Positions 1 to 64,000 of a stretch of DNA of 64,000 bases are shown piece by piece. The position numbers and the translations under genes are program-made. Each line of letters starts with the position of its first letter. The first letter of the stretch is position 1. This stretch comes from Ephemeroptericola cinctiostellae (GTDB lineage Bacteria > Pseudomonadota > Gammaproteobacteria > Burkholderiales > Burkholderiaceae). The notes beneath the pieces are model-generated. The model was not told where the DNA came from, ran no database searches, and saw only the letters and a program-made list of their open reading frames with translations. The stretch lies in the NCBI RefSeq assembly GCF_003339525.1, contig NZ_CP031124.1:2108001-2172000 (forward strand). Direction: 5' to 3'.

Positions 1-2
1 CT

Positions 3-362
3 TTGGCCGCATTAATGATTTATGTGAATTTTTTCACGCACCATTATATTGGTGATTACCGTTGGTACATCGGTGCATTTGTGCTGGGCTTGTATGCACG
101 CACACGCGTGATTTTTCGTCCATTGGATCGGGATCGCTGGATGCCATTGCTGCTGGGGTTTGTGTTAACAGGGTTTTTTATATGGCTGGCCGAAAACATC
201 GGGACATTTTTTGGGGTGTGGCGTTATCCAAACCAAATTGGTGCTTGGGCCACAGTGCACATTGGTAAATGGAGCTCTTGGGCGATGTTGGTGGTGATGA
301 CGTTTACCATCATCGTCAACCTCAAACACGTGAAAGAAACCATTCACGTGCCTGAGCCTTAA
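3..362 (+). CDS. DUF817 family membrane protein (5' end cut by window)
   Basis: This is the C-terminal part of an integral membrane protein; the reading frame is open at the left edge, so the true start lies outside the window. The 119 visible residues carry hydrophobic segments around residues 25-40, 47-62 and 90-107, and the pattern NFFTHHYI, RTRVIF, WLAENIGTF, WRYPNQ that I recognise from the DUF817 family. No biochemical function is established for that family. The gene ends just before a convergent HAD phosphatase gene, with about 20 bases between the stops. The apparent TTG start at base 3 is only an artefact of the window edge. Confidence 0.75.
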   Translation: MAALMIYVNFFTHHYIGDYRWYIGAFVLGLYARTRVIFRPLDRDRWMPLLLGFVLTGFFIWLAENIGTFFGVWRYPNQIGAWATVHIGKWSSWAMLVVMTFTIIVNLKHVKETIHVPEP

Positions 363-381
363 CAAGACTTATAAGTAAAAA

Positions 382-1041
382 TTAGCCCAACCGTTCGACC
401 ACCCATTTTTGCGCCTCACCCAAATGCTTCAACACCGCTGTGGCACTGGTGAAATCATGGTTTTCGGACATGGGGTTGGGTATCGCCAAACACGCAATGC
501 CCGCCCGACTCGCTGAGGTCAGCCCATGTTCGCTGTCCTCAATGGCAACACATTCACCTGCACTCAAACCCAGTTTTTCCAAGGCCAATAAATAGCAATC
601 GGGCGCAGGTTTACCATTCAACACATCATCACCTGAAACCGAAAAAGCGAAAACATCGTGCCAGTTGTGCGCGCGTAAATTGGCGTCCACACTGACTCGA
701 TCCGCACCCGTGACCATGACAAGGGTCAAACCAATGTCCTTAAAAAAACCAAGTGTTTCAATTACTTGAGGCATCAATGGGTATGTTTTACTCGCAACAA
801 AAGCGTGGGTGGCGGTCACTTTCGCTTGCGTCAAGGTGGCCGCGCCGACGTCCAAATCATAACGCTGAATCATGTCCATGGCATTTTGCGCAGTGGGAAT
901 GCCTGCGTGATGATTTTTATAATCATCTTCGCTTAACGTGACGTTGTATTCGGCCAAAATGTCCATCCACATTTGGCAGTGGATGATTTCTGAATTGACT
1001 AAAGTGCCGTCCAAATCGAATAATATGGCTTTGATGCCCAT
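382..1041 (-). CDS. HAD-superfamily hydrolase (phosphoglycolate phosphatase/beta-phosphoglucomutase-like)
   Basis: A 219-residue cytosolic phosphatase-type HAD protein. Motif I is DLDGT at residues 9-13 (Asp9 nucleophile, Asp11 acid/base), followed by a helical cap domain, motif II in VMVTGA, the motif III lysine in NGKPAPD and motif IV in AIEDSEHG. This set places it in the subfamily with sugar-phosphate phosphatases and phosphoglucomutases; the substrate cannot be read from the sequence. The ATG at 1041 is chosen because AGGAGG lies just upstream (revcomp of 1046-1051) and because the frame further upstream runs into the neighbouring GST gene. It may be co-transcribed with the two GST-like genes to its right. 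Confidence 0.88.
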   Translation of the reverse strand: MGIKAILFDLDGTLVNSEIIHCQMWMDILAEYNVTLSEDDYKNHHAGIPTAQNAMDMIQRYDLDVGAATLTQAKVTATHAFVASKTYPLMPQVIETLGFFKDIGLTLVMVTGADRVSVDANLRAHNWHDVFAFSVSGDDVLNGKPAPDCYLLALEKLGLSAGECVAIEDSEHGLTSASRAGIACLAIPNPMSENHDFTSATAVLKHLGEAQKWVVERLG

Positions 1042-1117
1042 GCTGTCCTCCTGTGGTTGCTTTGCTTTAAAGTATAAACTGTTTACAAAACAAACTCTTA
1101 AAGAAATGGGCATGAGC

Positions 1118-1804
1118 TTAAGATGTGCGCGTTGGACCGTATTTTTCCATGACCTCATTGTCATAATGAGCCAAAACCATGCTTTCTGCCAATGCGTCTT
1201 TTTTCCACTCGCGCATCGCAGGGTGTACGCGCATGGTGTCGCAATAGGCTTGCGCCGTGGGTGATAATTTAACGTTGTAGGCATGAAACCGCCACACAAT
1301 GGGTGCAAACATTGCGTCAGCAATCGAAAACTCACCAAATAAATACGGTTTATCGGGTGAGTTGGCGGCAAACTCCGCCCGCGTCTCTGTCCAAATCGCA
1401 TCAATCCGTGCCACGTCAGCCGCCACGTCCGTGCTCAGCTCGGCACCTTGTAAGCACATTTTGACATTCATCGGCATCGCACCGCGCACATGCCCAAAAC
1501 CCGAGTGCATTTCCGCGCTGATGCTGCGCGCCCGTGCGCGAGCATTCGGGTCAAGCGGCCACAAGCCCAAATGCCGTTCGGCTAAATACTCCGCAATCGC
1601 CAAAGTGTCCCACACCTGAAAGCCATCATGGTGCAAGCAAGGGACAAGACCGTTCGGCGAATAGCCACGGTGCATGTCGTGTGCACCGCGCCCCGCCACG
1701 CTGACCATGCGCTCCTCGAATGGAATATTAAAGTGCTTGAGCAGCAGCCACGGACGAAGCGACCACGAGGAATAATTTTTGTTGCCCATATACAGTTGAT
1801 ACAT
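1118..1804 (-). CDS. Glutathione S-transferase family protein
   Basis: A 228-residue cytosolic GST-fold protein. The thioredoxin-like N-terminal domain (about residues 1-80) has the active-site region NKNYSSWSLRPW, where Ser12 or Ser13 is the likely glutathione-activating residue, and the helical C-terminal domain follows from about residue 90. A cis-Pro region (NGLVPCL) and the DTLAIAEYL glutathione-binding segment are visible. Such proteins conjugate or reduce small electrophiles, but the substrate is unknown. It lies about 25 bases downstream of the yfcF-like GST gene on the same strand, so the two probably form an operon. The similar fold and adjacent position suggest an old functional pairing, but the sequences are not close duplicates. 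Confidence 0.85.
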   Translation of the reverse strand: MYQLYMGNKNYSSWSLRPWLLLKHFNIPFEERMVSVAGRGAHDMHRGYSPNGLVPCLHHDGFQVWDTLAIAEYLAERHLGLWPLDPNARARARSISAEMHSGFGHVRGAMPMNVKMCLQGAELSTDVAADVARIDAIWTETRAEFAANSPDKPYLFGEFSIADAMFAPIVWRFHAYNVKLSPTAQAYCDTMRVHPAMREWKKDALAESMVLAHYDNEVMEKYGPTRTS

Positions 1805-1828
1805 GATGTTCTTTCTTTTAGAGTGTTT

Positions 1829-2443
1829 TTAGAGTGCGGGGCGCGGCTGATTGACCCATTCCTGCACCGACGGGCGCGACCATTGCTTACAGGCATATTC
1901 GACCAAGCGCGGTGGCACCGCATCACCGTTGAGTAATAAGCGATTGAGCATGATGGTCAGATCCAAATCAACCAGCGTCCATTCGGCAAAAACATGCTCG
2001 CCGCCATGCGCCAATAAACGTTCAGCGACATCGAACAATTTCTGCGCCGCAGCTTGTGCTTCAGCAGAAAGAGGTGTTGGATTGGGCTCATAAAAAACAA
2101 CGATGGTCGAGCGCTCTTGGCGCAACACGAGCAAATCACTGCGTATCCATGACTGAATCTGTCGTGCACGTGCACGCGCTTCACTGGTTTTAGGATACAA
2201 CGCGGGTTCTGGGAACTCGGTTTCCAAATACTCGGTGATGGCCGTCGACTCGGTCAAGGAGAAGTTTCCATGCACCAGCGTGGGCACGCGATGGGTGAGC
2301 GACGGCATGTCACGCTGCTCGCCCTTGTCCAAATCCACGGGAACCTGTTCAAAAGGCAAACCTTTTTCCCTCAAAGCCACAAACACCGACATGGCCCATG
2401 GACTGCTGTATTGTGAATCGACATAAAGCGTTAAATCCGACAT
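1829..2443 (-). CDS. yfcF: Glutathione transferase, YfcF type
   Basis: A 204-residue GST closely resembling E. coli YfcF from memory: N-terminal VDSQYSSPWAMSVFVALREKG, a hydrophobic binding segment LTESTAITEYLE, the stretch RARARQIQSWIRSDLL and a C-terminal RLVEYACKQWSRPSVQEW. YfcF has glutathione transferase and peroxidase activity linked to oxidative stress defence. The ATG at 2443 is preceded by AAGGAAT (revcomp of 2449-2455) at suitable spacing. It is the first gene of a probable run of three minus-strand genes (yfcF, GST, HAD phosphatase). Confidence 0.88.
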   Translation of the reverse strand: MSDLTLYVDSQYSSPWAMSVFVALREKGLPFEQVPVDLDKGEQRDMPSLTHRVPTLVHGNFSLTESTAITEYLETEFPEPALYPKTSEARARARQIQSWIRSDLLVLRQERSTIVVFYEPNPTPLSAEAQAAAQKLFDVAERLLAHGGEHVFAEWTLVDLDLTIMLNRLLLNGDAVPPRLVEYACKQWSRPSVQEWVNQPRPAL

Positions 2444-2485
2444 ATTTATTCCTTAAAAACAAATTAAATCAATTAAATCAAAATA

Positions 2486-3124
2486 TTACGAATTCGATTT
2501 GTACTGCATGCGAAAAAGCCCCAAACCAAACAACATAAAACCCCCACCCGATACTCGATTAAACCACATGGCCCTACGCACATTGCAAAACCACGACTTC
2601 ACCTGATGAGACAATCCCACATAAAAAGCATGTGTTAATAACGAACATGCAATAAACGTTAAAGTTAAAACTAAAAATTGCTCGGTTACGGACACATTGG
2701 TCTGTATGAATTGTGGAAATAAAGCAGTGAAAAACACAATGCTCTTTGGATTGGTCACAGCCACCAAAAAACCTTGGCGAAACAACATCAACGCGCTGTC
2801 TTTATTTGTATTCAGAGAAGCAACCCGTTCAAAAATATTGCTTTTGGATGTCCATTGTTTATAACCCAAGTAGAACAAATAAACGGCCCCTAGACTTTTA
2901 AAGGCCAAAAACAAAGTAGCCGAGGTTGCCAACACCACACCCAAACCAGCCATGGACACACTGGACACCACGAAAATACCTGTGGCATTACCCAATGAGC
3001 TCCATACTGCTTTCCGCCCACCCAAAGACACCGCATTCGATACCGCCAACAAAATTGCGGGTCCTGGACTTAATGATGTTAAAAAGGCAGCCAAAGTAAA
3101 CATCAGCCATATTGACAAGCTCAT
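2486..3124 (-). CDS. LysE/RhtB family amino-acid exporter
   Basis: A 212-residue inner-membrane protein with about six hydrophobic segments. The N-terminal signature (FLTSLSPGPAILLAVSNAVS, then GGRKAVWSSLGNATG) is typical of LysE/RhtB exporters of amino acids or related metabolites, and VTNPKSIVFFTALFPQF near residue 127 is the second conserved block. The ATG at 3124 is preferred over the in-frame TTG at 3136 because GGAGAAGAGG sits immediately before the ATG. It is 45 bases downstream of the DUF2917 gene and shares its strand, opposite to the LysR regulator, so control by that regulator is plausible but inferred from position only. Confidence 0.88.
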   Translation of the reverse strand: MSLSIWLMFTLAAFLTSLSPGPAILLAVSNAVSLGGRKAVWSSLGNATGIFVVSSVSMAGLGVVLATSATLFLAFKSLGAVYLFYLGYKQWTSKSNIFERVASLNTNKDSALMLFRQGFLVAVTNPKSIVFFTALFPQFIQTNVSVTEQFLVLTLTFIACSLLTHAFYVGLSHQVKSWFCNVRRAMWFNRVSGGGFMLFGLGLFRMQYKSNS

Positions 3125-3169
3125 CCTCTTCTCCAAATTTTCTAATCAATATTAATGAAGCAATATTAG

Positions 3170-3496
3170 TTAAACAACCACGCATACACACACCGCTGGT
3201 GTGTGTTGAACTTTCCGTTGCCAAGTATGCAACCACGAAACCAGTGCAGGGGTTTGAGTCGACTCGCTTACAGTCACCCATGCATTGCCAGTCTGCATGG
3301 AATCAATCAGCACTTTACCTGCGCTTACCGTCAAATGCGCCCCTGCTTGTAAGACGTAATCTTGATTGCTGTGCGTGTGTGTCAACCACACTTGACCACA
3401 ATCGACCATTAACCTTGTGTTGTCGCTCACATTCAAAACCGTCAGCTGATCAGAGCGGATGTTCAATTGAATCGATGTGAATTTATTTTTCATCAT
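3170..3496 (-). CDS. DUF2917 domain-containing protein
   Basis: A 108-residue protein whose core (residues about 10-75: QLTVLNVSDNTRLMVDCGQVWLT, then the segment QDYVLQAGAHLTV) matches the DUF2917 pattern, a short cupin-like beta domain common in Burkholderiales and of unknown function. No signal peptide is evident. The start at 3496 (ATGATG) is preceded by GGGGAG. It lies between a LysE-type exporter and a divergently transcribed LysR regulator, a neighbourhood I associate with this family. The tail is rich in Val and Cys, which is unusual but may simply be a non-conserved end. Confidence 0.78.
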   Translation of the reverse strand: MMKNKFTSIQLNIRSDQLTVLNVSDNTRLMVDCGQVWLTHTHSNQDYVLQAGAHLTVSAGKVLIDSMQTGNAWVTVSESTQTPALVSWLHTWQRKVQHTPAVCVCVVV

Positions 3497-3697
3497 ACAT
3501 TCTCCCCTTGAAGGCTTAAATGACATCAAAAACACCCATGGTTTTCATCAAAAATTTTTTTTAATCTTTGATTAAACATAGCATTTATTAGACATCATCT
3601 TCAAGCCATGATTGACATCATAAATACTTTCATCTATTAAACCAATCGATATATTTTCACTTATCATGTGAATTATTTTCACATCAAGGCAATCGTC

Positions 3698-4693
3698 ATG
3701 TTTAAACTGCCCCCCTTACCCGCCCTCCGCGCTTTTGAATCTGTCGCCCGCCTCGGCAGTGTGACGCGTGCAGCAGATGAATTGCACGTGACCCACAGCG
3801 CCATCAGCCATCAAGTCCGCGTGCTGGAAGAATATCTCGGCATTACCTTGATTGACCGCAGCGCAAGACGCATGCACCTCACCCACGATGGGCGAACTTA
3901 CGCATATCAGATTCGACAATCCCTACAGCAAATTGGCGGCATGACTGAACGCATCACCCAACGCTCGCAGTCTGAGTATTTAACCATTGGTGTTTTGCCT
4001 TCATTCGCAACCCATTGGCTGATTCCACGGCTGCCTTTATTTCGAAAAGAATACCCCGATTGGCGCATTGAGTTGGTGGCAGGATTGGACATGCTGGATT
4101 TTGATCAATCTCCTGTCGATTGCGCCATTCGTTTTGGAAACGTCTCGATGCATGGTTTGCGCAGCGAACCACTGATGGCTGAATGGCAGTTATTGATCGC
4201 GGAAGCCAATGACAGTCGTTATCACAGCGAACAAAGCGCACACGAAGCACTGACCATTGGACACTCATTATTGGCCAATGAAGACATCGCCAATTGGACG
4301 CTTGCCGCAGGCATTGACACACCAACACTGCATGAATCCATCATTGTCAATGACTCCAATCTTGCTTTAGAAGCCGTTCGAACAGGGTTGATTGGGTGCG
4401 CACTGATGCGTTGGAGCATTGCCGCCCATTGGATCAGTCAAGGACACCTAAAGAAAGTCACCCCACACATGTCCAAACACGTTTCAGGTTATCACCTTGT
4501 TTGGCCAAATCGCAGTCACGACTCAAGTAAACTCAATGTATTCAAAGCATGGTTAAAACAACAGTGCAGCGAATTTGAAAAACAAACACTGAACGGTGAC
4601 TTATTTAATCACGTCGATCAAAGCCAAGCTTTTACCTTTTTAAAAGCAAACACATTGAATCTTCCACTCACCACAATAGACAGCAATAAATAA
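3698..4693 (+). CDS. LysR-family transcriptional regulator (GcvA-like)
   Basis: A 331-residue DNA-binding regulator. The N-terminal winged HTH (residues about 5-65: LPALRAFESVARLGSVTRAA, HVTHSAISHQVRVLEEYLG) is followed by a periplasmic-binding-protein-like effector domain containing YLTIGVLPSFATHWLIPRLP and DCAIRFG, features typical of the GcvA/AmpR branch. The ATG at 3698 is chosen over an upstream GTG at 3668 because family members start a few residues before LPPLPALRAFE and AAGG precedes this ATG. It is divergent from the DUF2917/LysE genes across about 200 bases of AT-rich DNA, where it would be expected to bind. The C-terminal 40 residues are not conserved-looking. Confidence 0.9.
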   Translation: MFKLPPLPALRAFESVARLGSVTRAADELHVTHSAISHQVRVLEEYLGITLIDRSARRMHLTHDGRTYAYQIRQSLQQIGGMTERITQRSQSEYLTIGVLPSFATHWLIPRLPLFRKEYPDWRIELVAGLDMLDFDQSPVDCAIRFGNVSMHGLRSEPLMAEWQLLIAEANDSRYHSEQSAHEALTIGHSLLANEDIANWTLAAGIDTPTLHESIIVNDSNLALEAVRTGLIGCALMRWSIAAHWISQGHLKKVTPHMSKHVSGYHLVWPNRSHDSSKLNVFKAWLKQQCSEFEKQTLNGDLFNHVDQSQAFTFLKANTLNLPLTTIDSNK

Positions 4694-5100
4694 AATAACA
4701 ATAAAACCACAATAAAACAGCGATAAAGCAAATTGGACGCGATGAATACGATCAAAATGCAGTGGTTTTACGAGAGCCAGCGAACCATCCCATGCCTTGG
4801 TGGTTCTATTCTTCAACCCTGTTGCAATGGTTTTTTACCCATAAAACATCGATACTTCCCTTACCTCACGAGAACCGATGTGATCAAAAGTGCAGCAAAA
4901 CAACAGCATTTATGCCCATGTCTCATCACAAACCAGCCCAGAACATACCAATTTAAAACAGAACGACCATCCACTTCTGTGAATAATCATTTTATTTTTC
5001 ATGGGGTAAAATAAAGAATTACAATTATTCACAAACAAAGCCATTGCCATTCGATTGGTATTTACTTAGTAAATGATTACATTGCATCAAAAGGCACACC
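4694..5100. other. Intergenic region without recognisable gene
   Basis: About 400 bases between the LysR gene and the amine oxidase gene. A small open frame at 4733-5014 has no Shine-Dalgarno sequence, poor composition and no recognisable similarity, so I do not call it. The first 40 bases hold short AATAAAAC-type repeats. The last 60 bases are AT-rich and end with AAAAGG before the next ATG, so the promoter of the oxidase is probably here. Confidence 0.5.
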
Positions 5101-6399
5101 ATGTACGCCAAAGACGAGTTGCTCACACACAACTCATACTACGCCGCAACTTGCACCCCTCTTCCCGCCCAACCCAGCTTAAAAGGTGAACACACTTTTG
5201 ATGTCTGCATCGTGGGGGCGGGTTTGGCGGGTTTATCAGCGGCTTTAGAGCTGTCAGCGGCAGGTTACAGTGTTGCCATCGTTGAAGGCAAGCGCATCGG
5301 TTGGGGTGCTTCAGGTCGCAATGGCGGGCAAGCCATTGCGGGTTATGCATGCGATCAAGAGCCTTTTGAAAAACAACTTGGATTGGATCATGCAAAAACC
5401 GCATTCAACATCACAGTTGAAGGGCTTGATTTAATGCGTGAGCGCATCGCCAAGCACAACATCCATTGCGACTGGGTGGATGGTTACATGACCGCCAGTG
5501 TTAAACCCAAGTCCACACCTCGCTTATACGACTGGGCCGATCGCATGAGCGACACGTACAGTTACCCCCACCTGCAAAAAGTCAGCCCAAAAGACATGCC
5601 CAATTGGGTTGCTTCAGAACGTTACCATGCAGGTGTCATTGACAACAACAGCGCGCATCTTCACCCACTGAAATACACCCTCGGTATAGCACGTGCTGCC
5701 CTCAGCTCCGGTACCCGTATTTTTGAAAAAAGTTTAGTCACCCGAGTCAAGCAAGGCGTTGCAGGCGGCAATGCCACAATCAAAACAGCAGAAGGTCAAA
5801 TCCATGCGCAATTTGTGATACTGGCTGGTAATGTGTATTTGGATGGTGTTGCGCCAAAAATTGCCAATCGCATCATGCCAGTCGGCACATACATCGTCGC
5901 GACCGAGCAACTTGACCCCATTTTGGCCAATGGCTTGATCAAGAACCGCATTGCGGTGTGTGACAATAATTTTGTATTGGATTATTTCCGCACCACCCCA
6001 GACTCACGCATGCTTTTTGGTGGCCGCGTCAGTTACTCAGGACGGACTCCGCCGAACCTACCCAACGCCATGCGCCAGACCATGTTGCGCGCTTTTCCTC
6101 AGCTGCAACACGCTAAAATAGAATACTGCTGGGGCGGCTATGTGGACATCACCGTCAATCGCGCACCTGATTTTGGTCGCTTGGGGGACAACATTTACTA
6201 CCTTCAAGGCTTTTCTGGTCATGGATTGATTTTAACAGGCATTGCAGGCAAACTCGCAGCACAAGCCATTCAAGGTCAAGCCGAACGTTTTGATCTTTTC
6301 ACAAAGTTAAAACACCTGCCATTCCCTGGTGGACGTTCTTTCCGAACCCCTGCACTTGTTTTGGCCATGGCTTATTACCGCTTACGCGACTACCTCTAA
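5101..6399 (+). CDS. FAD-dependent amine oxidoreductase (PuuB/OrdL-like)
   Basis: A 432-residue DAO-family flavoprotein. The Rossmann dinucleotide-binding motif VGAGLAGLSAALELSAAGY lies at residues 38-56, followed by the GWGASGRNGGQ block characteristic of gamma-glutamylputrescine oxidase-like enzymes, and a C-terminal FAD-binding stretch (YLQGFSGHGLILTGIAGKLA). Family members oxidise secondary amines such as gamma-glutamylputrescine with O2 to an aldehyde, ammonia and H2O2. No other puu genes are adjacent, so the substrate stays open. The start is supported by AAAAGG seven bases upstream and the length is normal for the family. A strong terminator follows. Confidence 0.88.
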   Translation: MYAKDELLTHNSYYAATCTPLPAQPSLKGEHTFDVCIVGAGLAGLSAALELSAAGYSVAIVEGKRIGWGASGRNGGQAIAGYACDQEPFEKQLGLDHAKTAFNITVEGLDLMRERIAKHNIHCDWVDGYMTASVKPKSTPRLYDWADRMSDTYSYPHLQKVSPKDMPNWVASERYHAGVIDNNSAHLHPLKYTLGIARAALSSGTRIFEKSLVTRVKQGVAGGNATIKTAEGQIHAQFVILAGNVYLDGVAPKIANRIMPVGTYIVATEQLDPILANGLIKNRIAVCDNNFVLDYFRTTPDSRMLFGGRVSYSGRTPPNLPNAMRQTMLRAFPQLQHAKIEYCWGGYVDITVNRAPDFGRLGDNIYYLQGFSGHGLILTGIAGKLAAQAIQGQAERFDLFTKLKHLPFPGGRSFRTPALVLAMAYYRLRDYL

Positions 6400-6444
6400 G
6401 CCCATCCAACCGATTCACCACACTCGCATGCAACACAATCAGCA

Positions 6445-6474
6445 AAAGAGCAGCCCATGGGCTGCTCTTTTTCC
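6445..6474 (+). terminator. Rho-independent terminator after the amine oxidase gene
   Basis: A perfect 26-base palindrome (AAAGAGCAGCCC centred on ATGG) is followed by T residues. It lies about 45 bases after the stop codon of the oxidase. Confidence 0.85.
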
Positions 6475-6816
6475 CTTGTCAATCAAAACAGGTGGATGTG
6501 CGCAAAAATTCTTTACAACAAAAATGAGTGAGCAGTATACAATTAGAAATAATGTCAATTTAGTTGGATGAAAAGTTAAAAATCATTCTTTAAAAGTGTT
6601 AAGAAACAATTGAAAACCATCTGTTTTAGAAGTTTCGCAAATTTCAGACAAAATAGAACGATCGTTAAATTTTGCTAAAATGCACTCAAAACACACTTAC
6701 TACACTCAATTATTAAATAAACAGCACTCGCAACATCCTATTTTAAAGTATAATATCAATGAAATCCAATGGGCACACGAATGCAAGTGGGTTTCATTTG
6801 ACATAAAGGACACAAC

Positions 6817-7902
6817 ATGAACACTGAACATCCCGTCGAACACATTGAGCCGATTCCCGCAGGTGAACCACTGCCCGCGCGCAAAGTGCTTCGCTCGTGG
6901 TTGCTGCCATTGATGCAACAAGATACAGCGCGCGCCATGCGCTTGCTGGTGGTCGATTACATCATCTTTTTTGCACTGATTTTTGCAGCCATTGCCGCTC
7001 CAAATGGTTGGTTACGCCTGATCGCGAGTCTGCTCTCAGGTTACTGGATTGGCCGCTTGTTTATCATTGGTCATGACGCTTGCCATCAAAGCTATACCCC
7101 TCACCGCAAGTTAAACCGCATTTTAGGGCGCATCGCATTTTTACCGTCATTATCGCCTTACAGTTTATGGGAAGTGGGACACAACGTCATTCACCACGGC
7201 TTCACCAATTTAAAAGGCATGGATTTCATTTGGATTCCGATGACAAAAGCCGAATATGATGGCATGAGCGCGACTCGCAAAGCAATGGAACGCTTTTACC
7301 GCAGCGGCTTTGGTCCGTGGATGTATTACATGGTTGAGATTTGGTGGAAAAAAATGTATTTCCCCAATAAAGAACACAAACCGGGCAATCGCGAAGCTTT
7401 CTTTTGGGATGGTGTTTTGGTGTCTGTTTTTGCAGCCATTTGGCTGATTGCCATCGCTTTAATCGCCCCTGCTTTCGATGTCAGCTTGCTCTCTGCTGTA
7501 GTGACTGGTTTTGTCATTCCATTTATTTTCTGGAACGGCATGATTGGCTGGGCGGTCTACGTGCATCACAACCATGCGCGCATCCAATTTTATGACAACA
7601 AAAAAGAATGGGCGGCAGCCAATCCTTTCGTCACAACCACCGTTCACCTCACGTTTAATAAGCCTTGGGGTGCGATGATGCACCACATCATGGAGCATAC
7701 AGCGCATCATTTGGACATGACCATTCCTTTATATAAGCTCAAGGAAGCGCAAGATCGATTGGAAGAGTTACTACCAGGTCGCATTGTGGTGCAGAAATTT
7801 TCTGTAGGCTGGTACTTCAAAAATGCCAAACATTGCCGCCTGTATGACTATGAGCATAAGCAATGGATTGACTATGATGGCAGTCCGTCTAAAGCATATT
7901 GA
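6817..7902 (+). CDS. Fatty acid desaturase (membrane, di-iron)
   Basis: A 361-residue integral membrane enzyme of the FA_desaturase family. It has the three histidine boxes that bind the di-iron centre: HDACHQ at residues 86-91, HNVIHHG at 122-128 and HHIMEHTAHH near residue 290. Hydrophobic segments near residues 45-80 and 200-245 form the membrane core. Such enzymes insert a cis double bond in acyl chains, probably of membrane lipids, with electrons from a ferredoxin or cytochrome; the box spacing resembles omega-6/delta-12 types, which is an inference. The ATG follows ATAAAGGACACAAC, a good ribosome binding site. The roughly 340 bases upstream are AT-rich and contain TTTAAAGTATAAT near 6742-6754, a plausible -10 region. 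No regulator is adjacent. Confidence 0.9.
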   Translation: MNTEHPVEHIEPIPAGEPLPARKVLRSWLLPLMQQDTARAMRLLVVDYIIFFALIFAAIAAPNGWLRLIASLLSGYWIGRLFIIGHDACHQSYTPHRKLNRILGRIAFLPSLSPYSLWEVGHNVIHHGFTNLKGMDFIWIPMTKAEYDGMSATRKAMERFYRSGFGPWMYYMVEIWWKKMYFPNKEHKPGNREAFFWDGVLVSVFAAIWLIAIALIAPAFDVSLLSAVVTGFVIPFIFWNGMIGWAVYVHHNHARIQFYDNKKEWAAANPFVTTTVHLTFNKPWGAMMHHIMEHTAHHLDMTIPLYKLKEAQDRLEELLPGRIVVQKFSVGWYFKNAKHCRLYDYEHKQWIDYDGSPSKAY

Positions 7903-7937
7903 CCACTATTGACCACATGAGTGTTACATGAATAAAA

Positions 7938-7968
7938 AAAAGCCTCACTTTGAAAAGTGAGGCTTTTT
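7938..7968 (+). terminator. Rho-independent terminator after the desaturase gene
   Basis: The stem AAAGCCTCACTT/AAGTGAGGCTTT with a TGAA loop ends in a T run. It is flanked by an A run on the other side, so it could work in both directions. Confidence 0.85.
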
Positions 7969-8147
7969 CTACATCAAGTGCTATGAACAATCATCAGAAG
8001 AAGGCACCCCTTGCTGCACCCTATCGGCTTTGTTGACTTTTATTGCTTTATGCCCTCGCAAGCAACACATTACCAAAACATGCTTGCAACACCCTCTTGA
8101 ATCTTTCGTCCTAAACCGTATGAAGCAAAAATGATGCATTTAGGCCA

Positions 8148-8174
8148 TAAAAAACCCACCGAGGTGGTTTTTTT
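8148..8174 (-). terminator. Terminator between desaturase and cytochrome b561 units
   Basis: An A-run/T-run flanked hairpin, AACC(C)ACC-GAG-GGTGGTT, with one bulged base. It lies 45 bases past the stop of the cytochrome b561 gene on the minus strand. The 180 bases between this and the desaturase terminator show no gene. Confidence 0.65.
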
Positions 8175-8218
8175 ATTGAATCCAATGTTGTGCAATACAA
8201 TGGCCTAAGCCAAACAAA

Positions 8219-8740
8219 TCACATCATGCGTTTAAAGACATTGTCTTTGCTGACAATCAAATGTACGATTGCGCCCAACACATGCAAAGCCAGCAAAACA
8301 ACAAAGGCATCGGCACCCAAGCCATGCAACCCACCCAACTGTTCAGCCAAATCAATGTTTTTACCGATTAAAGTGGGCAGATTAAATAAACCAAAAAAAC
8401 TGGCAGGATAGCCAAATGCATTGCTGGTCAACCAGCCCATGAAAGGCACACCAAGCATCACCACATACAACAGGCCATGAACTGTTTTTTCAGCCAAATA
8501 CTGCATTGAACCCACGGCATTCACCGAACCAGGCACAGAATCTTTGGTGCGAATGCGATTGACCACCCGCAACACCGCCAAAACAAAAACCGTCACGCCC
8601 AGAGACTTATGCAGTCCCATCAAATCCTCATTGTCTTCCAACTGCCAACCAATAACCAAAGTGGCAATCATCAATAAAGCGATCAAACTGTGAAATAATT
8701 TCACAGACAATGGGTATTTTGCTGTGCTTACAGTACTCAT
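8219..8740 (-). CDS. Cytochrome b561 family protein
   Basis: A 173-residue inner-membrane di-heme cytochrome of the bacterial b561 (CybB/YceJ) family. Four hydrophobic helices are visible with the histidine ligand candidates in KLFHSLIALLM (helix 1), MGLHKSLGVTVF (helix 2) and LALHVLGAIVHLI (helix 4). Family members move electrons between the quinone pool and periplasmic acceptors; E. coli CybB oxidises superoxide. ATG 8740 is preferred over a TTG at 8746 because AAAGGA lies eight bases before it. It is monocistronic as far as can be seen. Confidence 0.87.
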   Translation of the reverse strand: MSTVSTAKYPLSVKLFHSLIALLMIATLVIGWQLEDNEDLMGLHKSLGVTVFVLAVLRVVNRIRTKDSVPGSVNAVGSMQYLAEKTVHGLLYVVMLGVPFMGWLTSNAFGYPASFFGLFNLPTLIGKNIDLAEQLGGLHGLGADAFVVLLALHVLGAIVHLIVSKDNVFKRMM

Positions 8741-8955
8741 ATTCAAATCCTTTAACTTTTATTAAATTTTAAAGAGGCCATTACTCCTGCCTTTACTACA
8801 CGGCTCGGATTGTACGACAAAAACACAACTGAACTGCATGCATCATCCACTTTAAATATGAACTGAACATTAAGGTCATACGGAAAACAAACCCGTGCTT
8901 TTATAAAAAGCCCACTTTCCCGTATTTCCTCGTAATGAAAGCTCAATCCAACCTA

Positions 8956-10473
<1,518 letters not shown>

Positions 10474-10693
10474 TTAAAATTTAAACCAACATCCTCGTCA
10501 GTGAAACACTGACAAGCACGAATAACTCGGATAAAAACCAAATAAAAATCAATAGCGTGTACTAATGGCGCGATCTGATTTTTACAAACCGCATCCACAT
10601 GCCATCAACTTGTTGGGGAATGGACTCACACCACCTTCATCAGGCATTGATCAGCGCATCCCTCAAAGCATTTTGCCCATTGAAAGAATCACC

Positions 10694-11512
10694 ATGCATT
10701 TCAACGATTTCATTCAACACATCAGAAACAACCCAAGTGACAGCCTTCATCGCATCAGCTCAGAATGGGGTCAAGGACGAGCCATTTTCGGTGGCGTCAT
10801 GGGAGCCGTCATGTACACCGCCATGCGCCGCGACATCCCCGTCGATCGTTGCATTTTATCCTTCATGGTGTCATTCATTTCGCCACTGGCTGCAGACACC
10901 GACTTCATCGTGGACACCCAAACCTTACGTGCGGGTAAAAACTCAATCCAAATCGAAGGTCGAATCATTCAAAATGGTCAAACCGTCGCCACGGCACTCG
11001 CCTTATTTGGCACACTTCGCGAATCCAGCATTGATGTTTCAGCACGGCCCGCACCACATGTGCCTACGCCCGAAAGCTTACCCGCACTGCCCTACATTCC
11101 AAACGTCGTTCCTGAGTTCACACGCAAAATGGACTATCGCTGGGCGTTTGGCCATCTGCCTTTTTCAGGCACAACGGCGCGTGAAATGGGCGGCTGGGTG
11201 CGCTTACAAAACGAAACCATAGGCCGCGACATCACCGATGTCGATGCCCACCTCATCGCCTTGATCGATGCATGGCCACCCGCCACGTTACCGCTGATCA
11301 ACCGCCCCGCCCCCGCGTCCACCATGACTTGGCACATCAGTTTTATTCAACCATCCCCCACGACAGGCGCACCTACAGACACAGACTGGCTGTTGTACCG
11401 CGCCGACATAGACCACGCGGCCAGCGGTTATGGTCAGATCCGTGCCCACATTTGGAATCAAACGGGAGAACTGCTTGCCCTCAGTTCGCAAACAGTGGCG
11501 GTTTTTGATTAG
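10694..11512 (+). CDS. Acyl-CoA thioesterase family protein (TesB-like double hotdog)
   Basis: A 272-residue protein with two hotdog halves. The N-terminal half has EWGQGRAIFGGVMGAVMYTAM (substrate pocket helix) and FMVSFISPLAADTDFIVDTQ; the C-terminal half has MGGWVRLQNE and ALIDAWPPA followed by WHISFIQP. This matches thioesterases that hydrolyse acyl-CoA to free acid and CoA; chain-length preference is unknown. The in-frame ATG at 10565 would add 43 residues with no family resemblance, so 10694 is preferred, although its ribosome binding site (GAAAG) is weak. The gene stands alone. Confidence 0.82.
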   Translation: MHFNDFIQHIRNNPSDSLHRISSEWGQGRAIFGGVMGAVMYTAMRRDIPVDRCILSFMVSFISPLAADTDFIVDTQTLRAGKNSIQIEGRIIQNGQTVATALALFGTLRESSIDVSARPAPHVPTPESLPALPYIPNVVPEFTRKMDYRWAFGHLPFSGTTAREMGGWVRLQNETIGRDITDVDAHLIALIDAWPPATLPLINRPAPASTMTWHISFIQPSPTTGAPTDTDWLLYRADIDHAASGYGQIRAHIWNQTGELLALSSQTVAVFD

Positions 11513-11693
11513 CATAAAGCCATTGGTCATTCACTTAATGATGTCATGTCAACGCTTCAAGCAACTGTATAAATTTTAAAGTTAAAAGGCAGAGAACACT
11601 CGCAAGTCACACATGAATCCTCTATACTTGCTACGGTTTAATACAATAACAATCATGAAGTAAACAATGAAATAAACGATAGGAGACCTCACC

Positions 11694-12302
11694 ATGCAAG
11701 CTTTATTGCGTGTTTCAAAAATGATCGATCTGCTCAACGAACGCATCAGCAAATTTGCTTTATGGGGCGTTTTGCTTGCCGTGGCCATTTGCTCAACCAA
11801 TGCCATTTTGAGAAAATTATTCAGTTCAAGTGATTTTTTTCAGAAAAACTCCAGCGTGATGTTTGAACTGCAATTTTTCTTGTTTTCTTGCATCTTTTTG
11901 TTTGGAGCGGCCTACACGCTGCGCCGTGATGAGCATGTGCGCATCGACGTCATCAGCTCACGTTATTCTGAACGCGCTCAAGTCAAATTAGACATCATTG
12001 GCTTTTTATTTTTCATGCTGCCCATTTGCTTGCTCGTGTTTTATTACAGTTTAAGCTTCTTTGCCCAATCGTTTGTCAATGGCGAACACTCAGGTGACAG
12101 TGGTTTGCTGCTGTGGCCATTTAAACTGCTCATGCCTTTGGGCTACTTTTTCTTGATTTTACAAGGCATTTCTGAACTGATTAAACGCTTTGGCTACATG
12201 AAAGGTTTGGTCTCTTTCCACGAGTTTCGTAAAGCGGGACACAACCCAGACGATGAGGTGCGCGAGTATTTAGAAGCGACACATCAAACCCGCCAAGACT
12301 AA
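11694..12302 (+). CDS. dctQ: TRAP transporter small permease (DctQ type)
   Basis: A 202-residue inner-membrane protein with four hydrophobic helices (about residues 22-40, 55-78, 103-125 and 142-162). It has the DctQ-type segments FELQFFLFSCIFLFGAAYT and RRDEHVRIDV. It is the small membrane subunit of a sodium-driven TRAP transporter for carboxylates. The ATG at 11694 is preceded by AGGAGA. The large subunit gene dctM starts 25 bases downstream, whereas the probable binding protein gene lies over 3 kb away beyond a thiamine transporter cassette. The C-terminal 40 residues are charged and probably cytoplasmic. Confidence 0.92.
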   Translation: MQALLRVSKMIDLLNERISKFALWGVLLAVAICSTNAILRKLFSSSDFFQKNSSVMFELQFFLFSCIFLFGAAYTLRRDEHVRIDVISSRYSERAQVKLDIIGFLFFMLPICLLVFYYSLSFFAQSFVNGEHSGDSGLLLWPFKLLMPLGYFFLILQGISELIKRFGYMKGLVSFHEFRKAGHNPDDEVREYLEATHQTRQD

Positions 12303-12327
12303 TTCAATAAAAAATACGGAGATATTT

Positions 12328-14151
12328 ATGGACATCATTGCAGCCAACCTAGCGCCCATTATGTTTTTAGGACTGATGGCTTTCATGCTATCGGGCTTCC
12401 CCATCACCTTTTCACTGGCCGCCAATGGGCTCCTGTTTGCAGCCATAGGGATAGGTTTGGGCATTTTCAGCCCGAACCAGATGCAAGCTTTGCCCAATCG
12501 CATTTATGGCATCATGATGAACGACACCTTACTGGCGATTCCTTTTTTCACCTTTATGGGGTTGATTCTTGAACGATCAGGCATGGCCGAAGATTTACTC
12601 GACACCATTGGCCAGTTGTTCGGTCCAATCCGTGGTGGTTTGGCGTATGCGGTGATTTTGGTCGGTGCTTTATTGGCAGCCACAACGGGCGTGGTTGCCG
12701 CTTCAGTCATCGCCATGGGTTTGATTTCATTGCCTTTGATGCTCAAATACGGTTACGACAAACGTGTTGCATCAGGCACCATCGCAGCCTCAGGCACATT
12801 GGCACAAATCATCCCACCTTCTTTGGTGCTCATCGTGCTCGCCAGCCAATTGGGGCGGCCTGTGGGTGATTTGTACAAAGCCGCATTCACGCCTGGTTTC
12901 ATTTTGGTGGGTTTGTATATTTTATACATCTTACTGGTGTCCATTGTTAAACCCACATGGGTTCCCGCATTGCCCATTGAAGCCCGAACGTTTAAACGCA
13001 CGCAAAATGGCGGCTCTGGTGCATTGTCTTTGTTGGCGATCTTGGCTTTATCACTGGCTGTGTTTTATGCCTTTCTCACGTACAGCACGCGAGGTGTTTC
13101 TGAAGCCCATAAAATATTTGGCGCAGACACCATTGAAGAATCATTCAATCGTGCAACCATCGTTGCCCTTTCTGTGGCCATTGTGGTCGTGTATGCTTTG
13201 GCAAAATTTGATCAAATTTTAAAAATCGGCGTGCTCAGCGACATGGCCCAACGCGTTGTGTTTGTACTTGTCCCTCCTCTGGCACTCATTTTTCTTGTGC
13301 TCGGCACAGTCTTCATGGGCATCGCCACGCCCACCGAAGGCGGCGGTTTGGGTGCGATCGGCGCCATTTTATTGGCTCTGTCCAAAAACCGTCTGAACTT
13401 GGGCTTGACCAAACAAGCGATGGAATCCACATTAAAGCTGACCAGTTTTGTGCTGTTCATCCTCATTGGTTCAACGGTGTTCAATCTCGTATTCCAAAGC
13501 ATTAAAGGCGACAAATGGGTTGAGCATTTATTGACCGCCATTCCAGGTGGTCAAATTGGCTTTTTAATCGTCATTAATTTATTGTTCTTTTTTCTCGCAT
13601 TTTTCTTGGAGTTTTTTGAACTGTCTTTTATCTTGGTGCCTTTGGTTGCACCTGTTGCAGAAAAATTAGGCATTGATCTTGTGTGGTTTGGTGTGCTATT
13701 GGCCGTCAACATGCAAACATCGTTCATGCATCCGCCTTTTGGCTTTGCCCTGTTTTACCTGCGTTCCGTCGCACCGAAAGCGGTCAAAACCACAGACATT
13801 TATTTGGGTGCGATTCCCTACGTCCTCATTCAATTGATTGTGGTGGCTTTGATCATCATTTTCCCAAGCATTGTGGTCACTGACAAAACCAAAGCCAATG
13901 ACGGAAAACCAGCCGCTATTTCGCCTGCGGGTGGTAAGGCATCACCCTCATTGAACTTGGATTTAGGTGTGGGTGCTGGCGGTGCGCCCCCGCCTGCTCT
14001 TCCTGCAGCGCCAGCCTTAGATTTGTCTAAACCAGCGGATAAATCGGCCGAACCTTTAACCAAAGTCGAAGCCAAACCGACGGCAAAAACAACTGAACCC
14101 GCCAAACCTGCAGATGGTGCACCTAAATTTGACTTCGTGCCCGCAAAATAA
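12328..14151 (+). CDS. dctM: TRAP transporter large permease (DctM type) with Pro/Ala-rich tail
   Basis: A 607-residue inner-membrane protein. The first roughly 520 residues are a DctM-type permease with about twelve hydrophobic helices; GIATPTEGGGLGAIGAILLA and MAFMLSGFPITFSLAANGLL are recognisable blocks. It catalyses sodium-coupled substrate movement together with DctQ and a periplasmic binding protein. The last roughly 90 residues (from about position 515) are a low-complexity Ala/Pro/Lys tail ending in FDFVPAK, not part of the family core and without known function. The start is supported by CGGAGA upstream. A terminator hairpin at 14195-14226 closes the unit. Confidence 0.92.
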   Translation: MDIIAANLAPIMFLGLMAFMLSGFPITFSLAANGLLFAAIGIGLGIFSPNQMQALPNRIYGIMMNDTLLAIPFFTFMGLILERSGMAEDLLDTIGQLFGPIRGGLAYAVILVGALLAATTGVVAASVIAMGLISLPLMLKYGYDKRVASGTIAASGTLAQIIPPSLVLIVLASQLGRPVGDLYKAAFTPGFILVGLYILYILLVSIVKPTWVPALPIEARTFKRTQNGGSGALSLLAILALSLAVFYAFLTYSTRGVSEAHKIFGADTIEESFNRATIVALSVAIVVVYALAKFDQILKIGVLSDMAQRVVFVLVPPLALIFLVLGTVFMGIATPTEGGGLGAIGAILLALSKNRLNLGLTKQAMESTLKLTSFVLFILIGSTVFNLVFQSIKGDKWVEHLLTAIPGGQIGFLIVINLLFFFLAFFLEFFELSFILVPLVAPVAEKLGIDLVWFGVLLAVNMQTSFMHPPFGFALFYLRSVAPKAVKTTDIYLGAIPYVLIQLIVVALIIIFPSIVVTDKTKANDGKPAAISPAGGKASPSLNLDLGVGAGGAPPPALPAAPALDLSKPADKSAEPLTKVEAKPTAKTTEPAKPADGAPKFDFVPAK

Positions 14152-14194
14152 ACGGGTAGAGAACTGCTCACGCCATAGCAGCAGCCAATAGCCA

Positions 14195-14226
14195 AAAATA
14201 GCCGCCCTATTGGGCGGCTATTTTTA
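14195..14226 (+). terminator. Rho-independent terminator after dctM
   Basis: The stem AAAAATAGCCGCCC/GGGCGGCTATTTTT has a short TATT loop and is followed by T residues. It is symmetric, so possibly bidirectional. Between it and the riboswitch (14227-14565) I see no gene; the riboswitch promoter is presumably there. Confidence 0.85.
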
Positions 14227-14565
14227 TGGAATAAACACACCGATCAATCCCGCTGTTTATGAATGCCCCCATTCTCCAAAGACATCGCGCAACCCCACTT
14301 GTGTCGCCAGCGCTTCGATGGCAGCTCAATGGCGCTCATCCTTCAGTTAGTCCATGCTGAATTGATGCAATGGACATTTGAGTCCAGAATTTCGCGGAAT
14401 AGAAGCTAATCGTTGTCCGCCCCTCCTCTCTTGTACATCTTTGCAAAGAAGGTACCAGCATATTTTTTATATTCAAAATTATTTTTTTGTACCACTGTTT
14501 TTAGAAAGTAAACAAACAAAAACTTTACAGCATTTCGCAAACCCAGTATGATCAAGCCTCACATC

Positions 14566-14650
14566 AACCTGCGGGTGCTCACTGTTTTGTCTCAGTCGGG
14601 CTGAGAAACACCGCCAAACCTGAACAGGATAATCCCTGCGTAGGGAAGGA
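14566..14650 (+). promoter_or_regulatory. TPP riboswitch (THI element)
   Basis: The conserved aptamer blocks are present in order: GCGGGTGCTC, a variable arm, GGCTGAGAAA, then ACCTGAACAGGATAAT and the terminal CCTGCGTAGGGAA. Thiamine pyrophosphate binding to this fold represses downstream genes. The AAGGA Shine-Dalgarno sequence of ykoE follows the aptamer's last strand at once, and the ATG lies about ten bases later. No terminator hairpin is visible between aptamer and gene, so control is probably at translation initiation (inference). This supports the thiamine-precursor role of the transporter that follows. Confidence 0.93.
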
Positions 14651-14660
14651 AAACAATCAC

Positions 14661-15284
14661 ATGACAAGCCACATTTCAACTTCAAACACCAACAACCCCA
14701 CATCAATCATTCAACTGTTTCGCTCAATCACTTTACAAGAATGGATCACTGCAGCCGTCATCGCAGCGGCATTGGGCGTCGCTTATTGGGCTTGGACTTT
14801 AGTGTATGAGTTCACCAAGCCCTTTCTAAAACCATTTGGTCTGAAATATTTAACCTCTGGATTATGGATTCTCGGCTCCGTCTTTTTGTCCGATTTGATT
14901 CGTAAGCCTGGTATCGCTTTATTTGCCTCCATCGTGGCTGCATTTGTAGAAAGCATCATCACGCAATGGGGCATGTCTGCAGTCATTTATGGTGTGATTC
15001 AGGGGCTTGGTGCTGAATTGGTGTTTGCCTTATTTGCTTACAAAAATTGGTCCCTTCCCACCCTTTCACTCGCCGCTGCTGTATCCGCATTGTTCAGCTA
15101 CACCTATGATTATTTGACCAATGAATATGCCAGCTTATCAATGGGCTTGAACGCTCTGCAAGCCGCCTCATTCATCGTCTCAGCGGTTATATTGGGTGCA
15201 TTTTTAAGCCGCTACTTGGCCAATCGTTTACTGAAAACAGGTCTACTCGATAACTTTCTCATCGCCAAAAACCGCAGCTCATAA
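14661..15284 (+). CDS. ykoE: ECF transporter S component for thiamine/hydroxymethylpyrimidine (YkoE)
   Basis: A 207-residue membrane protein with about five to six hydrophobic segments and a short polar N-terminus. The order of genes (YkoE-like S component, double-ABC ATPase, EcfT-like protein) and the TPP riboswitch in front identify it as the substrate-binding component of a thiamine precursor importer, probably hydroxymethylpyrimidine or a related compound. Conserved-looking aromatic and acidic residues in the stretch AYWAWTLVYEF (near residue 42) fit ligand binding near the outer face. The ATG is preceded by AAGGA at the end of the riboswitch. The ATPase gene begins six bases after the stop, so translation is coupled. 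Confidence 0.88.
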   Translation: MTSHISTSNTNNPTSIIQLFRSITLQEWITAAVIAAALGVAYWAWTLVYEFTKPFLKPFGLKYLTSGLWILGSVFLSDLIRKPGIALFASIVAAFVESIITQWGMSAVIYGVIQGLGAELVFALFAYKNWSLPTLSLAAAVSALFSYTYDYLTNEYASLSMGLNALQAASFIVSAVILGAFLSRYLANRLLKTGLLDNFLIAKNRSS

Positions 15285-15290
15285 CTTAAC

Positions 15291-16646
15291 ATGCCGCAAG
15301 AACTCAAATCGTTCAGCTTCACATACGCCCGCTCTTCTGCGGGCGTATCTTTATCGCACAACTTGTCCTACGAGCCCCATCAAGTCATCTGGCTGGTCGG
15401 CAGCAGCGGCAGTGGTAAATCAACGTTGCTGCACTTGCTCAAAGGCTTCCACCCCGAATTTTTGGCGGGAGAGATGAGTGGCCATGATCCAGCGGTGTTC
15501 AAAGACGCCATGTACATGGCACAAAATCCCATTTCACAGATTGTTCATGAACGCGTCGGCGAAGAGTTTTTTTTCACACTCGAAAATCAACACGCCACCG
15601 TTGAATCGATGCATGCCGCGCGTCATTGGTTGGCGGAGTTTGGATTGCAAAACAAAGAACTTTCTGCCACAGCTCAACTGTCTCATGGTCTGGCTCAACG
15701 CCTCGTTTTGGCATCTCAACTGGCCGCTGAACCCACTTGGTTACTGCTGGATGAGCCAACGGCCTTTCTCAACCCCGCCATGCGTGATGAGTTTTACCAC
15801 ACCTTAAAATCATTGAAACGACGTGTCGGCATGGTGCTGATTGATCATCACCCTCATGCAGCTGAATTCGCAGACATTTGCTGGCACATTGATGCGCAAG
15901 GTCAAGTCACAGCGATGCCTGTCGATGAATGGATGGCTTTACAAGCACAGGACGTACAACAAGAAATCGAGCAGCCAACCGACGATTGGTACGTTGAGCG
16001 CTTAAACGATGCTTTTGAGCTGTCCGCCCAGGATTTGTGCATTGGCTATAAGAAAAACCCATTGTTCTCAGCAAATTTTTCGTTGAAAAGTGGCGAATGT
16101 GCCGTGCTCATTGGTGACAATGGTGCTGGAAAATCCACACTGTTCAACACATTGGCGGGCATGCACAAACCCCTGTCTGGTGTGTTCTTCCTCAAAAAAA
16201 ATGGTGCATGCGTTAAAAATGCCACCGCTGAAATGGCCTATGTATTCCAGCACCCCGACAGCCATTTCTATTTCGACACCATTGCCGAAGATTTATCCCA
16301 ATTGGGCGTGACTGACATGGATACGACATTGGCACAAATTGGTTTACCGCATACCGCTGCACGCTCTCCTCACCAACTGTCCGAAGGACAAAAACGTCGC
16401 CTCACCCTGCTCTATCCTTGCTTACAATCACGGCCATTGGTCTTGCTTGACGAACCCACATTTGGGCAAGATGCCATCAACACTTTGCGTATCACCCGAC
16501 TGATACTCGCTCTCAAACGTGCGGGGCACATCGTCATTGTCATTACCCATGAGTCGGCCTTGCAACACACCATTGCCGATCAGGTGTGGCTGATTCAGCA
16601 CAATGCACTCAACATCATTCGGACGGCACATCATGTTTCCCATTGA
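15291..16646 (+). CDS. ykoD: ECF transporter ATPase with two fused ABC domains (YkoD)
   Basis: A 451-residue peripheral ATPase that powers the YkoE/YkoC importer. Domain 1 has Walker A GSSGSGKST near residue 38, a degenerate signature LSHGLAQRL and Walker B WLLLDEPT. Domain 2, from about residue 240, has Walker A GDNGAGKST, signature LSEGQKRR and Walker B LVLLDEPTFGQD. The departure from LSGGQ in the first domain (His in place of the first Gly, Leu in place of Gln) suggests asymmetric ATP sites, a known theme in ABC proteins. It overlaps the start of ykoC and follows ykoE by six bases. Confidence 0.9.
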   Translation: MPQELKSFSFTYARSSAGVSLSHNLSYEPHQVIWLVGSSGSGKSTLLHLLKGFHPEFLAGEMSGHDPAVFKDAMYMAQNPISQIVHERVGEEFFFTLENQHATVESMHAARHWLAEFGLQNKELSATAQLSHGLAQRLVLASQLAAEPTWLLLDEPTAFLNPAMRDEFYHTLKSLKRRVGMVLIDHHPHAAEFADICWHIDAQGQVTAMPVDEWMALQAQDVQQEIEQPTDDWYVERLNDAFELSAQDLCIGYKKNPLFSANFSLKSGECAVLIGDNGAGKSTLFNTLAGMHKPLSGVFFLKKNGACVKNATAEMAYVFQHPDSHFYFDTIAEDLSQLGVTDMDTTLAQIGLPHTAARSPHQLSEGQKRRLTLLYPCLQSRPLVLLDEPTFGQDAINTLRITRLILALKRAGHIVIVITHESALQHTIADQVWLIQHNALNIIRTAHHVSH

Positions 16647-17337
16647 CGCCCCCATTCGCCACAAAGCCTTTCACGATGCACACATGTGGTTGCTGTTGTT
16701 TGTCTTTTTTCTGGCTGTTGCGATGCCTTTTCAATGGTTCACAGTGGTGGTTTGGGCGATTGCGCTGTGCATTGCGGCATTGATTCAAGGGATAAGTTGG
16801 CGTTTCGCACTGCACTCTTTGTTCATTGCATTGGGACTCTCTGTTTCGATTTGGTTGCTCAACGCCTTGTTCCATACGGCGGATGTCAGTCAAGCGGACG
16901 CTTTTGAAAAAGCCAACCAAATCGCCCTCAAAGTATGGGCCATGACATGGGTTGCTTTGCTGTCGTCTAGAATGGTCAATGTCCGAGACGTCATCAGTTA
17001 CCTGTTGCAACGTGGTTGGCTGAGCATGCAAATTGCGTATGCCATGATGGTGGGCATCGGCTCGATTGATTTGATGCGCGATGAAACAAGACGAATCAGC
17101 CTAAATGCACGCCTGCGTGGTTTGAGTTGGCGACAACGTTTTTTACAATGGGTACCGTTGCTGGTCTTTGCACTACGCCATGCCCAGCGTGGTGCGATGA
17201 GTTTACGCGCGCGAGGCTTGAACCAAAGTAAAAGCTTTTATTACAATTACCAAGCCACCCGTGCACAAGGTTATCGGATGGTGTGCCTGTTCACCAGCAT
17301 GATTGTGCTGACCTTGTGTTGTGAATATTTTGCATAG
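16633..17337 (+). CDS. ykoC: ECF transporter transmembrane component (EcfT/YkoC)
   Basis: A 234-residue inner-membrane coupling subunit with four to five hydrophobic segments in its first half. The C-terminal cytoplasmic helices contain the coupling motifs LNARLRG and AMSLRARGL, the Ala-Arg-Gly type motifs by which EcfT proteins contact the ATPase. It links ATP hydrolysis by YkoD to substrate release by YkoE. The ATG at 16633 gives a 14-base overlap with ykoD; an alternative ATG at 16603 would give 44 bases and has no better ribosome binding site. The gene ends at a terminator. Confidence 0.87.
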   Translation: MFPIDAPIRHKAFHDAHMWLLLFVFFLAVAMPFQWFTVVVWAIALCIAALIQGISWRFALHSLFIALGLSVSIWLLNALFHTADVSQADAFEKANQIALKVWAMTWVALLSSRMVNVRDVISYLLQRGWLSMQIAYAMMVGIGSIDLMRDETRRISLNARLRGLSWRQRFLQWVPLLVFALRHAQRGAMSLRARGLNQSKSFYYNYQATRAQGYRMVCLFTSMIVLTLCCEYFA

Positions 17338-17354
17338 AAGGTATAAAAAAGATA

Positions 17355-17390
17355 TAAAAAAACCGCCTGCAATGTGCAAACGGTTTTTTA
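17355..17390 (+). terminator. Terminator between ykoC and dctP (convergent)
   Basis: The stem AAAAAACCG/CGGTTTTTT encloses a second short pairing (TGCA/TGCA). It is flanked by A and T runs, so it may serve both ykoC on the plus strand and dctP on the minus strand. Confidence 0.75.
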
Positions 17391-17417
17391 AAAGTCAAAT
17401 CATTGACCCATCAATCA

Positions 17418-18530
17418 TCATGCGCCAGGTTTCCAAGGATTTGTCGTCATGTAATCGCTGTACGATTTTTCAGCCAAACCAAACCACTGCGCTTCATTGT
17501 GTCGGAAGGCAATCCAGCTGTCAAAAACTTTTTTGAAATTTGGATTTTTTGCAGATTCTTCAGCAAACACCTCTTTGGTTGCTGCAAAAGCTGCATCCAT
17601 GACCTCTTTCGGGAACGCTTGCAATTTTGCACCGCTGCCAATTAAACTCGCCAATGCACCTGGGTTTTTTGCATCGTATTTGGCTTGCATGTCAGTGTGA
17701 GCATACATGGTAGCGGTTTCAATGATGGCTTTGTAATTGTCAGGCAGCTTAGCGTATTCTTCCTCGTTCACGTAAAACGACAAATTTGCACCACCTTCCC
17801 ACCAACCAGGGTAGTAATAATTTGGTGCCACTTTGTAGAAACCAAGCTTCTCATCATCGTATGGGCCGACCCATTCAGCACCATCAATTGTGCCTTTTTC
17901 CAAGGCCGTATAAATTTCACCGCCAGGAATTTGTTGAGGCACAACACCCATTTTGGACATCACACGCCCTGCAAAACCGCCCACGCGCAATTTCAAACCT
18001 TTGAGGTCTTCAACCGATTTAATCTCTTTTTTGTACCAGCCACCCATTTGTGTGCCCGTGTTACCGCCCAAAAAATTCACCACTTTGTGTTGTTTGAAAA
18101 AATCACGCATCAACTCCATACCGCCGCCATACATCATCCAAGCGGTGTGTTGACGTGAAGTCATGCCAAACGGTACGGCCGTGTCAAAAGCAAATGTGGC
18201 ATCTTTACCAAAGAAATAATACGATGCGGTGTGTCCCATTTGAACGGTTTTGGCTTGTACCGCATTGAGCACTTCAGGTCCAGGAACGATTTCACCAGCA
18301 GCTTTAACATTGATGATGAAATTGCCATTTGACAGTGCCGCAACATGCTTTGCAAACACTTCAGCCGCACCAAAAATGGTATCCAAATTTTTGGGGAAAC
18401 TGGATGCCAACGTCCACTCAATCTTACCACCAGCAGCACCTGCGGCTTTATCACCAGCGCCCGTACAAGCAGCCAAAACACCCGCGCCTGCGGCAACCCC
18501 TGCCTTTTTCAAAAACGAACGACGTTCCAT
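17418..18530 (-). CDS. dctP: TRAP transporter substrate-binding protein (DctP/TakP-like), Tat lipoprotein-like
   Basis: A 370-residue periplasmic binding protein. The N-terminus MERRSFLKKAGVAAGAGVLAAC combines a twin-arginine motif (Arg3-Arg4) with a lipobox whose Cys22 would be lipidated. The mature part has the TRAP-type core: IEWTLASSFPKNLDTIFGAA, the block LRVGGFAGRVMSKMGVVPQQ with the conserved carboxylate-binding Arg, and GTIDGAEWVGPYDD. The last block resembles 2-keto-acid binders of the TakP type, so a keto or hydroxy monocarboxylate is the likely ligand (inference). It would serve the dctQ/dctM permease 3.3 kb away on the other strand, the only TRAP permease visible here. Confidence 0.92.
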   Translation of the reverse strand: MERRSFLKKAGVAAGAGVLAACTGAGDKAAGAAGGKIEWTLASSFPKNLDTIFGAAEVFAKHVAALSNGNFIINVKAAGEIVPGPEVLNAVQAKTVQMGHTASYYFFGKDATFAFDTAVPFGMTSRQHTAWMMYGGGMELMRDFFKQHKVVNFLGGNTGTQMGGWYKKEIKSVEDLKGLKLRVGGFAGRVMSKMGVVPQQIPGGEIYTALEKGTIDGAEWVGPYDDEKLGFYKVAPNYYYPGWWEGGANLSFYVNEEEYAKLPDNYKAIIETATMYAHTDMQAKYDAKNPGALASLIGSGAKLQAFPKEVMDAAFAATKEVFAEESAKNPNFKKVFDSWIAFRHNEAQWFGLAEKSYSDYMTTNPWKPGA

Positions 18531-18735
18531 GTGTACTCCTCACAAGAATTTAAATTTAAATTTTTATAGTGGATTTAAAATCTCTAATCCATCAAATCCA
18601 CATTTATAGGGTCAAACCGATTTTTCGGCTAAATGCATTGTGCCACAGGAAAAAACAAAATGAAACGAAAAACGCACAATTCATCGAAAGGATGAGTTCC
18701 ACAAAAAGCACCTAGATCGTGCGATTAAAACGAAC

Positions 18736-20091
18736 TTATCCAGCAATGGTCATGGTTTCAATCAGGATGGAACCCGTTTGCTTGGTGCCACGCACCAGCT
18801 CATCAGCCCCCACAGCGACCATGCCCTTGAACATCTCCTTCAAATTACCCGCAATGGTGATTTCTTGCACAGGATATGCAATCACACCATTTTCCACCCA
18901 AAAACCACACACGCCACGCGAATAATCACCCGTCACGTAATTCACCCCAGAGCCAAGCAATTCAGTCACAAACAAACCCGTCCCCATCTTGGCCAGCATC
19001 CCCCCCAAGTCATCTTTTGCGCGGGTTTTACTGCTCGACAAGCGCAAATTATGCGAACCACTGGCATTCCCTGTTGGTGTCATATTGAGTTTTCGTGCGG
19101 TGTACATGGACAACAAATAGCCTTTGAGCACCCCATCTTCAATCAAGGTGCGGCGTTCTGTGGCGACGCCTTCATCGTCAAACATGCTGCTGCCCATGCC
19201 TTGCGGCAAGAATGGATCATCCACCACAGTGATGTGTTTTGGAAATACTTTTTTATCCAAAGCATCCAGTAAAAATGATGTTTTGCGGTACAAGGCACCG
19301 CCACTGATCGCCTGTGCCAAATTGCCCAACAAGCCACATGCCAAAGGCGCATCAAACAATACGGGACAAGTGCGGCTGCTGATTTTTTTTGCCCCCAAAC
19401 GTGAAGCCGCACGAGCTGCAGCGTATGCGCCTATGCGCTCAGGGCTGGCGAGTTGCTCAGGCACACGGTTTGAGCTGAACCATGCATCACGCTCCATGTT
19501 GCGCCCTTTTTGCGCAATCGGCATCGCGCCCATGCTGTGACGTGAATAAGCAAAGCCACCCATAAAACCGTTTGTTGCTGCCGCCACAAAATGACCTTGG
19601 CTGGTGTTCACACTCGCACCTTCGGTGTTTTTAATGTATTTGGATTCAGCAAAAGCGGCACGCTCAGCGCGCTGCGCCAAAGCAATCGCATCCGCAGTGG
19701 ACACATCCCACGGGTGAAACAAATCCAAATCTTGCTTTGCCGCCGTTTTACCCACCAAGTATTTCTTTGCGGGCAAGCCCGCAAAATCGTCTTCAGCCGT
19801 GTATTTGGCGATGTCAAAGGCCGCATGAACAGCACTGGCGATCGCTTCATCTGAAAAATCAGATGTCGATGAATGGCCACGGCGTTTGCCCATGTAGACG
19901 GTAATGCCTAAACTTTTGTCACGATTGTGCTCCACAGTTTCAACTTCGCAATTGCGCGTACTGACCGATAAACCGTTGGATTCTGACACTTCCACTGCTG
20001 CTGCGCTGGCACCAACACTTTTCGCATTGTCCAACGCCAGTTGCGCCATTGTTTCGAGTTGCTTGCGTGTATAATCGAACCTAACCGACAT
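18736..20091 (-). CDS. pmbA: Metalloprotease PmbA/TldE
   Basis: A 451-residue cytosolic protein, the TldE/PmbA subunit of the TldD-TldE complex that degrades unfolded peptides and matures some modified peptides. The N-terminal domain has GLSVSTRNCEVETVEHNRDKS-type strands (residues about 35-60), and the C-terminal barrel carries NLRLSSS and GVNYVTGDYSRGVCGFWVENG. PmbA lacks the HExxxH zinc site held by TldD, and none is seen here. It is divergent from darP, an arrangement common in beta- and gammaproteobacteria. TldD is not in the window. Confidence 0.93.
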   Translation of the reverse strand: MSVRFDYTRKQLETMAQLALDNAKSVGASAAAVEVSESNGLSVSTRNCEVETVEHNRDKSLGITVYMGKRRGHSSTSDFSDEAIASAVHAAFDIAKYTAEDDFAGLPAKKYLVGKTAAKQDLDLFHPWDVSTADAIALAQRAERAAFAESKYIKNTEGASVNTSQGHFVAAATNGFMGGFAYSRHSMGAMPIAQKGRNMERDAWFSSNRVPEQLASPERIGAYAAARAASRLGAKKISSRTCPVLFDAPLACGLLGNLAQAISGGALYRKTSFLLDALDKKVFPKHITVVDDPFLPQGMGSSMFDDEGVATERRTLIEDGVLKGYLLSMYTARKLNMTPTGNASGSHNLRLSSSKTRAKDDLGGMLAKMGTGLFVTELLGSGVNYVTGDYSRGVCGFWVENGVIAYPVQEITIAGNLKEMFKGMVAVGADELVRGTKQTGSILIETMTIAG

Positions 20092-20227
20092 GACATTCCT
20101 TTGTTTTGATGTTCAAGCTTTCCGAAAAGCCCAATCTGGCTTTCATAAGCTTTCTATGATTCATTAATGTGTCCGTCATGATACCGCTTTTAACTCTTTT
20201 TTTCAGACAAACAACGCCACACACACC

Positions 20228-20800
20228 ATGACCGAAACCTATTACCAAGTCGATGGCTCGCGCGAACGCGACGACAACATCAGTAAAACCGCCCGTAAAG
20301 AAGAAATGACCGCCCTACAAAAGCTTGGTCAAGAACTGACTGAGCTTTCAAAAGATCAACTCGCTCAAGTACCCATGTCAGACAAGCTGCGCGATGCCAT
20401 CAAAGAATACAAACGCCTGACCTCGCACGGCGCATGCCGTCGCCAAATGCAATACATCGGTAAAATCATGCGCGGCGAAGATGAAGAACCCATCCGTTCA
20501 AAACTCGATCAATTCAACGGTGTCAACGCTGAAGCCACCGCGAAACTGCATCGCATTGAGCGCACACGTTTGCAATTGATTGAAAAAGATGAAGCCGTGA
20601 CCCGCTTTTTCAATGAATACCCAAATGCAGACGTGCAACACATCCGTGCCTTGGTGCGCAACGCCCGCAAAGAACATGAGCAAGCAAAACCACCCAAATC
20701 ATTTAGAGAGCTGTTCCAAGTGATTAAAGAGGCAATCGAAGGCAAATCTGCAGCCCAGCAGGAAATGCCCCCAGAAGAAGATGAATCCGACGAGTCGTAA
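20228..20800 (+). CDS. darP: Ribosome biogenesis factor DarP (YjgA)
   Basis: A 190-residue acidic/basic helical protein of the YjgA family, which associates with late 50S precursors and promotes peptidyl transferase centre maturation. Recognisable blocks are the N-terminal SKTARKEEMTALQKLGQEL, LPMSDKLRDAI-like PMSDKLRDAIKEYKRL and GACRRQMQYIGKIMR. The C-terminus is a low-complexity acidic tail. It is divergent from pmbA with about 135 bases between the starts and is closed by a strong terminator. Confidence 0.92.
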   Translation: MTETYYQVDGSRERDDNISKTARKEEMTALQKLGQELTELSKDQLAQVPMSDKLRDAIKEYKRLTSHGACRRQMQYIGKIMRGEDEEPIRSKLDQFNGVNAEATAKLHRIERTRLQLIEKDEAVTRFFNEYPNADVQHIRALVRNARKEHEQAKPPKSFRELFQVIKEAIEGKSAAQQEMPPEEDESDES

Positions 20801-20806
20801 AAACAT

Positions 20807-20835
20807 AAAAAAGCCACTTTAAAGTGGCTTTTTTT
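20807..20835 (+). terminator. Rho-independent terminator after darP
   Basis: The stem AAAAAAGCCACTTT/AAAGTGGCTTTTTTT is nearly perfect and followed by T residues. Confidence 0.88.
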
Positions 20836-20910
20836 CAACGCTCAGTTTTTAAATTTAAAAGATACGGTTGACCAAAGAAGGTAAAATTCAGCTCTCACTC
20901 AAAATGAGTT

Positions 20911-21855
20911 TTATGACACCACCTGCCGCATCGCCTGAACCATGTCACGATGCAGTTCATGCGGCCGTTTCAGCACCCCACCAAAATTTAAAAAACCATG
21001 AATCACACCATCGTACTGTATCAATTCAGCGGGTGTGCCTGCGGCATTTAATTTATCAGCATACAAACGTCCATCGTCAGCCAAGGGATCGTATTCGGCA
21101 ATTGCAATCCATGCGGGTGCCAAACCGGCATGGCTGTCCGCATACAGCGGCGCAAAACGAATGTCTCGACGATCCACATCTGAATTCAAATAATGTCCAA
21201 AAAACCAATCAATAATCGGCTTGGTCAAGCGATAACCTGAGGCATAGGTTTGATAAGCAGGCGTTTCACCAAAACCGCATGTCCCAGGGTAAATCAACAA
21301 TTGCAACAACGGTTGTGGCAAACCCAAATCACGCGCTTGCAAACACGTGGCCGCACTCAATGTCCCGCCCGCGCTGTCACCACCGATGATGATTTGCTGG
21401 GCATCCAAGCCATGCTCCGCCGCATGCGCCAGCAACCATTGGTAAGCCGACAATGCATCCATCGCCGCAGTTGGGAATTTGTGCTCAGGCGCCAGGCGGT
21501 AGTCAATGGACAATACCGCCACCTCAGCTTGAGCGCACAAGGTACGGCACACCGCATCATAGCTTTTCAACGAGCCAATCGTGAATCCACCGCCATGCAA
21601 CCACAACAAGACAGGCATCGGTTTCGCCCAAATCGGTTCACTCGGCACATACAAACGTGCGGCTAAATCTGCCCCTTGCCAACCATCCACCGTGATGTCT
21701 TGCACCGAGTGCACAGGCATGGGGGCCACATCAATCACGGGTAAATTTGCATCCACAAATTGACGGGCGAGCAAAACCCCCATTTCGGGGTATTCAGGTG
21801 CTTTTGCGCGGTTGATCCGATCCAGCAAATCGGCCATGTCTGGGTCAAGTGGCAT
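20911..21855 (-). CDS. Alpha/beta hydrolase, hormone-sensitive-lipase-like esterase
   Basis: A 314-residue esterase of the HSL (family IV) group. The oxyanion motif HGGGFTIGS lies near residue 83 and the nucleophile elbow GGDSAGG near residue 155. The acid and base follow in the C-terminal third (DPLADDG and VIHGF). It hydrolyses short-chain acyl esters; the natural substrate is unknown. No signal peptide is seen, so it should be cytosolic. It lies about 20 bases downstream of the DUF2059 gene on the same strand and may be co-transcribed with it. Confidence 0.88.
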   Translation of the reverse strand: MPLDPDMADLLDRINRAKAPEYPEMGVLLARQFVDANLPVIDVAPMPVHSVQDITVDGWQGADLAARLYVPSEPIWAKPMPVLLWLHGGGFTIGSLKSYDAVCRTLCAQAEVAVLSIDYRLAPEHKFPTAAMDALSAYQWLLAHAAEHGLDAQQIIIGGDSAGGTLSAATCLQARDLGLPQPLLQLLIYPGTCGFGETPAYQTYASGYRLTKPIIDWFFGHYLNSDVDRRDIRFAPLYADSHAGLAPAWIAIAEYDPLADDGRLYADKLNAAGTPAELIQYDGVIHGFLNFGGVLKRPHELHRDMVQAMRQVVS

Positions 21856-21876
21856 TATTTATCCTTATCTATTGTG

Positions 21877-22368
21877 TTACTTCGATACATTTGGTTTGGC
21901 TTCGGGATGATCTGCAAGATAAGCCTTAATGCGCTGTTGCAGCACGGGCATCTTGTCATGCATGCGTTGTTGCATCAAGGGTTGAACCTCTTGCATAACC
22001 GCATTCATGATGTGTGGTGTTTTTTGGGTAATCGACACGCCTTCAGGAGAGCCATAAAAATTAGCCAAAGCGTCTAACTCATTGGCTGTGAAATGTTTAA
22101 CATTCATCTGATGCACGATTCGCCTCAAGTCTGTGTCGCTCATGATTTCTTCACGGACAAATTGAATCATGACACCATTCAAGGGCGAGTTTTTCGGCAT
22201 TTGACTCGCCATCGCACTGTACATGCCATTGAGCAATGACTCCATATCCAAGCTGTTCTCATAGCGCATGGCTTCTCGTTCTCGATTCTGTAGGGTGTCA
22301 TCCAGTGCAAAAGCATGGGATGATGCGCAGACCGTCACGCACAGTAAAACTTGTTTGATTTTCTTCAT
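21877..22368 (-). CDS. DUF2059 family secreted protein
   Basis: A 163-residue protein with a clear Sec signal peptide (KKIKQVLLCVTVCASSHAFA) and a helical mature domain. FTANELDALANFYGSPEGVSI is the DUF2059 hallmark; function is unknown. The ATG at 22368 is chosen because it starts the signal peptide; an upstream in-frame start would put a basic stretch before it. It is probably co-transcribed with the esterase gene downstream. Confidence 0.82.
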   Translation of the reverse strand: MKKIKQVLLCVTVCASSHAFALDDTLQNREREAMRYENSLDMESLLNGMYSAMASQMPKNSPLNGVMIQFVREEIMSDTDLRRIVHQMNVKHFTANELDALANFYGSPEGVSITQKTPHIMNAVMQEVQPLMQQRMHDKMPVLQQRIKAYLADHPEAKPNVSK

Positions 22369-22474
22369 GTTCACTTTCTTTTTAATGCGTTTAAACCAAA
22401 CCACAGCGCATTATCACACAAACTTTTGCCCACTATGGCACAATAAGCCTTGCCTTTTTTCATTGCCTTTCACC

Positions 22475-23047
22475 ATGACTGAACCTCATTCTTTAACGCC
22501 CACCATTAAATTTTGTAGCCAATGTGGCTCTGCCATTGAGTATCGCATCCCGCCCGATGACAGCCGCTTGCGTGCAGTTTGCACGGTGTGCGCCACCGTG
22601 CATTATGACAACCCCAAGTGCGTCGTCGGTACGATTCCCTTTTTGGGCGATAAAATTTTATTGTGCAAACGCGCCATTGAACCCGGATATGGCATGTGGA
22701 CGTTACCAGCAGGCTTTATGGAATGCGGGGAAAGCTTGGCTCAAGGCGCAGCGCGTGAAACGTTTGAAGAGGCATGCGCCACTGTTGACTTGATTGAGCC
22801 CGTTTACAGTTTAGTGGACATTCCGCACATTGGGCAGATTCACATCTTTTTTCGCGCCCAATTGCGTGATCATGATTTTGCCGCAGGGCATGAAACATTG
22901 GCCGTCGCTTTGTTTGCCCATGATGAAATTCCGTGGCAAGAGCTTGCCTTTAACAGCGTCCGCGTCGCATTGCAATCGTTCATTGCCGATGCCACACGTG
23001 GTGAGTTCAACACCCATCACCATGTCCGTACACTGACTGTGAGCTGA
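22475..23047 (+). CDS. NUDIX hydrolase with N-terminal zinc ribbon
   Basis: A 190-residue cytosolic pyrophosphohydrolase. An N-terminal zinc ribbon (FCSQCGSA and VCTVCATVHYDNP, four cysteines near residues 14-48) precedes the Nudix box at about residues 85-108: GFMECGESLAQGAARETFEE, with the expected REXXEE core. The group hydrolyses nucleoside diphosphate-linked compounds such as NAD-like or ADP-ribose derivatives; the substrate is not determined by the sequence. The ATG at 22475 is chosen because the frame upstream lies over the 5' end of the divergent DUF2059 gene. It is 11 bases upstream of aat. Confidence 0.88.
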   Translation: MTEPHSLTPTIKFCSQCGSAIEYRIPPDDSRLRAVCTVCATVHYDNPKCVVGTIPFLGDKILLCKRAIEPGYGMWTLPAGFMECGESLAQGAARETFEEACATVDLIEPVYSLVDIPHIGQIHIFFRAQLRDHDFAAGHETLAVALFAHDEIPWQELAFNSVRVALQSFIADATRGEFNTHHHVRTLTVS

Positions 23048-23058
23048 GATTTAAGCCA

Positions 23059-23808
23059 ATGTCCATGCACATTCCATACATCACCACGCCACAAGATTTA
23101 CCCAGCCACACCACCATTCTCAGCGGTGCACCCAACTTTCAAAACATTTTCGGTGCGAGCACCGAAATCAGTGCGGATTGGGTCAAAACAGCGTATCAAC
23201 GTGGTTTATTTCCATGGTATAGCGCAGGTGAACCTGTGCTGTGGCACAGCCCAAATCCACGCATGGTCTTGCCTTTAGACCATTTCAATTGTTCACCTTC
23301 TCTGAGAAAACGCCTCAAACAATGGGCACGCAGCCCAAAATATGACATGCGCGTCACACTCAACCATGACTTTGAACAGGTGATTGCCGCGTGTGCACAG
23401 ACACCCCGCAATGGTCAAGATGGCACTTGGATCACCCCTGAACTGACCCAAGCCTATGTTGATTTGCACCATCAACATCACGCCGTTAGCGTCGAAGTGT
23501 GGCAAGGCGAACAACTCGTCGCAGGTTTATATGGCGTTTTGATCGGTCACATGTTTTTTGGCGAATCCATGTTCACCCACATCACCGATGGCTCAAAAGT
23601 GGCATTGGCATGCTGGGTTAAATACCTTCAGCAAGAACAATTCAAGATCATCGATTGTCAGCAGGAAACCGAGCACCTCACTCGCCTCGGCGGCGCACCC
23701 ATTTCGCGTGCACAATTTTTTAGAGAATCTGCTCAGCTCATGCAGCACGCATCCATCGATTGGGCTAAAATGGCTGCGCAAGACAATTTGTTGAATTTTT
23801 ATCTTTAA
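23059..23808 (+). CDS. aat: Leucyl/phenylalanyl-tRNA--protein transferase
   Basis: A 249-residue cytosolic enzyme that adds Leu or Phe from aminoacyl-tRNA to N-terminal Arg/Lys of proteins, making them substrates for ClpS/ClpAP. Family blocks are visible: AYQRGLFPWYSAGEPVLWHS, NPRMVLPLD, GLYGVLIGHMFFGESMFT and IDCQQETEHLTRLGG. It is followed at once by the second N-degron transferase gene bpt, an arrangement frequent in beta- and gammaproteobacteria. It likely shares a transcript with the NUDIX gene. Confidence 0.95.
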   Translation: MSMHIPYITTPQDLPSHTTILSGAPNFQNIFGASTEISADWVKTAYQRGLFPWYSAGEPVLWHSPNPRMVLPLDHFNCSPSLRKRLKQWARSPKYDMRVTLNHDFEQVIAACAQTPRNGQDGTWITPELTQAYVDLHHQHHAVSVEVWQGEQLVAGLYGVLIGHMFFGESMFTHITDGSKVALACWVKYLQQEQFKIIDCQQETEHLTRLGGAPISRAQFFRESAQLMQHASIDWAKMAAQDNLLNFYL

Positions 23809-23847
23809 CCAACTCACACACGCCTTCAACCATTTTTTGACTTCCCA

Positions 23848-24594
23848 TTGGATGCATTCCACACATTGAACACCGACGACCACCAACACCTTACGCGCTT
23901 GCAATTGTATGAAACGGGCGAATACGCATGCAGCTATTTGCCGCAACAACGTGCACGTTCGCAAATGATCGCCCCCGCCGATGCGGTCAATGCCGGCAAT
24001 TACCAAAATCTGCTTGATCAAGGTTTCCGCCGCAGTGGTCTGTACGTCTATCGCCCCAAATGCCACCATTGCACCGCTTGTCAATCCATGCGCATCGTGG
24101 TTGATCAATTTGTACCCAGCCGCAGCCAACGCCGTGCCAAATCCCGTTGGTCTACACTCGCCATCAGCGTCCACGATTTGGCGTTTTCCGATGAACACTT
24201 TAAGCTCTATCGACACTACCAAAATACGCGGCACAGCGAGGGTGAAATGGCGCAAGATGACGAAGCGCAATACCGTCAATTTTTACTTAAAAGTCAAGTC
24301 AACAGCCTGCTCATCGAATTCCGCGATACTCAGAATGACAACCGCCTCGTGATGGTCAGCGCAATTGACCAAACCACCCTTGGCCTGTCTGCCGTTTATA
24401 CTTTTTTTGAAACCGATCCACACTACAGTGGACTCGGTACATACAATGTGCTGTGGCAAATTGAGCTCGCCCTGCGCATGGGTTTGCCGTATGTGTATTT
24501 GGGATACTGGATTGAAGATTGCCAGAAGATGTCGTACAAATCGAAGTTTGGTGCAGCCGAGGTGTTGCGGGATGGGGTGTGGATGACCTTGTAA
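23848..24594 (+). CDS. bpt: Aspartate/glutamate leucyltransferase (Bpt)
   Basis: A 248-residue enzyme that transfers Leu to N-terminal Asp or Glu, feeding the same ClpS pathway as Aat. Characteristic blocks are GEYACSYLPQQRARSQMI, GFRRSGLYVYRPKCHHCTAC, and YLGYWIEDCQKMSYKSKFGA near the C-terminus. The frame has no ATG or GTG between the aat stop and the conserved start of the protein, so the TTG at 23848 is the likely start; no strong Shine-Dalgarno sequence precedes it, and coupling to aat (39 bases away, same frame) may help. Confidence 0.92.
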   Translation: MDAFHTLNTDDHQHLTRLQLYETGEYACSYLPQQRARSQMIAPADAVNAGNYQNLLDQGFRRSGLYVYRPKCHHCTACQSMRIVVDQFVPSRSQRRAKSRWSTLAISVHDLAFSDEHFKLYRHYQNTRHSEGEMAQDDEAQYRQFLLKSQVNSLLIEFRDTQNDNRLVMVSAIDQTTLGLSAVYTFFETDPHYSGLGTYNVLWQIELALRMGLPYVYLGYWIEDCQKMSYKSKFGAAEVLRDGVWMTL

Positions 24595-24655
24595 AAGCCG
24601 CAATGGATCAGCTTTCCCTCAGCTTAAAGTTGTGATGAAGGCTGCTTATGACTGT

Positions 24656-25864
24656 TTATTTTAAAAACATCCCCTGCACATCACTCAAAAAACGCCAGCC
24701 CAAATCGGTCACACGCAAAATGTCGTGCTGCTTTTCCATCAAGCCTTTTTCTTGCGCCTGCAACAGTGCGGGCTGTAAATCCATCAAGCCCAATCCTGTG
24801 GCCGCATAAAAATCATTCAAACTCGCCCCTTCACGCAAACGCAAAGCATTGAGCATGAACTCAAAAGGCAAATCATCCGCACTTAAAGACTCACTGGTTT
24901 CGATGCCATCGCCTTTGGCGATCGCATCGAGGTAGGCTTGCGGGTGTTTATAGCGCGCTTGGCGGACGATGCCATCGTGACTGCTGATCTTGCTGTGTGC
25001 GCCCGCACCAATGCCAAGGTAATCACCGAAACGCCAGTAATTGCTGTTGTGTTGTGACTCGTGACCCGCTTTCGCATAAGCAGACACTTCGTAATGGCGC
25101 ATTCCTGCGTCAGCGAGAGAGGTTTCAATGAACTCTTGCATGTCCAACGCGAGTTCATCATCGGGTGTTTTCGGCGGATAGCGATGAAAATAAGTATTCG
25201 GTTCAATGGTCATGTGATAATAAGACAAATGCGTCGGGGCATAAGTGAGCGCAGTCTCCACATCGTTTTGTAACTGAGCAAAGCTTTGTTCAGGCAAAGC
25301 GAACATAATGTCCAAGTTGACCTTATCAAATAAAGCATACGCCGTTTCTAGTGCATTGCGGGCTTGTCTACCGTTGTGTATGCGGCCAATGCGCAGCAAC
25401 AACTCATCATCAAAGCTTTGCACGCCCAGCGACACTCGATTCACCCCTGCATCACGAAACCCTTTTAACTTGGTGTTGTCCAATGTACCTGGATTCACCT
25501 CCATCGTGACTTCCATGTCCGCCAGGTAAGGCATGCGTGCACGAATACCCGCCAAAAGTGTGTCAATGGCTTTCGCCGACAGCACGCTGGGCGTACCACC
25601 ACCGATGAAGACACTGACCACACGCCGTCCCCAAATCAAGGGCAAAGCATGCTCCAAGTCTTTCAGCAGTGCATCAATGTAAGGGGCTTCCCATGCCTCA
25701 ATGTCCCCCTTCAGCTCATGTGAATTAAAATCACAATATGGACATTTTTTCACACACCACGGGACATGCACATATAAGGCCAGAGGCGGCAAAGCGGTCA
25801 ATGTGACCGCTTTGATGTGGGACTGCACCGTTTTTTGTGGGTAAAACTGGATGATTTGACTCAT
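24656..25864 (-). CDS. hemW: Radical SAM heme chaperone HemW
   Basis: A 402-residue radical SAM protein. Cys37, Cys41 and Cys44 in CVKKCPYCDFNSH ligate the 4Fe-4S cluster, SVFIGGGTPSVLSA is the GGGTP motif for SAM binding, and LGVQSFDDELLLRIGRIH is a HemN/HemW family block. HemW binds and delivers heme rather than oxidising coproporphyrinogen: HemN-specific N-terminal residues are missing. Only the stretch to the C-terminal winged-helix domain (LMEKQHDILRVTDLGWRFL) follows. It converges on bpt. Confidence 0.93.
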   Translation of the reverse strand: MSQIIQFYPQKTVQSHIKAVTLTALPPLALYVHVPWCVKKCPYCDFNSHELKGDIEAWEAPYIDALLKDLEHALPLIWGRRVVSVFIGGGTPSVLSAKAIDTLLAGIRARMPYLADMEVTMEVNPGTLDNTKLKGFRDAGVNRVSLGVQSFDDELLLRIGRIHNGRQARNALETAYALFDKVNLDIMFALPEQSFAQLQNDVETALTYAPTHLSYYHMTIEPNTYFHRYPPKTPDDELALDMQEFIETSLADAGMRHYEVSAYAKAGHESQHNSNYWRFGDYLGIGAGAHSKISSHDGIVRQARYKHPQAYLDAIAKGDGIETSESLSADDLPFEFMLNALRLREGASLNDFYAATGLGLMDLQPALLQAQEKGLMEKQHDILRVTDLGWRFLSDVQGMFLK

Positions 25865-26021
25865 GCTGTGTTCTTTATATTTGATTTTTTACGGGGCACA
25901 GGCATTCCATCAACGCACTGTGTGTTGAAAGAATTAACTCGTTTATGTGCAAAAGGCCATGCATCGCCAATGGCAAAAGCATGGCTTTATATTTTCATGC
26001 GATTTTTATACTCGGCACTAT

Positions 26022-26591
26022 CTATGCATGCTGCTTAATGGTAGGCCATGCTGCTTTGAGGTATACCACCATAGAAACCACTGTTAATGCAGCGGCAACA
26101 TACAGCAACCACGTTCCAAAAAAACGGGTGTCAATGCCAAACACAAAACCATTGAATAAAAGCATGGGTAAAGCGGTCATTTGCGCAGCTGTTTTGTATT
26201 TGCCCAAATTATTCACTGCCACCGCTGCGCGCGCACCAATTGAAGACATCCATTCACGCAATGCTGAAATCGTGATTTCTCGCCCAATGATGATTAAAGC
26301 AATCAAGCCATGCACCCGTGCATTGTGCACAAGCACAATCAAACACGCCGCAACCAATAATTTGTCTGCCACGGGATCTAAAAAAGCACCAAATGCACTG
26401 GTTTGATTCCAACGACGCGCCAAATAACCATCAAGCCAGTCGGTCACAGCTGCGGCAACAAATAAAAGGGTGGCCAAAGCATCACGTGCAGAATTTGTGA
26501 AACCATCAAATGGTGCATAATAGATCGCCACCAAAAGCGGAATTGCAATCACACGTGCCCATGTGAGTAAAATTGGAATGTTAAAAGGCAT
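26022..26591 (-). CDS. pgsA: CDP-diacylglycerol--glycerol-3-phosphate 3-phosphatidyltransferase
   Basis: A 189-residue inner-membrane enzyme that makes phosphatidylglycerol phosphate, the first committed step to PG and cardiolipin. The CDP-alcohol phosphatidyltransferase motif D-x2-DG-x2-AR-x8-G-x3-D-x3-D is complete in DWLDGYLARRWNQTSAF plus GAFLDPVADK near residues 50-77. About five hydrophobic helices are seen. It follows uvrC on the same strand, as in many proteobacteria. Confidence 0.95.
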   Translation of the reverse strand: MPFNIPILLTWARVIAIPLLVAIYYAPFDGFTNSARDALATLLFVAAAVTDWLDGYLARRWNQTSAFGAFLDPVADKLLVAACLIVLVHNARVHGLIALIIIGREITISALREWMSSIGARAAVAVNNLGKYKTAAQMTALPMLLFNGFVFGIDTRFFGTWLLYVAAALTVVSMVVYLKAAWPTIKQHA

Positions 26592-26654
26592 AATCTCTCA
26601 ATAAAATTGCATTCACACGTTCTCACGAGTGAATGATAAATCAGTTCAACAGTG

Positions 26655-28559
26655 TTATAGGTCATCCTCTTTCAGCACTGCATCCTCATGCAGCTGCTTA
26701 TAAATCTCTTGCGCCAATCGCTCAGAAATACCAGAAACCTGTTGCAAGTCTTCGATGCTGGCATTCTTAACACCCGCCATGCCACCAAAGCGTTGCAGCA
26801 GAGCCGCTCGGCGTTTAGCACCAATGCCCTCCATTTCTTCAAGACGAGAGACATTCCGGCTCTTGGCTCGGGCAGCGCGCATGCCCGTAATGGCAAATCG
26901 ATGCGCTTCATCCCGCACTTGAGCAATTAACATCAGCGCAGGTGACAGTTTACCTAATTTTGCAGGTGCACGTCCATCAGCAAAGATCAAAGTTTCCAGC
27001 CCAACTTTACGTCCCTCACCTTTTGCCACACCGACCAATAAACCTACATCCAGTCCAAGCTCATCAAAAACAGTTTTTGCCATTGAAACCTGTCCCTTAC
27101 CACCATCAATTAAAACCACATCAGGCAATACCCCCTCACCCGTGATGATCTTTTCATAACGACGTGTCAGCACTTGCTTCATCGCCGCATAGTCATCCCC
27201 CCCCGTAATGTCTGTGATTTTGTAGCGGCGATATTCACCATTTTGCATGGCGTGATGGTGATACACCACGCAAGATGCTTGGGTCGCTTCACCTGAATGA
27301 TGACTGATGTCAAAGCATTCAATGCGCAAGCGCTCCAATGTGCTCTCCCCTTCAACCTCCTCAATACCAAGCACATCAGCCATGTCTTTAGTCCGTAATT
27401 TAGCACTGGATGACTCTTGCATGCGTCGAGATAAGGCCAGCTGCGCATTGTGTTGCGCCATACCCAACCAAATTTTTCGCTGGCCGTGCGGCTGCTTAAT
27501 CCAAGCTGTTTTTCTATCCAAAGCTTCATGTAACGCCGTTTGCGCCTCATCGCTCGGCAACATATCCGTAATCACCATGCGTGGTGCATCATCATCCAAA
27601 TAATGTTGCAGCACAAATGCATCCATCACATCTTGCAATGTACAATCTTGAGTATGTTGAGGAAAAAAAGCTTTGTCGCCCAAATGTCGCCCACCGCGCA
27701 CCATTGCTAAATTCACACAGTAACGCGCATCACTGGATGCCACTGAAATGATGTCCGCATCAACATCGTCACCACGGCTTTCAACAGACTGTTGAGTCAT
27801 CATGTGAGACAAGGCCGCAATTTTATCGCGAAACAAAGCCGCTTGTTCAAAATTCAAAGTCGCGGAAGCCAGCATCATTTTATTCTGTAAATCCTGCAAC
27901 ACCTCATCCGATTCGCCACGAAGAAACTTCACACTGGCCAACACATCCGCCGCGTAATCCTCTTTTGAAACCAAGCCCACGCACGGCCCACTGCAGCGTC
28001 CAATTTGGTACAACATACATGGACGAGACCTGTTACGAAACACCGACTCATCACACGTCCGCAAACGAAAAACCTTCTGAAGCAACTTAATGCTTTCCTT
28101 TACCGCATAACCGTTCGGGAAAGGCCCAAAATACTGGTGCTTTTTATCCACTGCACCTCGATAATAAACCATGCGCGGAAAGGCATGCCCCGTCATTTTT
28201 AAAAAAGGATAGGATTTGTCATCACGAAACAAAATGTTATAACGTGGTGCAAGAGTCTTGATCAGGTTGTTTTCTAAAAGCAAAGCCTCAGTTTCTGTTC
28301 GCGTGATGGTCACATCCACCCTCACCACTTTACTCACCATCAAAGCAATCCGTGGACTCATTGCCCCAGTTTTTTGAAAATAACTGGCGACACGCCTTTT
28401 CAAATCTCTTGCTTTGCCCACATAAAGCACAACATCATGTTCACCTATGTGACGATACACACCCGGCAAATGAGGCAAAGTCGCCACAAAAGCAAGTGGA
28501 TCAAATAGTGGTGGGTATGAGGGCAGGTTGACGTCATCAGACATTGGATTTACAGCCAT
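26655..28559 (-). CDS. uvrC: Excinuclease ABC subunit C
   Basis: A 634-residue nuclease of nucleotide excision repair, which cuts on both sides of a lesion in the UvrB-DNA complex. The N-terminal GIY-YIG domain is present (LPGVYRHIG then [18 protein letters not shown]), followed by a Cys region ([20 protein letters not shown]), a UVR domain near residue 205, the RNase H-like domain with [15 protein letters not shown], and two C-terminal helix-hairpin-helix motifs ([20 protein letters not shown] and [16 protein letters not shown]). The ATG at 28559 is used; a second ATG five codons on is possible. It is co-oriented with pgsA. Confidence 0.96.
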
Positions 28560-28644
28560 TTAGAGTTGGTATTATGCGGTTACAGAGGGATTCTTTTCAA
28601 TTAAGAAGAAGCACCTCAAAACATTATTTTTTATTTTGAAATGA

Positions 28645-28668
28645 AAAAAACCGCTAAAAGCGGTTTTT
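28645..28668 (-). terminator. Terminator after the EF-hand gene
   Basis: The hairpin AAAAACCGC-TAAAA-GCGGTTTTT with T runs on both strands lies 27 bases beyond the stop of the EF-hand protein gene and upstream of uvrC. Confidence 0.75.
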
Positions 28669-28694
28669 AAATGAAAACACATCCATCAAAATAA

Positions 28695-29072
28695 TCAGAG
28701 TGCTTTTTTCTGTTTACGCTCTTCTTTTGACAGCATACCATCTTTATTGATATCCTTTTTCGCCAAACGCTTATCAATGGATTTTGTCACATGTTCTTTG
28801 ACTTCTTCGCGGGTAATCACATCATCCTTGTTCTGATCCGCAGATTTTGCAACAGATAACTTTTTACCTGAAATCTCATCTAAGGTAACCTTGCCATCTG
28901 CATTTACATCTGCCTTAGAGAATTTTTTCTCATAACGTTGCACACCTGCTGCAATCATTTCATCACGACTAAATACACCATCACCATTTGTATCCGTGAC
29001 ATTGCCCTTAGCAAATGCATTCAGGCCACACAAACCACTCACCATTAAAACCAAAGCTATTTTTTTACGCAT
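28695..29072 (-). CDS. Secreted EF-hand calcium-binding protein
   Basis: A 125-residue protein with a Sec signal peptide (RKKIALVLMVSGLCGLNAFA) and four EF-hand-like loops: DTNGDGVFSRDE, DVNADGKVTLDE, DQNKDDVITREE and DINKDGMLSKEE. Each has acidic residues at loop positions 1, 3, 5 and 12, so calcium binding in the periplasm is very likely. Its partner or role is unknown. The ATG at 29072 is chosen because it begins the signal peptide and GGAGAG precedes it. It stands alone between uvrC and the rRNA operon. Confidence 0.85.
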   Translation of the reverse strand: MRKKIALVLMVSGLCGLNAFAKGNVTDTNGDGVFSRDEMIAAGVQRYEKKFSKADVNADGKVTLDEISGKKLSVAKSADQNKDDVITREEVKEHVTKSIDKRLAKKDINKDGMLSKEERKQKKAL

Positions 29073-29203
29073 AAAAACACTCTCCAATTTATTATAAAAA
29101 ACTACTGCCTCATATACATCACAGGATTGAGTTTATCAGGAAAAAAAGACATGCGTCAATTTAATTAAAAACAAATTGAAGAACTAAAGTGGCTTGATAC
29201 TCA

Positions 29204-29256
29204 TCACAGCCGAAGGCGAGTCCGCCTACAGCCTTGTTGAGCACGGCTTGCTGTGA
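29204..29256. other. Unexplained compact inverted-repeat structure downstream of the rRNA operon
   Basis: The outer pair TCACAGC/GCTGTGA encloses two further hairpins (GGCG-AGTC-CGCC and AGCC...GGCT), giving a possible three-way junction on either strand. It lies between the EF-hand gene and the rrn terminator in about 290 bases that otherwise contain no gene. I cannot assign it to any RNA family. Confidence 0.35.
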
Positions 29257-29326
29257 CCTTGGTTTGTTCTAACACAGCAAATGGACGGTTTATTGGGTTG
29301 CATCTGATGGTTTCAAATGCGCATAA

Positions 29327-29354
29327 AAAAACCCCAGCTCAAAGAGCTGGGGTT
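29327..29354 (-). terminator. rRNA operon terminator
   Basis: The strong hairpin AAACCCCAGCTC/GAGCTGGGGTTT with an AAA loop is followed by a T run on the minus strand. It lies about 12 bases beyond the 5S gene. Confidence 0.9.
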
Positions 29355-29365
29355 TAGTATATAAA

Positions 29366-29479
29366 GCCTGACGATGACCTACTTTCACACGGGAATCCGC
29401 ACTATCATTGGCGCTAAGTCGTTTCACTGTCCTGTTCGGGATGGGAAGGAGTGGGACCAACTTGCTATGGTCGTCAGGC
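29366..29479 (-). rRNA. rrf: 5S ribosomal RNA
   Basis: The reverse strand begins GCCTGACGACCATAGC and ends with CATCGTCAGGC, so the two ends pair as 5S helix I. Internal blocks GTGGGACCA-type, CGAACAGGAC and TGAAACGACTTAGC fit the 5S core. About 114 bases, with ends approximate by a few bases. It is the last gene of the rRNA operon. Confidence 0.93.
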
Positions 29480-29704
29480 AAAGCCTGCATTGCCTGTTAT
29501 GAGTAGTTGAAACCTCAAACAGCCAACATAAAATCGGGCGTCTTTTGTTGAACTTTCGTCCAACAGACTAGAAACTAAGCATATTTACAGTGACATCCAT
29601 CTGATTAGGATGGGTTTTAACGAGTTAAATTACATCAATCAAACAAACCGTGATCTTTCGATCATCGATTAGTGCGACGCTTATACTGGAACAACCACAG
29701 TTAT

Positions 29705-32580
<2,876 letters not shown>

Positions 32581-32982
32581 TATAACTCTGATCGCTCAGG
32601 TCATAAAGTGTTCGCACTAGTTTTGACACACACATTTACATGAGTATGTGTGTCGGTTTGTTTGCCGTAATTTCAAGTGCCAATTCATTGCTGAATCGAC
32701 GTCGTATTCTTCATACTACTTCTTGAGAACTACTTTATTTTGATGCAATCTAACCCGTGTTAAAACATGCATTCAATTCCTTGAACACATCATATTATCA
32801 CTGTTAAATTTGCTTGGTTTCTAGTTGTTAAAGATCAGCCGGGCATTGCTGCCAGCGCGTTTGCGCTATAATCCTTCGTAAAGGATTAAGCATCAGCACT
32901 TGTCAATGCGGATACTTAATGATTCACTTGGAATAAGACAAGTCGAAATTAAACAACAATAAATACTTTAAGAACAGTCATG
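32581..32982 (-). other. Spacer between tRNA-Ile and 23S rRNA
   Basis: About 400 bases of internal transcribed spacer. It contains a boxA-like element (32825-32836) and sequences able to pair around the 23S ends for RNase III processing. No gene is seen. Confidence 0.75.
32825..32836 (-). promoter_or_regulatory. boxA-like antitermination element in the 16S-23S spacer
   Basis: GATCTTTAACAA on the minus strand matches the rrn boxA pattern that recruits NusB/NusE for antitermination. It sits in the spacer before 23S, as in many proteobacteria. Confidence 0.6.
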
Positions 32983-33059
32983 TGGTGGGTCTTGATGGAC
33001 TCGAACCATCGACCCCTGCGTTATCAACACAGTGCTCTAACCAACTGAGCTAAAGACCC
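32983..33059 (-). tRNA. tRNA-Ile (GAT anticodon)
   Basis: A 77-base cloverleaf with encoded CCA. Acceptor arms are GGGTCTT/AAGACCC, the T arm contains GGTTCGAGTCC, and the anticodon loop is TTGATAA within the stem CTGTG/CGCAG. It lies in the 16S-23S spacer, here on the 23S side of tRNA-Ala. Confidence 0.95.
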
Positions 33060-33078
33060 GTCTTCGATCCAACATTCT

Positions 33079-33154
33079 TGGTGGAGGATGACGGGATCGA
33101 ACCGACGACCCCCTGCTTGCAAAGCAGGTGCTCTCCCAGCTGAGCTAATCCCCC
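33079..33154 (-). tRNA. tRNA-Ala (TGC anticodon)
   Basis: A 76-base cloverleaf with encoded CCA. Acceptor arms are GGGGGAT/ATCCTCC with one wobble pair, the anticodon stem is CCTGC/GCAGG with loop TTTGCAA, and the T arm has GGTTCGATCC. It is the tRNA nearest to 16S. Confidence 0.95.
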
Positions 33155-33220
33155 ATTAGGATTTACTGTTCTTTTGTTTAACATTCCGATAAGTGTGGAC
33201 GTTTATGGCTTTTCTATCTC

Positions 33221-34768
<1,548 letters not shown>

Positions 34769-34927
34769 ATTCATTGCTTTCGCATTTGCCGTATCGCTAC
34801 GGCTACTCAAGTATTGACTGACATTTTAATTCAAATGGCTTTAACACCATTCTCATTGCTTTGTTTCGTCAAGTATGAGCCTCTATGGTTTAACGTCTAG
34901 AACCTAAGCTCTCGACTACACCACAAA

Positions 34928-34962
34928 CGCCCACACTTATCGGCTGTTAATTTTTAAAGATC
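34928..34962 (-). promoter_or_regulatory. rrn leader boxA/boxC-like antitermination region
   Basis: On the minus strand GATCTTTAAAAA (boxA-like) is followed by AACAGCCGATAA and GTGTGGGCG (boxC-like), the order seen in rrn leaders. It lies between the promoters and 16S. Confidence 0.6.
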
Positions 34963-35024
34963 TTGTCTTTCCGAAGCAGAACCTTGGCTCTTTTTCGCTG
35001 CACCGTCATCAGCACAGAAGCGAG

Positions 35025-35053
35025 ATTATGAAGCATTCAAACCAGTTCGTCAA
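35025..35053 (-). promoter_or_regulatory. Probable rRNA promoter P2
   Basis: On the minus strand TTGACG and CATAAT are separated by 17 bases, about 260 bases before 16S. The downstream stretch CTCGCTTCTGTGCTG is nearly repeated after the upstream promoter. Confidence 0.75.
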
Positions 35054-35153
35054 GCATTTTTTTAAGTTTATTTTTTAACATCAACAACAAACTCGAACAC
35101 CCAACCAACCCTTCACACCGCTTGTCTCGCCGCCTCAGCAGCAGAGAAACGAG

Positions 35154-35182
35154 ATTATGAACACTTATCAATTACATGTCAA
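35154..35182 (-). promoter_or_regulatory. Probable rRNA promoter P1
   Basis: On the minus strand TTGACA and CATAAT are separated by 17 bases, close to the sigma-70 consensus. The sequence upstream is very AT-rich, fitting an UP element. The discriminator CTCGTTTCTCTGCTG resembles that of P2, suggesting a duplicated promoter. Confidence 0.78.
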
Positions 35183-35300
35183 CAACTTTATTAATAAATT
35201 TCAAAAGCATTTATCCAACATAAATCCATTCAATAATTACAAAAACGAGTTTCTCTATAACACCTACTTGAATGGACTCATATGCATTCAAAGCAAGCGC

Positions 35301-35332
35301 AAAAAAACGACGCTGGATGCGTCGTTTTTTTT
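35301..35332 (-). terminator. Terminator after efp
   Basis: The hairpin AAAAACGACGC-TGGAT-GCGTCGTTTTT with T runs on both strands lies 28 bases past the efp stop. It insulates efp from the rrn promoters. Confidence 0.85.
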
Positions 35333-35359
35333 ATCAACCCGAACAATCAACCGATTCAC

Positions 35360-35920
35360 TTACTTCACACGTGAACGGTATTCATTTGTACGCGTATCGA
35401 TTTCAATCTTATCGCCCGTATCAACAAACAAAGGCACTTGGATTTCATAACCAGTTGCCAATTTAGCACCTTTAAGCACTCGGCCCGACGATGTATCGCC
35501 TTTTACTGCTGGCTCAGTGTAAGTCACTTCACGAACAATGGTCGTCTCTAATTCAACAGAAATTGGGCGCTCTTGGTAAAACACAACATCGCACACCATG
35601 CCATCTTCGAGGTAATTAAGCGCATCGCCCATGCTTTCTGCTTCGATGTCGTACTGGTTATACTCTTCATCCATGAAGACATACATTGGATCGCCAAAGT
35701 ATGAATACGTCACGCGTTTTTTATCAAGAATAACCACATCAAACTTGTCGTCAGCGCTGTATACAGTCTCTGCACCTGCGCCAGTCAACAAATCTTTCAT
35801 TTTCATTTTAATCACAGCACCCGAACGACCTGAGCGGCTGTATTCGGTTTTCAATACGACTTTCGCCGCGCCATCCTGCATAAACACGTTACCTACGCGT
35901 AATTCTTGAGCACTTTTCAT
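35360..35920 (-). CDS. efp: Elongation factor P
   Basis: A 186-residue cytosolic translation factor that relieves ribosome stalling at polyproline stretches. It has the three beta-barrel domains, starting with [18 protein letters not shown]. The tip loop reads SRSGRSGA, with Arg at position 32, the residue rhamnosylated by EarP. The ATG follows AAGGTG upstream. The modifying enzyme gene earP lies 90 bases upstream on the same strand, supporting a functional EarP-type EF-P. Confidence 0.97.
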
Positions 35921-36010
35921 CTAAACACCTTAAGTTCTAATTTGATTTACCAATATTTGCAAAATATTTTGCTAAAAACTAAACGCGCCATTATATCGAA
36001 CTTTATTCAC

Positions 36011-37147
36011 TTATGCCAGTGGCGCGGCCGCATGTTGCATCAATTGTTGCGCCAAATCGTCAGTTTGACATAGCTGCTCACAATAGGCTTCTGCATGACG
36101 CTGAACGGCGTCGAGGCTTTCAACAAATCCCAACCACGCCTCACCGTTGAGCATAGCACTGGGTTTGAGGTTCCATGCCCATTGAAGATCCGCCCACGCC
36201 TGAAGCGCCTCAGGGGACTCACTGTCTTGACAGTATCGCTCAACAAATGCCTCAAGCTTGTCAAGATGAACACCATCGTGCTGCGGGTAAATATGCCAAA
36301 TAAATGGTTTTTTTGCCCATAAGGCGCGCACGAGCGAGTCTTCACCGCGGATGAAATTAAGATCAGCCGCCCAAAGAAGCAGATCAAAATCATCTTGCTT
36401 CAACATGGGTAAATACTCAATGCTTAATTTTTGATGCAAAAAAGGGGCGTGTTCATTTATAAAAGCACGTACAGCCGTGGTTGCTTTACCATGCGTCACT
36501 GCCAGTTGAACAGGAGCATCCGATTCAATCAGCAAAGGCAGCCACCCCAACAAGGGCATGTGATCATATCCAAAAAGCACTACTTTTAAAGCTTCATTTT
36601 GTACAGTAAATCCTGTTAAGCGCATCCAAGTGGTTAACTGTGTCTGTGCATGATGCTTTGTGAATGCATTGTTTTCTCGGAGTAAGCCACCACTTGTTGC
36701 TGTAAACCCAGGAAAGAAAAATGTCTTCATCAAGCCATTGTTCTGCGGTGAACGCATGCCATGACAACCATCAACCCACGCTTCTGCGCTTAAATACTCC
36801 AAGTTAATCCAGCGCGGCGCCACCCCACTTTGTTTTTTTACAAGCATTTGATCGACATATCCTTCAGGGATGGTACAAGCAAAAGCCTCGACAACCACAT
36901 CGGCCGCTTGAACATCCGACCATTGAGTGCCATCACTCCAAGCAGCCAAAGTCACGCCTTCAATCGATTGCGTGTACTTCCCCGCGTCCACCCCTGCCCA
37001 AATGGCAGCCAAAGCCTCCAAATCATCGAGCCAAAGCCTCACTGCCACACCATGCTCTTTGGCCAATTGTCGAGCCAATCGCCAACAGACCCCCACATCA
37101 CCAAAGTTATCAACGACCTTACAAAAAACATCCCATGTTTGCTTCAT
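36011..37147 (-). CDS. earP: EF-P arginine rhamnosyltransferase EarP
   Basis: A 378-residue GT-B-fold glycosyltransferase that transfers rhamnose from dTDP-rhamnose to Arg32 of EF-P. The N-terminus MKQTWDVFCKVVDNFGDVGV places Asp13 and Asp17, the known catalytic/acceptor-site residues, in the DNFGD motif. FIRGEDSLVRALWAKKPFIWHIYPQ near residue 262 holds the nucleotide-sugar binding region with the conserved Glu. It is adjacent to efp, the usual arrangement in organisms using this modification. Confidence 0.94.
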   Translation of the reverse strand: MKQTWDVFCKVVDNFGDVGVCWRLARQLAKEHGVAVRLWLDDLEALAAIWAGVDAGKYTQSIEGVTLAAWSDGTQWSDVQAADVVVEAFACTIPEGYVDQMLVKKQSGVAPRWINLEYLSAEAWVDGCHGMRSPQNNGLMKTFFFPGFTATSGGLLRENNAFTKHHAQTQLTTWMRLTGFTVQNEALKVVLFGYDHMPLLGWLPLLIESDAPVQLAVTHGKATTAVRAFINEHAPFLHQKLSIEYLPMLKQDDFDLLLWAADLNFIRGEDSLVRALWAKKPFIWHIYPQHDGVHLDKLEAFVERYCQDSESPEALQAWADLQWAWNLKPSAMLNGEAWLGFVESLDAVQRHAEAYCEQLCQTDDLAQQLMQHAAAPLA

Positions 37148-37239
37148 ATTTCCCTAACATCACCTACAAACTGAAACTGGCGTAAAATAGGCGTTCATTT
37201 TTCATTAACACCTAAAAATCTAAATACCTTACTCACAGC

Positions 37240-38157
37240 ATGAATCAAGACACCCTACACCGCATTTTATTTCAAAACGCACCTGTTAAAGGCGAACTCG
37301 TGCAGCTGCCAAACACTTGGCAAACACTGCTATCAACCAATCAAAAACGCCACTATCCCGCAGCAGTCGAACGCTTGCTTGGACAAATGGTTGCCGCCAG
37401 TGTTTTGCTTTCAGCCAATCTAAAATTTGATGGCAGCCTCATCATGCAGATTCACGGTGATGGACCAATTCAACTGCTGGTGGCGGAATGCCGCTCTGAC
37501 CTCACCGTTCGAGCCACTGCAAAACTGCGTGAACACATCACAGTGACAGACGACATGGGTTTAAAACAACTCATCAATGGCAATGGTCAAGCACATTTTG
37601 CAATCACACTGGATCCAAACGACAAAATGCCAGGTCAGCAGCCGTACCAAGGCATTGTTCCTTTGGATGGCGACACCATGGCCGAAGTGCTCATGCACTA
37701 CATGCATTCATCCGAACAACTGGACACCCATATTCAACTCGCTTCAACACACGAAAGTTGCGCGGGTTTACTGCTTCAAAAACTGCCATTGCATGGCGGC
37801 AGCAACACTGAGGATAACGCTCACATCTGGGATGAACTCAATCACATCGCGCAAACACTGTCTGATGACGAACTATTAAATACGCCGAGCGATACCATTT
37901 TGCATCAACTGTTCTGGCAGTACCCAATCGAGCAACATACGATTCAAGATTGCCAATTTGGCTGCACCTGCTCACCCACAAAAGTCAGCAACATGCTCAC
38001 CATGCTGGGTAAAGAAGAGGCACTGAGTATGGTAAAAAATGGGCAAGTTGATGTTGCTTGCGATTTTTGCGGGCAAGAGTACATTTTGAACGAAGCGCAA
38101 ATCCACGGTTTATTTGAACCTGATGCAGCTCAAAAAGCCGCCGCCCAATTGCATTGA
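37240..38157 (+). CDS. hslO: 33 kDa redox-regulated chaperone Hsp33
   Basis: A 305-residue cytosolic holdase chaperone activated by oxidation. The C-terminal zinc centre is visible as CTC and, about 30 residues later, CDFC (in FGCTCSPTKVSNML and VDVACDFCGQEYIL). The N-terminal block VERLLGQMVAASVLLSANLK and LIMQIHGDGPIQLLVAE are typical of the family. It is divergent from earP across about 90 bases that include TAAAAT-type promoter sequence. Confidence 0.95.
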   Translation: MNQDTLHRILFQNAPVKGELVQLPNTWQTLLSTNQKRHYPAAVERLLGQMVAASVLLSANLKFDGSLIMQIHGDGPIQLLVAECRSDLTVRATAKLREHITVTDDMGLKQLINGNGQAHFAITLDPNDKMPGQQPYQGIVPLDGDTMAEVLMHYMHSSEQLDTHIQLASTHESCAGLLLQKLPLHGGSNTEDNAHIWDELNHIAQTLSDDELLNTPSDTILHQLFWQYPIEQHTIQDCQFGCTCSPTKVSNMLTMLGKEEALSMVKNGQVDVACDFCGQEYILNEAQIHGLFEPDAAQKAAAQLH

Positions 38158-38207
38158 TGTGCACGCACACCCACATAAAGCATTTTTAAAAAACAATGCA
38201 TTCATTT

Positions 38208-38233
38208 AAAAAGAGCAGTCCATCGCTCTTTTT
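38208..38233. terminator. Bidirectional terminator between hslO and ftsB
   Basis: The hairpin AAAAGAGC-AGTCCATC-GCTCTTTT with an A run on one side and a T run on the other lies between two convergent genes. Confidence 0.75.
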
Positions 38234-38251
38234 TCACATCCAAATCTCACT

Positions 38252-38704
38252 TCAAGGTTTAAGCGCTGACGTTGATGCCACAGGAGGGCTGACAGCCACC
38301 GCTTCATCTTTAACAGGCGGTGTCGATGTCAATGGCGCAATCGGTTTTACAGGCGCCGCTTGTCTCACGGTCACAGCAGAATCACCCGCAGCCAACGCCG
38401 GGGAAACTGCAGTTTGGCTCGGTCCCGCAGCCACAGCCGAAGGCTGATCCATCACCTGCACGAACACTTCATCCGACTTCACCATCCCAAGTTGCAACCG
38501 AGCACGCTCCTGCACGGCATCATTGCCCTGCTTCAGGTCGCGAATGTCGGCCTGAAGTGCTGCATTACGATAAATCAATTCTTGATTGACTTTTTGTTGC
38601 TCATCAATGGATTTTTTTGTCTGAAATAATTCCCAATAGCCATTCCACAAAGGCCATTGCAAGGCAACAAGTATTAACACAAGAAATAGGGGTAAACGAC
38701 GCAT
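38252..38704 (-). CDS. ftsB: Cell division protein FtsB with extended C-terminus
   Basis: A 150-residue single-pass membrane protein of the divisome FtsQ-FtsB-FtsL subcomplex. A short cytoplasmic start (MRR) is followed by a transmembrane helix (residues 4-22) and a coiled coil (KKSIDEQQKVNQELIYRNAA to about residue 60), then ERARLQLGMVKSDEVFVQV, the usual FtsB end. About 65 further residues are Ala/Pro/Val-rich and not part of the family core. ATG 38704 is chosen by comparison with the typical FtsB start; upstream in-frame codons are possible. Enolase, its usual neighbour, is not seen here. Confidence 0.85.
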   Translation of the reverse strand: MRRLPLFLVLILVALQWPLWNGYWELFQTKKSIDEQQKVNQELIYRNAALQADIRDLKQGNDAVQERARLQLGMVKSDEVFVQVMDQPSAVAAGPSQTAVSPALAAGDSAVTVRQAAPVKPIAPLTSTPPVKDEAVAVSPPVASTSALKP

Positions 38705-38947
38705 GGCAAAACCCATAGGAAACCAATAAAAAAGAACAAGCAATGTCTGTCACTATACCGCAAAGTCTGGCATAACGTCATCAAAAGCCTTTGTTTACTT
38801 ACTTGTTTACTGACTTAAGAATAAAACCCCATTCATAATATTCGACAGCAAACCCTTGCGGATAGAAACCTGTTACAATTAAGTGTCGATAAATCGATGT
38901 GGCATTGGGGTTTATTTTTCAACAAGTTACGCATTAGGAGCGATGAC

Positions 38948-39319
38948 ATGGGTATTTTAGATTCAATCAAAGATTTGGCCAATAAAGCGGTTGACACAGT
39001 AAAAGATGCCGCGGATGACGCTCAAGAGGCTTATAACGAAGCGGGTGGTGTGAGTGGTTTGGTTGACAAAGCAAAAACTGAATTGACTGAGCTTGGTGAC
39101 AATATTTCTGAAACTGCAAGCAAGGCTGTTGACGCCGTTAAAACAACAGCGACAGAAGCCGCTGACTCAGCAAAAACAGCTTACAATGAGCATGGCGGCG
39201 TCAGTGGTCTGGTCGACAAGGCAAAAACAGGCTTGTCGGAATTGGCCGAAACAGCCAAAGACAAAGCCGACAATATCATCGGTAACGTTAAAGACGATGA
39301 CGAAGCGCCAAAAGCATAA
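38948..39319 (+). CDS. LEA-like repeat small protein
   Basis: A 123-residue highly charged Ala/Lys/Asp/Glu-rich protein with no signal peptide, predicted to be helical or disordered. It contains an imperfect internal duplication: AYNEAGGVSGLVDKAKT at residues 28-44 and AYNEHGGVSGLVDKAKT at 78-94, each preceded by a KAVD-xVK helix. The 11-mer-like periodicity resembles late-embryogenesis-abundant or YtxH-type stress proteins, which may protect membranes or proteins; I do not recognise a named family. The ATG at 38948 has TAGGAG upstream, and a terminator follows. Confidence 0.75.
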   Translation: MGILDSIKDLANKAVDTVKDAADDAQEAYNEAGGVSGLVDKAKTELTELGDNISETASKAVDAVKTTATEAADSAKTAYNEHGGVSGLVDKAKTGLSELAETAKDKADNIIGNVKDDDEAPKA

Positions 39320-39365
39320 ATCACATAAAAGATGTGCCTCATGCGAAGCACATCACTGTTGCAAT

Positions 39366-39394
39366 GAAAAAACCAGCACAATGCTGGTTTTTTC
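39366..39394 (+). terminator. Terminator after the LEA-like gene
   Basis: The hairpin AAAAAACCAGC-ACAAT-GCTGGTTTTTT is perfect and ends in T residues. Confidence 0.87.
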
Positions 39395-39447
39395 ATTCAG
39401 ATATTTCCAGTATTTTTTAGTATTCTTTTTAGCACCATTCAGCAGCC

Positions 39448-40290
39448 ATGTCAAAAATCAAGCCAAACAAATCCCTTGCTTATGAAGTCCGTCCAAACCA
39501 ATCCATTGAACTGTTGAAGGAGTTGCACATCTTAACCCAAGATGGCAAGATGAACCAAGACAGCCGCCGCAAGCTCAAACAGGTGTACCACCTTTTTCAA
39601 TTCATCGAACCTTTATTAACCGAGCGACTGGCACAACAAGACAGCATCAGCCTCGTTGATCATGGCGCTGGCAAATCATACCTTGGCTTTATTTTATTTG
39701 ATTTGTTTTTTAAAGAGAAGGCCACTCGATCAACCATCTACGGCATCGAAACCCGCGATGATTTGGTCAATAGATCCAAAGAATTGGCACAACGCTTGGG
39801 ATTTTCCGGCATGGAGTTTCTCAATTTATCGGTCGCTGATTCCATTGTTTCAACAGCCTTACCAGAACACATTGATGTCGTGACCGCCCTGCATGCTTGC
39901 AACACGGCAACCGACGATGCAATTCACTTTGCGCTTAAAAAAAATGCACAACACATTGTTCTCGTGCCCTGCTGTCAAGCAGAGGTCGCCTCTGTTTTAC
40001 GAAAAAACAAAAGCACTCAACTTAAAGCCCCCTTGACCGAAATTTGGCGTCATCCACTGCACACGCGCGAATTTGGCAGCCAAATCACCAATGTATTGCG
40101 TTGTTTACAGCTTGAAGCACATGGTTATCAAGTTTCAGTCACTGAATTGGTGGGTTGGGAACATTCCATGAAAAATGAATTGATCATTGCCAGCCGTAAA
40201 GGCCAAGCAAACACGCGCGCGCGTGAACGGTTGCACGAGTTACTCGACACCCTTGGGCTGAATGAAATGCGCGAACGTTTTTTTGCATAA
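39448..40290 (+). CDS. SAM-dependent methyltransferase (Methyltransf_32-like)
   Basis: A 280-residue Rossmann-fold methyltransferase. Motif I is VDHGAGKSYLGF near residue 70, motif II/III region IYGIETRDDLV, and VTALHACNTATDDAI and LVPCCQAEV give the pattern seen in the Methyltransf_32 family (relatives of METTL25 and some tRNA-modifying enzymes). The substrate is unknown, although the paired Cys in VPCCQ and the N-terminal basic stretch would fit an RNA substrate (weak inference). It stands alone downstream of the LEA-like gene terminator. Confidence 0.75.
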   Translation: MSKIKPNKSLAYEVRPNQSIELLKELHILTQDGKMNQDSRRKLKQVYHLFQFIEPLLTERLAQQDSISLVDHGAGKSYLGFILFDLFFKEKATRSTIYGIETRDDLVNRSKELAQRLGFSGMEFLNLSVADSIVSTALPEHIDVVTALHACNTATDDAIHFALKKNAQHIVLVPCCQAEVASVLRKNKSTQLKAPLTEIWRHPLHTREFGSQITNVLRCLQLEAHGYQVSVTELVGWEHSMKNELIIASRKGQANTRARERLHELLDTLGLNEMRERFFA

Positions 40291-40412
40291 GCGTGATTCG
40301 TGAAGCCAAAACATTCACGATGAATTTAAATGGCTTCAATTTTCATTAAGCCCCCAGAAACATACTTGCCTTGTTGCTTTAACACATGCAGCACCGTTGA
40401 TACAATGAGCAC

Positions 40413-40796
40413 TTACACTTCATAAGTCATAGACAACATCTGCTGTTGTATTTTTTTTGGCAATGACAAATAAACCAAATCATACGATGCACGTACCCAA
40501 TCTTGGATTGTCTCTTCATCAATCACTCCATCCAATTGCACGGTATTCCAATGTTTTTTATTCATGTGATAACCACCCGTGACCGACGGATATTCCTGAC
40601 GAAGGCTCAACGCCAAATTGGGCTCACACTTTAAATTCATTCTGGGCGGCTCATCTTGCCATGCCAAAAGAGCAAATACTTTACCCGCAACTTTATACAC
40701 CAAAACTTCTGGCCCAAAAGGCATGTCCTCTATTGCAGCTGGCATTGATAAACAAAATGCACGCCAATCATCAACCACATCATTTTTTTGAACCAT
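40413..40796 (-). CDS. MmcQ/YjbR family protein
   Basis: A 127-residue small cytosolic protein with the YjbR (DUF419) fold: PAAIEDMPFGPEVLVYKVAG, a central FALLAWQ strand, MNLKCEPN, and YHMNKKHWNTVQLDG. The family resembles a DNA-binding double-wing fold, but no function is firmly known. The second of two adjacent ATGs (40796) is used because AAAGGA is better spaced from it; the first would add one Met. Confidence 0.82.
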   Translation of the reverse strand: MVQKNDVVDDWRAFCLSMPAAIEDMPFGPEVLVYKVAGKVFALLAWQDEPPRMNLKCEPNLALSLRQEYPSVTGGYHMNKKHWNTVQLDGVIDEETIQDWVRASYDLVYLSLPKKIQQQMLSMTYEV

Positions 40797-40978
40797 CATT
40801 ATCCTTTGAACATTTATGCAACAATCGCAGTAAAACCCAACACTTGCATGTTAGAACTGTGCAGAATTGGGGTTCTAAAGTATAATAGTACCGTTAAAAA
40901 TGCGTGCCTTAAAGATTTAAGCAAAACTGTCATTCTTTTTTATCTAGATTTTATCAACATCCCTATTGAAAGCGTCGC

Positions 40979-41497
40979 ATGAAAATCGCAAAAAACACCG
41001 TCGTCACCCTCAGCATGGCTGTCACTGACGCACAAAACAACCCTATCGAAGAAACATCAGGCGACGGTTTTACATACCTTCACGGCGGCTACGATGATTT
41101 TTTCCCAAAAATTGAAGAAGCGCTTGAAGGTCAAGAAGTTGGTTTTGAAACCACAGTCCAACTCGAACCAGATGACGCCTTTGGTGAGTACGATGCTGAA
41201 TTGGTTCGCGTTGAAGACCGCTCTTTATTCCCAAAAGACATCGAAGCAGGCATGATGTTTGAAGGCATCCCTGAAGGCGGTTCTGAAGATGACATGGAGT
41301 TTTTCACCATCACCGATATCGAAGGCGACAAAGTGGTTCTCGATGGCAATCACCCACTCGCCGGTCAAGCATTGCGCTGCAATGTTAAAGTGACTGAAGT
41401 GCGTGAAGCAACTGAGGAAGAAATCGAACATGAACACGTCCATGGTGCAGATGGCCATGACCACGATCACGACGATGAGCATGGTACTGTTCACTGA
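40979..41497 (+). CDS. slyD: FKBP-type peptidyl-prolyl isomerase SlyD-like
   Basis: A 172-residue cytosolic prolyl isomerase and chaperone. The FKBP domain is split by an IF (insert-in-flap) chaperone domain: FTYLHGGYDDFFPKIEEALE, then the insert around VQLEPDDAFGEYDAELVRV, returning at VLDGNHPLAGQALRC. The C-terminal tail is His-rich (EHEHVHGADGHDHDHDDEH), fitting nickel binding and delivery to metalloenzymes. The sequence TAAAGTATAATAG near 40876-40888 is a plausible -10 region. A terminator follows. Confidence 0.93.
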   Translation: MKIAKNTVVTLSMAVTDAQNNPIEETSGDGFTYLHGGYDDFFPKIEEALEGQEVGFETTVQLEPDDAFGEYDAELVRVEDRSLFPKDIEAGMMFEGIPEGGSEDDMEFFTITDIEGDKVVLDGNHPLAGQALRCNVKVTEVREATEEEIEHEHVHGADGHDHDHDDEHGTVH

Positions 41498-41516
41498 TTG
41501 AACAAAATAAATCAAT

Positions 41517-41547
41517 AAAAAAGAGTGCATGTTATGCACTCTTTTTT
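41517..41547 (+). terminator. Terminator after slyD
   Basis: The perfect hairpin AAAAAAGAGTGCAT-GTT-ATGCACTCTTTTTT is followed by T residues. Confidence 0.9.
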
Positions 41548-41705
41548 ATTGGTGAAAGCTGCCCCTATTTCGCCATACCGTGATTGGCACGGCCTCTCTA
41601 AAAGCAGGAAATACGAGACAAACCTGCAATAACGTATCGAATTTCTTATGGTTTTGACCATACTGCCATATTAACTTAACGTTTTTGATCCAACATTTTT
41701 TACCA

Positions 41706-44700
41706 CTAAACCCAGTTTGCCGCAATCACAGGATTCAAAGCGGTTTGATAGCTGGAGGGTAAAGTAGTTTGTCCAGCAGCAGGCGGCGAAAATGCAGACA
41801 TGGCCGCAACCAAAGCATTCACGTTGCCATCCGCCAGTGTCTTGCCTCCTGCAGTGATGGACTCGACATGGTTGGCACTGCTGACATACCAATTCTTAAT
41901 GGTGACTTTATCTGTGGTGCCAATCACACTCACCACCAAATCATTGCCCGTATGGGTCAACCAGAGTTGGCTGTTGGTCACACCGGTTTGGAATGCCAAG
42001 GTGTCGCTGTTGCCCACCGTTGCATCGGCATCGGTCAATGTGTCTTGACCATCGCCACGATTAAATTGGTAGGTGTCATTGCCAGTGCCACCAAATAAGG
42101 TGTCATTGCCTAGGCCTGCGTACAAAGTGTCGTTACCACCATTGCCCACCATAAAATCATTGCCCGCTTGTCCGACCAAAGCATTGGCATACACGCTGCC
42201 ATTCAAGGTGTCGTTGCCGAGTCCGCCACGGAGGTTTTCAATATTGTAAAAGATGTCCAAGCCTGCACCCACGGTGTTTTGCTGGGTCGCAAGGCGCAAA
42301 TCAACGCTGACAGCCGCAGTTGAGTCGAAGTAGTCCGCCCAGTCATTGCCATCCCCCCCACTTAAGCTGTCATTGCCCAAACCACCATTCAGGATGTCGT
42401 TGCCAGCCCCACCGATGAGGTTGTCATTGCCTGCATTACCAAACAGAGCGTCGTTCCCAGCTTGACCATCAAGCACATTGTCTGAGGCATTGCCTTTCAG
42501 ATTGTCGTTGGCACTGCCAGCACGAACGTTTTCAATGTTTGTGAGGGTATCTGAACCACCCGCACCCGTGACTTGAACCGTTGTGATGTTCAAATTGACA
42601 TTGACACTGGCCGTCATGTCGACATAATCGGCCCAATCGATCCCATCGCCACCATTCAATACATCGTTGCCTAAACCGCCACGCAACGTGTCATTGCCTG
42701 TACCACCATCCAGAGTGTCGTTGCCCGCAAAACCCAGCAAGGAGTCGTTGCCCGCCATGCCCGATAAAGCATTTGCAATCGCATTACCTCGAAGCATGTC
42801 ATTGGCACTGCCACCACGGGCATTTTCAATGCTGTGCAGAGTATCAAGCCCACCCGCATTGGTGTTTTGCTGTATGGTCACCCCCAAGTCAACGGCGACA
42901 GCAGCAGTCATGTCGCTGTAATCGGCCCAATCCGTACCATAACCACCATCCATCTCATCATTACCTGCACCACCCCTCAAGATGTCATTGCCTGCATCAC
43001 CAAATAAATAATCGTTACCAGCCAAACCCATGAGGAGGTTATTGGCAGAGTTACCTGAGAGCCAGTTGTTCAATGCATTGCCTGCACCATTGGCCGCAGC
43101 ATTACCCACCAAATAAAGCTCTTCAACGTTGGCGGACAAAGTGAAACTGCTTGTGCTGAACACGGAGTCAATCCCTGCATTTGCAGCCTCAGTCACCACA
43201 TCGCTGCTGTTGTCCACAACATACATGTCGTCACCAAGTCCACCTGCCATTGAATCAACGCCTGCACCACCACTCAAATAGTCATCGCCTGCATTGCCTG
43301 TGAGCGTGTCAGCGGCAGATGTGCCCACAAAAGTATGGTTGACCAGATCATCCAGCGTCCAAATGGTTCCATCCTCAAACACGATATTCTGAATGGGGTT
43401 GTAAGCATTGTTAGGTCCTGTACTATAAAAATAGTTTTTAATGGTGATACTGTCTGCAGTACCTGCAATGGACAACACCAAGTCACTGCTGTTTGTGGAT
43501 GAGTGAGTGGCAATAATTTCAGTAACCAACACCCCTGCCTTAAACTGCAACGTATTCAACTTCGTTGATGAAGTGTTGTAATCAGACGCAATCTCGTCTG
43601 CCCCATCCCCTTTGCCAAACACGTACGTGTCATTGCCATCATAGCCATAGAGCAAATCATTACCCGCACCACCCGTGATGGTATCCGCCAAAGCGGTGCC
43701 CACAATCGTGTCATCACCAACACCACCGGTCATCGCTTGCAAGCGAATGCGGTCTAAATTCCAAACAGTGCCATCATTGAACACAAACTGTTGAACTGGG
43801 TTGGATGAGTTGCTTGGCGTGCCATTTGATGAACTACTAAAGAAGTTGTTGATAAAAACAGAATCCGTGGTGCCCGCAATGCTCACCAAAATAGCAGAAC
43901 CTGAACGTGTCACAACCAATTCACTCGGCGCAACACCCGCCTTAAACAACAATGTATTCAATTTGCCAGATGAAGTATCATAATCAGAAGCAATCTCGTC
44001 TGCCCCATCCCCTTTGCCAAACACGTACGTGTCATTGCCATCATAGCCATAGAGCAAATCATTACCCGCACCACCCGTGATGGTATCCGCCAAAGCGGTG
44101 CCCACAATCGTGTCATCACCAACACCACCGGTCATCGCTTGCAAGCGAATGCGGTCTAAATTCCAAACAGTGCCATCATTGAACACAAACTGTTGAACCG
44201 GGTTGGATGAGTTGCTTGGCGTGCCATTTGATGAACTACTAAAGAAGTTGTTGATAAAAACAGAATCCGTGGTGCCCGCAATGCTCACCAAAATAGCAGA
44301 ACCTGAACGTGTCACAACCAATTCACTCGGCGCAACACCCGCCTTAAACAACAATGTATTCAATTTGCCAGATGAAGTATCATAATCAGAAGCAATCTCG
44401 TCTGCCCCATCCCCTTTGCCAAACACGTACGTGTCATTGCCATCATAGCCATAGAGCAAATCATTACCCGCACCACCCGTGATGGTATCCGCCAAAGCGG
44501 TGCCCACAATTGTGTCATCACCAACACCACCGGTCATCGCTTGCAAGCGAATGCGGTCTAAATTCCAAACAGTGCCATCATTGAACACAAACTGTTGAAC
44601 CGGGTTGGATGAGTTGCTTGGCGTGCCATTTGATGAACTACTAAAGAAGTTGTTGATAAAAACAGAATCCGTGGTGCCCGCAATGCTCACCAAAATAGCA

Positions 44701-45398
44701 GAACCTGAACGTGTCACAACCAATTCACTCGGCGCAACACCCGCCTTAAACAACAATGTATTCAATTTGCCAGATGAAGTATCATAATCAGAAGCAATCT
44801 CGTCTGCCCCATCCCCTTTGCCAAACACGTACGTGTCATTGCCATCATAGCCATAGAGCAAATCATTACCCGCACCACCCGTGATGGTATCCGCCAAAGC
44901 GGTGCCCACAATTGTGTCATCACCAACACCACCGGTCATCGCTTGCAAGCGAATGCGGTCTAAATTCCAAACAGTGCCATCATTGAACACAAACTGTTGA
45001 ACCGGGTTGGATGAGTTGCTTGGCGTGCCATTTGATGAACTACTAAAGAAGTTGTTGATAAAAACAGAATCCGTGGTGCCCGCAATGCTCACCAAAATAG
45101 CAGAACCTGAACGTGTCACAACCAATTCACTCGGCGTAATCCCCTCCTTAAACAACAACGTATTTAATTTTGTTGATGAACTATCGGAATCATAAAAAAT
45201 CTCGTCTGCGCCATCGCCTTTACCAAATACATACGTGTCATTGCCTGATTCACCATACAACATGTCATTACCCGAGCCACCTTCTAATGTATCATTGCCA
45301 GCATCGCCTTTCAGTGTGTCATCACCAGCCAAGCCGTACAACCCATCTGCACCTACTGAGCCAACCAAATAATCGTTTCCTGAAGTTCCATTAGCCAT
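41706..45398 (-). CDS. Large RTX (hemolysin-type calcium-binding repeat) protein
   Basis: A 1230-residue acidic protein that starts directly in RTX repeats (GNDYLVGSVGADGLYGLAGD) without a Sec signal. The N-terminal 650 residues are repeats of an RTX block plus an HCBP-related domain (YVFGKGDGADEI, then SELVVTRSGSAILVSIAGTT, then VQQFVFNDGTVWNLDRI). From about 660 on there are further GGxGNDxL blocks, and the end has an RTX-associated stretch before a non-repeat tail ending in ANWV. The protein should be exported by a type I system through an uncleaved C-terminal signal, fold with calcium outside and act as an adhesin or matrix protein; no catalytic domain is seen. No T1SS genes are in the window. 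AAGGGG precedes the ATG. Confidence 0.88.
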   Translation of the reverse strand: MANGTSGNDYLVGSVGADGLYGLAGDDTLKGDAGNDTLEGGSGNDMLYGESGNDTYVFGKGDGADEIFYDSDSSSTKLNTLLFKEGITPSELVVTRSGSAILVSIAGTTDSVFINNFFSSSSNGTPSNSSNPVQQFVFNDGTVWNLDRIRLQAMTGGVGDDTIVGTALADTITGGAGNDLLYGYDGNDTYVFGKGDGADEIASDYDTSSGKLNTLLFKAGVAPSELVVTRSGSAILVSIAGTTDSVFINNFFSSSSNGTPSNSSNPVQQFVFNDGTVWNLDRIRLQAMTGGVGDDTIVGTALADTITGGAGNDLLYGYDGNDTYVFGKGDGADEIASDYDTSSGKLNTLLFKAGVAPSELVVTRSGSAILVSIAGTTDSVFINNFFSSSSNGTPSNSSNPVQQFVFNDGTVWNLDRIRLQAMTGGVGDDTIVGTALADTITGGAGNDLLYGYDGNDTYVFGKGDGADEIASDYDTSSGKLNTLLFKAGVAPSELVVTRSGSAILVSIAGTTDSVFINNFFSSSSNGTPSNSSNPVQQFVFNDGTVWNLDRIRLQAMTGGVGDDTIVGTALADTITGGAGNDLLYGYDGNDTYVFGKGDGADEIASDYNTSSTKLNTLQFKAGVLVTEIIATHSSTNSSDLVLSIAGTADSITIKNYFYSTGPNNAYNPIQNIVFEDGTIWTLDDLVNHTFVGTSAADTLTGNAGDDYLSGGAGVDSMAGGLGDDMYVVDNSSDVVTEAANAGIDSVFSTSSFTLSANVEELYLVGNAAANGAGNALNNWLSGNSANNLLMGLAGNDYLFGDAGNDILRGGAGNDEMDGGYGTDWADYSDMTAAVAVDLGVTIQQNTNAGGLDTLHSIENARGGSANDMLRGNAIANALSGMAGNDSLLGFAGNDTLDGGTGNDTLRGGLGNDVLNGGDGIDWADYVDMTASVNVNLNITTVQVTGAGGSDTLTNIENVRAGSANDNLKGNASDNVLDGQAGNDALFGNAGNDNLIGGAGNDILNGGLGNDSLSGGDGNDWADYFDSTAAVSVDLRLATQQNTVGAGLDIFYNIENLRGGLGNDTLNGSVYANALVGQAGNDFMVGNGGNDTLYAGLGNDTLFGGTGNDTYQFNRGDGQDTLTDADATVGNSDTLAFQTGVTNSQLWLTHTGNDLVVSVIGTTDKVTIKNWYVSSANHVESITAGGKTLADGNVNALVAAMSAFSPPAAGQTTLPSSYQTALNPVIAANWV
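43589..45196 (-). repeat. Four tandem 402-bp repeats inside the RTX gene
   Basis: Units at about 43589-43990, 43991-44392, 44393-44794 and 44795-45196 are almost identical at DNA level, with only scattered single-base differences (for example CACAATCGTG or CACAATTGTG). Each encodes 134 residues: one RTX block and one HCBP-related domain. The outermost 80 bases of the last unit are diverged. Near-identity points to recent expansion or gene conversion and makes copy number uncertain in assembly. Confidence 0.93.
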
Positions 45399-45438
45399 TG
45401 TTTTCCCCTTAATTATTGTTTGAACACATCCGACCTAA

Positions 45439-45466
45439 AAACACTTACGAATATTTACAAGTGTTT
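45439..45466. promoter_or_regulatory. Inverted repeat upstream of the RTX gene
   Basis: AAACACTT and AAGTGTTT, eight bases each, are separated by 12 bases, 40 bases before the RTX start. It may be an operator or part of the leader transcript. Its role is inferred from position only. Confidence 0.4.
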
Positions 45467-45527
45467 AATATAAATTTCAATATCTATCTATATGAGAATT
45501 ATCTTCGCATTTATATTAAAAATCAAC

Positions 45528-45541
45528 CCTACTAAAGTAGG
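45528..45541. promoter_or_regulatory. Dyad CCTACT-AA-AGTAGG between RTX and response regulator genes
   Basis: A perfect 14-base dyad lies in the middle of the 257-base divergent intergenic region. Its size suits a LuxR/NarL-type dimer, and such a regulator gene starts 115 bases away. Binding is untested. Confidence 0.4.
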
Positions 45542-45655
45542 ATGTTTTATGAAGATAAACTTGTTATCATGTATTGCCTCCCGCAAAGCGGCAATCTAGA
45601 ATATCGTGCACATGAATAGCGCATAAATAAATGTGTATAAAAACGTGATTTCGTC

Positions 45656-46300
45656 ATGAACACAAACGCCCCCCACGCCATCGTCATTGATGACCACCCA
45701 TTGGTCGCACGTGGCATTGCTAACTTCTTAACATCACATTGTCATTTTGAGCAAGCACATGCTGTTTCAAACGTGGCTACTCTATGGCAACAGCTTCAAC
45801 ACCACACCCCTCAACTCATCGTGCTTGATTTTTGGTTACCTGAAGGCACATCACTGCCCTTGCTGAAACAATTACACGAGCAATACCCAAAAACAGCGGT
45901 ACTGATCATCAGCGCCGATGATGATGCGGCCATTCAAAATAAGGTCTGCACCATGGGGGCCAGTGGATTCATTCACAAACAAGAATCTCCCGATGTGTTT
46001 GCTCAAGTAGTGGCTACGCTGCTGATGGGGAAAACGTGGTTTCAAAGCTCTGCGGATTGCATTCAACGCAATGTGCAACCCAAAGAAATTCCAGTGACGG
46101 CGGCAGAGCTTGGATTGACTGCACGGCAGGGTGAAGTGCTGATCATGGTGCTGATGGGTTTGCCCAATAAACGCATTGCTCAAAAGCTGTCGCTGTCTGA
46201 ACAAACCGTCAAAGAGCATGTCACTTGTATCCTTGAACGGCTTCAGGTTAAAACCCGCATTGAAATCATCACCAAATTGCGCGGTAGACGGGTGGAATGA
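45656..46300 (+). CDS. Two-component response regulator, LuxR/NarL type
   Basis: A 214-residue DNA-binding regulator. The receiver domain has the acidic pocket IDDHP (Asp12, Asp13), the phospho-acceptor Asp58 in LIVLDFWLP and a conserved Lys (FIHKQ). The C-terminal LuxR-type HTH (about residues 150-210) reads LTARQGEVLIMVLMGLPNKR, then LSLSEQTVKEHVTCILERL. The histidine kinase gene begins directly after its stop codon, so the two are coupled. It is divergent from the RTX gene and is the natural candidate to control it. Confidence 0.92.
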   Translation: MNTNAPHAIVIDDHPLVARGIANFLTSHCHFEQAHAVSNVATLWQQLQHHTPQLIVLDFWLPEGTSLPLLKQLHEQYPKTAVLIISADDDAAIQNKVCTMGASGFIHKQESPDVFAQVVATLLMGKTWFQSSADCIQRNVQPKEIPVTAAELGLTARQGEVLIMVLMGLPNKRIAQKLSLSEQTVKEHVTCILERLQVKTRIEIITKLRGRRVE

Positions 46301-48136
46301 ATGTGGCGCACAAAACAAACACCCGACACCGCACACAACCAGACAGAATCCATTCATTTAGACCGCATCAGTGTGTCAGGTAAGCTGCGTCTATTGGACA
46401 TGGCCTATTCTAGGCTGCGTTTTGGCGTTTTTTCCATGCCTTATGTGTCGATTATTTTGGCATGGTTTTATCAACGAACAAACGGTGGTGATTATCGCGT
46501 GCTGATGTGGTCGGCTGCTTATTTTATCGCAGCCATCACCTCATGTTTTATACACCAAGCGTATCGACGTGATGCCCAACGACTTTCAGCTGAATTGATG
46601 TACCTAAAATGGCTGCCCATTGTTCAAAAATCCGCCTTGCTCCATGGCTTTGGTCTGTTTATTCTGCTGCCATTGGTCAGCCAAACCGCCATTTTTGAAT
46701 TCAAATACATCTATATTTTAACAATAGCGGCCATCATGGCTGGCAATGCCACACACCAAGCGCCGATTTTAAGCATTTTTAAACGATTCTTTATGGTGGG
46801 ATGGAATGGCACCGTATTGTTGATCCCGTGGACACTGCATGATGCAGAATGGCCCTACGCCATGCTGCTTTCTATCTCCTATAGCTTGGGCATGTACCGA
46901 CACGCTAAAATTTCGCATCACTTTTTTGTCCGAATGGTGTGGCTGGAAGAAGAAGGTGCTCGACTGGCGAGCAATTATAAAGATGCCAAAGAAGCCGCTG
47001 AAGAAGCGCTCAAAGTAAAAAATGTCTTCCTCACCACAGCCAGCCACGATTTGCGGCAACCCGTGCACGCCATGGGTTTTTTAATTGAATCAATCTCCCG
47101 CCGCAACACAGACCCCTCATTGCGCTCTTCTTTGATGGATTTAAAACAAAGCGTTCACTCCGTGACGCAAATGTTCAATTCATTGTTGGATCTATCAAAA
47201 ATAGAAGCTGGGGCCGTGCAAATCAAAAATGAAATCATCGCTTTGGATCCACTCATTGAAGATGTGGTCTCAATCTTCCATGAGGAAGCAAAATCCAGGG
47301 GTTTACAATTGCGCATTAAATCCACGCACAATCAAGCCGCAGTCGATGCCGATGCCATGTTGTTGCGCCAATCCATCAGCAATTTAATACACAACGCGCT
47401 GCGTTACACCAAGCATGGAGGGGCTTTGATTTCAGCCAGAAAACGCAACAACGACTGGCAAATTGAGGTGTGGGACACAGGCATTGGGGTCGCAGCTGAG
47501 GATCAAAACAACATTTATTCGCCTTTTTTTCGCCATCAACACGCATGGCGCATTGACAGCGAAGGCCACGGACTTGGGCTTGCCGTGGTCGCCCGCTGTG
47601 CGGGGCTCATGGGGGCAACATATGGATTCACATCACGAGATGGCCGTGGCTCAAAATTTTGGCTGCGCTTGCCAGCAGTAGCAAATGACACTCAAGCAGC
47701 GCTTCGAGCTCAAGATGCACACGCTGCAACATACACCCATGCGTATTTACACCCCTTGTCTGGGCAATGCCTTATTGTCGATGATGACCCTCTGGTGTGC
47801 CAAGCATGGGAGTCACTGCTATTGTCATGGCATGTGCAGGTTCGATGCGTCGCCTCATCGCTCCAAGCATTATCCGCCATAAACGCGGGTTTTCAGCCTC
47901 AGGTCATTTTGTGTGACCAAAGGCTGCGTGCAGGAGAAAGTGGTTTTGATGTTTTGCGTGGATTATTAGAACGCTGTCCAAATGCACGTGGTGCCATGAT
48001 CAGTGGAGAATTCGACTCCCCTGAGCTGAGACAGGCCGAGCATGAAGGCTACCTTGTGCTGCACAAACCTTTAGATCCAGAAAAACTGCATGTCCTTTTG
48101 ACACGCTGGTTAAGTCAACTCGATTCAAATCAATAA
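46301..48136 (+). CDS. Hybrid sensor histidine kinase
   Basis: A 611-residue inner-membrane sensor. Five to six hydrophobic segments fill residues about 42-205, with no large periplasmic domain. A coiled linker leads to the HisKA domain with phospho-acceptor His249 in ASHDLRQPVHAMGF. The HATPase domain has the N box (NLIHNALRYT), the G1 block DTGIGV and GHGLGLAVVARCAG. A C-terminal receiver (VDDDPLVC, Asp539 in ILCDQRL, Lys near 583) allows internal or feedback phosphotransfer. Start ATG follows the TGA of the regulator gene with no gap. The membrane-embedded sensor suggests sensing of a lipophilic or membrane signal (inference). Confidence 0.92.
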   Translation: MWRTKQTPDTAHNQTESIHLDRISVSGKLRLLDMAYSRLRFGVFSMPYVSIILAWFYQRTNGGDYRVLMWSAAYFIAAITSCFIHQAYRRDAQRLSAELMYLKWLPIVQKSALLHGFGLFILLPLVSQTAIFEFKYIYILTIAAIMAGNATHQAPILSIFKRFFMVGWNGTVLLIPWTLHDAEWPYAMLLSISYSLGMYRHAKISHHFFVRMVWLEEEGARLASNYKDAKEAAEEALKVKNVFLTTASHDLRQPVHAMGFLIESISRRNTDPSLRSSLMDLKQSVHSVTQMFNSLLDLSKIEAGAVQIKNEIIALDPLIEDVVSIFHEEAKSRGLQLRIKSTHNQAAVDADAMLLRQSISNLIHNALRYTKHGGALISARKRNNDWQIEVWDTGIGVAAEDQNNIYSPFFRHQHAWRIDSEGHGLGLAVVARCAGLMGATYGFTSRDGRGSKFWLRLPAVANDTQAALRAQDAHAATYTHAYLHPLSGQCLIVDDDPLVCQAWESLLLSWHVQVRCVASSLQALSAINAGFQPQVILCDQRLRAGESGFDVLRGLLERCPNARGAMISGEFDSPELRQAEHEGYLVLHKPLDPEKLHVLLTRWLSQLDSNQ

Positions 48137-48322
48137 ACAATAAAGGTTCAGCATTCAGTCGTCATTTGAGCCCTCAACAAACGCCCCATCCTTGCAATCC
48201 ATCACAGGGCTTTGCCCTTCAAGCACATTTTTAAATGAAGCCCATAAAAATTACCGACTTTTTTTAACCCCGTCGGCTGTAAACCGTTAAAATACACACA
48301 ACCAATCACAGATGGATTTTCA

Positions 48323-49063
48323 ATGAACACTTTCGGCACGCGTTGCCCTGCTTGTTTGACCGCATTCAAAGTGAATGCCGACTTATTGCGCTTGCATGAT
48401 GGGTATGGCACGTGTGGTCAATGTGCGCATGCCTTTGATATGCAGGCCGCATTATTTCTGTTGCCCCCCCATGACATTCATTTCATTGATGTCCCTGCAA
48501 CAACAGATCAGCAAAGGCCAGAACTCAATGCCATCGTCACCATCCTGGATGACCGTGCTGAAACACCGATTGCAAAAGACACCAACACAGCCCCAATATC
48601 ACGAGATGGTGCCCTTAAACGCATCAATCCAGTCAGCTTTGTACCGCAACCAATCACGGACATGTTTTATCGTGTGACAAATAACAACGAGCTGCATGCA
48701 CCCGCGATTTTTGTACCATCCACCAAGTCAACAAAGCCAACCGAGCCGACTGAGTCTGCCCACGCAACAAACAACATCAGTTTTCACACAGAACAGCCAA
48801 CCACAACAGAAATCCCTTTAACCGCACCGATTGCCAAAGTGGCGCCTGTCGTCATCACTTACAATGCGCCTCCAGTCAGTGTGTTACAGGGGGTCAATGG
48901 TGGAAAATCAGTTCATACCAAATGGATCAATGCCGCTTGTTGGGTGCTACTTGTGGGCGCATGTTTGCAAACCGCAGGCCTGTTTTCTCGTGAAGTCAGC
49001 CGCACCCTACCTTTCACTCGAGCGGTGTATGAACAACTGCATTTACCCACGGATCGCGGATGA
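48323..49063 (+). CDS. Zinc-ribbon membrane protein, short DUF3426-like
   Basis: A 246-residue protein. The N-terminal zinc ribbon has two CxxC pairs (RCPACLTAFKV and YGTCGQCAHAF). A low-complexity Thr/Pro linker spans about residues 60-195 and a single transmembrane helix (about 206-225, INAACWVLLVGACLQTAGLF) lies near the end. DUF3426 proteins have this plan but normally continue for about 100 residues after the helix; here only about 20 follow, so the periplasmic domain is absent. The stop overlaps the ubiC start (ATGA). Function is unknown. Confidence 0.75.
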   Translation: MNTFGTRCPACLTAFKVNADLLRLHDGYGTCGQCAHAFDMQAALFLLPPHDIHFIDVPATTDQQRPELNAIVTILDDRAETPIAKDTNTAPISRDGALKRINPVSFVPQPITDMFYRVTNNNELHAPAIFVPSTKSTKPTEPTESAHATNNISFHTEQPTTTEIPLTAPIAKVAPVVITYNAPPVSVLQGVNGGKSVHTKWINAACWVLLVGACLQTAGLFSREVSRTLPFTRAVYEQLHLPTDRG

Positions 49064-49635
49064 GTCGTGCGCTTCATTCACCTTGGCAGTGGCATGTCCC
49101 GCGGATTGATTTGTCTCACACCCATTGGTTAACCGATTCAGGCTCTTTGACTCAAAAATTAAAAAACCACTGCCAGCATTTCTCAGTTCAACGCATCAAT
49201 CAATTGTCATCCCCTTTGAGTTTATCGGAAACCATCCCGATGCAGCTGCCCCGTGGTCGATCTGTATTACAACGTCAAGTGTTGCTCATTTGTAATGGTG
49301 TGCCTGCTGTGTTCGCCCACACCGTCACACCGATAGAACGTGTGGGTCGCGACTGGCCCTTTTTCAATCAATTGGGCAACCGCGCATTGGGCGTGGCATT
49401 GTTTTCTAACCCATTGATTCGTCGCGATTCGTTCGAATACACGCGCTTGTGCTCGCAAGATGACTTGTATCAAATGGCTCAAAGGGCATTAAATGGGCAT
49501 GGCTTTGACATTGCACTGCCCAGCCACTTATGGGCACGCCGTTGCGTGTTCACGCACACCCGCCATGCCAACAGCCGAATGATGGTCACAGAGGTCATGT
49601 TGCCATCCGTTTATGCGCTTCAACCCACCCCTTAA
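49060..49635 (+). CDS. ubiC: Chorismate pyruvate-lyase (UbiC-like)
   Basis: A 191-residue cytosolic enzyme that turns chorismate into 4-hydroxybenzoate plus pyruvate for ubiquinone synthesis. Family blocks seen are LTDSGSLTQKLK near residue 24, RSVLQRQVLLICNGVPAVFA with the active-site Arg, LGNRALGVALFS, and the C-terminal LWARRCVF. The usual partner ubiA is not adjacent. The start overlaps the zinc-ribbon gene by four bases, so translation is coupled. Confidence 0.88.
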   Translation: MSRALHSPWQWHVPRIDLSHTHWLTDSGSLTQKLKNHCQHFSVQRINQLSSPLSLSETIPMQLPRGRSVLQRQVLLICNGVPAVFAHTVTPIERVGRDWPFFNQLGNRALGVALFSNPLIRRDSFEYTRLCSQDDLYQMAQRALNGHGFDIALPSHLWARRCVFTHTRHANSRMMVTEVMLPSVYALQPTP

Positions 49636-49665
49636 ATCCCACTGGGGTTTCATATTTGGATCACC

Positions 49666-50460
49666 ATGCTCGACACCTCAGCCCTAAAAACCATGCGCCC
49701 CTTGTTCATCACGCCATGTTATGGCGCCATGGTGACCAGTGCATTCACCACCAGCCTGCTTGCGCTCAACAATGCACTGTGGCAAGTGGGCATGAACGCA
49801 CAGATCCAACTCAACCCTGGCGACAGCCTTGTGACCCGTGCACGCAATAATTCAGTCGTCCAATTTTTAGCCGCACCCGAGTTCACCCATTTATTTTGGA
49901 TTGATGCCGATGTCGGTTTCACGCCTGACGCAGTGTTTCGACTTTTGTTGGCAGATCGTGATGTGGCCGCAGGCGCTTACCCGATCAAACGCATCCATTG
50001 GCCTGAACAAATGCCAGCAGGCATGAGCAGCACTGACTTCATCAACGCGCACACCGCATTCCCTGTGAATGCAGCACACGGCAATCAAAGCATGGCTTTG
50101 CACATTGATGGCGATGGTTTTTTAGAGGTCTCTGAAGCCCCTACAGGTTTTATGGCGATTAAACGCGAAGTGCTGATCACCATGATGGCTCGTTTACCTG
50201 AACTCAGATACACGCCCGATGGCCCACCCGATCGCCCGCATCGAGATTTGTTTTACCGCTTTTTCGACGTGATGGTTGAACCCGAGACCAACCGTTATTT
50301 ATCTGAGGATTACGCTTTTTGCCGACGCTGGCGTGATTTGGGCGGTAAAGTCTATATCGACACCACCTCAAAACTACAGCACCAAGGGCCATATACTTTC
50401 TCTGGGGATTTTCAAGAAACTTACCGCTTAAATCCAGACATGGCCTGTGGCGGGGTTTAA
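49666..50460 (+). CDS. GT-A-fold glycosyltransferase-like protein
   Basis: A 264-residue protein with a nucleotide-sugar binding N-terminal half: RPLFITPCYGAMV, GDSLVTRARNNSVVQFL and WIDADVGF, where DAD at residues 80-82 is the metal-binding DxD-type motif. The block GAYPIKRIHWP and the C-terminal LSEDYAFCRRWRDLGGKVYID fit acceptor binding and catalysis in GT-A enzymes. No signal or membrane segment is seen. The acceptor is unknown; position after ubiC does not help. The codon use is like its neighbours. Confidence 0.78.
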   Translation: MLDTSALKTMRPLFITPCYGAMVTSAFTTSLLALNNALWQVGMNAQIQLNPGDSLVTRARNNSVVQFLAAPEFTHLFWIDADVGFTPDAVFRLLLADRDVAAGAYPIKRIHWPEQMPAGMSSTDFINAHTAFPVNAAHGNQSMALHIDGDGFLEVSEAPTGFMAIKREVLITMMARLPELRYTPDGPPDRPHRDLFYRFFDVMVEPETNRYLSEDYAFCRRWRDLGGKVYIDTTSKLQHQGPYTFSGDFQETYRLNPDMACGGV

Positions 50461-50660
50461 AAACAACAAGAAACTCACGGGACAGCCTACTCATCACAGG
50501 CGATTTGTCAGATAGTCTAGAGAATAAGCGACAAGGCATGGCTTGGCACAAGCGCAAAAATTCAGCTATACTGCTTTCAAGCAGCGCGTCTGTTTGCGCA
50601 TCTCGCACAAACACGGAAAGCCCACCTGAACGAAACCGAACAGGCAGGACATTCAAAGCA

Positions 50661-50696
50661 CAATCACAAACCCTCCGCCAAGATGACTTGTGATTG
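50661..50696. terminator. Inverted repeat between glycosyltransferase and bacteriocin-like genes
   Basis: CAATCACAA and TTGTGATTG, a perfect nine-base stem with an 18-base loop, lie 29 bases beyond the stop of the minus-strand gene. It lacks a T run, so it may be a weak terminator or a protein-binding site. The rest of 50461-50724 has no gene that I can support. Confidence 0.35.
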
Positions 50697-50724
50697 CGCC
50701 AAACAACATTCCAAAGGCGGCTGC

Positions 50725-51310
50725 TTACTTCGCTGGCTGCCAGAGCGATTCCCAGTTTTGCTCTGTAGCAAATACACCCAAAGCCCAGCATATAGGCTCT
50801 AAAACCAAGCGAATCAATTTACCCCGCCAACTACCTTTTTCAACCACACCCATTTGATACGCTAGCTCTTGAGCACGGTATTTAGCAATAGGAAACATCA
50901 ATTTTTCAGCAAGCTGAGATTTACGCATCAAACAAACATAAGGAATCGCCCAAACATGGTAGCCACGAACAGTTGTGGGTGACAGATTTTTAAATGTAAA
51001 CGCCATGTCCGCACGCCAAACTGTTTGATCAAGCATGCCTTTTCGATAGAAGTGAGTACAGATGACACGACAGCTGCTTGATGTTGCTCCGTGCACTGCT
51101 CCAACTACTGCGGCAGCTGCTGTAATAGCTCCTTGGTAAGGCCCTCCAATTCCTTGTACACTTTTAGCCGCGCTGCTAGCACCTTGACTAATAGGGCTCG
51201 CACAGCTGCTTGCTGAGAAACCACTACGGCTGCTGTTACCACCATCTCCATTACCATCTCGGCCACCACAAACTAACTTTAGTTCGTCTGCATTTAATAT
51301 GCAGTTGCAT
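50725..51310 (-). CDS. Bacteriocin-like precursor with double-glycine leader; apparent 5' frameshift
   Basis: The frame upstream of the obvious GTG at 51096 stays open to 51318 and encodes NADELKLVCGG, then a Gly/Ser/Ala-rich stretch containing GGPYQGAITAAAAVVGAVHG. The leader fits the double-glycine consensus: Glu at -8, Leu at -7, Val at -4, Gly at -2 and -1, Ile at -12. No start codon lies in that frame. An ATG at 51310 with AGGGT upstream reads MQLHI in the next frame, so removing one base near 51293-51298 gives a 16-residue leader and a 194-residue product. The last 100 residues (TTVRGYHVWAIPYVCLMRKS and WRGKLIRLVLEPICWALG) form a separate conserved-looking domain I cannot name. It follows two CPBP genes. 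Confidence 0.6.
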
Positions 51311-51324
51311 TTTTTACCCTACAT

Positions 51325-51756
51325 TCAAATAAAATGGACAAAACCTGTTAATACGTAATACATGGCGGAGAGTAAAACACAAAAAGAAACTCGCTTACTC
51401 CTTTGATATACCGCACACATCAACAGGGAAAAAAGAAACTTACTGATGCAATCAAATCCAAGCAACGCATCCGTTCGCTCCATGAAAGTATATGGCCTGC
51501 CATTGCCATACACGAACATCAGGTAAAACACAGAGGTGATGATATAGGCCATCCAAACGGGCACACGCCCACCCTCCAGCAGTTTTTGAAAAGTAAAGCC
51601 ACGAATGGCAAATTCAGACATGCAAACCCAAAAAAATACATATATAAAGTAATAAGCCCCGAAACCATCAAATTCATCAATCTGTATCAGTGAGCATGAT
51701 AAAAAAGCGACGTGTAAGGCAATGAAAAAGACAAACAACATTAGTATTTTTTTCAC
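51325..51756 (-). CDS. CPBP-like membrane protein with degenerate active site
   Basis: A 143-residue membrane protein with four hydrophobic segments. SEFAIRGFTFQKLLEGG at residues 47-63 aligns with AEEFAFRGYLLEKLL of its upstream neighbour, showing it is a relative of the CPBP (CAAX protease/bacteriocin self-immunity) family. The first motif-1 Glu is replaced by Ser47, and the later conserved His residues are not seen, so it is probably not a working protease and might act as an immunity or partner subunit (inference). The GTG at 51756 is chosen: AAGGGG lies seven bases before it and GTGA overlaps the upstream stop codon. Confidence 0.68.
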   Translation of the reverse strand: MKKILMLFVFFIALHVAFLSCSLIQIDEFDGFGAYYFIYVFFWVCMSEFAIRGFTFQKLLEGGRVPVWMAYIITSVFYLMFVYGNGRPYTFMERTDALLGFDCISKFLFSLLMCAVYQRSKRVSFCVLLSAMYYVLTGFVHFI

Positions 51757-52376
51757 ATTAATGCCCCTTGAAGTAAACTTTGAAGAACAAATAAAGCGTT
51801 CCAAGTTGCATGAAACAGAATATTGAATTTGATATTTCTGTATTTCAGGTAAATGGTATTGGCACAAAAGCTAAAAATAAACAAACCAATCCCCCTACCC
51901 AAGAAAGCACCATACATGGTATATCGCTCCCCTCCCTCTGGGGATATGAATGCATACCGAACAAAAACCCACAAGTCAATATGCACGCTGATGAATAGCA
52001 TGGTGACGATCACACTGGCATAATTCGCTTTAATATAAAACTTGCTCAACTTTGATGTTTTTAATAACTTTTCCAACAGATAACCTCGAAATGCAAATTC
52101 CTCGGCAATCGCGGCTAAAAACACTTGAACAAATATCATGTCAAGCAACCTCAATAAACTGAGAGATTGAGTTCGCCATGCGTTAGCCCCAAGGCCTCCA
52201 GTCAAAATCAAATACAGGAAAAGCAGCCCAATTGGCCACATAAAAAACTTGTCCTTGATGAGGTCAACCCAGCTGGATTTTGAATTTAAACTCCCCTTTT
52301 CACCTTCATTTGCATCGAGAGAAAACAAGCAATCGCCGCCACTCAATGCATCACTATTATTTTTATCTGGTTTCAA
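51753..52376 (-). CDS. CPBP family intramembrane metalloprotease-like (Abi/self-immunity)
   Basis: A 207-residue membrane protein. After a 45-residue polar start it has about five hydrophobic helices. Motif 1 is AEEFAFRG (Glu92, Glu93, Arg97), motif 2 FISVHI (His132) and motif 3 FHATWN (His189), the set expected of active CPBP proteases, which act on membrane substrates and include bacteriocin self-immunity proteins. No ATG exists in the frame; the TTG at 52376 is preferred because GGAG lies eight bases upstream, with another TTG at 52394 possible. It is coupled to the second CPBP-like gene, and an IS lies 107 bases upstream. Confidence 0.8.
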   Translation of the reverse strand: MKPDKNNSDALSGGDCLFSLDANEGEKGSLNSKSSWVDLIKDKFFMWPIGLLFLYLILTGGLGANAWRTQSLSLLRLLDMIFVQVFLAAIAEEFAFRGYLLEKLLKTSKLSKFYIKANYASVIVTMLFISVHIDLWVFVRYAFISPEGGERYTMYGAFLGRGIGLFIFSFCANTIYLKYRNIKFNILFHATWNALFVLQSLLQGALM

Positions 52377-52483
52377 TTCACAAACTCCAATCAAGATTAA
52401 GCATTTGCCTGATTACTCTTAAAAAAACATTCAAAGCCAAGCAAAAACCCATTTAAAAACACGTTAATTTTAACTTTAATTTT

Positions 52484-53193
52484 GGGGCTGTAGTAGATTA
52501 GCATCATGATATGCTAATAAAATGAAACTAACCCATTGTAAGTTAAGCAAAAATACCCAACGTAGGTTACTTGAGTATTTTGTGCTCGAAGTGACCGCAC
52601 GTTCGGCTGCCGATTTACTCGGCATACAGCCAAACAGTGCGGCCTTGTTTTACCGCAAAATCAGAGCAATCATTGCCTATCATTTAGAACTGGAGGCTGA
52701 TGAAGTCTTTGAAGGTCACGTTGAACTTGACGAGAGTTACTTTGCTGGTGCTCGTAAAGGTCGACGTGGCGTGGTGCGGCTGGTAAAACGGCTGTGTTTG
52801 GGATCTTAAAACGCGGCGGTAAAGCTTATACCAAAGTCGTTGTCGATACCAAAGCATCTACGCTAATGCCCATTATTACTAGCAAAATCGCGCCTGACAG
52901 CGTGGTTTATACTGATTGTTGTCGCAGTTACAATGCTTTGGATGTGAGCGGCTTTTATCATGAGCGCATCAATCATTCTCGATTGTTTGCTACAGGTAAA
53001 AACCACATCAATGGCGTTGAGAATTTTTGGAATCAAGCCAAACGTGTACTGCGAAAATACAATGAAATTAACCAAAAAACCTTTCCTTTGTTCCTGAAAG
53101 AGGGTGAGTTTAGATTTAACTACGGCACTCCAAAAAATCAGTTTAAAATACTCAAATCTTGGACTGGTATTTAACCTAATCTACTACAGCCCC
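52484..53193 (+). mobile_element. IS1595-family (IS1016-like) insertion sequence
   Basis: A 710-bp element bounded by perfect 18-base inverted repeats (GGGGCTGTAGTAGATTAG at 52484-52501 and its complement at 53176-53193). Flanks TTAATTTT and TTAATTTA agree in seven of eight bases, a probable 8-bp target duplication. It carries one transposase gene that is frameshifted, so it cannot move without help. It sits upstream of the CPBP/bacteriocin-like operon, oriented away from it. Confidence 0.92.
52522..53174 (+). pseudogene. Frameshifted IS1595-family transposase
   Basis: The first part (52522-52809) has a helical N-terminus, ARSAADLLGIQPNSAALFYR, and ELDESYFAGARKGRRG with the first catalytic Asp. 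The second part (from about 52794) has VFGILKRGGKAYTKVVVDTK, VYTDCCRSYNAL with the second acidic residue, and HINGVENFWNQAKRVLRKYN. Restoring one base near 52770 joins them as RKGRRGRGAAGKTAVFGILK, the normal family reading. The break looks like a deletion, not programmed frameshifting, since no slippery run is present there. Confidence 0.9.
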
Positions 53194-53269
53194 TTAATTT
53201 ATGTAAAAAGAAATAGCTATTTGTAAACAAATTCACAATTTTCACAAGCAATTGATTTTCAATTAAAAA

Positions 53270-53307
53270 CCATAAAAAATCGTGGGCATCCCCACGATTT
53301 TTTATGG
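53270..53307. terminator. Terminator after ndh, symmetric
   Basis: The perfect hairpin CCATAAAAAATCGTGGG/CCCACGATTTTTTATGG with a CATC loop lies 29 bases beyond the ndh stop and next to the IS. Confidence 0.85.
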
Positions 53308-53335
53308 TCATGCAACTTCATTGCAATCAGTGTAA

Positions 53336-54679
53336 TCAATGCAATTTCACATGAGGTTCAGTGCGCCGCACAATCATGCGTGCAACGGTATCCAAAGTCA
53401 CCTTTGTCGCCCCATGCAAAGCCAATTCATGTTTTTTATACAAAGACACGTACATCAACTTGGCAAACGCTCCCTCCACCATCAAGCTACCGCCCACCAA
53501 TCCGCCCATCATACTGCCCACCGTGCTGTACTCACCCAAAGACACCAAAGAACCAAAATCTTTGTACTGATAATCCTTCAAAGGCTCTCCTTTTAAACGA
53601 CGTCGCATTTGTGCGAGCATATGCGTTGCTTGTTGATTCGCCGCCTGTGCACGAGGAGGCACAGTGCCATTTTTTTCAGGCCACGGGCATGCGGCACAAT
53701 CTCCAATCGCAAAAATATCGTCATCCAATGTGGTTTGTAAAGTTTGCTTCACGACCAACTGGTTGATGCGATTGGTTTCCAAACCCGCAATGTTCTTCAA
53801 AAAATCAGGGGCTTTCACACCCGCCGCCCACACCGTTAACTCAGCAGGTATAAAGCTGCCATCGGCCAAATGTACGCCATCCTCAGCCACCCGCGCGACT
53901 TTAGCTCCCGTATGCACCTTGACCCCTTGTTTCGCAAGATAGGACTCCGTCGCATGTGACAAACGCGGTGGCAATGCAGGCAACACCCGATCAGCCGCTT
54001 CAATCACATGAATGCTCAAATCCTTGTCGGGATCAATCCGATCCAAGCCATAAGACACCACCTCGCGTGTGGTGCGATGCAACTCCGCCGCCAATTCAAC
54101 ACCTGTCGCTCCCGCCCCAATGATCGCCACTTGCAGCTGCTCAGGTCGCAATTGACCCGGTTGTGAATGCGCACGAATACAGGCATTGACCATCTTCCGA
54201 TGAAAGCGCGTCGCATCGTCAGTGGACTCCAATTTGAGTGCATGCTCTGCCACCCCAGGCGTACCAAAATCATTGCTCTGACTGCCGATGGCCATGATCA
54301 AAGTGTCGTATTGAAAGACCCGTTGACCCGTCACCTGAGTGCCATCTTCGTCCAAATGAGGCGCAACATGAACCTCTTTTTTTTCCCGATCCAAACCCGT
54401 CATCTCGCCCATCCGATAGCGAAAATGGTGCCAATGGGATTGCGCCAAAAAGTGCACTTCATGCGCATTCATGTCCATGCTGCCCGCCGCAATTTCATGC
54501 AATTTGGGCTTCCACACATGGGTTCTGGTTTTGTCAATCAAGGTGATTTGGGCTTTACCTTTTTTCCCCAACTGATCCCCCAAGCGTGTGGCCAACTCTA
54601 GGCCACCTGCACCCCCACCGACAATCACAATGCGATGGGCGGTGATACCCGTTTCATCATTTCTTGATGTGCTTCTCAT
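53336..54679 (-). CDS. ndh: Type II NADH dehydrogenase
   Basis: A 447-residue peripheral membrane flavoprotein that oxidises NADH with quinone without pumping protons. The FAD-binding motif IVIVGGGAGGLELATRLG lies at residues 17-34, the NADH-binding motif VAIIGAGATGVELAAELHR near residue 185, and the second FAD contact DDDIFAIGDCAACPWP near 320. The C-terminal hydrophobic/amphipathic segment (MMGGLVGGSLMVEGAFAKLM) anchors it to the membrane. The ATG follows AGGAGTGAGAG. It gives an NADH route beside the proton-pumping complex I. Confidence 0.92.
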   Translation of the reverse strand: MRSTSRNDETGITAHRIVIVGGGAGGLELATRLGDQLGKKGKAQITLIDKTRTHVWKPKLHEIAAGSMDMNAHEVHFLAQSHWHHFRYRMGEMTGLDREKKEVHVAPHLDEDGTQVTGQRVFQYDTLIMAIGSQSNDFGTPGVAEHALKLESTDDATRFHRKMVNACIRAHSQPGQLRPEQLQVAIIGAGATGVELAAELHRTTREVVSYGLDRIDPDKDLSIHVIEAADRVLPALPPRLSHATESYLAKQGVKVHTGAKVARVAEDGVHLADGSFIPAELTVWAAGVKAPDFLKNIAGLETNRINQLVVKQTLQTTLDDDIFAIGDCAACPWPEKNGTVPPRAQAANQQATHMLAQMRRRLKGEPLKDYQYKDFGSLVSLGEYSTVGSMMGGLVGGSLMVEGAFAKLMYVSLYKKHELALHGATKVTLDTVARMIVRRTEPHVKLH

Positions 54680-54834
54680 CTCTCACTCCTAAAATAATAT
54701 ATTTTTACCAATCGTTTTACCGCAAATGACATCATTCAAAACACCCAATAAAAAATACTCAACTTGAAATCGACCGATCCTCTCTTTCTGGCCATCTGCA
54801 TCTGACATTTCATATAAGACACAGGGGTAGGCAT

Positions 54835-54861
54835 AAAAAAACGCCAACTAAAAAGTTGGCG
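54835..54861 (-). terminator. Terminator after dctA
   Basis: The stem CGCCAACT-AAAA-AGTTGGCG is followed on the minus strand by a T run, 37 bases beyond the dctA stop. Confidence 0.85.
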
Positions 54862-54897
54862 CTTTAGGCATAAACATGGTGATTGACTCAGTTAAAA

Positions 54898-56250
54898 TCA
54901 TTTATCCATTTTATAAGTAATGTTATCGATGGCAGCTTCTGGCTCATCTGCATCCAAATCCGTTTCATTGTTCAATTGACGGTTCATGCGCTTTTCATCC
55001 AAATCACCAACCCATTTTGACACCACCACGGTCGCCACGCCGTTGCCAATCAAATTGGTCAAAGCACGTGCTTCTGACATGAAACGGTCAATGCCCAAAA
55101 TCAAAGCCAAACCTGCCACAGGCACATTGCCCACAGCCGCCAAAGTTGAGGCCAACACAATAAAACCACTGCCTGTGACGCCCGCTGCACCTTTTGAAGT
55201 CACCAGCAACACCGCCAACATGGTCAATTGTTGACCCAAGCTCATGGGTGTATTGGTTGCTTGCGCAATGAACACCGCAGCCATGGTCAAATAAATCGCT
55301 GTACCATCCAAATTGAATGAGTAACCCGTTGGAATCACCAAACCGACAGTTGATTTTTTTGCGCCCAGATTTTCCATTTTCGCCATCATGCGCGGCAACA
55401 CAGATTCAGACGATGATGTGCCCAATACAATCAACAGCTCTTCTTTAATGTAGCGGATGAATTTAAAAATTGAAAAACCATGGAATTTCGCCACCAAGCC
55501 CAAAACCACAAAGATAAAGAACAAGCAAGTGGCATAAAATGTGCCCATCAAAGCAGCCAATGAAAACAACGATTTGATGCCAAATTTACCAATCGTGAAA
55601 GCCATTGCACCAAAAGCACCGATGGGCGCAAGCTTCATGATGTAACCAATGATACAGAACAAGACGTGTGAGAATTTTTCAATGAAATCAAACACCAATG
55701 TGCCACGACCACCAAAACGGTGCAATGCAAAACCAAACAAAACGGCAAACAATAAAACTTGCAACATTTCGCCTTTGGCAAAAGCATCCACAATCGTGGT
55801 TGGAATGATGTTCAAAAAGAAATCTGTTGTCGAACCCAAACCTGTTTTCGCATAACCGCTGACCGTTTCCATTTTTTTGGCATCCAACGCCAATGCCGCT
55901 GGATCAGCATTCATACCCGCACCAGGCTGAACCACATTCACAATCACCAAACCCACGATCAATGCGACCGTGCTCATAATTTCAAAGTACAGCAAAGCAT
56001 AGCCACCTGTTTTGCCCACTTTTTTCATGTCTTCCATGCCCGCAATACCCACAACGACGGTGCAGAAAATAATTGGGGCAATCATCATTTTAATCAGTTT
56101 GATGAAACCATCTCCCAGTGGCTTCATCTGCTCACCCGTATAGGGTGAAAGATGCCCCACCAGAACACCAACGACAATTGCAACAATCACTTGAAAATAC
56201 AAGCTTTTATACAGCGGTTCTTTGACCCCCGTAGTGGCATTAATAGACAT
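54898..56250 (-). CDS. dctA: C4-dicarboxylate:cation symporter DctA
   Basis: A 450-residue inner-membrane transporter of the glutamate/dicarboxylate (DAACS) family that imports succinate, fumarate and malate with protons or sodium. The substrate-binding signature is [18 protein letters not shown], followed by [20 protein letters not shown] and the hairpin region [18 protein letters not shown]. About eight hydrophobic helices are seen. The start is preceded by AAAGGAGACA. No dctBD-like sensor pair lies next to it, so regulation is not visible here. Confidence 0.95.
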
Positions 56251-56699
56251 ATTGTCTCCTTTTATGGTTTAGAAATAAGGTGCTGAGTTTACGCCTTAAT
56301 GACGACTTGGTTATATTTTTCGCTCTAGCGGATTTTACTTCGTAAATTACCATAAAAACAAGAATTATTCAGCCCTTGGTAAGAAATAATGCTTTCCTTC
56401 ATAATTTTGACATGATTTTAATAACAGTCTGTTGTACTTGATTTAAACGGTGGAATTAAACAAAAGCCATCTCACCGCAATTCCTACACAAGGTCTGCGT
56501 TATAATTTGCCTACAAAAAATGGAAAAATCAATAACCTGCCTTTTCCGAACTTTAGGCTAGACTTTTCTGCCAAGGAGCACCGACACAAACCAAAACCGA
56601 ATCAAAAGCTTGGGCAAAAAACAGGTTGACCTGCCCAATCTTCAAGCGGCTTAAAACGAACCTGTTCCGCATTTTCTTCTTCTCTTATTTTGACCCAAC
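56251..56699. other. Divergent intergenic region between dctA and tolQ
   Basis: About 450 bases with no supported gene. AT-rich stretches near 56330-56420 would suit the dctA promoter; TATAAT at 56501-56506 is a candidate -10 for tolQ, although a good -35 is not obvious. The usual tolQ neighbour ybgC is not here. Confidence 0.5.
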
Positions 56700-57371
56700 A
56701 TGACCAATTTTTCCGCATTATCCTCTCTCGTCAGCAATGCCAGCCTGTTTGTTCAAGGTTTGATGTTACTGTTACTCATCATCTCCCTGATGTCATGGTT
56801 TTATATTTTTCGCAAATACATGCTGTTGAAACAAGCCCGCCAACAAACAGAAACCTTTGAAACTGAATTTTACAAAACCACATCATTAAGTAACCTGCAC
56901 CAAGGCACGCTCGCCAATCGCCACACCATCGGTGGCATGGAACGTATTTTTTCCGCAGGCATGCAAAGTTTCGCCGACATCAGCGCACAAAACAAACCCG
57001 CTCCTGAAAAATTAGAATACGCCCAACGCGCCATGAAAGCCGCCTATCAACGAGAAATCGATCAGCTTGAAGCACATTTACCTTTCCTGGCTTCAATTGG
57101 CTCCGTCTCACCTTACATCGGTTTACTCGGCACGGTTTGGGGCATCATGAATGCATTCATTGGCCTGTCCACCACTCAGCAATCCACATTGGCCAGCGTT
57201 GCCCCGGGTATTGCCGAAGCCTTGATCGCCACCGCTTTGGGCTTATTCGCGGCCATCCCTGCTGTACTTGCATACAACCGTTATGTCGCTGAAGTCGATC
57301 GTTTATCGTTGCGCTATGAAAGCTTCATTGACGATTTTTCAAACACATTACAAGCACGAGGTGCAGCATGA
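56700..57371 (+). CDS. tolQ: Tol-Pal system proton-channel subunit TolQ
   Basis: A 223-residue inner-membrane protein with three transmembrane helices (about residues 16-36, 133-155 and 168-190). It is a MotA/TolQ/ExbB family proton-channel subunit that works with TolR to energise TolA. Family blocks are LPFLASIGSVSPYIGLLGTVWGIM and ASVAPGIAEALIATALGLFAAIPAV. It heads the operon tolQ-tolR-tolA-tolB-pal-cpoB, and its stop overlaps the tolR start by four bases. Confidence 0.95.
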   Translation: MTNFSALSSLVSNASLFVQGLMLLLLIISLMSWFYIFRKYMLLKQARQQTETFETEFYKTTSLSNLHQGTLANRHTIGGMERIFSAGMQSFADISAQNKPAPEKLEYAQRAMKAAYQREIDQLEAHLPFLASIGSVSPYIGLLGTVWGIMNAFIGLSTTQQSTLASVAPGIAEALIATALGLFAAIPAVLAYNRYVAEVDRLSLRYESFIDDFSNTLQARGAA

Positions 57372-57799
57372 GTTTAACGCCTTTGCGCCGCCGTTCGCGT
57401 CGCACCCGCGCTGAAATGAACGTCGTACCCTACATTGATGTGATGTTGGTGTTGTTGGTGATTTTCATGGTCACTGCGCCAATGATTCAAACAGGCGTAT
57501 TGAAATTGCCATCGGTCGGCTCAGTGAGCCAACCCGAAGCGCCGCCAATCGTCGTGCAACTCGACACAAAGGGGCAATTGACCACGCAAGCAGGGGCTGA
57601 AACGCTGACCCACGCCAACCCAGCCGCGTTGATTCAATGGTTGAACACACGCAACGCCGAGTCCAATCAGGCCGTGGTCATCGCCGCTGATAAAGACGTG
57701 CCCTATGGCGATGTCATGGCCATCACCGATGCACTTAAACAAGCCAACATTCCCCGTGTCGGCCTGTTGCTCAGCAAAACAAGCCCTACCAAACCGTAA
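57368..57799 (+). CDS. tolR: Tol-Pal system protein TolR
   Basis: A 143-residue ExbD/TolR family protein. After a basic cytoplasmic start (PLRRRSRRTRAEMNVVPYID) it has one transmembrane helix whose conserved Asp (in VVPYIDVMLVLLVIFM) is the proton-carrying residue. The periplasmic domain spans residues about 50-143. It forms the stator with TolQ. The start is coupled to tolQ through ATGA. Confidence 0.95.
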   Translation: MSLTPLRRRSRRTRAEMNVVPYIDVMLVLLVIFMVTAPMIQTGVLKLPSVGSVSQPEAPPIVVQLDTKGQLTTQAGAETLTHANPAALIQWLNTRNAESNQAVVIAADKDVPYGDVMAITDALKQANIPRVGLLLSKTSPTKP

Positions 57800-57804
57800 T
57801 TCAC

Positions 57805-58632
57805 ATGACAGACACCGCCCTACATTCATTTAAAAGCAATCAAGCACAGGAACAATCTCAAGTTGTACCTGCGGTACTGACCGTGCTCGTACACCTTGCG
57901 CTGCTTGGCGTGTTGTATTTCGGCATGACTTTGCAAACACAACAGCCCGTTGAAGTTGAAATTTGGGATGGCGCTGGATTGGCAGCGGCCAACAACGCCA
58001 CAGCGGCCTCAGCGGCAATCACCGCCTCACCCGCAATTGATTCACCCATCAACCCTGCCACTCAGTCCAATACCCAGCCCAAAGCTCAAACCGAAACAGC
58101 ACACAAAGCAACTCCGATTGCCGTAGAACCGATTCAAGACAAACCCGAACCTGCTGACATCAGCACACCCACAACGCCCAAGAAAACCATTGAAAAAACA
58201 CCATCGGCTGCACCTGTAACTCCCGTCATACCTGAGAAAGCTAAAACTGCTCCTAAAACTGAACTTAAACCAAGCACCACCAAATCAATAGAACCAGCAG
58301 TTAATTCCGCTGCACGCGCCGCCGCATTAGAACGTATGAAGGGCAGCAATACAGCCTCAAATGGACAAAGTACGGAGACTGGTGAGTCTCAAGCTTCTTA
58401 TGGAGCACGCGTACGAAGTCGAATCGAATCCACTTTACCAAAAAAAGGTTTTAGTGCCTCTGTTCTTGTACGCGTAACATCAGGGGGAGTCGTCAGCAGC
58501 GCAAGCGTAACTCGTTCCAGCGGCAATGCAGAATGGGACAGTATTTTAGTTGCAAAGATTAAAGTCACAGGATTTCCAACACCTGTACATCCAGCAGCTT
58601 TGGTCGGCACCAACATTGTATTTAAACGTTGA
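57805..58632 (+). CDS. tolA: Tol-Pal system protein TolA
   Basis: A 275-residue envelope-spanning protein. A single transmembrane helix (about residues 24-42) is followed by the motif VEVEIWDG, a Pro/Thr/Lys/Ala-rich middle region (about 55-180) and a C-terminal domain with YGARVRSRIESTLPKKGFSA and SASVTRSSGNAEWDSIL, the TonB/TolA-type fold that meets TolB and Pal. It transmits energy from TolQR to the outer membrane. The middle domain is short and less regularly helical than in E. coli TolA. Confidence 0.92.
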   Translation: MTDTALHSFKSNQAQEQSQVVPAVLTVLVHLALLGVLYFGMTLQTQQPVEVEIWDGAGLAAANNATAASAAITASPAIDSPINPATQSNTQPKAQTETAHKATPIAVEPIQDKPEPADISTPTTPKKTIEKTPSAAPVTPVIPEKAKTAPKTELKPSTTKSIEPAVNSAARAAALERMKGSNTASNGQSTETGESQASYGARVRSRIESTLPKKGFSASVLVRVTSGGVVSSASVTRSSGNAEWDSILVAKIKVTGFPTPVHPAALVGTNIVFKR

Positions 58633-58736
58633 CTTATTAAAATCGACGCCCGTTTATCAACATCTCATATCGGAAAAACCGAAAGTACATTATTCACGTT
58701 TATAATAAAACGTCCTTACAGTGAAAGAACGGTCTC

Positions 58737-60035
58737 ATGAAAATCAAACACTCAGCATTTCTTCGCACTTTAAGTTTGAGTTTAGCAGTGCTTTTTACCC
58801 AGCTAGCCTTCGCTCAAATGACCGTGGAAATCACTACGGCGGATGCCGCATCATTACCCGCCATCGCCACCGCCCATTTCGCAGGGGAAGGCAGCGCACC
58901 TGTGAATGTGACCGACGTCATTCGTGCCGATTTGGCGCGCAGTGGTAAATTTTCAAGTGCCAATGTGGGCGGCTTAACGCTGGGCATGGGCGATGCGGTC
59001 AATTTGAAACAATGGCAATCACAATCCGTGATCGGCGTGGTGGCGGGCAATGTCACCCCCATGTCGGGCGGCTATCAAGTCAGCTTAAAACTGTATGAAA
59101 CATCAAAAGGCCCTTTAGGTGATTATTCACTCACCGTGCCAGCGAGTGGTTTGCGCAATGCAGGCCACAAAATGGCCGATTACATTTATGAAAAATTGCT
59201 CGGTCAGCGCGGTGCGTTTAACACACGGCTGTCGTATGTGGATCGGGTGAATGGCAAATACAAACTGTTGATTTCTGACTCCGATGGTGACAATGCCGTC
59301 GCCGCGCTGGTCAGCAATGAACCGATCATTTCACCCTCATGGTCGCCCAGCGGCTCAAAAGTCGCTTACGTGTCATTTGAAAACAAAAAACCTGTGGTCT
59401 ACATCCATGACCTGCCCACAGGTCAACGCACGGTGATTTCTGATTACAAAGGCAACAACAGCGCGCCTGCTTGGTCGCCCGATGGTCAAACCTTGGCCTT
59501 GGCCTTGTCACGCGATGGCAACACGCAGATATACCAAGTCGCGGCCACAGGCGGCAGCTTGAAGCGACTGACCAACAGCCAAGGCAGCACCATTGACACC
59601 GAGCCGCAATACACGCCCGACGGCCAACAGATTTATTTCACCAGCGACCGAGGCGGTGAACCACAAATTTACCGCATGTCTGCAAGCGGCGAAAGCACAG
59701 ATGCCGCCAAACGCGTGACGTTCAAAGGCAACTTCAATACCAGCCCACGCATTTCGCCCGATGGCAAAAAAATGGCTTTCATTTCAAAGGCCAATGGCTA
59801 CCAAACCCACTTGATGGATTTGAGCAATGGTGACATTCAAAACCTATCCAACACCTCATACGATGAATCACCCAACTTTGCAGCCAATGGCGAAGTCGTG
59901 CTGTACAGCACCCGTTCAAATGGTCGAAAAGTGTTGGCGGCCAGCTCGATCGACGGTCGCATGCAGCAAATTCTATCCTTACCCAGCGGTCAAGTCAGCG
60001 CGCCCGCTTGGGGGCCTTTCTTAAATCAAAAATGA
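58737..60035 (+). CDS. tolB: Tol-Pal system periplasmic protein TolB
   Basis: A 432-residue periplasmic protein. The signal peptide ends near LAVLFTQLAFA (residue about 26). An N-terminal domain with VIRADLARSGKFS is followed by a six-bladed beta propeller with WD40-like repeats such as SPSWSPSGSKVAYVSFENKK, APAWSPDGQTLALALSRDG and SPRISPDGKKMAFISKANG. It binds Pal and TolA. The 104 bases before it contain TTTATAATAA, so an additional internal promoter is possible. Confidence 0.96.
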   Translation: MKIKHSAFLRTLSLSLAVLFTQLAFAQMTVEITTADAASLPAIATAHFAGEGSAPVNVTDVIRADLARSGKFSSANVGGLTLGMGDAVNLKQWQSQSVIGVVAGNVTPMSGGYQVSLKLYETSKGPLGDYSLTVPASGLRNAGHKMADYIYEKLLGQRGAFNTRLSYVDRVNGKYKLLISDSDGDNAVAALVSNEPIISPSWSPSGSKVAYVSFENKKPVVYIHDLPTGQRTVISDYKGNNSAPAWSPDGQTLALALSRDGNTQIYQVAATGGSLKRLTNSQGSTIDTEPQYTPDGQQIYFTSDRGGEPQIYRMSASGESTDAAKRVTFKGNFNTSPRISPDGKKMAFISKANGYQTHLMDLSNGDIQNLSNTSYDESPNFAANGEVVLYSTRSNGRKVLAASSIDGRMQQILSLPSGQVSAPAWGPFLNQK

Positions 60036-60101
60036 TATTTTTCACGTATGACAAATGATTCAATTCACATGTTGTCACTCAATTAAACAGGAAAAACCAC
60101 C

Positions 60102-60596
60102 ATGTTCACTTTCAAACACATTCCATTAAAACGCATTCAATTGCCACTCGCCCTCGTCGGTTTGACCTTGTTGAGTGCATGCGCCACCAAAGTGCCCCTC
60201 AATGGCAACAACAGCGACACGGTTAAAACCGTTGATGTCACCAATGGCATCGACGCCAATGGCGTGCCCGCACCCGCAGCACGCAGTGTTTATTTTGATT
60301 TGGACAGCTACATTGTCCGCGCCGACGGTCAGCCTGTGATCAACAGCCACGCTAAATTTTTGCAAGATCGCCGCCAACACGTCATCATCCAAGGCAACAC
60401 GGACGAACGTGGCACAACCGAATACAATTTGGCTTTGGGGCAAAAACGCTCTGAAGCCGTACGCCAAGCCCTCAAGTTACAAGGTGTGACCGATCAGCAA
60501 ATCGAAGCCGTGAGCCTCGGTAAAGAAAAGCCCAAAGCATTGGGCAGCAATGATGCGGCTTGGGCTGAAAACCGTCGTGCAGACATCGTGTATTGA
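60102..60596 (+). CDS. pal: Peptidoglycan-associated lipoprotein Pal
   Basis: A 164-residue outer-membrane lipoprotein. The signal sequence ends in the lipobox LLSAC, with the lipidated Cys near residue 27. The OmpA-like peptidoglycan-binding domain follows: VYFDLDSYIVRADGQPVIN, GNTDERGTTEYNLALGQKRS, with the Asp and Arg that bind diaminopimelate. It tethers the outer membrane to the cell wall and receives TolA/TolB. AGGAAAAACCACC precedes the ATG. Confidence 0.96.
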   Translation: MFTFKHIPLKRIQLPLALVGLTLLSACATKVPLNGNNSDTVKTVDVTNGIDANGVPAPAARSVYFDLDSYIVRADGQPVINSHAKFLQDRRQHVIIQGNTDERGTTEYNLALGQKRSEAVRQALKLQGVTDQQIEAVSLGKEKPKALGSNDAAWAENRRADIVY

Positions 60597-60628
60597 GATT
60601 AAACAGGACAACACAAACAGGACAACAC

Positions 60629-61354
60629 ATGCAAAAAACCACCCGTACCCACACACTGGCAGGTTTGGTGGCATCGCTTTTTTTCATTAGCCATCCCGCA
60701 CATGCGGGTTTATTCAGTGATGACGAAGCACGCAAAGCCATTCTCGAAGTGCGCCAACGCTTGGATGCCAGCATTGAAGCACAGCAAGACCAACGCAACC
60801 AAATTGAATTGCTTCGCCAAGAAGTCGCCAAGTTACGCGGTCAAAATGAAACCCTGCTCAACGATTTGACAGAACTCAAACGGGCACAAACCGATGGCTA
60901 TGTCAGCATCGATGAGCGCGTGCGCAAGTTTGAACCACAGACAGTCACTGTTGCAGGCATTCAAGGCATCGTTCAACCCGATGAACAGCAGCGTTATGAT
61001 GCCGCATTGAAGTTGTTCAATGATGGCACTTACCCTGCGGCTCAAAGTGCCATGGTCGCTTTGAGTGGGCGTTATCCCAAAACAGTGTACATGCCATTTA
61101 TTCAGTTTTACCAAGGCACCGCAGCTTATGCCAACCGAGATTACAAAACCGCAACAGCATTGCTGCAAAACGTATTGAAAAAATACCCTGATTTTGAACG
61201 CACCAGCGACACCCTGCTCAATTTGGCCAACACCTTGATTGAAAGTGGTCAAAAACCTGCCGCCCAAAAGACACTGAACGACGTGCTGGCCAAATTCCCC
61301 AATACGGACAATGCGAAAATTGCTCAAGATCTGCTGTTACAGCTCAACAAATGA
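60629..61354 (+). CDS. cpoB: Cell division coordinator CpoB (YbgF)
   Basis: A 241-residue periplasmic protein. The signal peptide (ending near HPAHA) is followed by an N-terminal coiled coil that trimerises in the family (EVRQRLDASIEAQQDQRNQI to about residue 95) and C-terminal tetratricopeptide repeats (RYDAALKLFNDGTYPAAQSA, DYKTATALLQNVLKKYPDFE). It coordinates Tol-Pal with PBP1B during division. The ATG at 60629 follows a doubled ACAGGACAACAC sequence and starts the signal peptide, so an upstream TTG is not used. Confidence 0.93.
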   Translation: MQKTTRTHTLAGLVASLFFISHPAHAGLFSDDEARKAILEVRQRLDASIEAQQDQRNQIELLRQEVAKLRGQNETLLNDLTELKRAQTDGYVSIDERVRKFEPQTVTVAGIQGIVQPDEQQRYDAALKLFNDGTYPAAQSAMVALSGRYPKTVYMPFIQFYQGTAAYANRDYKTATALLQNVLKKYPDFERTSDTLLNLANTLIESGQKPAAQKTLNDVLAKFPNTDNAKIAQDLLLQLNK

Positions 61355-61451
61355 TGTTGCATCTGCCTCTAAGCAACACAACAGCAAAAGCAAACAACAG
61401 CGTAACAACACTTGGATGTGATGCGTCTAGCCTATATTGTCGATGCCCAAT

Positions 61452-61481
61452 AAAAAAAGCAAACCCAAAGGTTTGCTTTTT
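61452..61481. terminator. Terminator at the end of the tol-pal operon
   Basis: The hairpin AAAAAAGCAAACC-CAAA-GGTTTGCTTTTTT has A and T runs, so it may serve the convergent gene too. Confidence 0.87.
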
Positions 61482-61532
61482 TTATTATGACCAAAGGCCT
61501 CAAGCCAGAAAGTGCAAAAGCATTGGTGAGAT

Positions 61533-62582
61533 TTAACCCAGCAATTTGCTCAACGTCAACATCAACAGCAAGGCCAACACAAACAACATCGAACGCCAAA
61601 ACACACCAATCGCACTTTGTAAAGTGCGGGTATCAGGCACATTGCCCACACCGATTTGCCCTGCCACCGTTTGCGCATCTTCAGTGACCTCTGCATCTGC
61701 ATTCACCTCACCATACAAGGCTTGCTCATGCTCATCCATGGGCATTTGGTTTTTAACCATCACACCATCACGCAAAGTGATGTTCAGCGCACCCGCACCA
61801 GAAGTCAAAATCACCGCAGAAGCATCGGTTTCACCCAAGCCACGTAATTTCTTCGCTTGAGTGCGCCAGCAATGAATCGCGTCTTCAAAATTACCCACAA
61901 TGGCATAAATCAGTGCCGCGCATCGTGCGGGCAAGAATTCAATCCAATGCATCATCTTACGCGCATATACCGTGTAATTGTCACGCTTGCCATCGGCACG
62001 CAAAATCCAACGACGCGACACAAGATCAGCCAAACGATAAAACACCACACCTGCCGGGCCCAAGCCAATCAAAGCAAATAACAAAAACCAAAACAATCCC
62101 GCAAACACATACCGTAAGCTCGACAGCAAGGCCAGCTCCAAAGATTGGCGAATCACTTCAGTGTCCGACAATTTTTCAGGCACCACAGAACCACGATAAC
62201 CGGTGATTTCAGCCTCCTCATGCAACCACTCGGACAGCGCAGCCCGCGCTTCGCCACCTTGATTGGCATTTAAAGCCATGCGAATTTTAGTGAAAAAATG
62301 ACTGAACTGACGAATCCCCAAAGTCAAATAAAGCACCATCAATGTGAAAATCAAGCCAACAATAGGGTAAATGACTTGAAAAATCAAGCCCAACAATCCC
62401 GCCAGCAATGCACCGCCCCCCGTGATGAACCAAAAAATTTGCCACGGTTTCGCACTGTCGCTGGTCAACGCATTTTCAATGAATTCGATCGCATTTCTTA
62501 AACTTAAACGCAGTCGGGTGTAACTGCTGAGAGGGAAAATTTGTTCAAGTAGCAATGCGCCGAGAATCGCGATTAAGCTCAT
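61533..62582 (-). CDS. CobD/CbiB-AmpE-like membrane protein
   Basis: A 349-residue inner-membrane protein with hydrophobic segments near residues 1-15, 47-95, 160-190 and 328-349. The N-terminal block LLLEQIFPL and internal GGEARAALSEWLHEEAEITG, FLPARCAALIYAIVGNFEDA and the stretch around SGAGALNITL (residue about 256) fit the CobD/CbiB family in its AmpE-related branch found widely in Burkholderiales without cobalamin genes nearby. Its role here is unknown; a cobalamin or cell-wall signalling function is not shown by context. ATG 62582 follows AAAGGA. Confidence 0.83.
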   Translation of the reverse strand: MSLIAILGALLLEQIFPLSSYTRLRLSLRNAIEFIENALTSDSAKPWQIFWFITGGGALLAGLLGLIFQVIYPIVGLIFTLMVLYLTLGIRQFSHFFTKIRMALNANQGGEARAALSEWLHEEAEITGYRGSVVPEKLSDTEVIRQSLELALLSSLRYVFAGLFWFLLFALIGLGPAGVVFYRLADLVSRRWILRADGKRDNYTVYARKMMHWIEFLPARCAALIYAIVGNFEDAIHCWRTQAKKLRGLGETDASAVILTSGAGALNITLRDGVMVKNQMPMDEHEQALYGEVNADAEVTEDAQTVAGQIGVGNVPDTRTLQSAIGVFWRSMLFVLALLLMLTLSKLLG

Positions 62583-62731
62583 GGTGATGTCCTTTGTGCC
62601 AATCATATTTAAACGGATGCTTAAAACCAAACCCGTTCACATGACATGCAGAGGTGACAGGCTTAGCCAAGCCTTATGAGACGGTATTGTAGCGTAAAGC
62701 ATGCGAGGCGTGCGAAGCACATGTGGATAAA

Positions 62732-63424
62732 TTATGCATTTGCATAACGCAGCAAAACATCAAGGTTGCGCAGCATGGCCATGCTTGCCCCCCAGATAAA
62801 ATAATCACCAAAGGTCACGCTATAATATTGACGGGTGCGTTCCTCCCAAGTGTAATAATGCACACGTGTGTTCGCAACATCCAACACATGGCTCAATGGA
62901 ACGGTAAACACATGATCGACCTCGTCAACAGCAATGTCTAAGTTTTGCTCATGCCAAGCCTGCTCAGACATGCAGGCCACGACTGGCGTCACCGCAAAAC
63001 CCGTGATCGTGTGATATACAGGCAATTCACCGAGCACTTCAATGTCATCGGGCTGCACACCAATCTCTTCATATGCCTCACGCAAAGCCGCTCGTTCCAT
63101 GGTTTCACCCACTTCCACTTGTCCACCGACGAAACTCACTTGGCCGGCATGGTGGCGAAGATGAGCCGCGCGCACCGTCAAAACCACATCAAACCCCTGC
63201 TCCGACTCCAACAAAAGGATCAATACCGCAGCGGGACGTAATTCTGTTTCAGTCAAAAGGGTGTCTCGACGCAATAAATGCTCAGCCACACCTTGACTGG
63301 GATGAGCCAATGCACGCATCAGATCCTCACGGGTGATCTGCCGATCAGACAATGCGGGTAAATCCGAATTTTCACTGAATGAAGCGCTTGGAATCTCACG
63401 GGGATTAAATACGGGTAAGCGCAT
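62732..63424 (-). CDS. nudL: CoA pyrophosphatase, NUDIX (NudL/YeaB-like)
   Basis: A 230-residue NUDIX hydrolase. The combined UPF0035 and Nudix motif reads LRHHAGQVSFVGGQVEVGET, then MERAALREAYEEIGV, the pattern of NudL/Nudt7-type enzymes that split CoA and acyl-CoA into 4'-phosphopantetheine and 3',5'-ADP. RPAAVLILLLE precedes it. The ATG at 63424 is preferred to an upstream GTG because AGAGG is spaced properly before it. It lies just downstream of rplS on the same strand with a terminator in between. Confidence 0.88.
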   Translation of the reverse strand: MRLPVFNPREIPSASFSENSDLPALSDRQITREDLMRALAHPSQGVAEHLLRRDTLLTETELRPAAVLILLLESEQGFDVVLTVRAAHLRHHAGQVSFVGGQVEVGETMERAALREAYEEIGVQPDDIEVLGELPVYHTITGFAVTPVVACMSEQAWHEQNLDIAVDEVDHVFTVPLSHVLDVANTRVHYYTWEERTRQYYSVTFGDYFIWGASMAMLRNLDVLLRYANA

Positions 63425-63501
63425 AACACAGCCTCTTTTGCGATGAATCACAAGGTAAAGTAAAACACACCCACCTTATGGTGGTTGAACACAATCAAAA
63501 A

Positions 63502-63532
63502 CAAAAAACGCCAACCAAAGTCAGCGTTTTTT
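63502..63532 (-). terminator. Terminator after rplS
   Basis: AAAAAACGC and GCGTTTTTT flank a 12-base loop, with a T run on the minus strand, 27 bases past the rplS stop. Confidence 0.7.
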
Positions 63533-63558
63533 TATGCCAGCACAATTCAACCAGTGAA

Positions 63559-63948
63559 TTATTCTGCGGCAACTGCAGCAACTTTAACTTTACGTGCAGG
63601 CAATTTTTCTTTAATACGTGCAGATTTACCTGAACGGCTACGCAAGTAGTACAATTTCGCACGGCGAACATCACCACGGCGTTTGACTTCGATGCCAGCG
63701 ATGATTGGAGAATACAATTGGAATGTACGCTCTACGCCCACACCAGAAGAAATTTTACGAACGATGAATGATGAGTTCAAGCCACGGTTGCGTTTTGCAA
63801 TGACCACGCCTTCATAAGCCTGTACACGCTTACGCGCACCCTCAACCACGTTCACGCTAACAATCACTGTATCGCCAGGAGCGAACGGTGGAATGGTTTT
63901 ACCCAAACGAGCGATTTCTTCTTGCTCTAAAATTTGAATCAAATTCAT
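63559..63948 (-). CDS. rplS: 50S ribosomal protein L19
   Basis: A 129-residue ribosomal protein located at the 30S-50S interface. It shows the typical sequence: [19 protein letters not shown] near residue 20, [39 protein letters not shown] and [20 protein letters not shown]. The ATG at 63948 is preceded by TTGGAG at good spacing; the four extra residues from an upstream TTG are rejected. trmD and rpsP are expected beyond the right edge. Confidence 0.96.
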
Positions 63949-64000
63949 TTTAAACTCCAAATACCATCGTTTGTCATCGGTTTTTATTGTGGATGACCAG

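Follow-up and report, generated by a model that had tools for sequence, protein, structure and literature searches.

A start-less double-glycine-leader gene beside two CPBP genes in Ephemeroptericola cinctiostellae and its wider family with a common C-terminal helical domain

Proteins that join a double-glycine leader to a conserved helical C-terminal domain (CTD) are encoded by genes linked to those of C39 ABC exporters and HlyD-type partners, and this linkage is well supported. One copy of the family is found in Ephemeroptericola cinctiostellae, within the whole stretch of 64,000 nucleotides analysed here (the window), where it lies next to two genes for CPBP membrane proteins in a laterally acquired cassette. 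As a tentative reading, held at somewhat less than even confidence, we propose that the family consists of laterally moving, exported, antibacterial-type proteins about twice the size of a microcin, with a CTD that would dock to bacterial envelopes and an adjacent membrane protein that would protect the producer.

The cassette and its three genes

The three-gene cassette is laterally acquired. It lies in a segment (50463-53337) that is missing from a genome of the same genus (G002) and represents an inserted island in the genome comparison; the flanks in G002, corresponding to 48234-50462 and 53338-55174 at 88-90% identity, are 170 bases apart and the intervening 2.9 kb is absent. Within the inserted segment, an IS1595-type element (52478-53200, plus strand) stands beside the cassette, with a PF12762 match in its second part. 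Its transposase (52522-53174) is split over two frames, which is probably no local assembly error, since another IS1595-type copy elsewhere in the genome matches it at 100% identity over 699 bases. The CPBP genes have a G+C content of 39% and the CTD gene one of 46%, with 46.9% for the window as a whole; that of the cassette is 41.5%, and because 3.6% of equally long window stretches are as low, composition alone is weak evidence for a lateral origin. The genome contains one copy of the CTD, which was found in none of 60 relatives and in one of 369 genomes of a class-level draw, namely its own. Elsewhere, it was present in 6 of 148 genomes in the genus of a Rhizobium laguerreae genome, already known ones included, and in 3 of 140 in the family of a Bibersteinia genome, two of them already known. 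In this latter family, one genome (G631, contig C1, 145468-147114; L068 and L071) has two CTD matches about 0.8 kb apart, a possible tandem array. Far from the cassette, the window also contains a TPP riboswitch match (14561-14663) of 55.5 bits, just over the gathering score of 54.3.

The three co-oriented genes of the original prediction are real, and all of them lie on the minus strand. CPBP-A (51753-52376, minus strand) is membrane protease-like with the CPBP motifs present, and it overlaps by GTGA with its relative CPBP-B (51325-51756, minus strand). Both score above the Pfam cut-off of 22.4 bits for PF02517, with 51.2 and 29.2 bits respectively, which bears out the predicted pair of overlapping CPBP genes. 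The start of CPBP-A at TTG 52376 is uncertain, TTG 52394 being in frame too. The CPBP motifs comprise Glu-Glu...Arg and a later His. Both the acidic pair and the histidines are present in CPBP-A, and its relatives P0113 and P0114 likewise retain the motifs. CPBP-B, which had been called degenerate, indeed retains only one Glu of the acidic pair and none of the histidines, but it looks maintained rather than decaying, because identical losses are common to its two database relatives, P0111 and P0112. Judged from sequence, the two CPBP genes, one intact and one motif-poor, thus look maintained as a pair. Two relatives were found for each CPBP protein at E<=0.001 at the search sensitivity used, the genome's own protein aside. 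No CPBP was found near 40 contig loci (phmmer, both CPBPs as query, E<=10), and the close CPBP link is therefore confined to one lineage. In Ursidibacter arcticus (L013, 7514-8572), a 231-aa membrane protein with a PF02517 score of 17.1 bits, below the cut-off of 22.4, is located downstream of a leader-type peptide on the same strand, and is possibly a second case of a CPBP protein beside a leader peptide in a Gram-negative.

The third gene is an open frame of 197 codons from stop to stop (50725-51318, minus strand). It encodes LNADELKLVCGG, followed by a Gly/Ser/Ala-rich stretch and the separate C-terminal domain; on the minus strand, the leader core ILNADELKLVCGG occupies 51262-51300, the variable Gly/Ser/Ala-rich linker 51070-51261 and the CTD, of about 114 residues, 50728-51069. 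The leader had been described as fitting the double-glycine consensus at all key positions, which holds for Glu -8, Leu -7, Val -4, Gly -2 and Gly -1 but not for residue -12, which is Leu and not Ile. The view of the window copy as an intact gene found no support. No ATG, GTG or TTG stands ahead of the leader in the frame 51318-50725, and the frame offers none until GTG 51096, past the leader. A different frame, ending after 19 codons and a stop (51251-51310, minus strand), is opened by the ATG at 51310, 14 bases past the CPBP-B stop. As assembled, the leader protein is not encoded by any single frame from a normal start. Since the leader frame has no start codon, the window copy is read as broken or as an assembly error; it is probably dead, or mis-assembled. 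The Pfam model Bacteriocin_IIc scores 16.7 bits on the window frame, below its cut-off of 27.1. In the closest relative, P0001, the same leader type lies behind an ATG, and the end of P0001 consists mostly of sequence beyond the stop of the window gene. Among other copies, one (L011) has a leader frame without ATG, GTG or TTG, that of U. arcticus has leader and CTD in separate open pieces, and a Rhizobium copy (L027; L057/L058) is broken within the CTD.

Leaders, exporters and small membrane proteins

A bacteriocin-type leader had been predicted, with its recurrence in homologues as the point to look for, and both are upheld: of the 109 homologues returned by a protein search, 42 match the leader pattern, which occurs in 4 of 496 neighbouring ORFs of at least 100 aa, and in P0001 the leader is preceded by its ATG. 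Among the remainder, 66 do not match, although some of these have looser leaders by eye, and one is without the CTD start.

Twelve of the 44 loci examined are of the leader type (L005-L008, L010, L011, L013, L018, L019, L047-L049). An HlyD gene lies within about 9 kb in 12/12 of them and a C39 gene in 11/12, as against 1/32 and 0/32 for the other loci (Fisher p about 6e-10 for HlyD), in a count where many contigs are short and L028 (cut at its contig end) is grouped with the other loci. L005 encodes its C39 part in two frames, and L011 has a short HlyD. The independent leader-type cases are fewer than 12, because two pairs of loci (L019 with L049, L047 with L048) are near-copies. The exporter layout appears in the annotation of two Vibrio plasmids and one Rhizobium plasmid.

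The leader-type genes are also accompanied by a small ORF with a membrane segment, which adjoins 10 of 11 such genes, or 9 of 11 minus a spurious one lying within the HlyD gene of L047; this set includes L028 and leaves out L048 and L049. In the comparison sets, such an ORF is found beside 9 of the 87 control genes and beside 2 of the 28 carriers of other kinds. The sole locus without it, L019, has a near-copy (L049) with an annotated 63-aa gene. Nine of the small membrane proteins were scanned with Pfam, and none scored above cut-off. The two CPBP proteins occupy the place of the small membrane ORF in the window, and the predicted role of this pair as immunity candidates gains from the fact that membrane proteins stand where immunity genes would be.

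The window copy was thought to depend on a distant exporter. This is possible, because the genome holds an intact C39 ABC and HlyD pair and 11 of the 12 leader-type loci are near a C39 gene. The pair, the one intact C39/HlyD pair in the genome, is distant from the window (L050 7071-10821; contig C1, about 1.632-1.636 Mb), with the Cys motif seen by eye, and has its own 51-aa double-glycine-leader peptide with a Cys/Pro/Thr repeat, in a compact microcin-like locus. At another site in the same genome (L051 716-9378; C1, about 1.763-1.771 Mb), an RTX protein with an M10 peptidase match adjoins an RTX-type exporter, the C39 domain of which is without the Cys motif by eye.

In Rhizobium, a second double-glycine-leader protein, Gly/Ala-rich and of 80 aa, is encoded between the CTD gene and the exporter (L019 10762-11004; L049 10763-11005); it scores 17.3 bits with Bacteriocin_IIc, below cut-off, and its arrangement is as in two-protein Cdz systems. 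On a Vibrio europaeus plasmid (NZ_CP064859.1; L048 8567-11163), proteins annotated with a YopT-type cysteine protease domain and a TcdA/TcdB catalytic glycosyltransferase domain are encoded upstream of the CTD gene and exporter.

The C-terminal domain and its carriers

The CTD is the conserved part of the protein and its end. In 102 of 108 homologues, the protein stops 112-126 residues past the CTD start, the remaining six being shorter (66-103). The median pairwise identity among 41 leader-type members is 60% in the CTD and 17% in the linker. Across 128 distinct CTDs, the columns that are at least 90% constant include W18, D21, G36, W40, M48, R49, R65, E68, K84, R87, E91 and C94, with the conservation of the first columns being circular, as these CTDs were chosen by a VICT-type pattern. 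AlphaFold2 predicts five main helices for the CTD (mean pLDDT 87.7) and an unstructured linker, with block means of pLDDT 40-49 over residues 21-80.

That the domain is separate and unrecognised had been predicted, and the searches made in family libraries and in the PDB yielded no significant match to it. Pfam on 17 carriers gave a single match within the CTD, PF07310 in one carrier, which at 14.1 bits against a cut-off of 22 was taken as chance. PHROGs did not match the window ORF and had three weak hits within the CTD among 15 other carriers (E 0.011-0.078), while NCBIfam (window proteins only) and PADLOC (8 proteins) gave none for the leader-CTD ORF. Open-access word searches, from which subscription journals are mostly absent, found no description of the CTD or of this protein type, and no CTD homologue with another proven role was met.

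The linker had been proposed to be a pore-former of the Gly-Ala-zipper kind, an idea that the analysis does not support. GxxxGxxxG occurs in 20 of the 42 leader-type homologues (59 in total in these members versus 34.6 expected from shuffles), a moderately hydrophobic 19-residue stretch in 10 of 42, and the region is unstructured in the AlphaFold2 model, the conserved part being the CTD. Since the linker is seldom membrane-like, no obvious killing part would be left if the CTD only docks. For this reason, the CTD may be the payload itself, a toxic enzyme or membrane-active domain for which the leader, linker and other N-termini are delivery routes and which phages carry as an ejected or lytic aid. 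This is unlikely in our estimation. The contrast in identity between CTD and linker, the many conserved charged residues and the strictly C-terminal place, as in toxins, all suit a payload, but a toxic domain would need protection, and the carriers without a leader seldom have the small membrane partner (2/28; few loci). Additionally, Ig-like, LysM and pilin-like proteins among the carriers fit a payload poorly.

Pattern-limited scans for the CTD gave 27 loci in genome contigs and 13 in viral contigs. The N-terminal parts of the carriers vary, being of the double-glycine-leader, Sec-type, pilin-like, Ig-like, LysM or phage virion-region kind. Among annotated phages, 2 of 50,697 records contain the CTD, both of them HMO-2011, and among plasmids 10 of 72,556 (2 Vibrio and 8 Rhizobium). 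The carrier of Puniceispirillum phage HMO-2011, phage1322_49 (762 aa, annotated hypothetical), has the CTD at its C-terminus at about 36% identity, and its gene sits between the portal and coat genes. It has the CTD in common with the window family but is without a leader and without a nearby exporter. In a comparison of predicted structures, the CTD fold had four matches to viral models at E<=0.001; the best, with a TM of 0.90, is a 762-aa BFVD entry (S4S2E0) that is probably phage1322_49 itself. Further carriers contain Ig-like repeats (He_PIG, 5 stretches) or LysM; by eye, one (L016) has a prepilin-like N-terminus and two (L009, L014) have Sec-type signals. The L016 locus contains a run of four prepilin-like genes (3627-8445, by eye), one with the CTD, perhaps as exchangeable tips, and this CTD-bearing gene has a thrombospondin-type match just under cut-off.

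Such display-type companions, together with the Rhizobium and Vibrio plasmids among the carriers, would agree with a family of secreted or displayed adhesins rather than bacteriocins, in which the exporter puts a sticky CTD outside the cell to hold on to surfaces or hosts, with the small membrane ORF as an accessory of export. We regard this as distinctly improbable, as class II microcin loci, in the excerpted text of PMC10233263, combine the same elements (a leader, C39, HlyD and a small membrane ORF), and the second Gly/Ala-rich leader protein of the Rhizobium loci also speaks against it. It is very improbable that the window makes the CTD only, from GTG 51096, with the leader resemblance as a functionless remnant: the start-less leader frame, the open frame of 123 aa from that GTG and two homologues that start shortly before the CTD (P0009 and P0022, which may reflect gene-calling or fragments) favour it, but the leader-exporter linkage across the family, the leader behind an ATG in P0001 and the apparent lack, by eye, of a clear ribosome-binding site suitably spaced ahead of the GTG argue to the contrary.

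Comparison with known systems and a proposed role

In its workings, the system would resemble those of microcins or Cdz, but its products exceed the sizes that define either. Class II microcins of the microcin V type have the double-glycine leader, C39 ABC exporter, HlyD-type partner and adjacent small membrane ORF in common with the family, and measure about 5-10 kDa according to the excerpts of the 2022 review (PMC10233263), in which the largest confirmed cargo is 90 residues. The mature length of the 42 leader-type members is 145-235 residues (median 178), outside the class II microcin range. Excerpts of another paper report that export by the microcin V exporter fell sharply at 116 residues (PMC10231218), so that the exporters of the CTD family would have to pass longer cargo. 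Unlike class II microcins, the family has a long conserved helical C-terminal domain that is common to phages, and the exporter is non-adjacent in the case of the window. The contact-dependent glycine-zipper bacteriocins (Cdz) resemble it in the type I exporter, the leader ending in G[G/A/S], the membrane immunity protein (a candidate here), the patchy distribution and, in Rhizobium, the second leader protein. The Cdz-like set of PMC5380434 spans 60-151 residues and has a C-terminus that is short and polar, whereas the CTD family ends in a folded domain of about 114 residues and falls outside that length and C-terminus, with GxxxGxxxG in 20 of its 42 leader-type members. The CPBP pair recalls the CPBP/Abi self-immunity proteins PlnI, PlnL and SkkI of lactic acid bacteria (excerpted text of PMC8538875), in that CPBP membrane proteins lie beside a double-glycine-leader gene; here, by contrast, an intact and a motif-poor protein form an overlapping pair in a Gram-negative genome. 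Polymorphic toxins, described in the accessible part of PMC3482391 as an N-terminal trafficking region with exchangeable C-terminal toxin domains, were considered and set aside, as the pattern here is the reverse, with the linker variable and the CTD conserved.

Returning to the exported antibacterial-type protein as our preferred reading, the window holds a cassette of lateral origin, made up of genes for two lineage-specific CPBP membrane proteins and one gene of the wider family that now has no start codon. In intact members, the leader (mostly 15 or 23 residues) would send the mature protein through a C39 ABC/HlyD type I exporter, which would cut the leader off. The variable, mostly unstructured linker would carry or space the five-helix CTD, for which binding to some feature of the bacterial envelope is the most likely role, and the secreted protein would act on other bacteria, while the adjacent small membrane protein, or the CPBP pair in the window, would shield the producer. 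The computed evidence itself establishes the family, its leader, the linkage to exporter and small membrane ORF and the insertion in the window; secretion, killing, immunity and docking are what we infer for the family. Export is suggested by the strong linkage to C39/HlyD, docking by the company that the CTD keeps with phage, pilin-like, LysM and Ig-like proteins and by the use of the C-terminus for uptake in class II microcins (excerpts of PMC10233263), and immunity by position and by the protection that Abi-family proteins give against some bacteriocins of lactic acid bacteria (as excerpted from PMC8538875). Several findings count against this reading: the conserved charged CTD residues would suit an enzyme too, the mature proteins are longer than the cargo that the microcin V exporter passed well (excerpts of PMC10231218), the linker is seldom membrane-like, the close CPBP link belongs to one lineage and the window copy has no start.

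On a broader and rather doubtful view, the CTD may be a general module for envelope docking or entry that is swapped among type-I-secreted antibacterial proteins, surface appendages and the virion proteins of phages, so that several unrelated delivery machines use a single binding domain, in addition to a class of double-glycine cargo about twice the known microcin size. If the proposed role is right, a microcin-type exporter would serve cargo that includes a folded domain some 114 residues long. An unannotated domain family would then link phage particles with secreted antibacterial proteins, and the CTD would be a handle for annotators on many proteins that are now named hypothetical.
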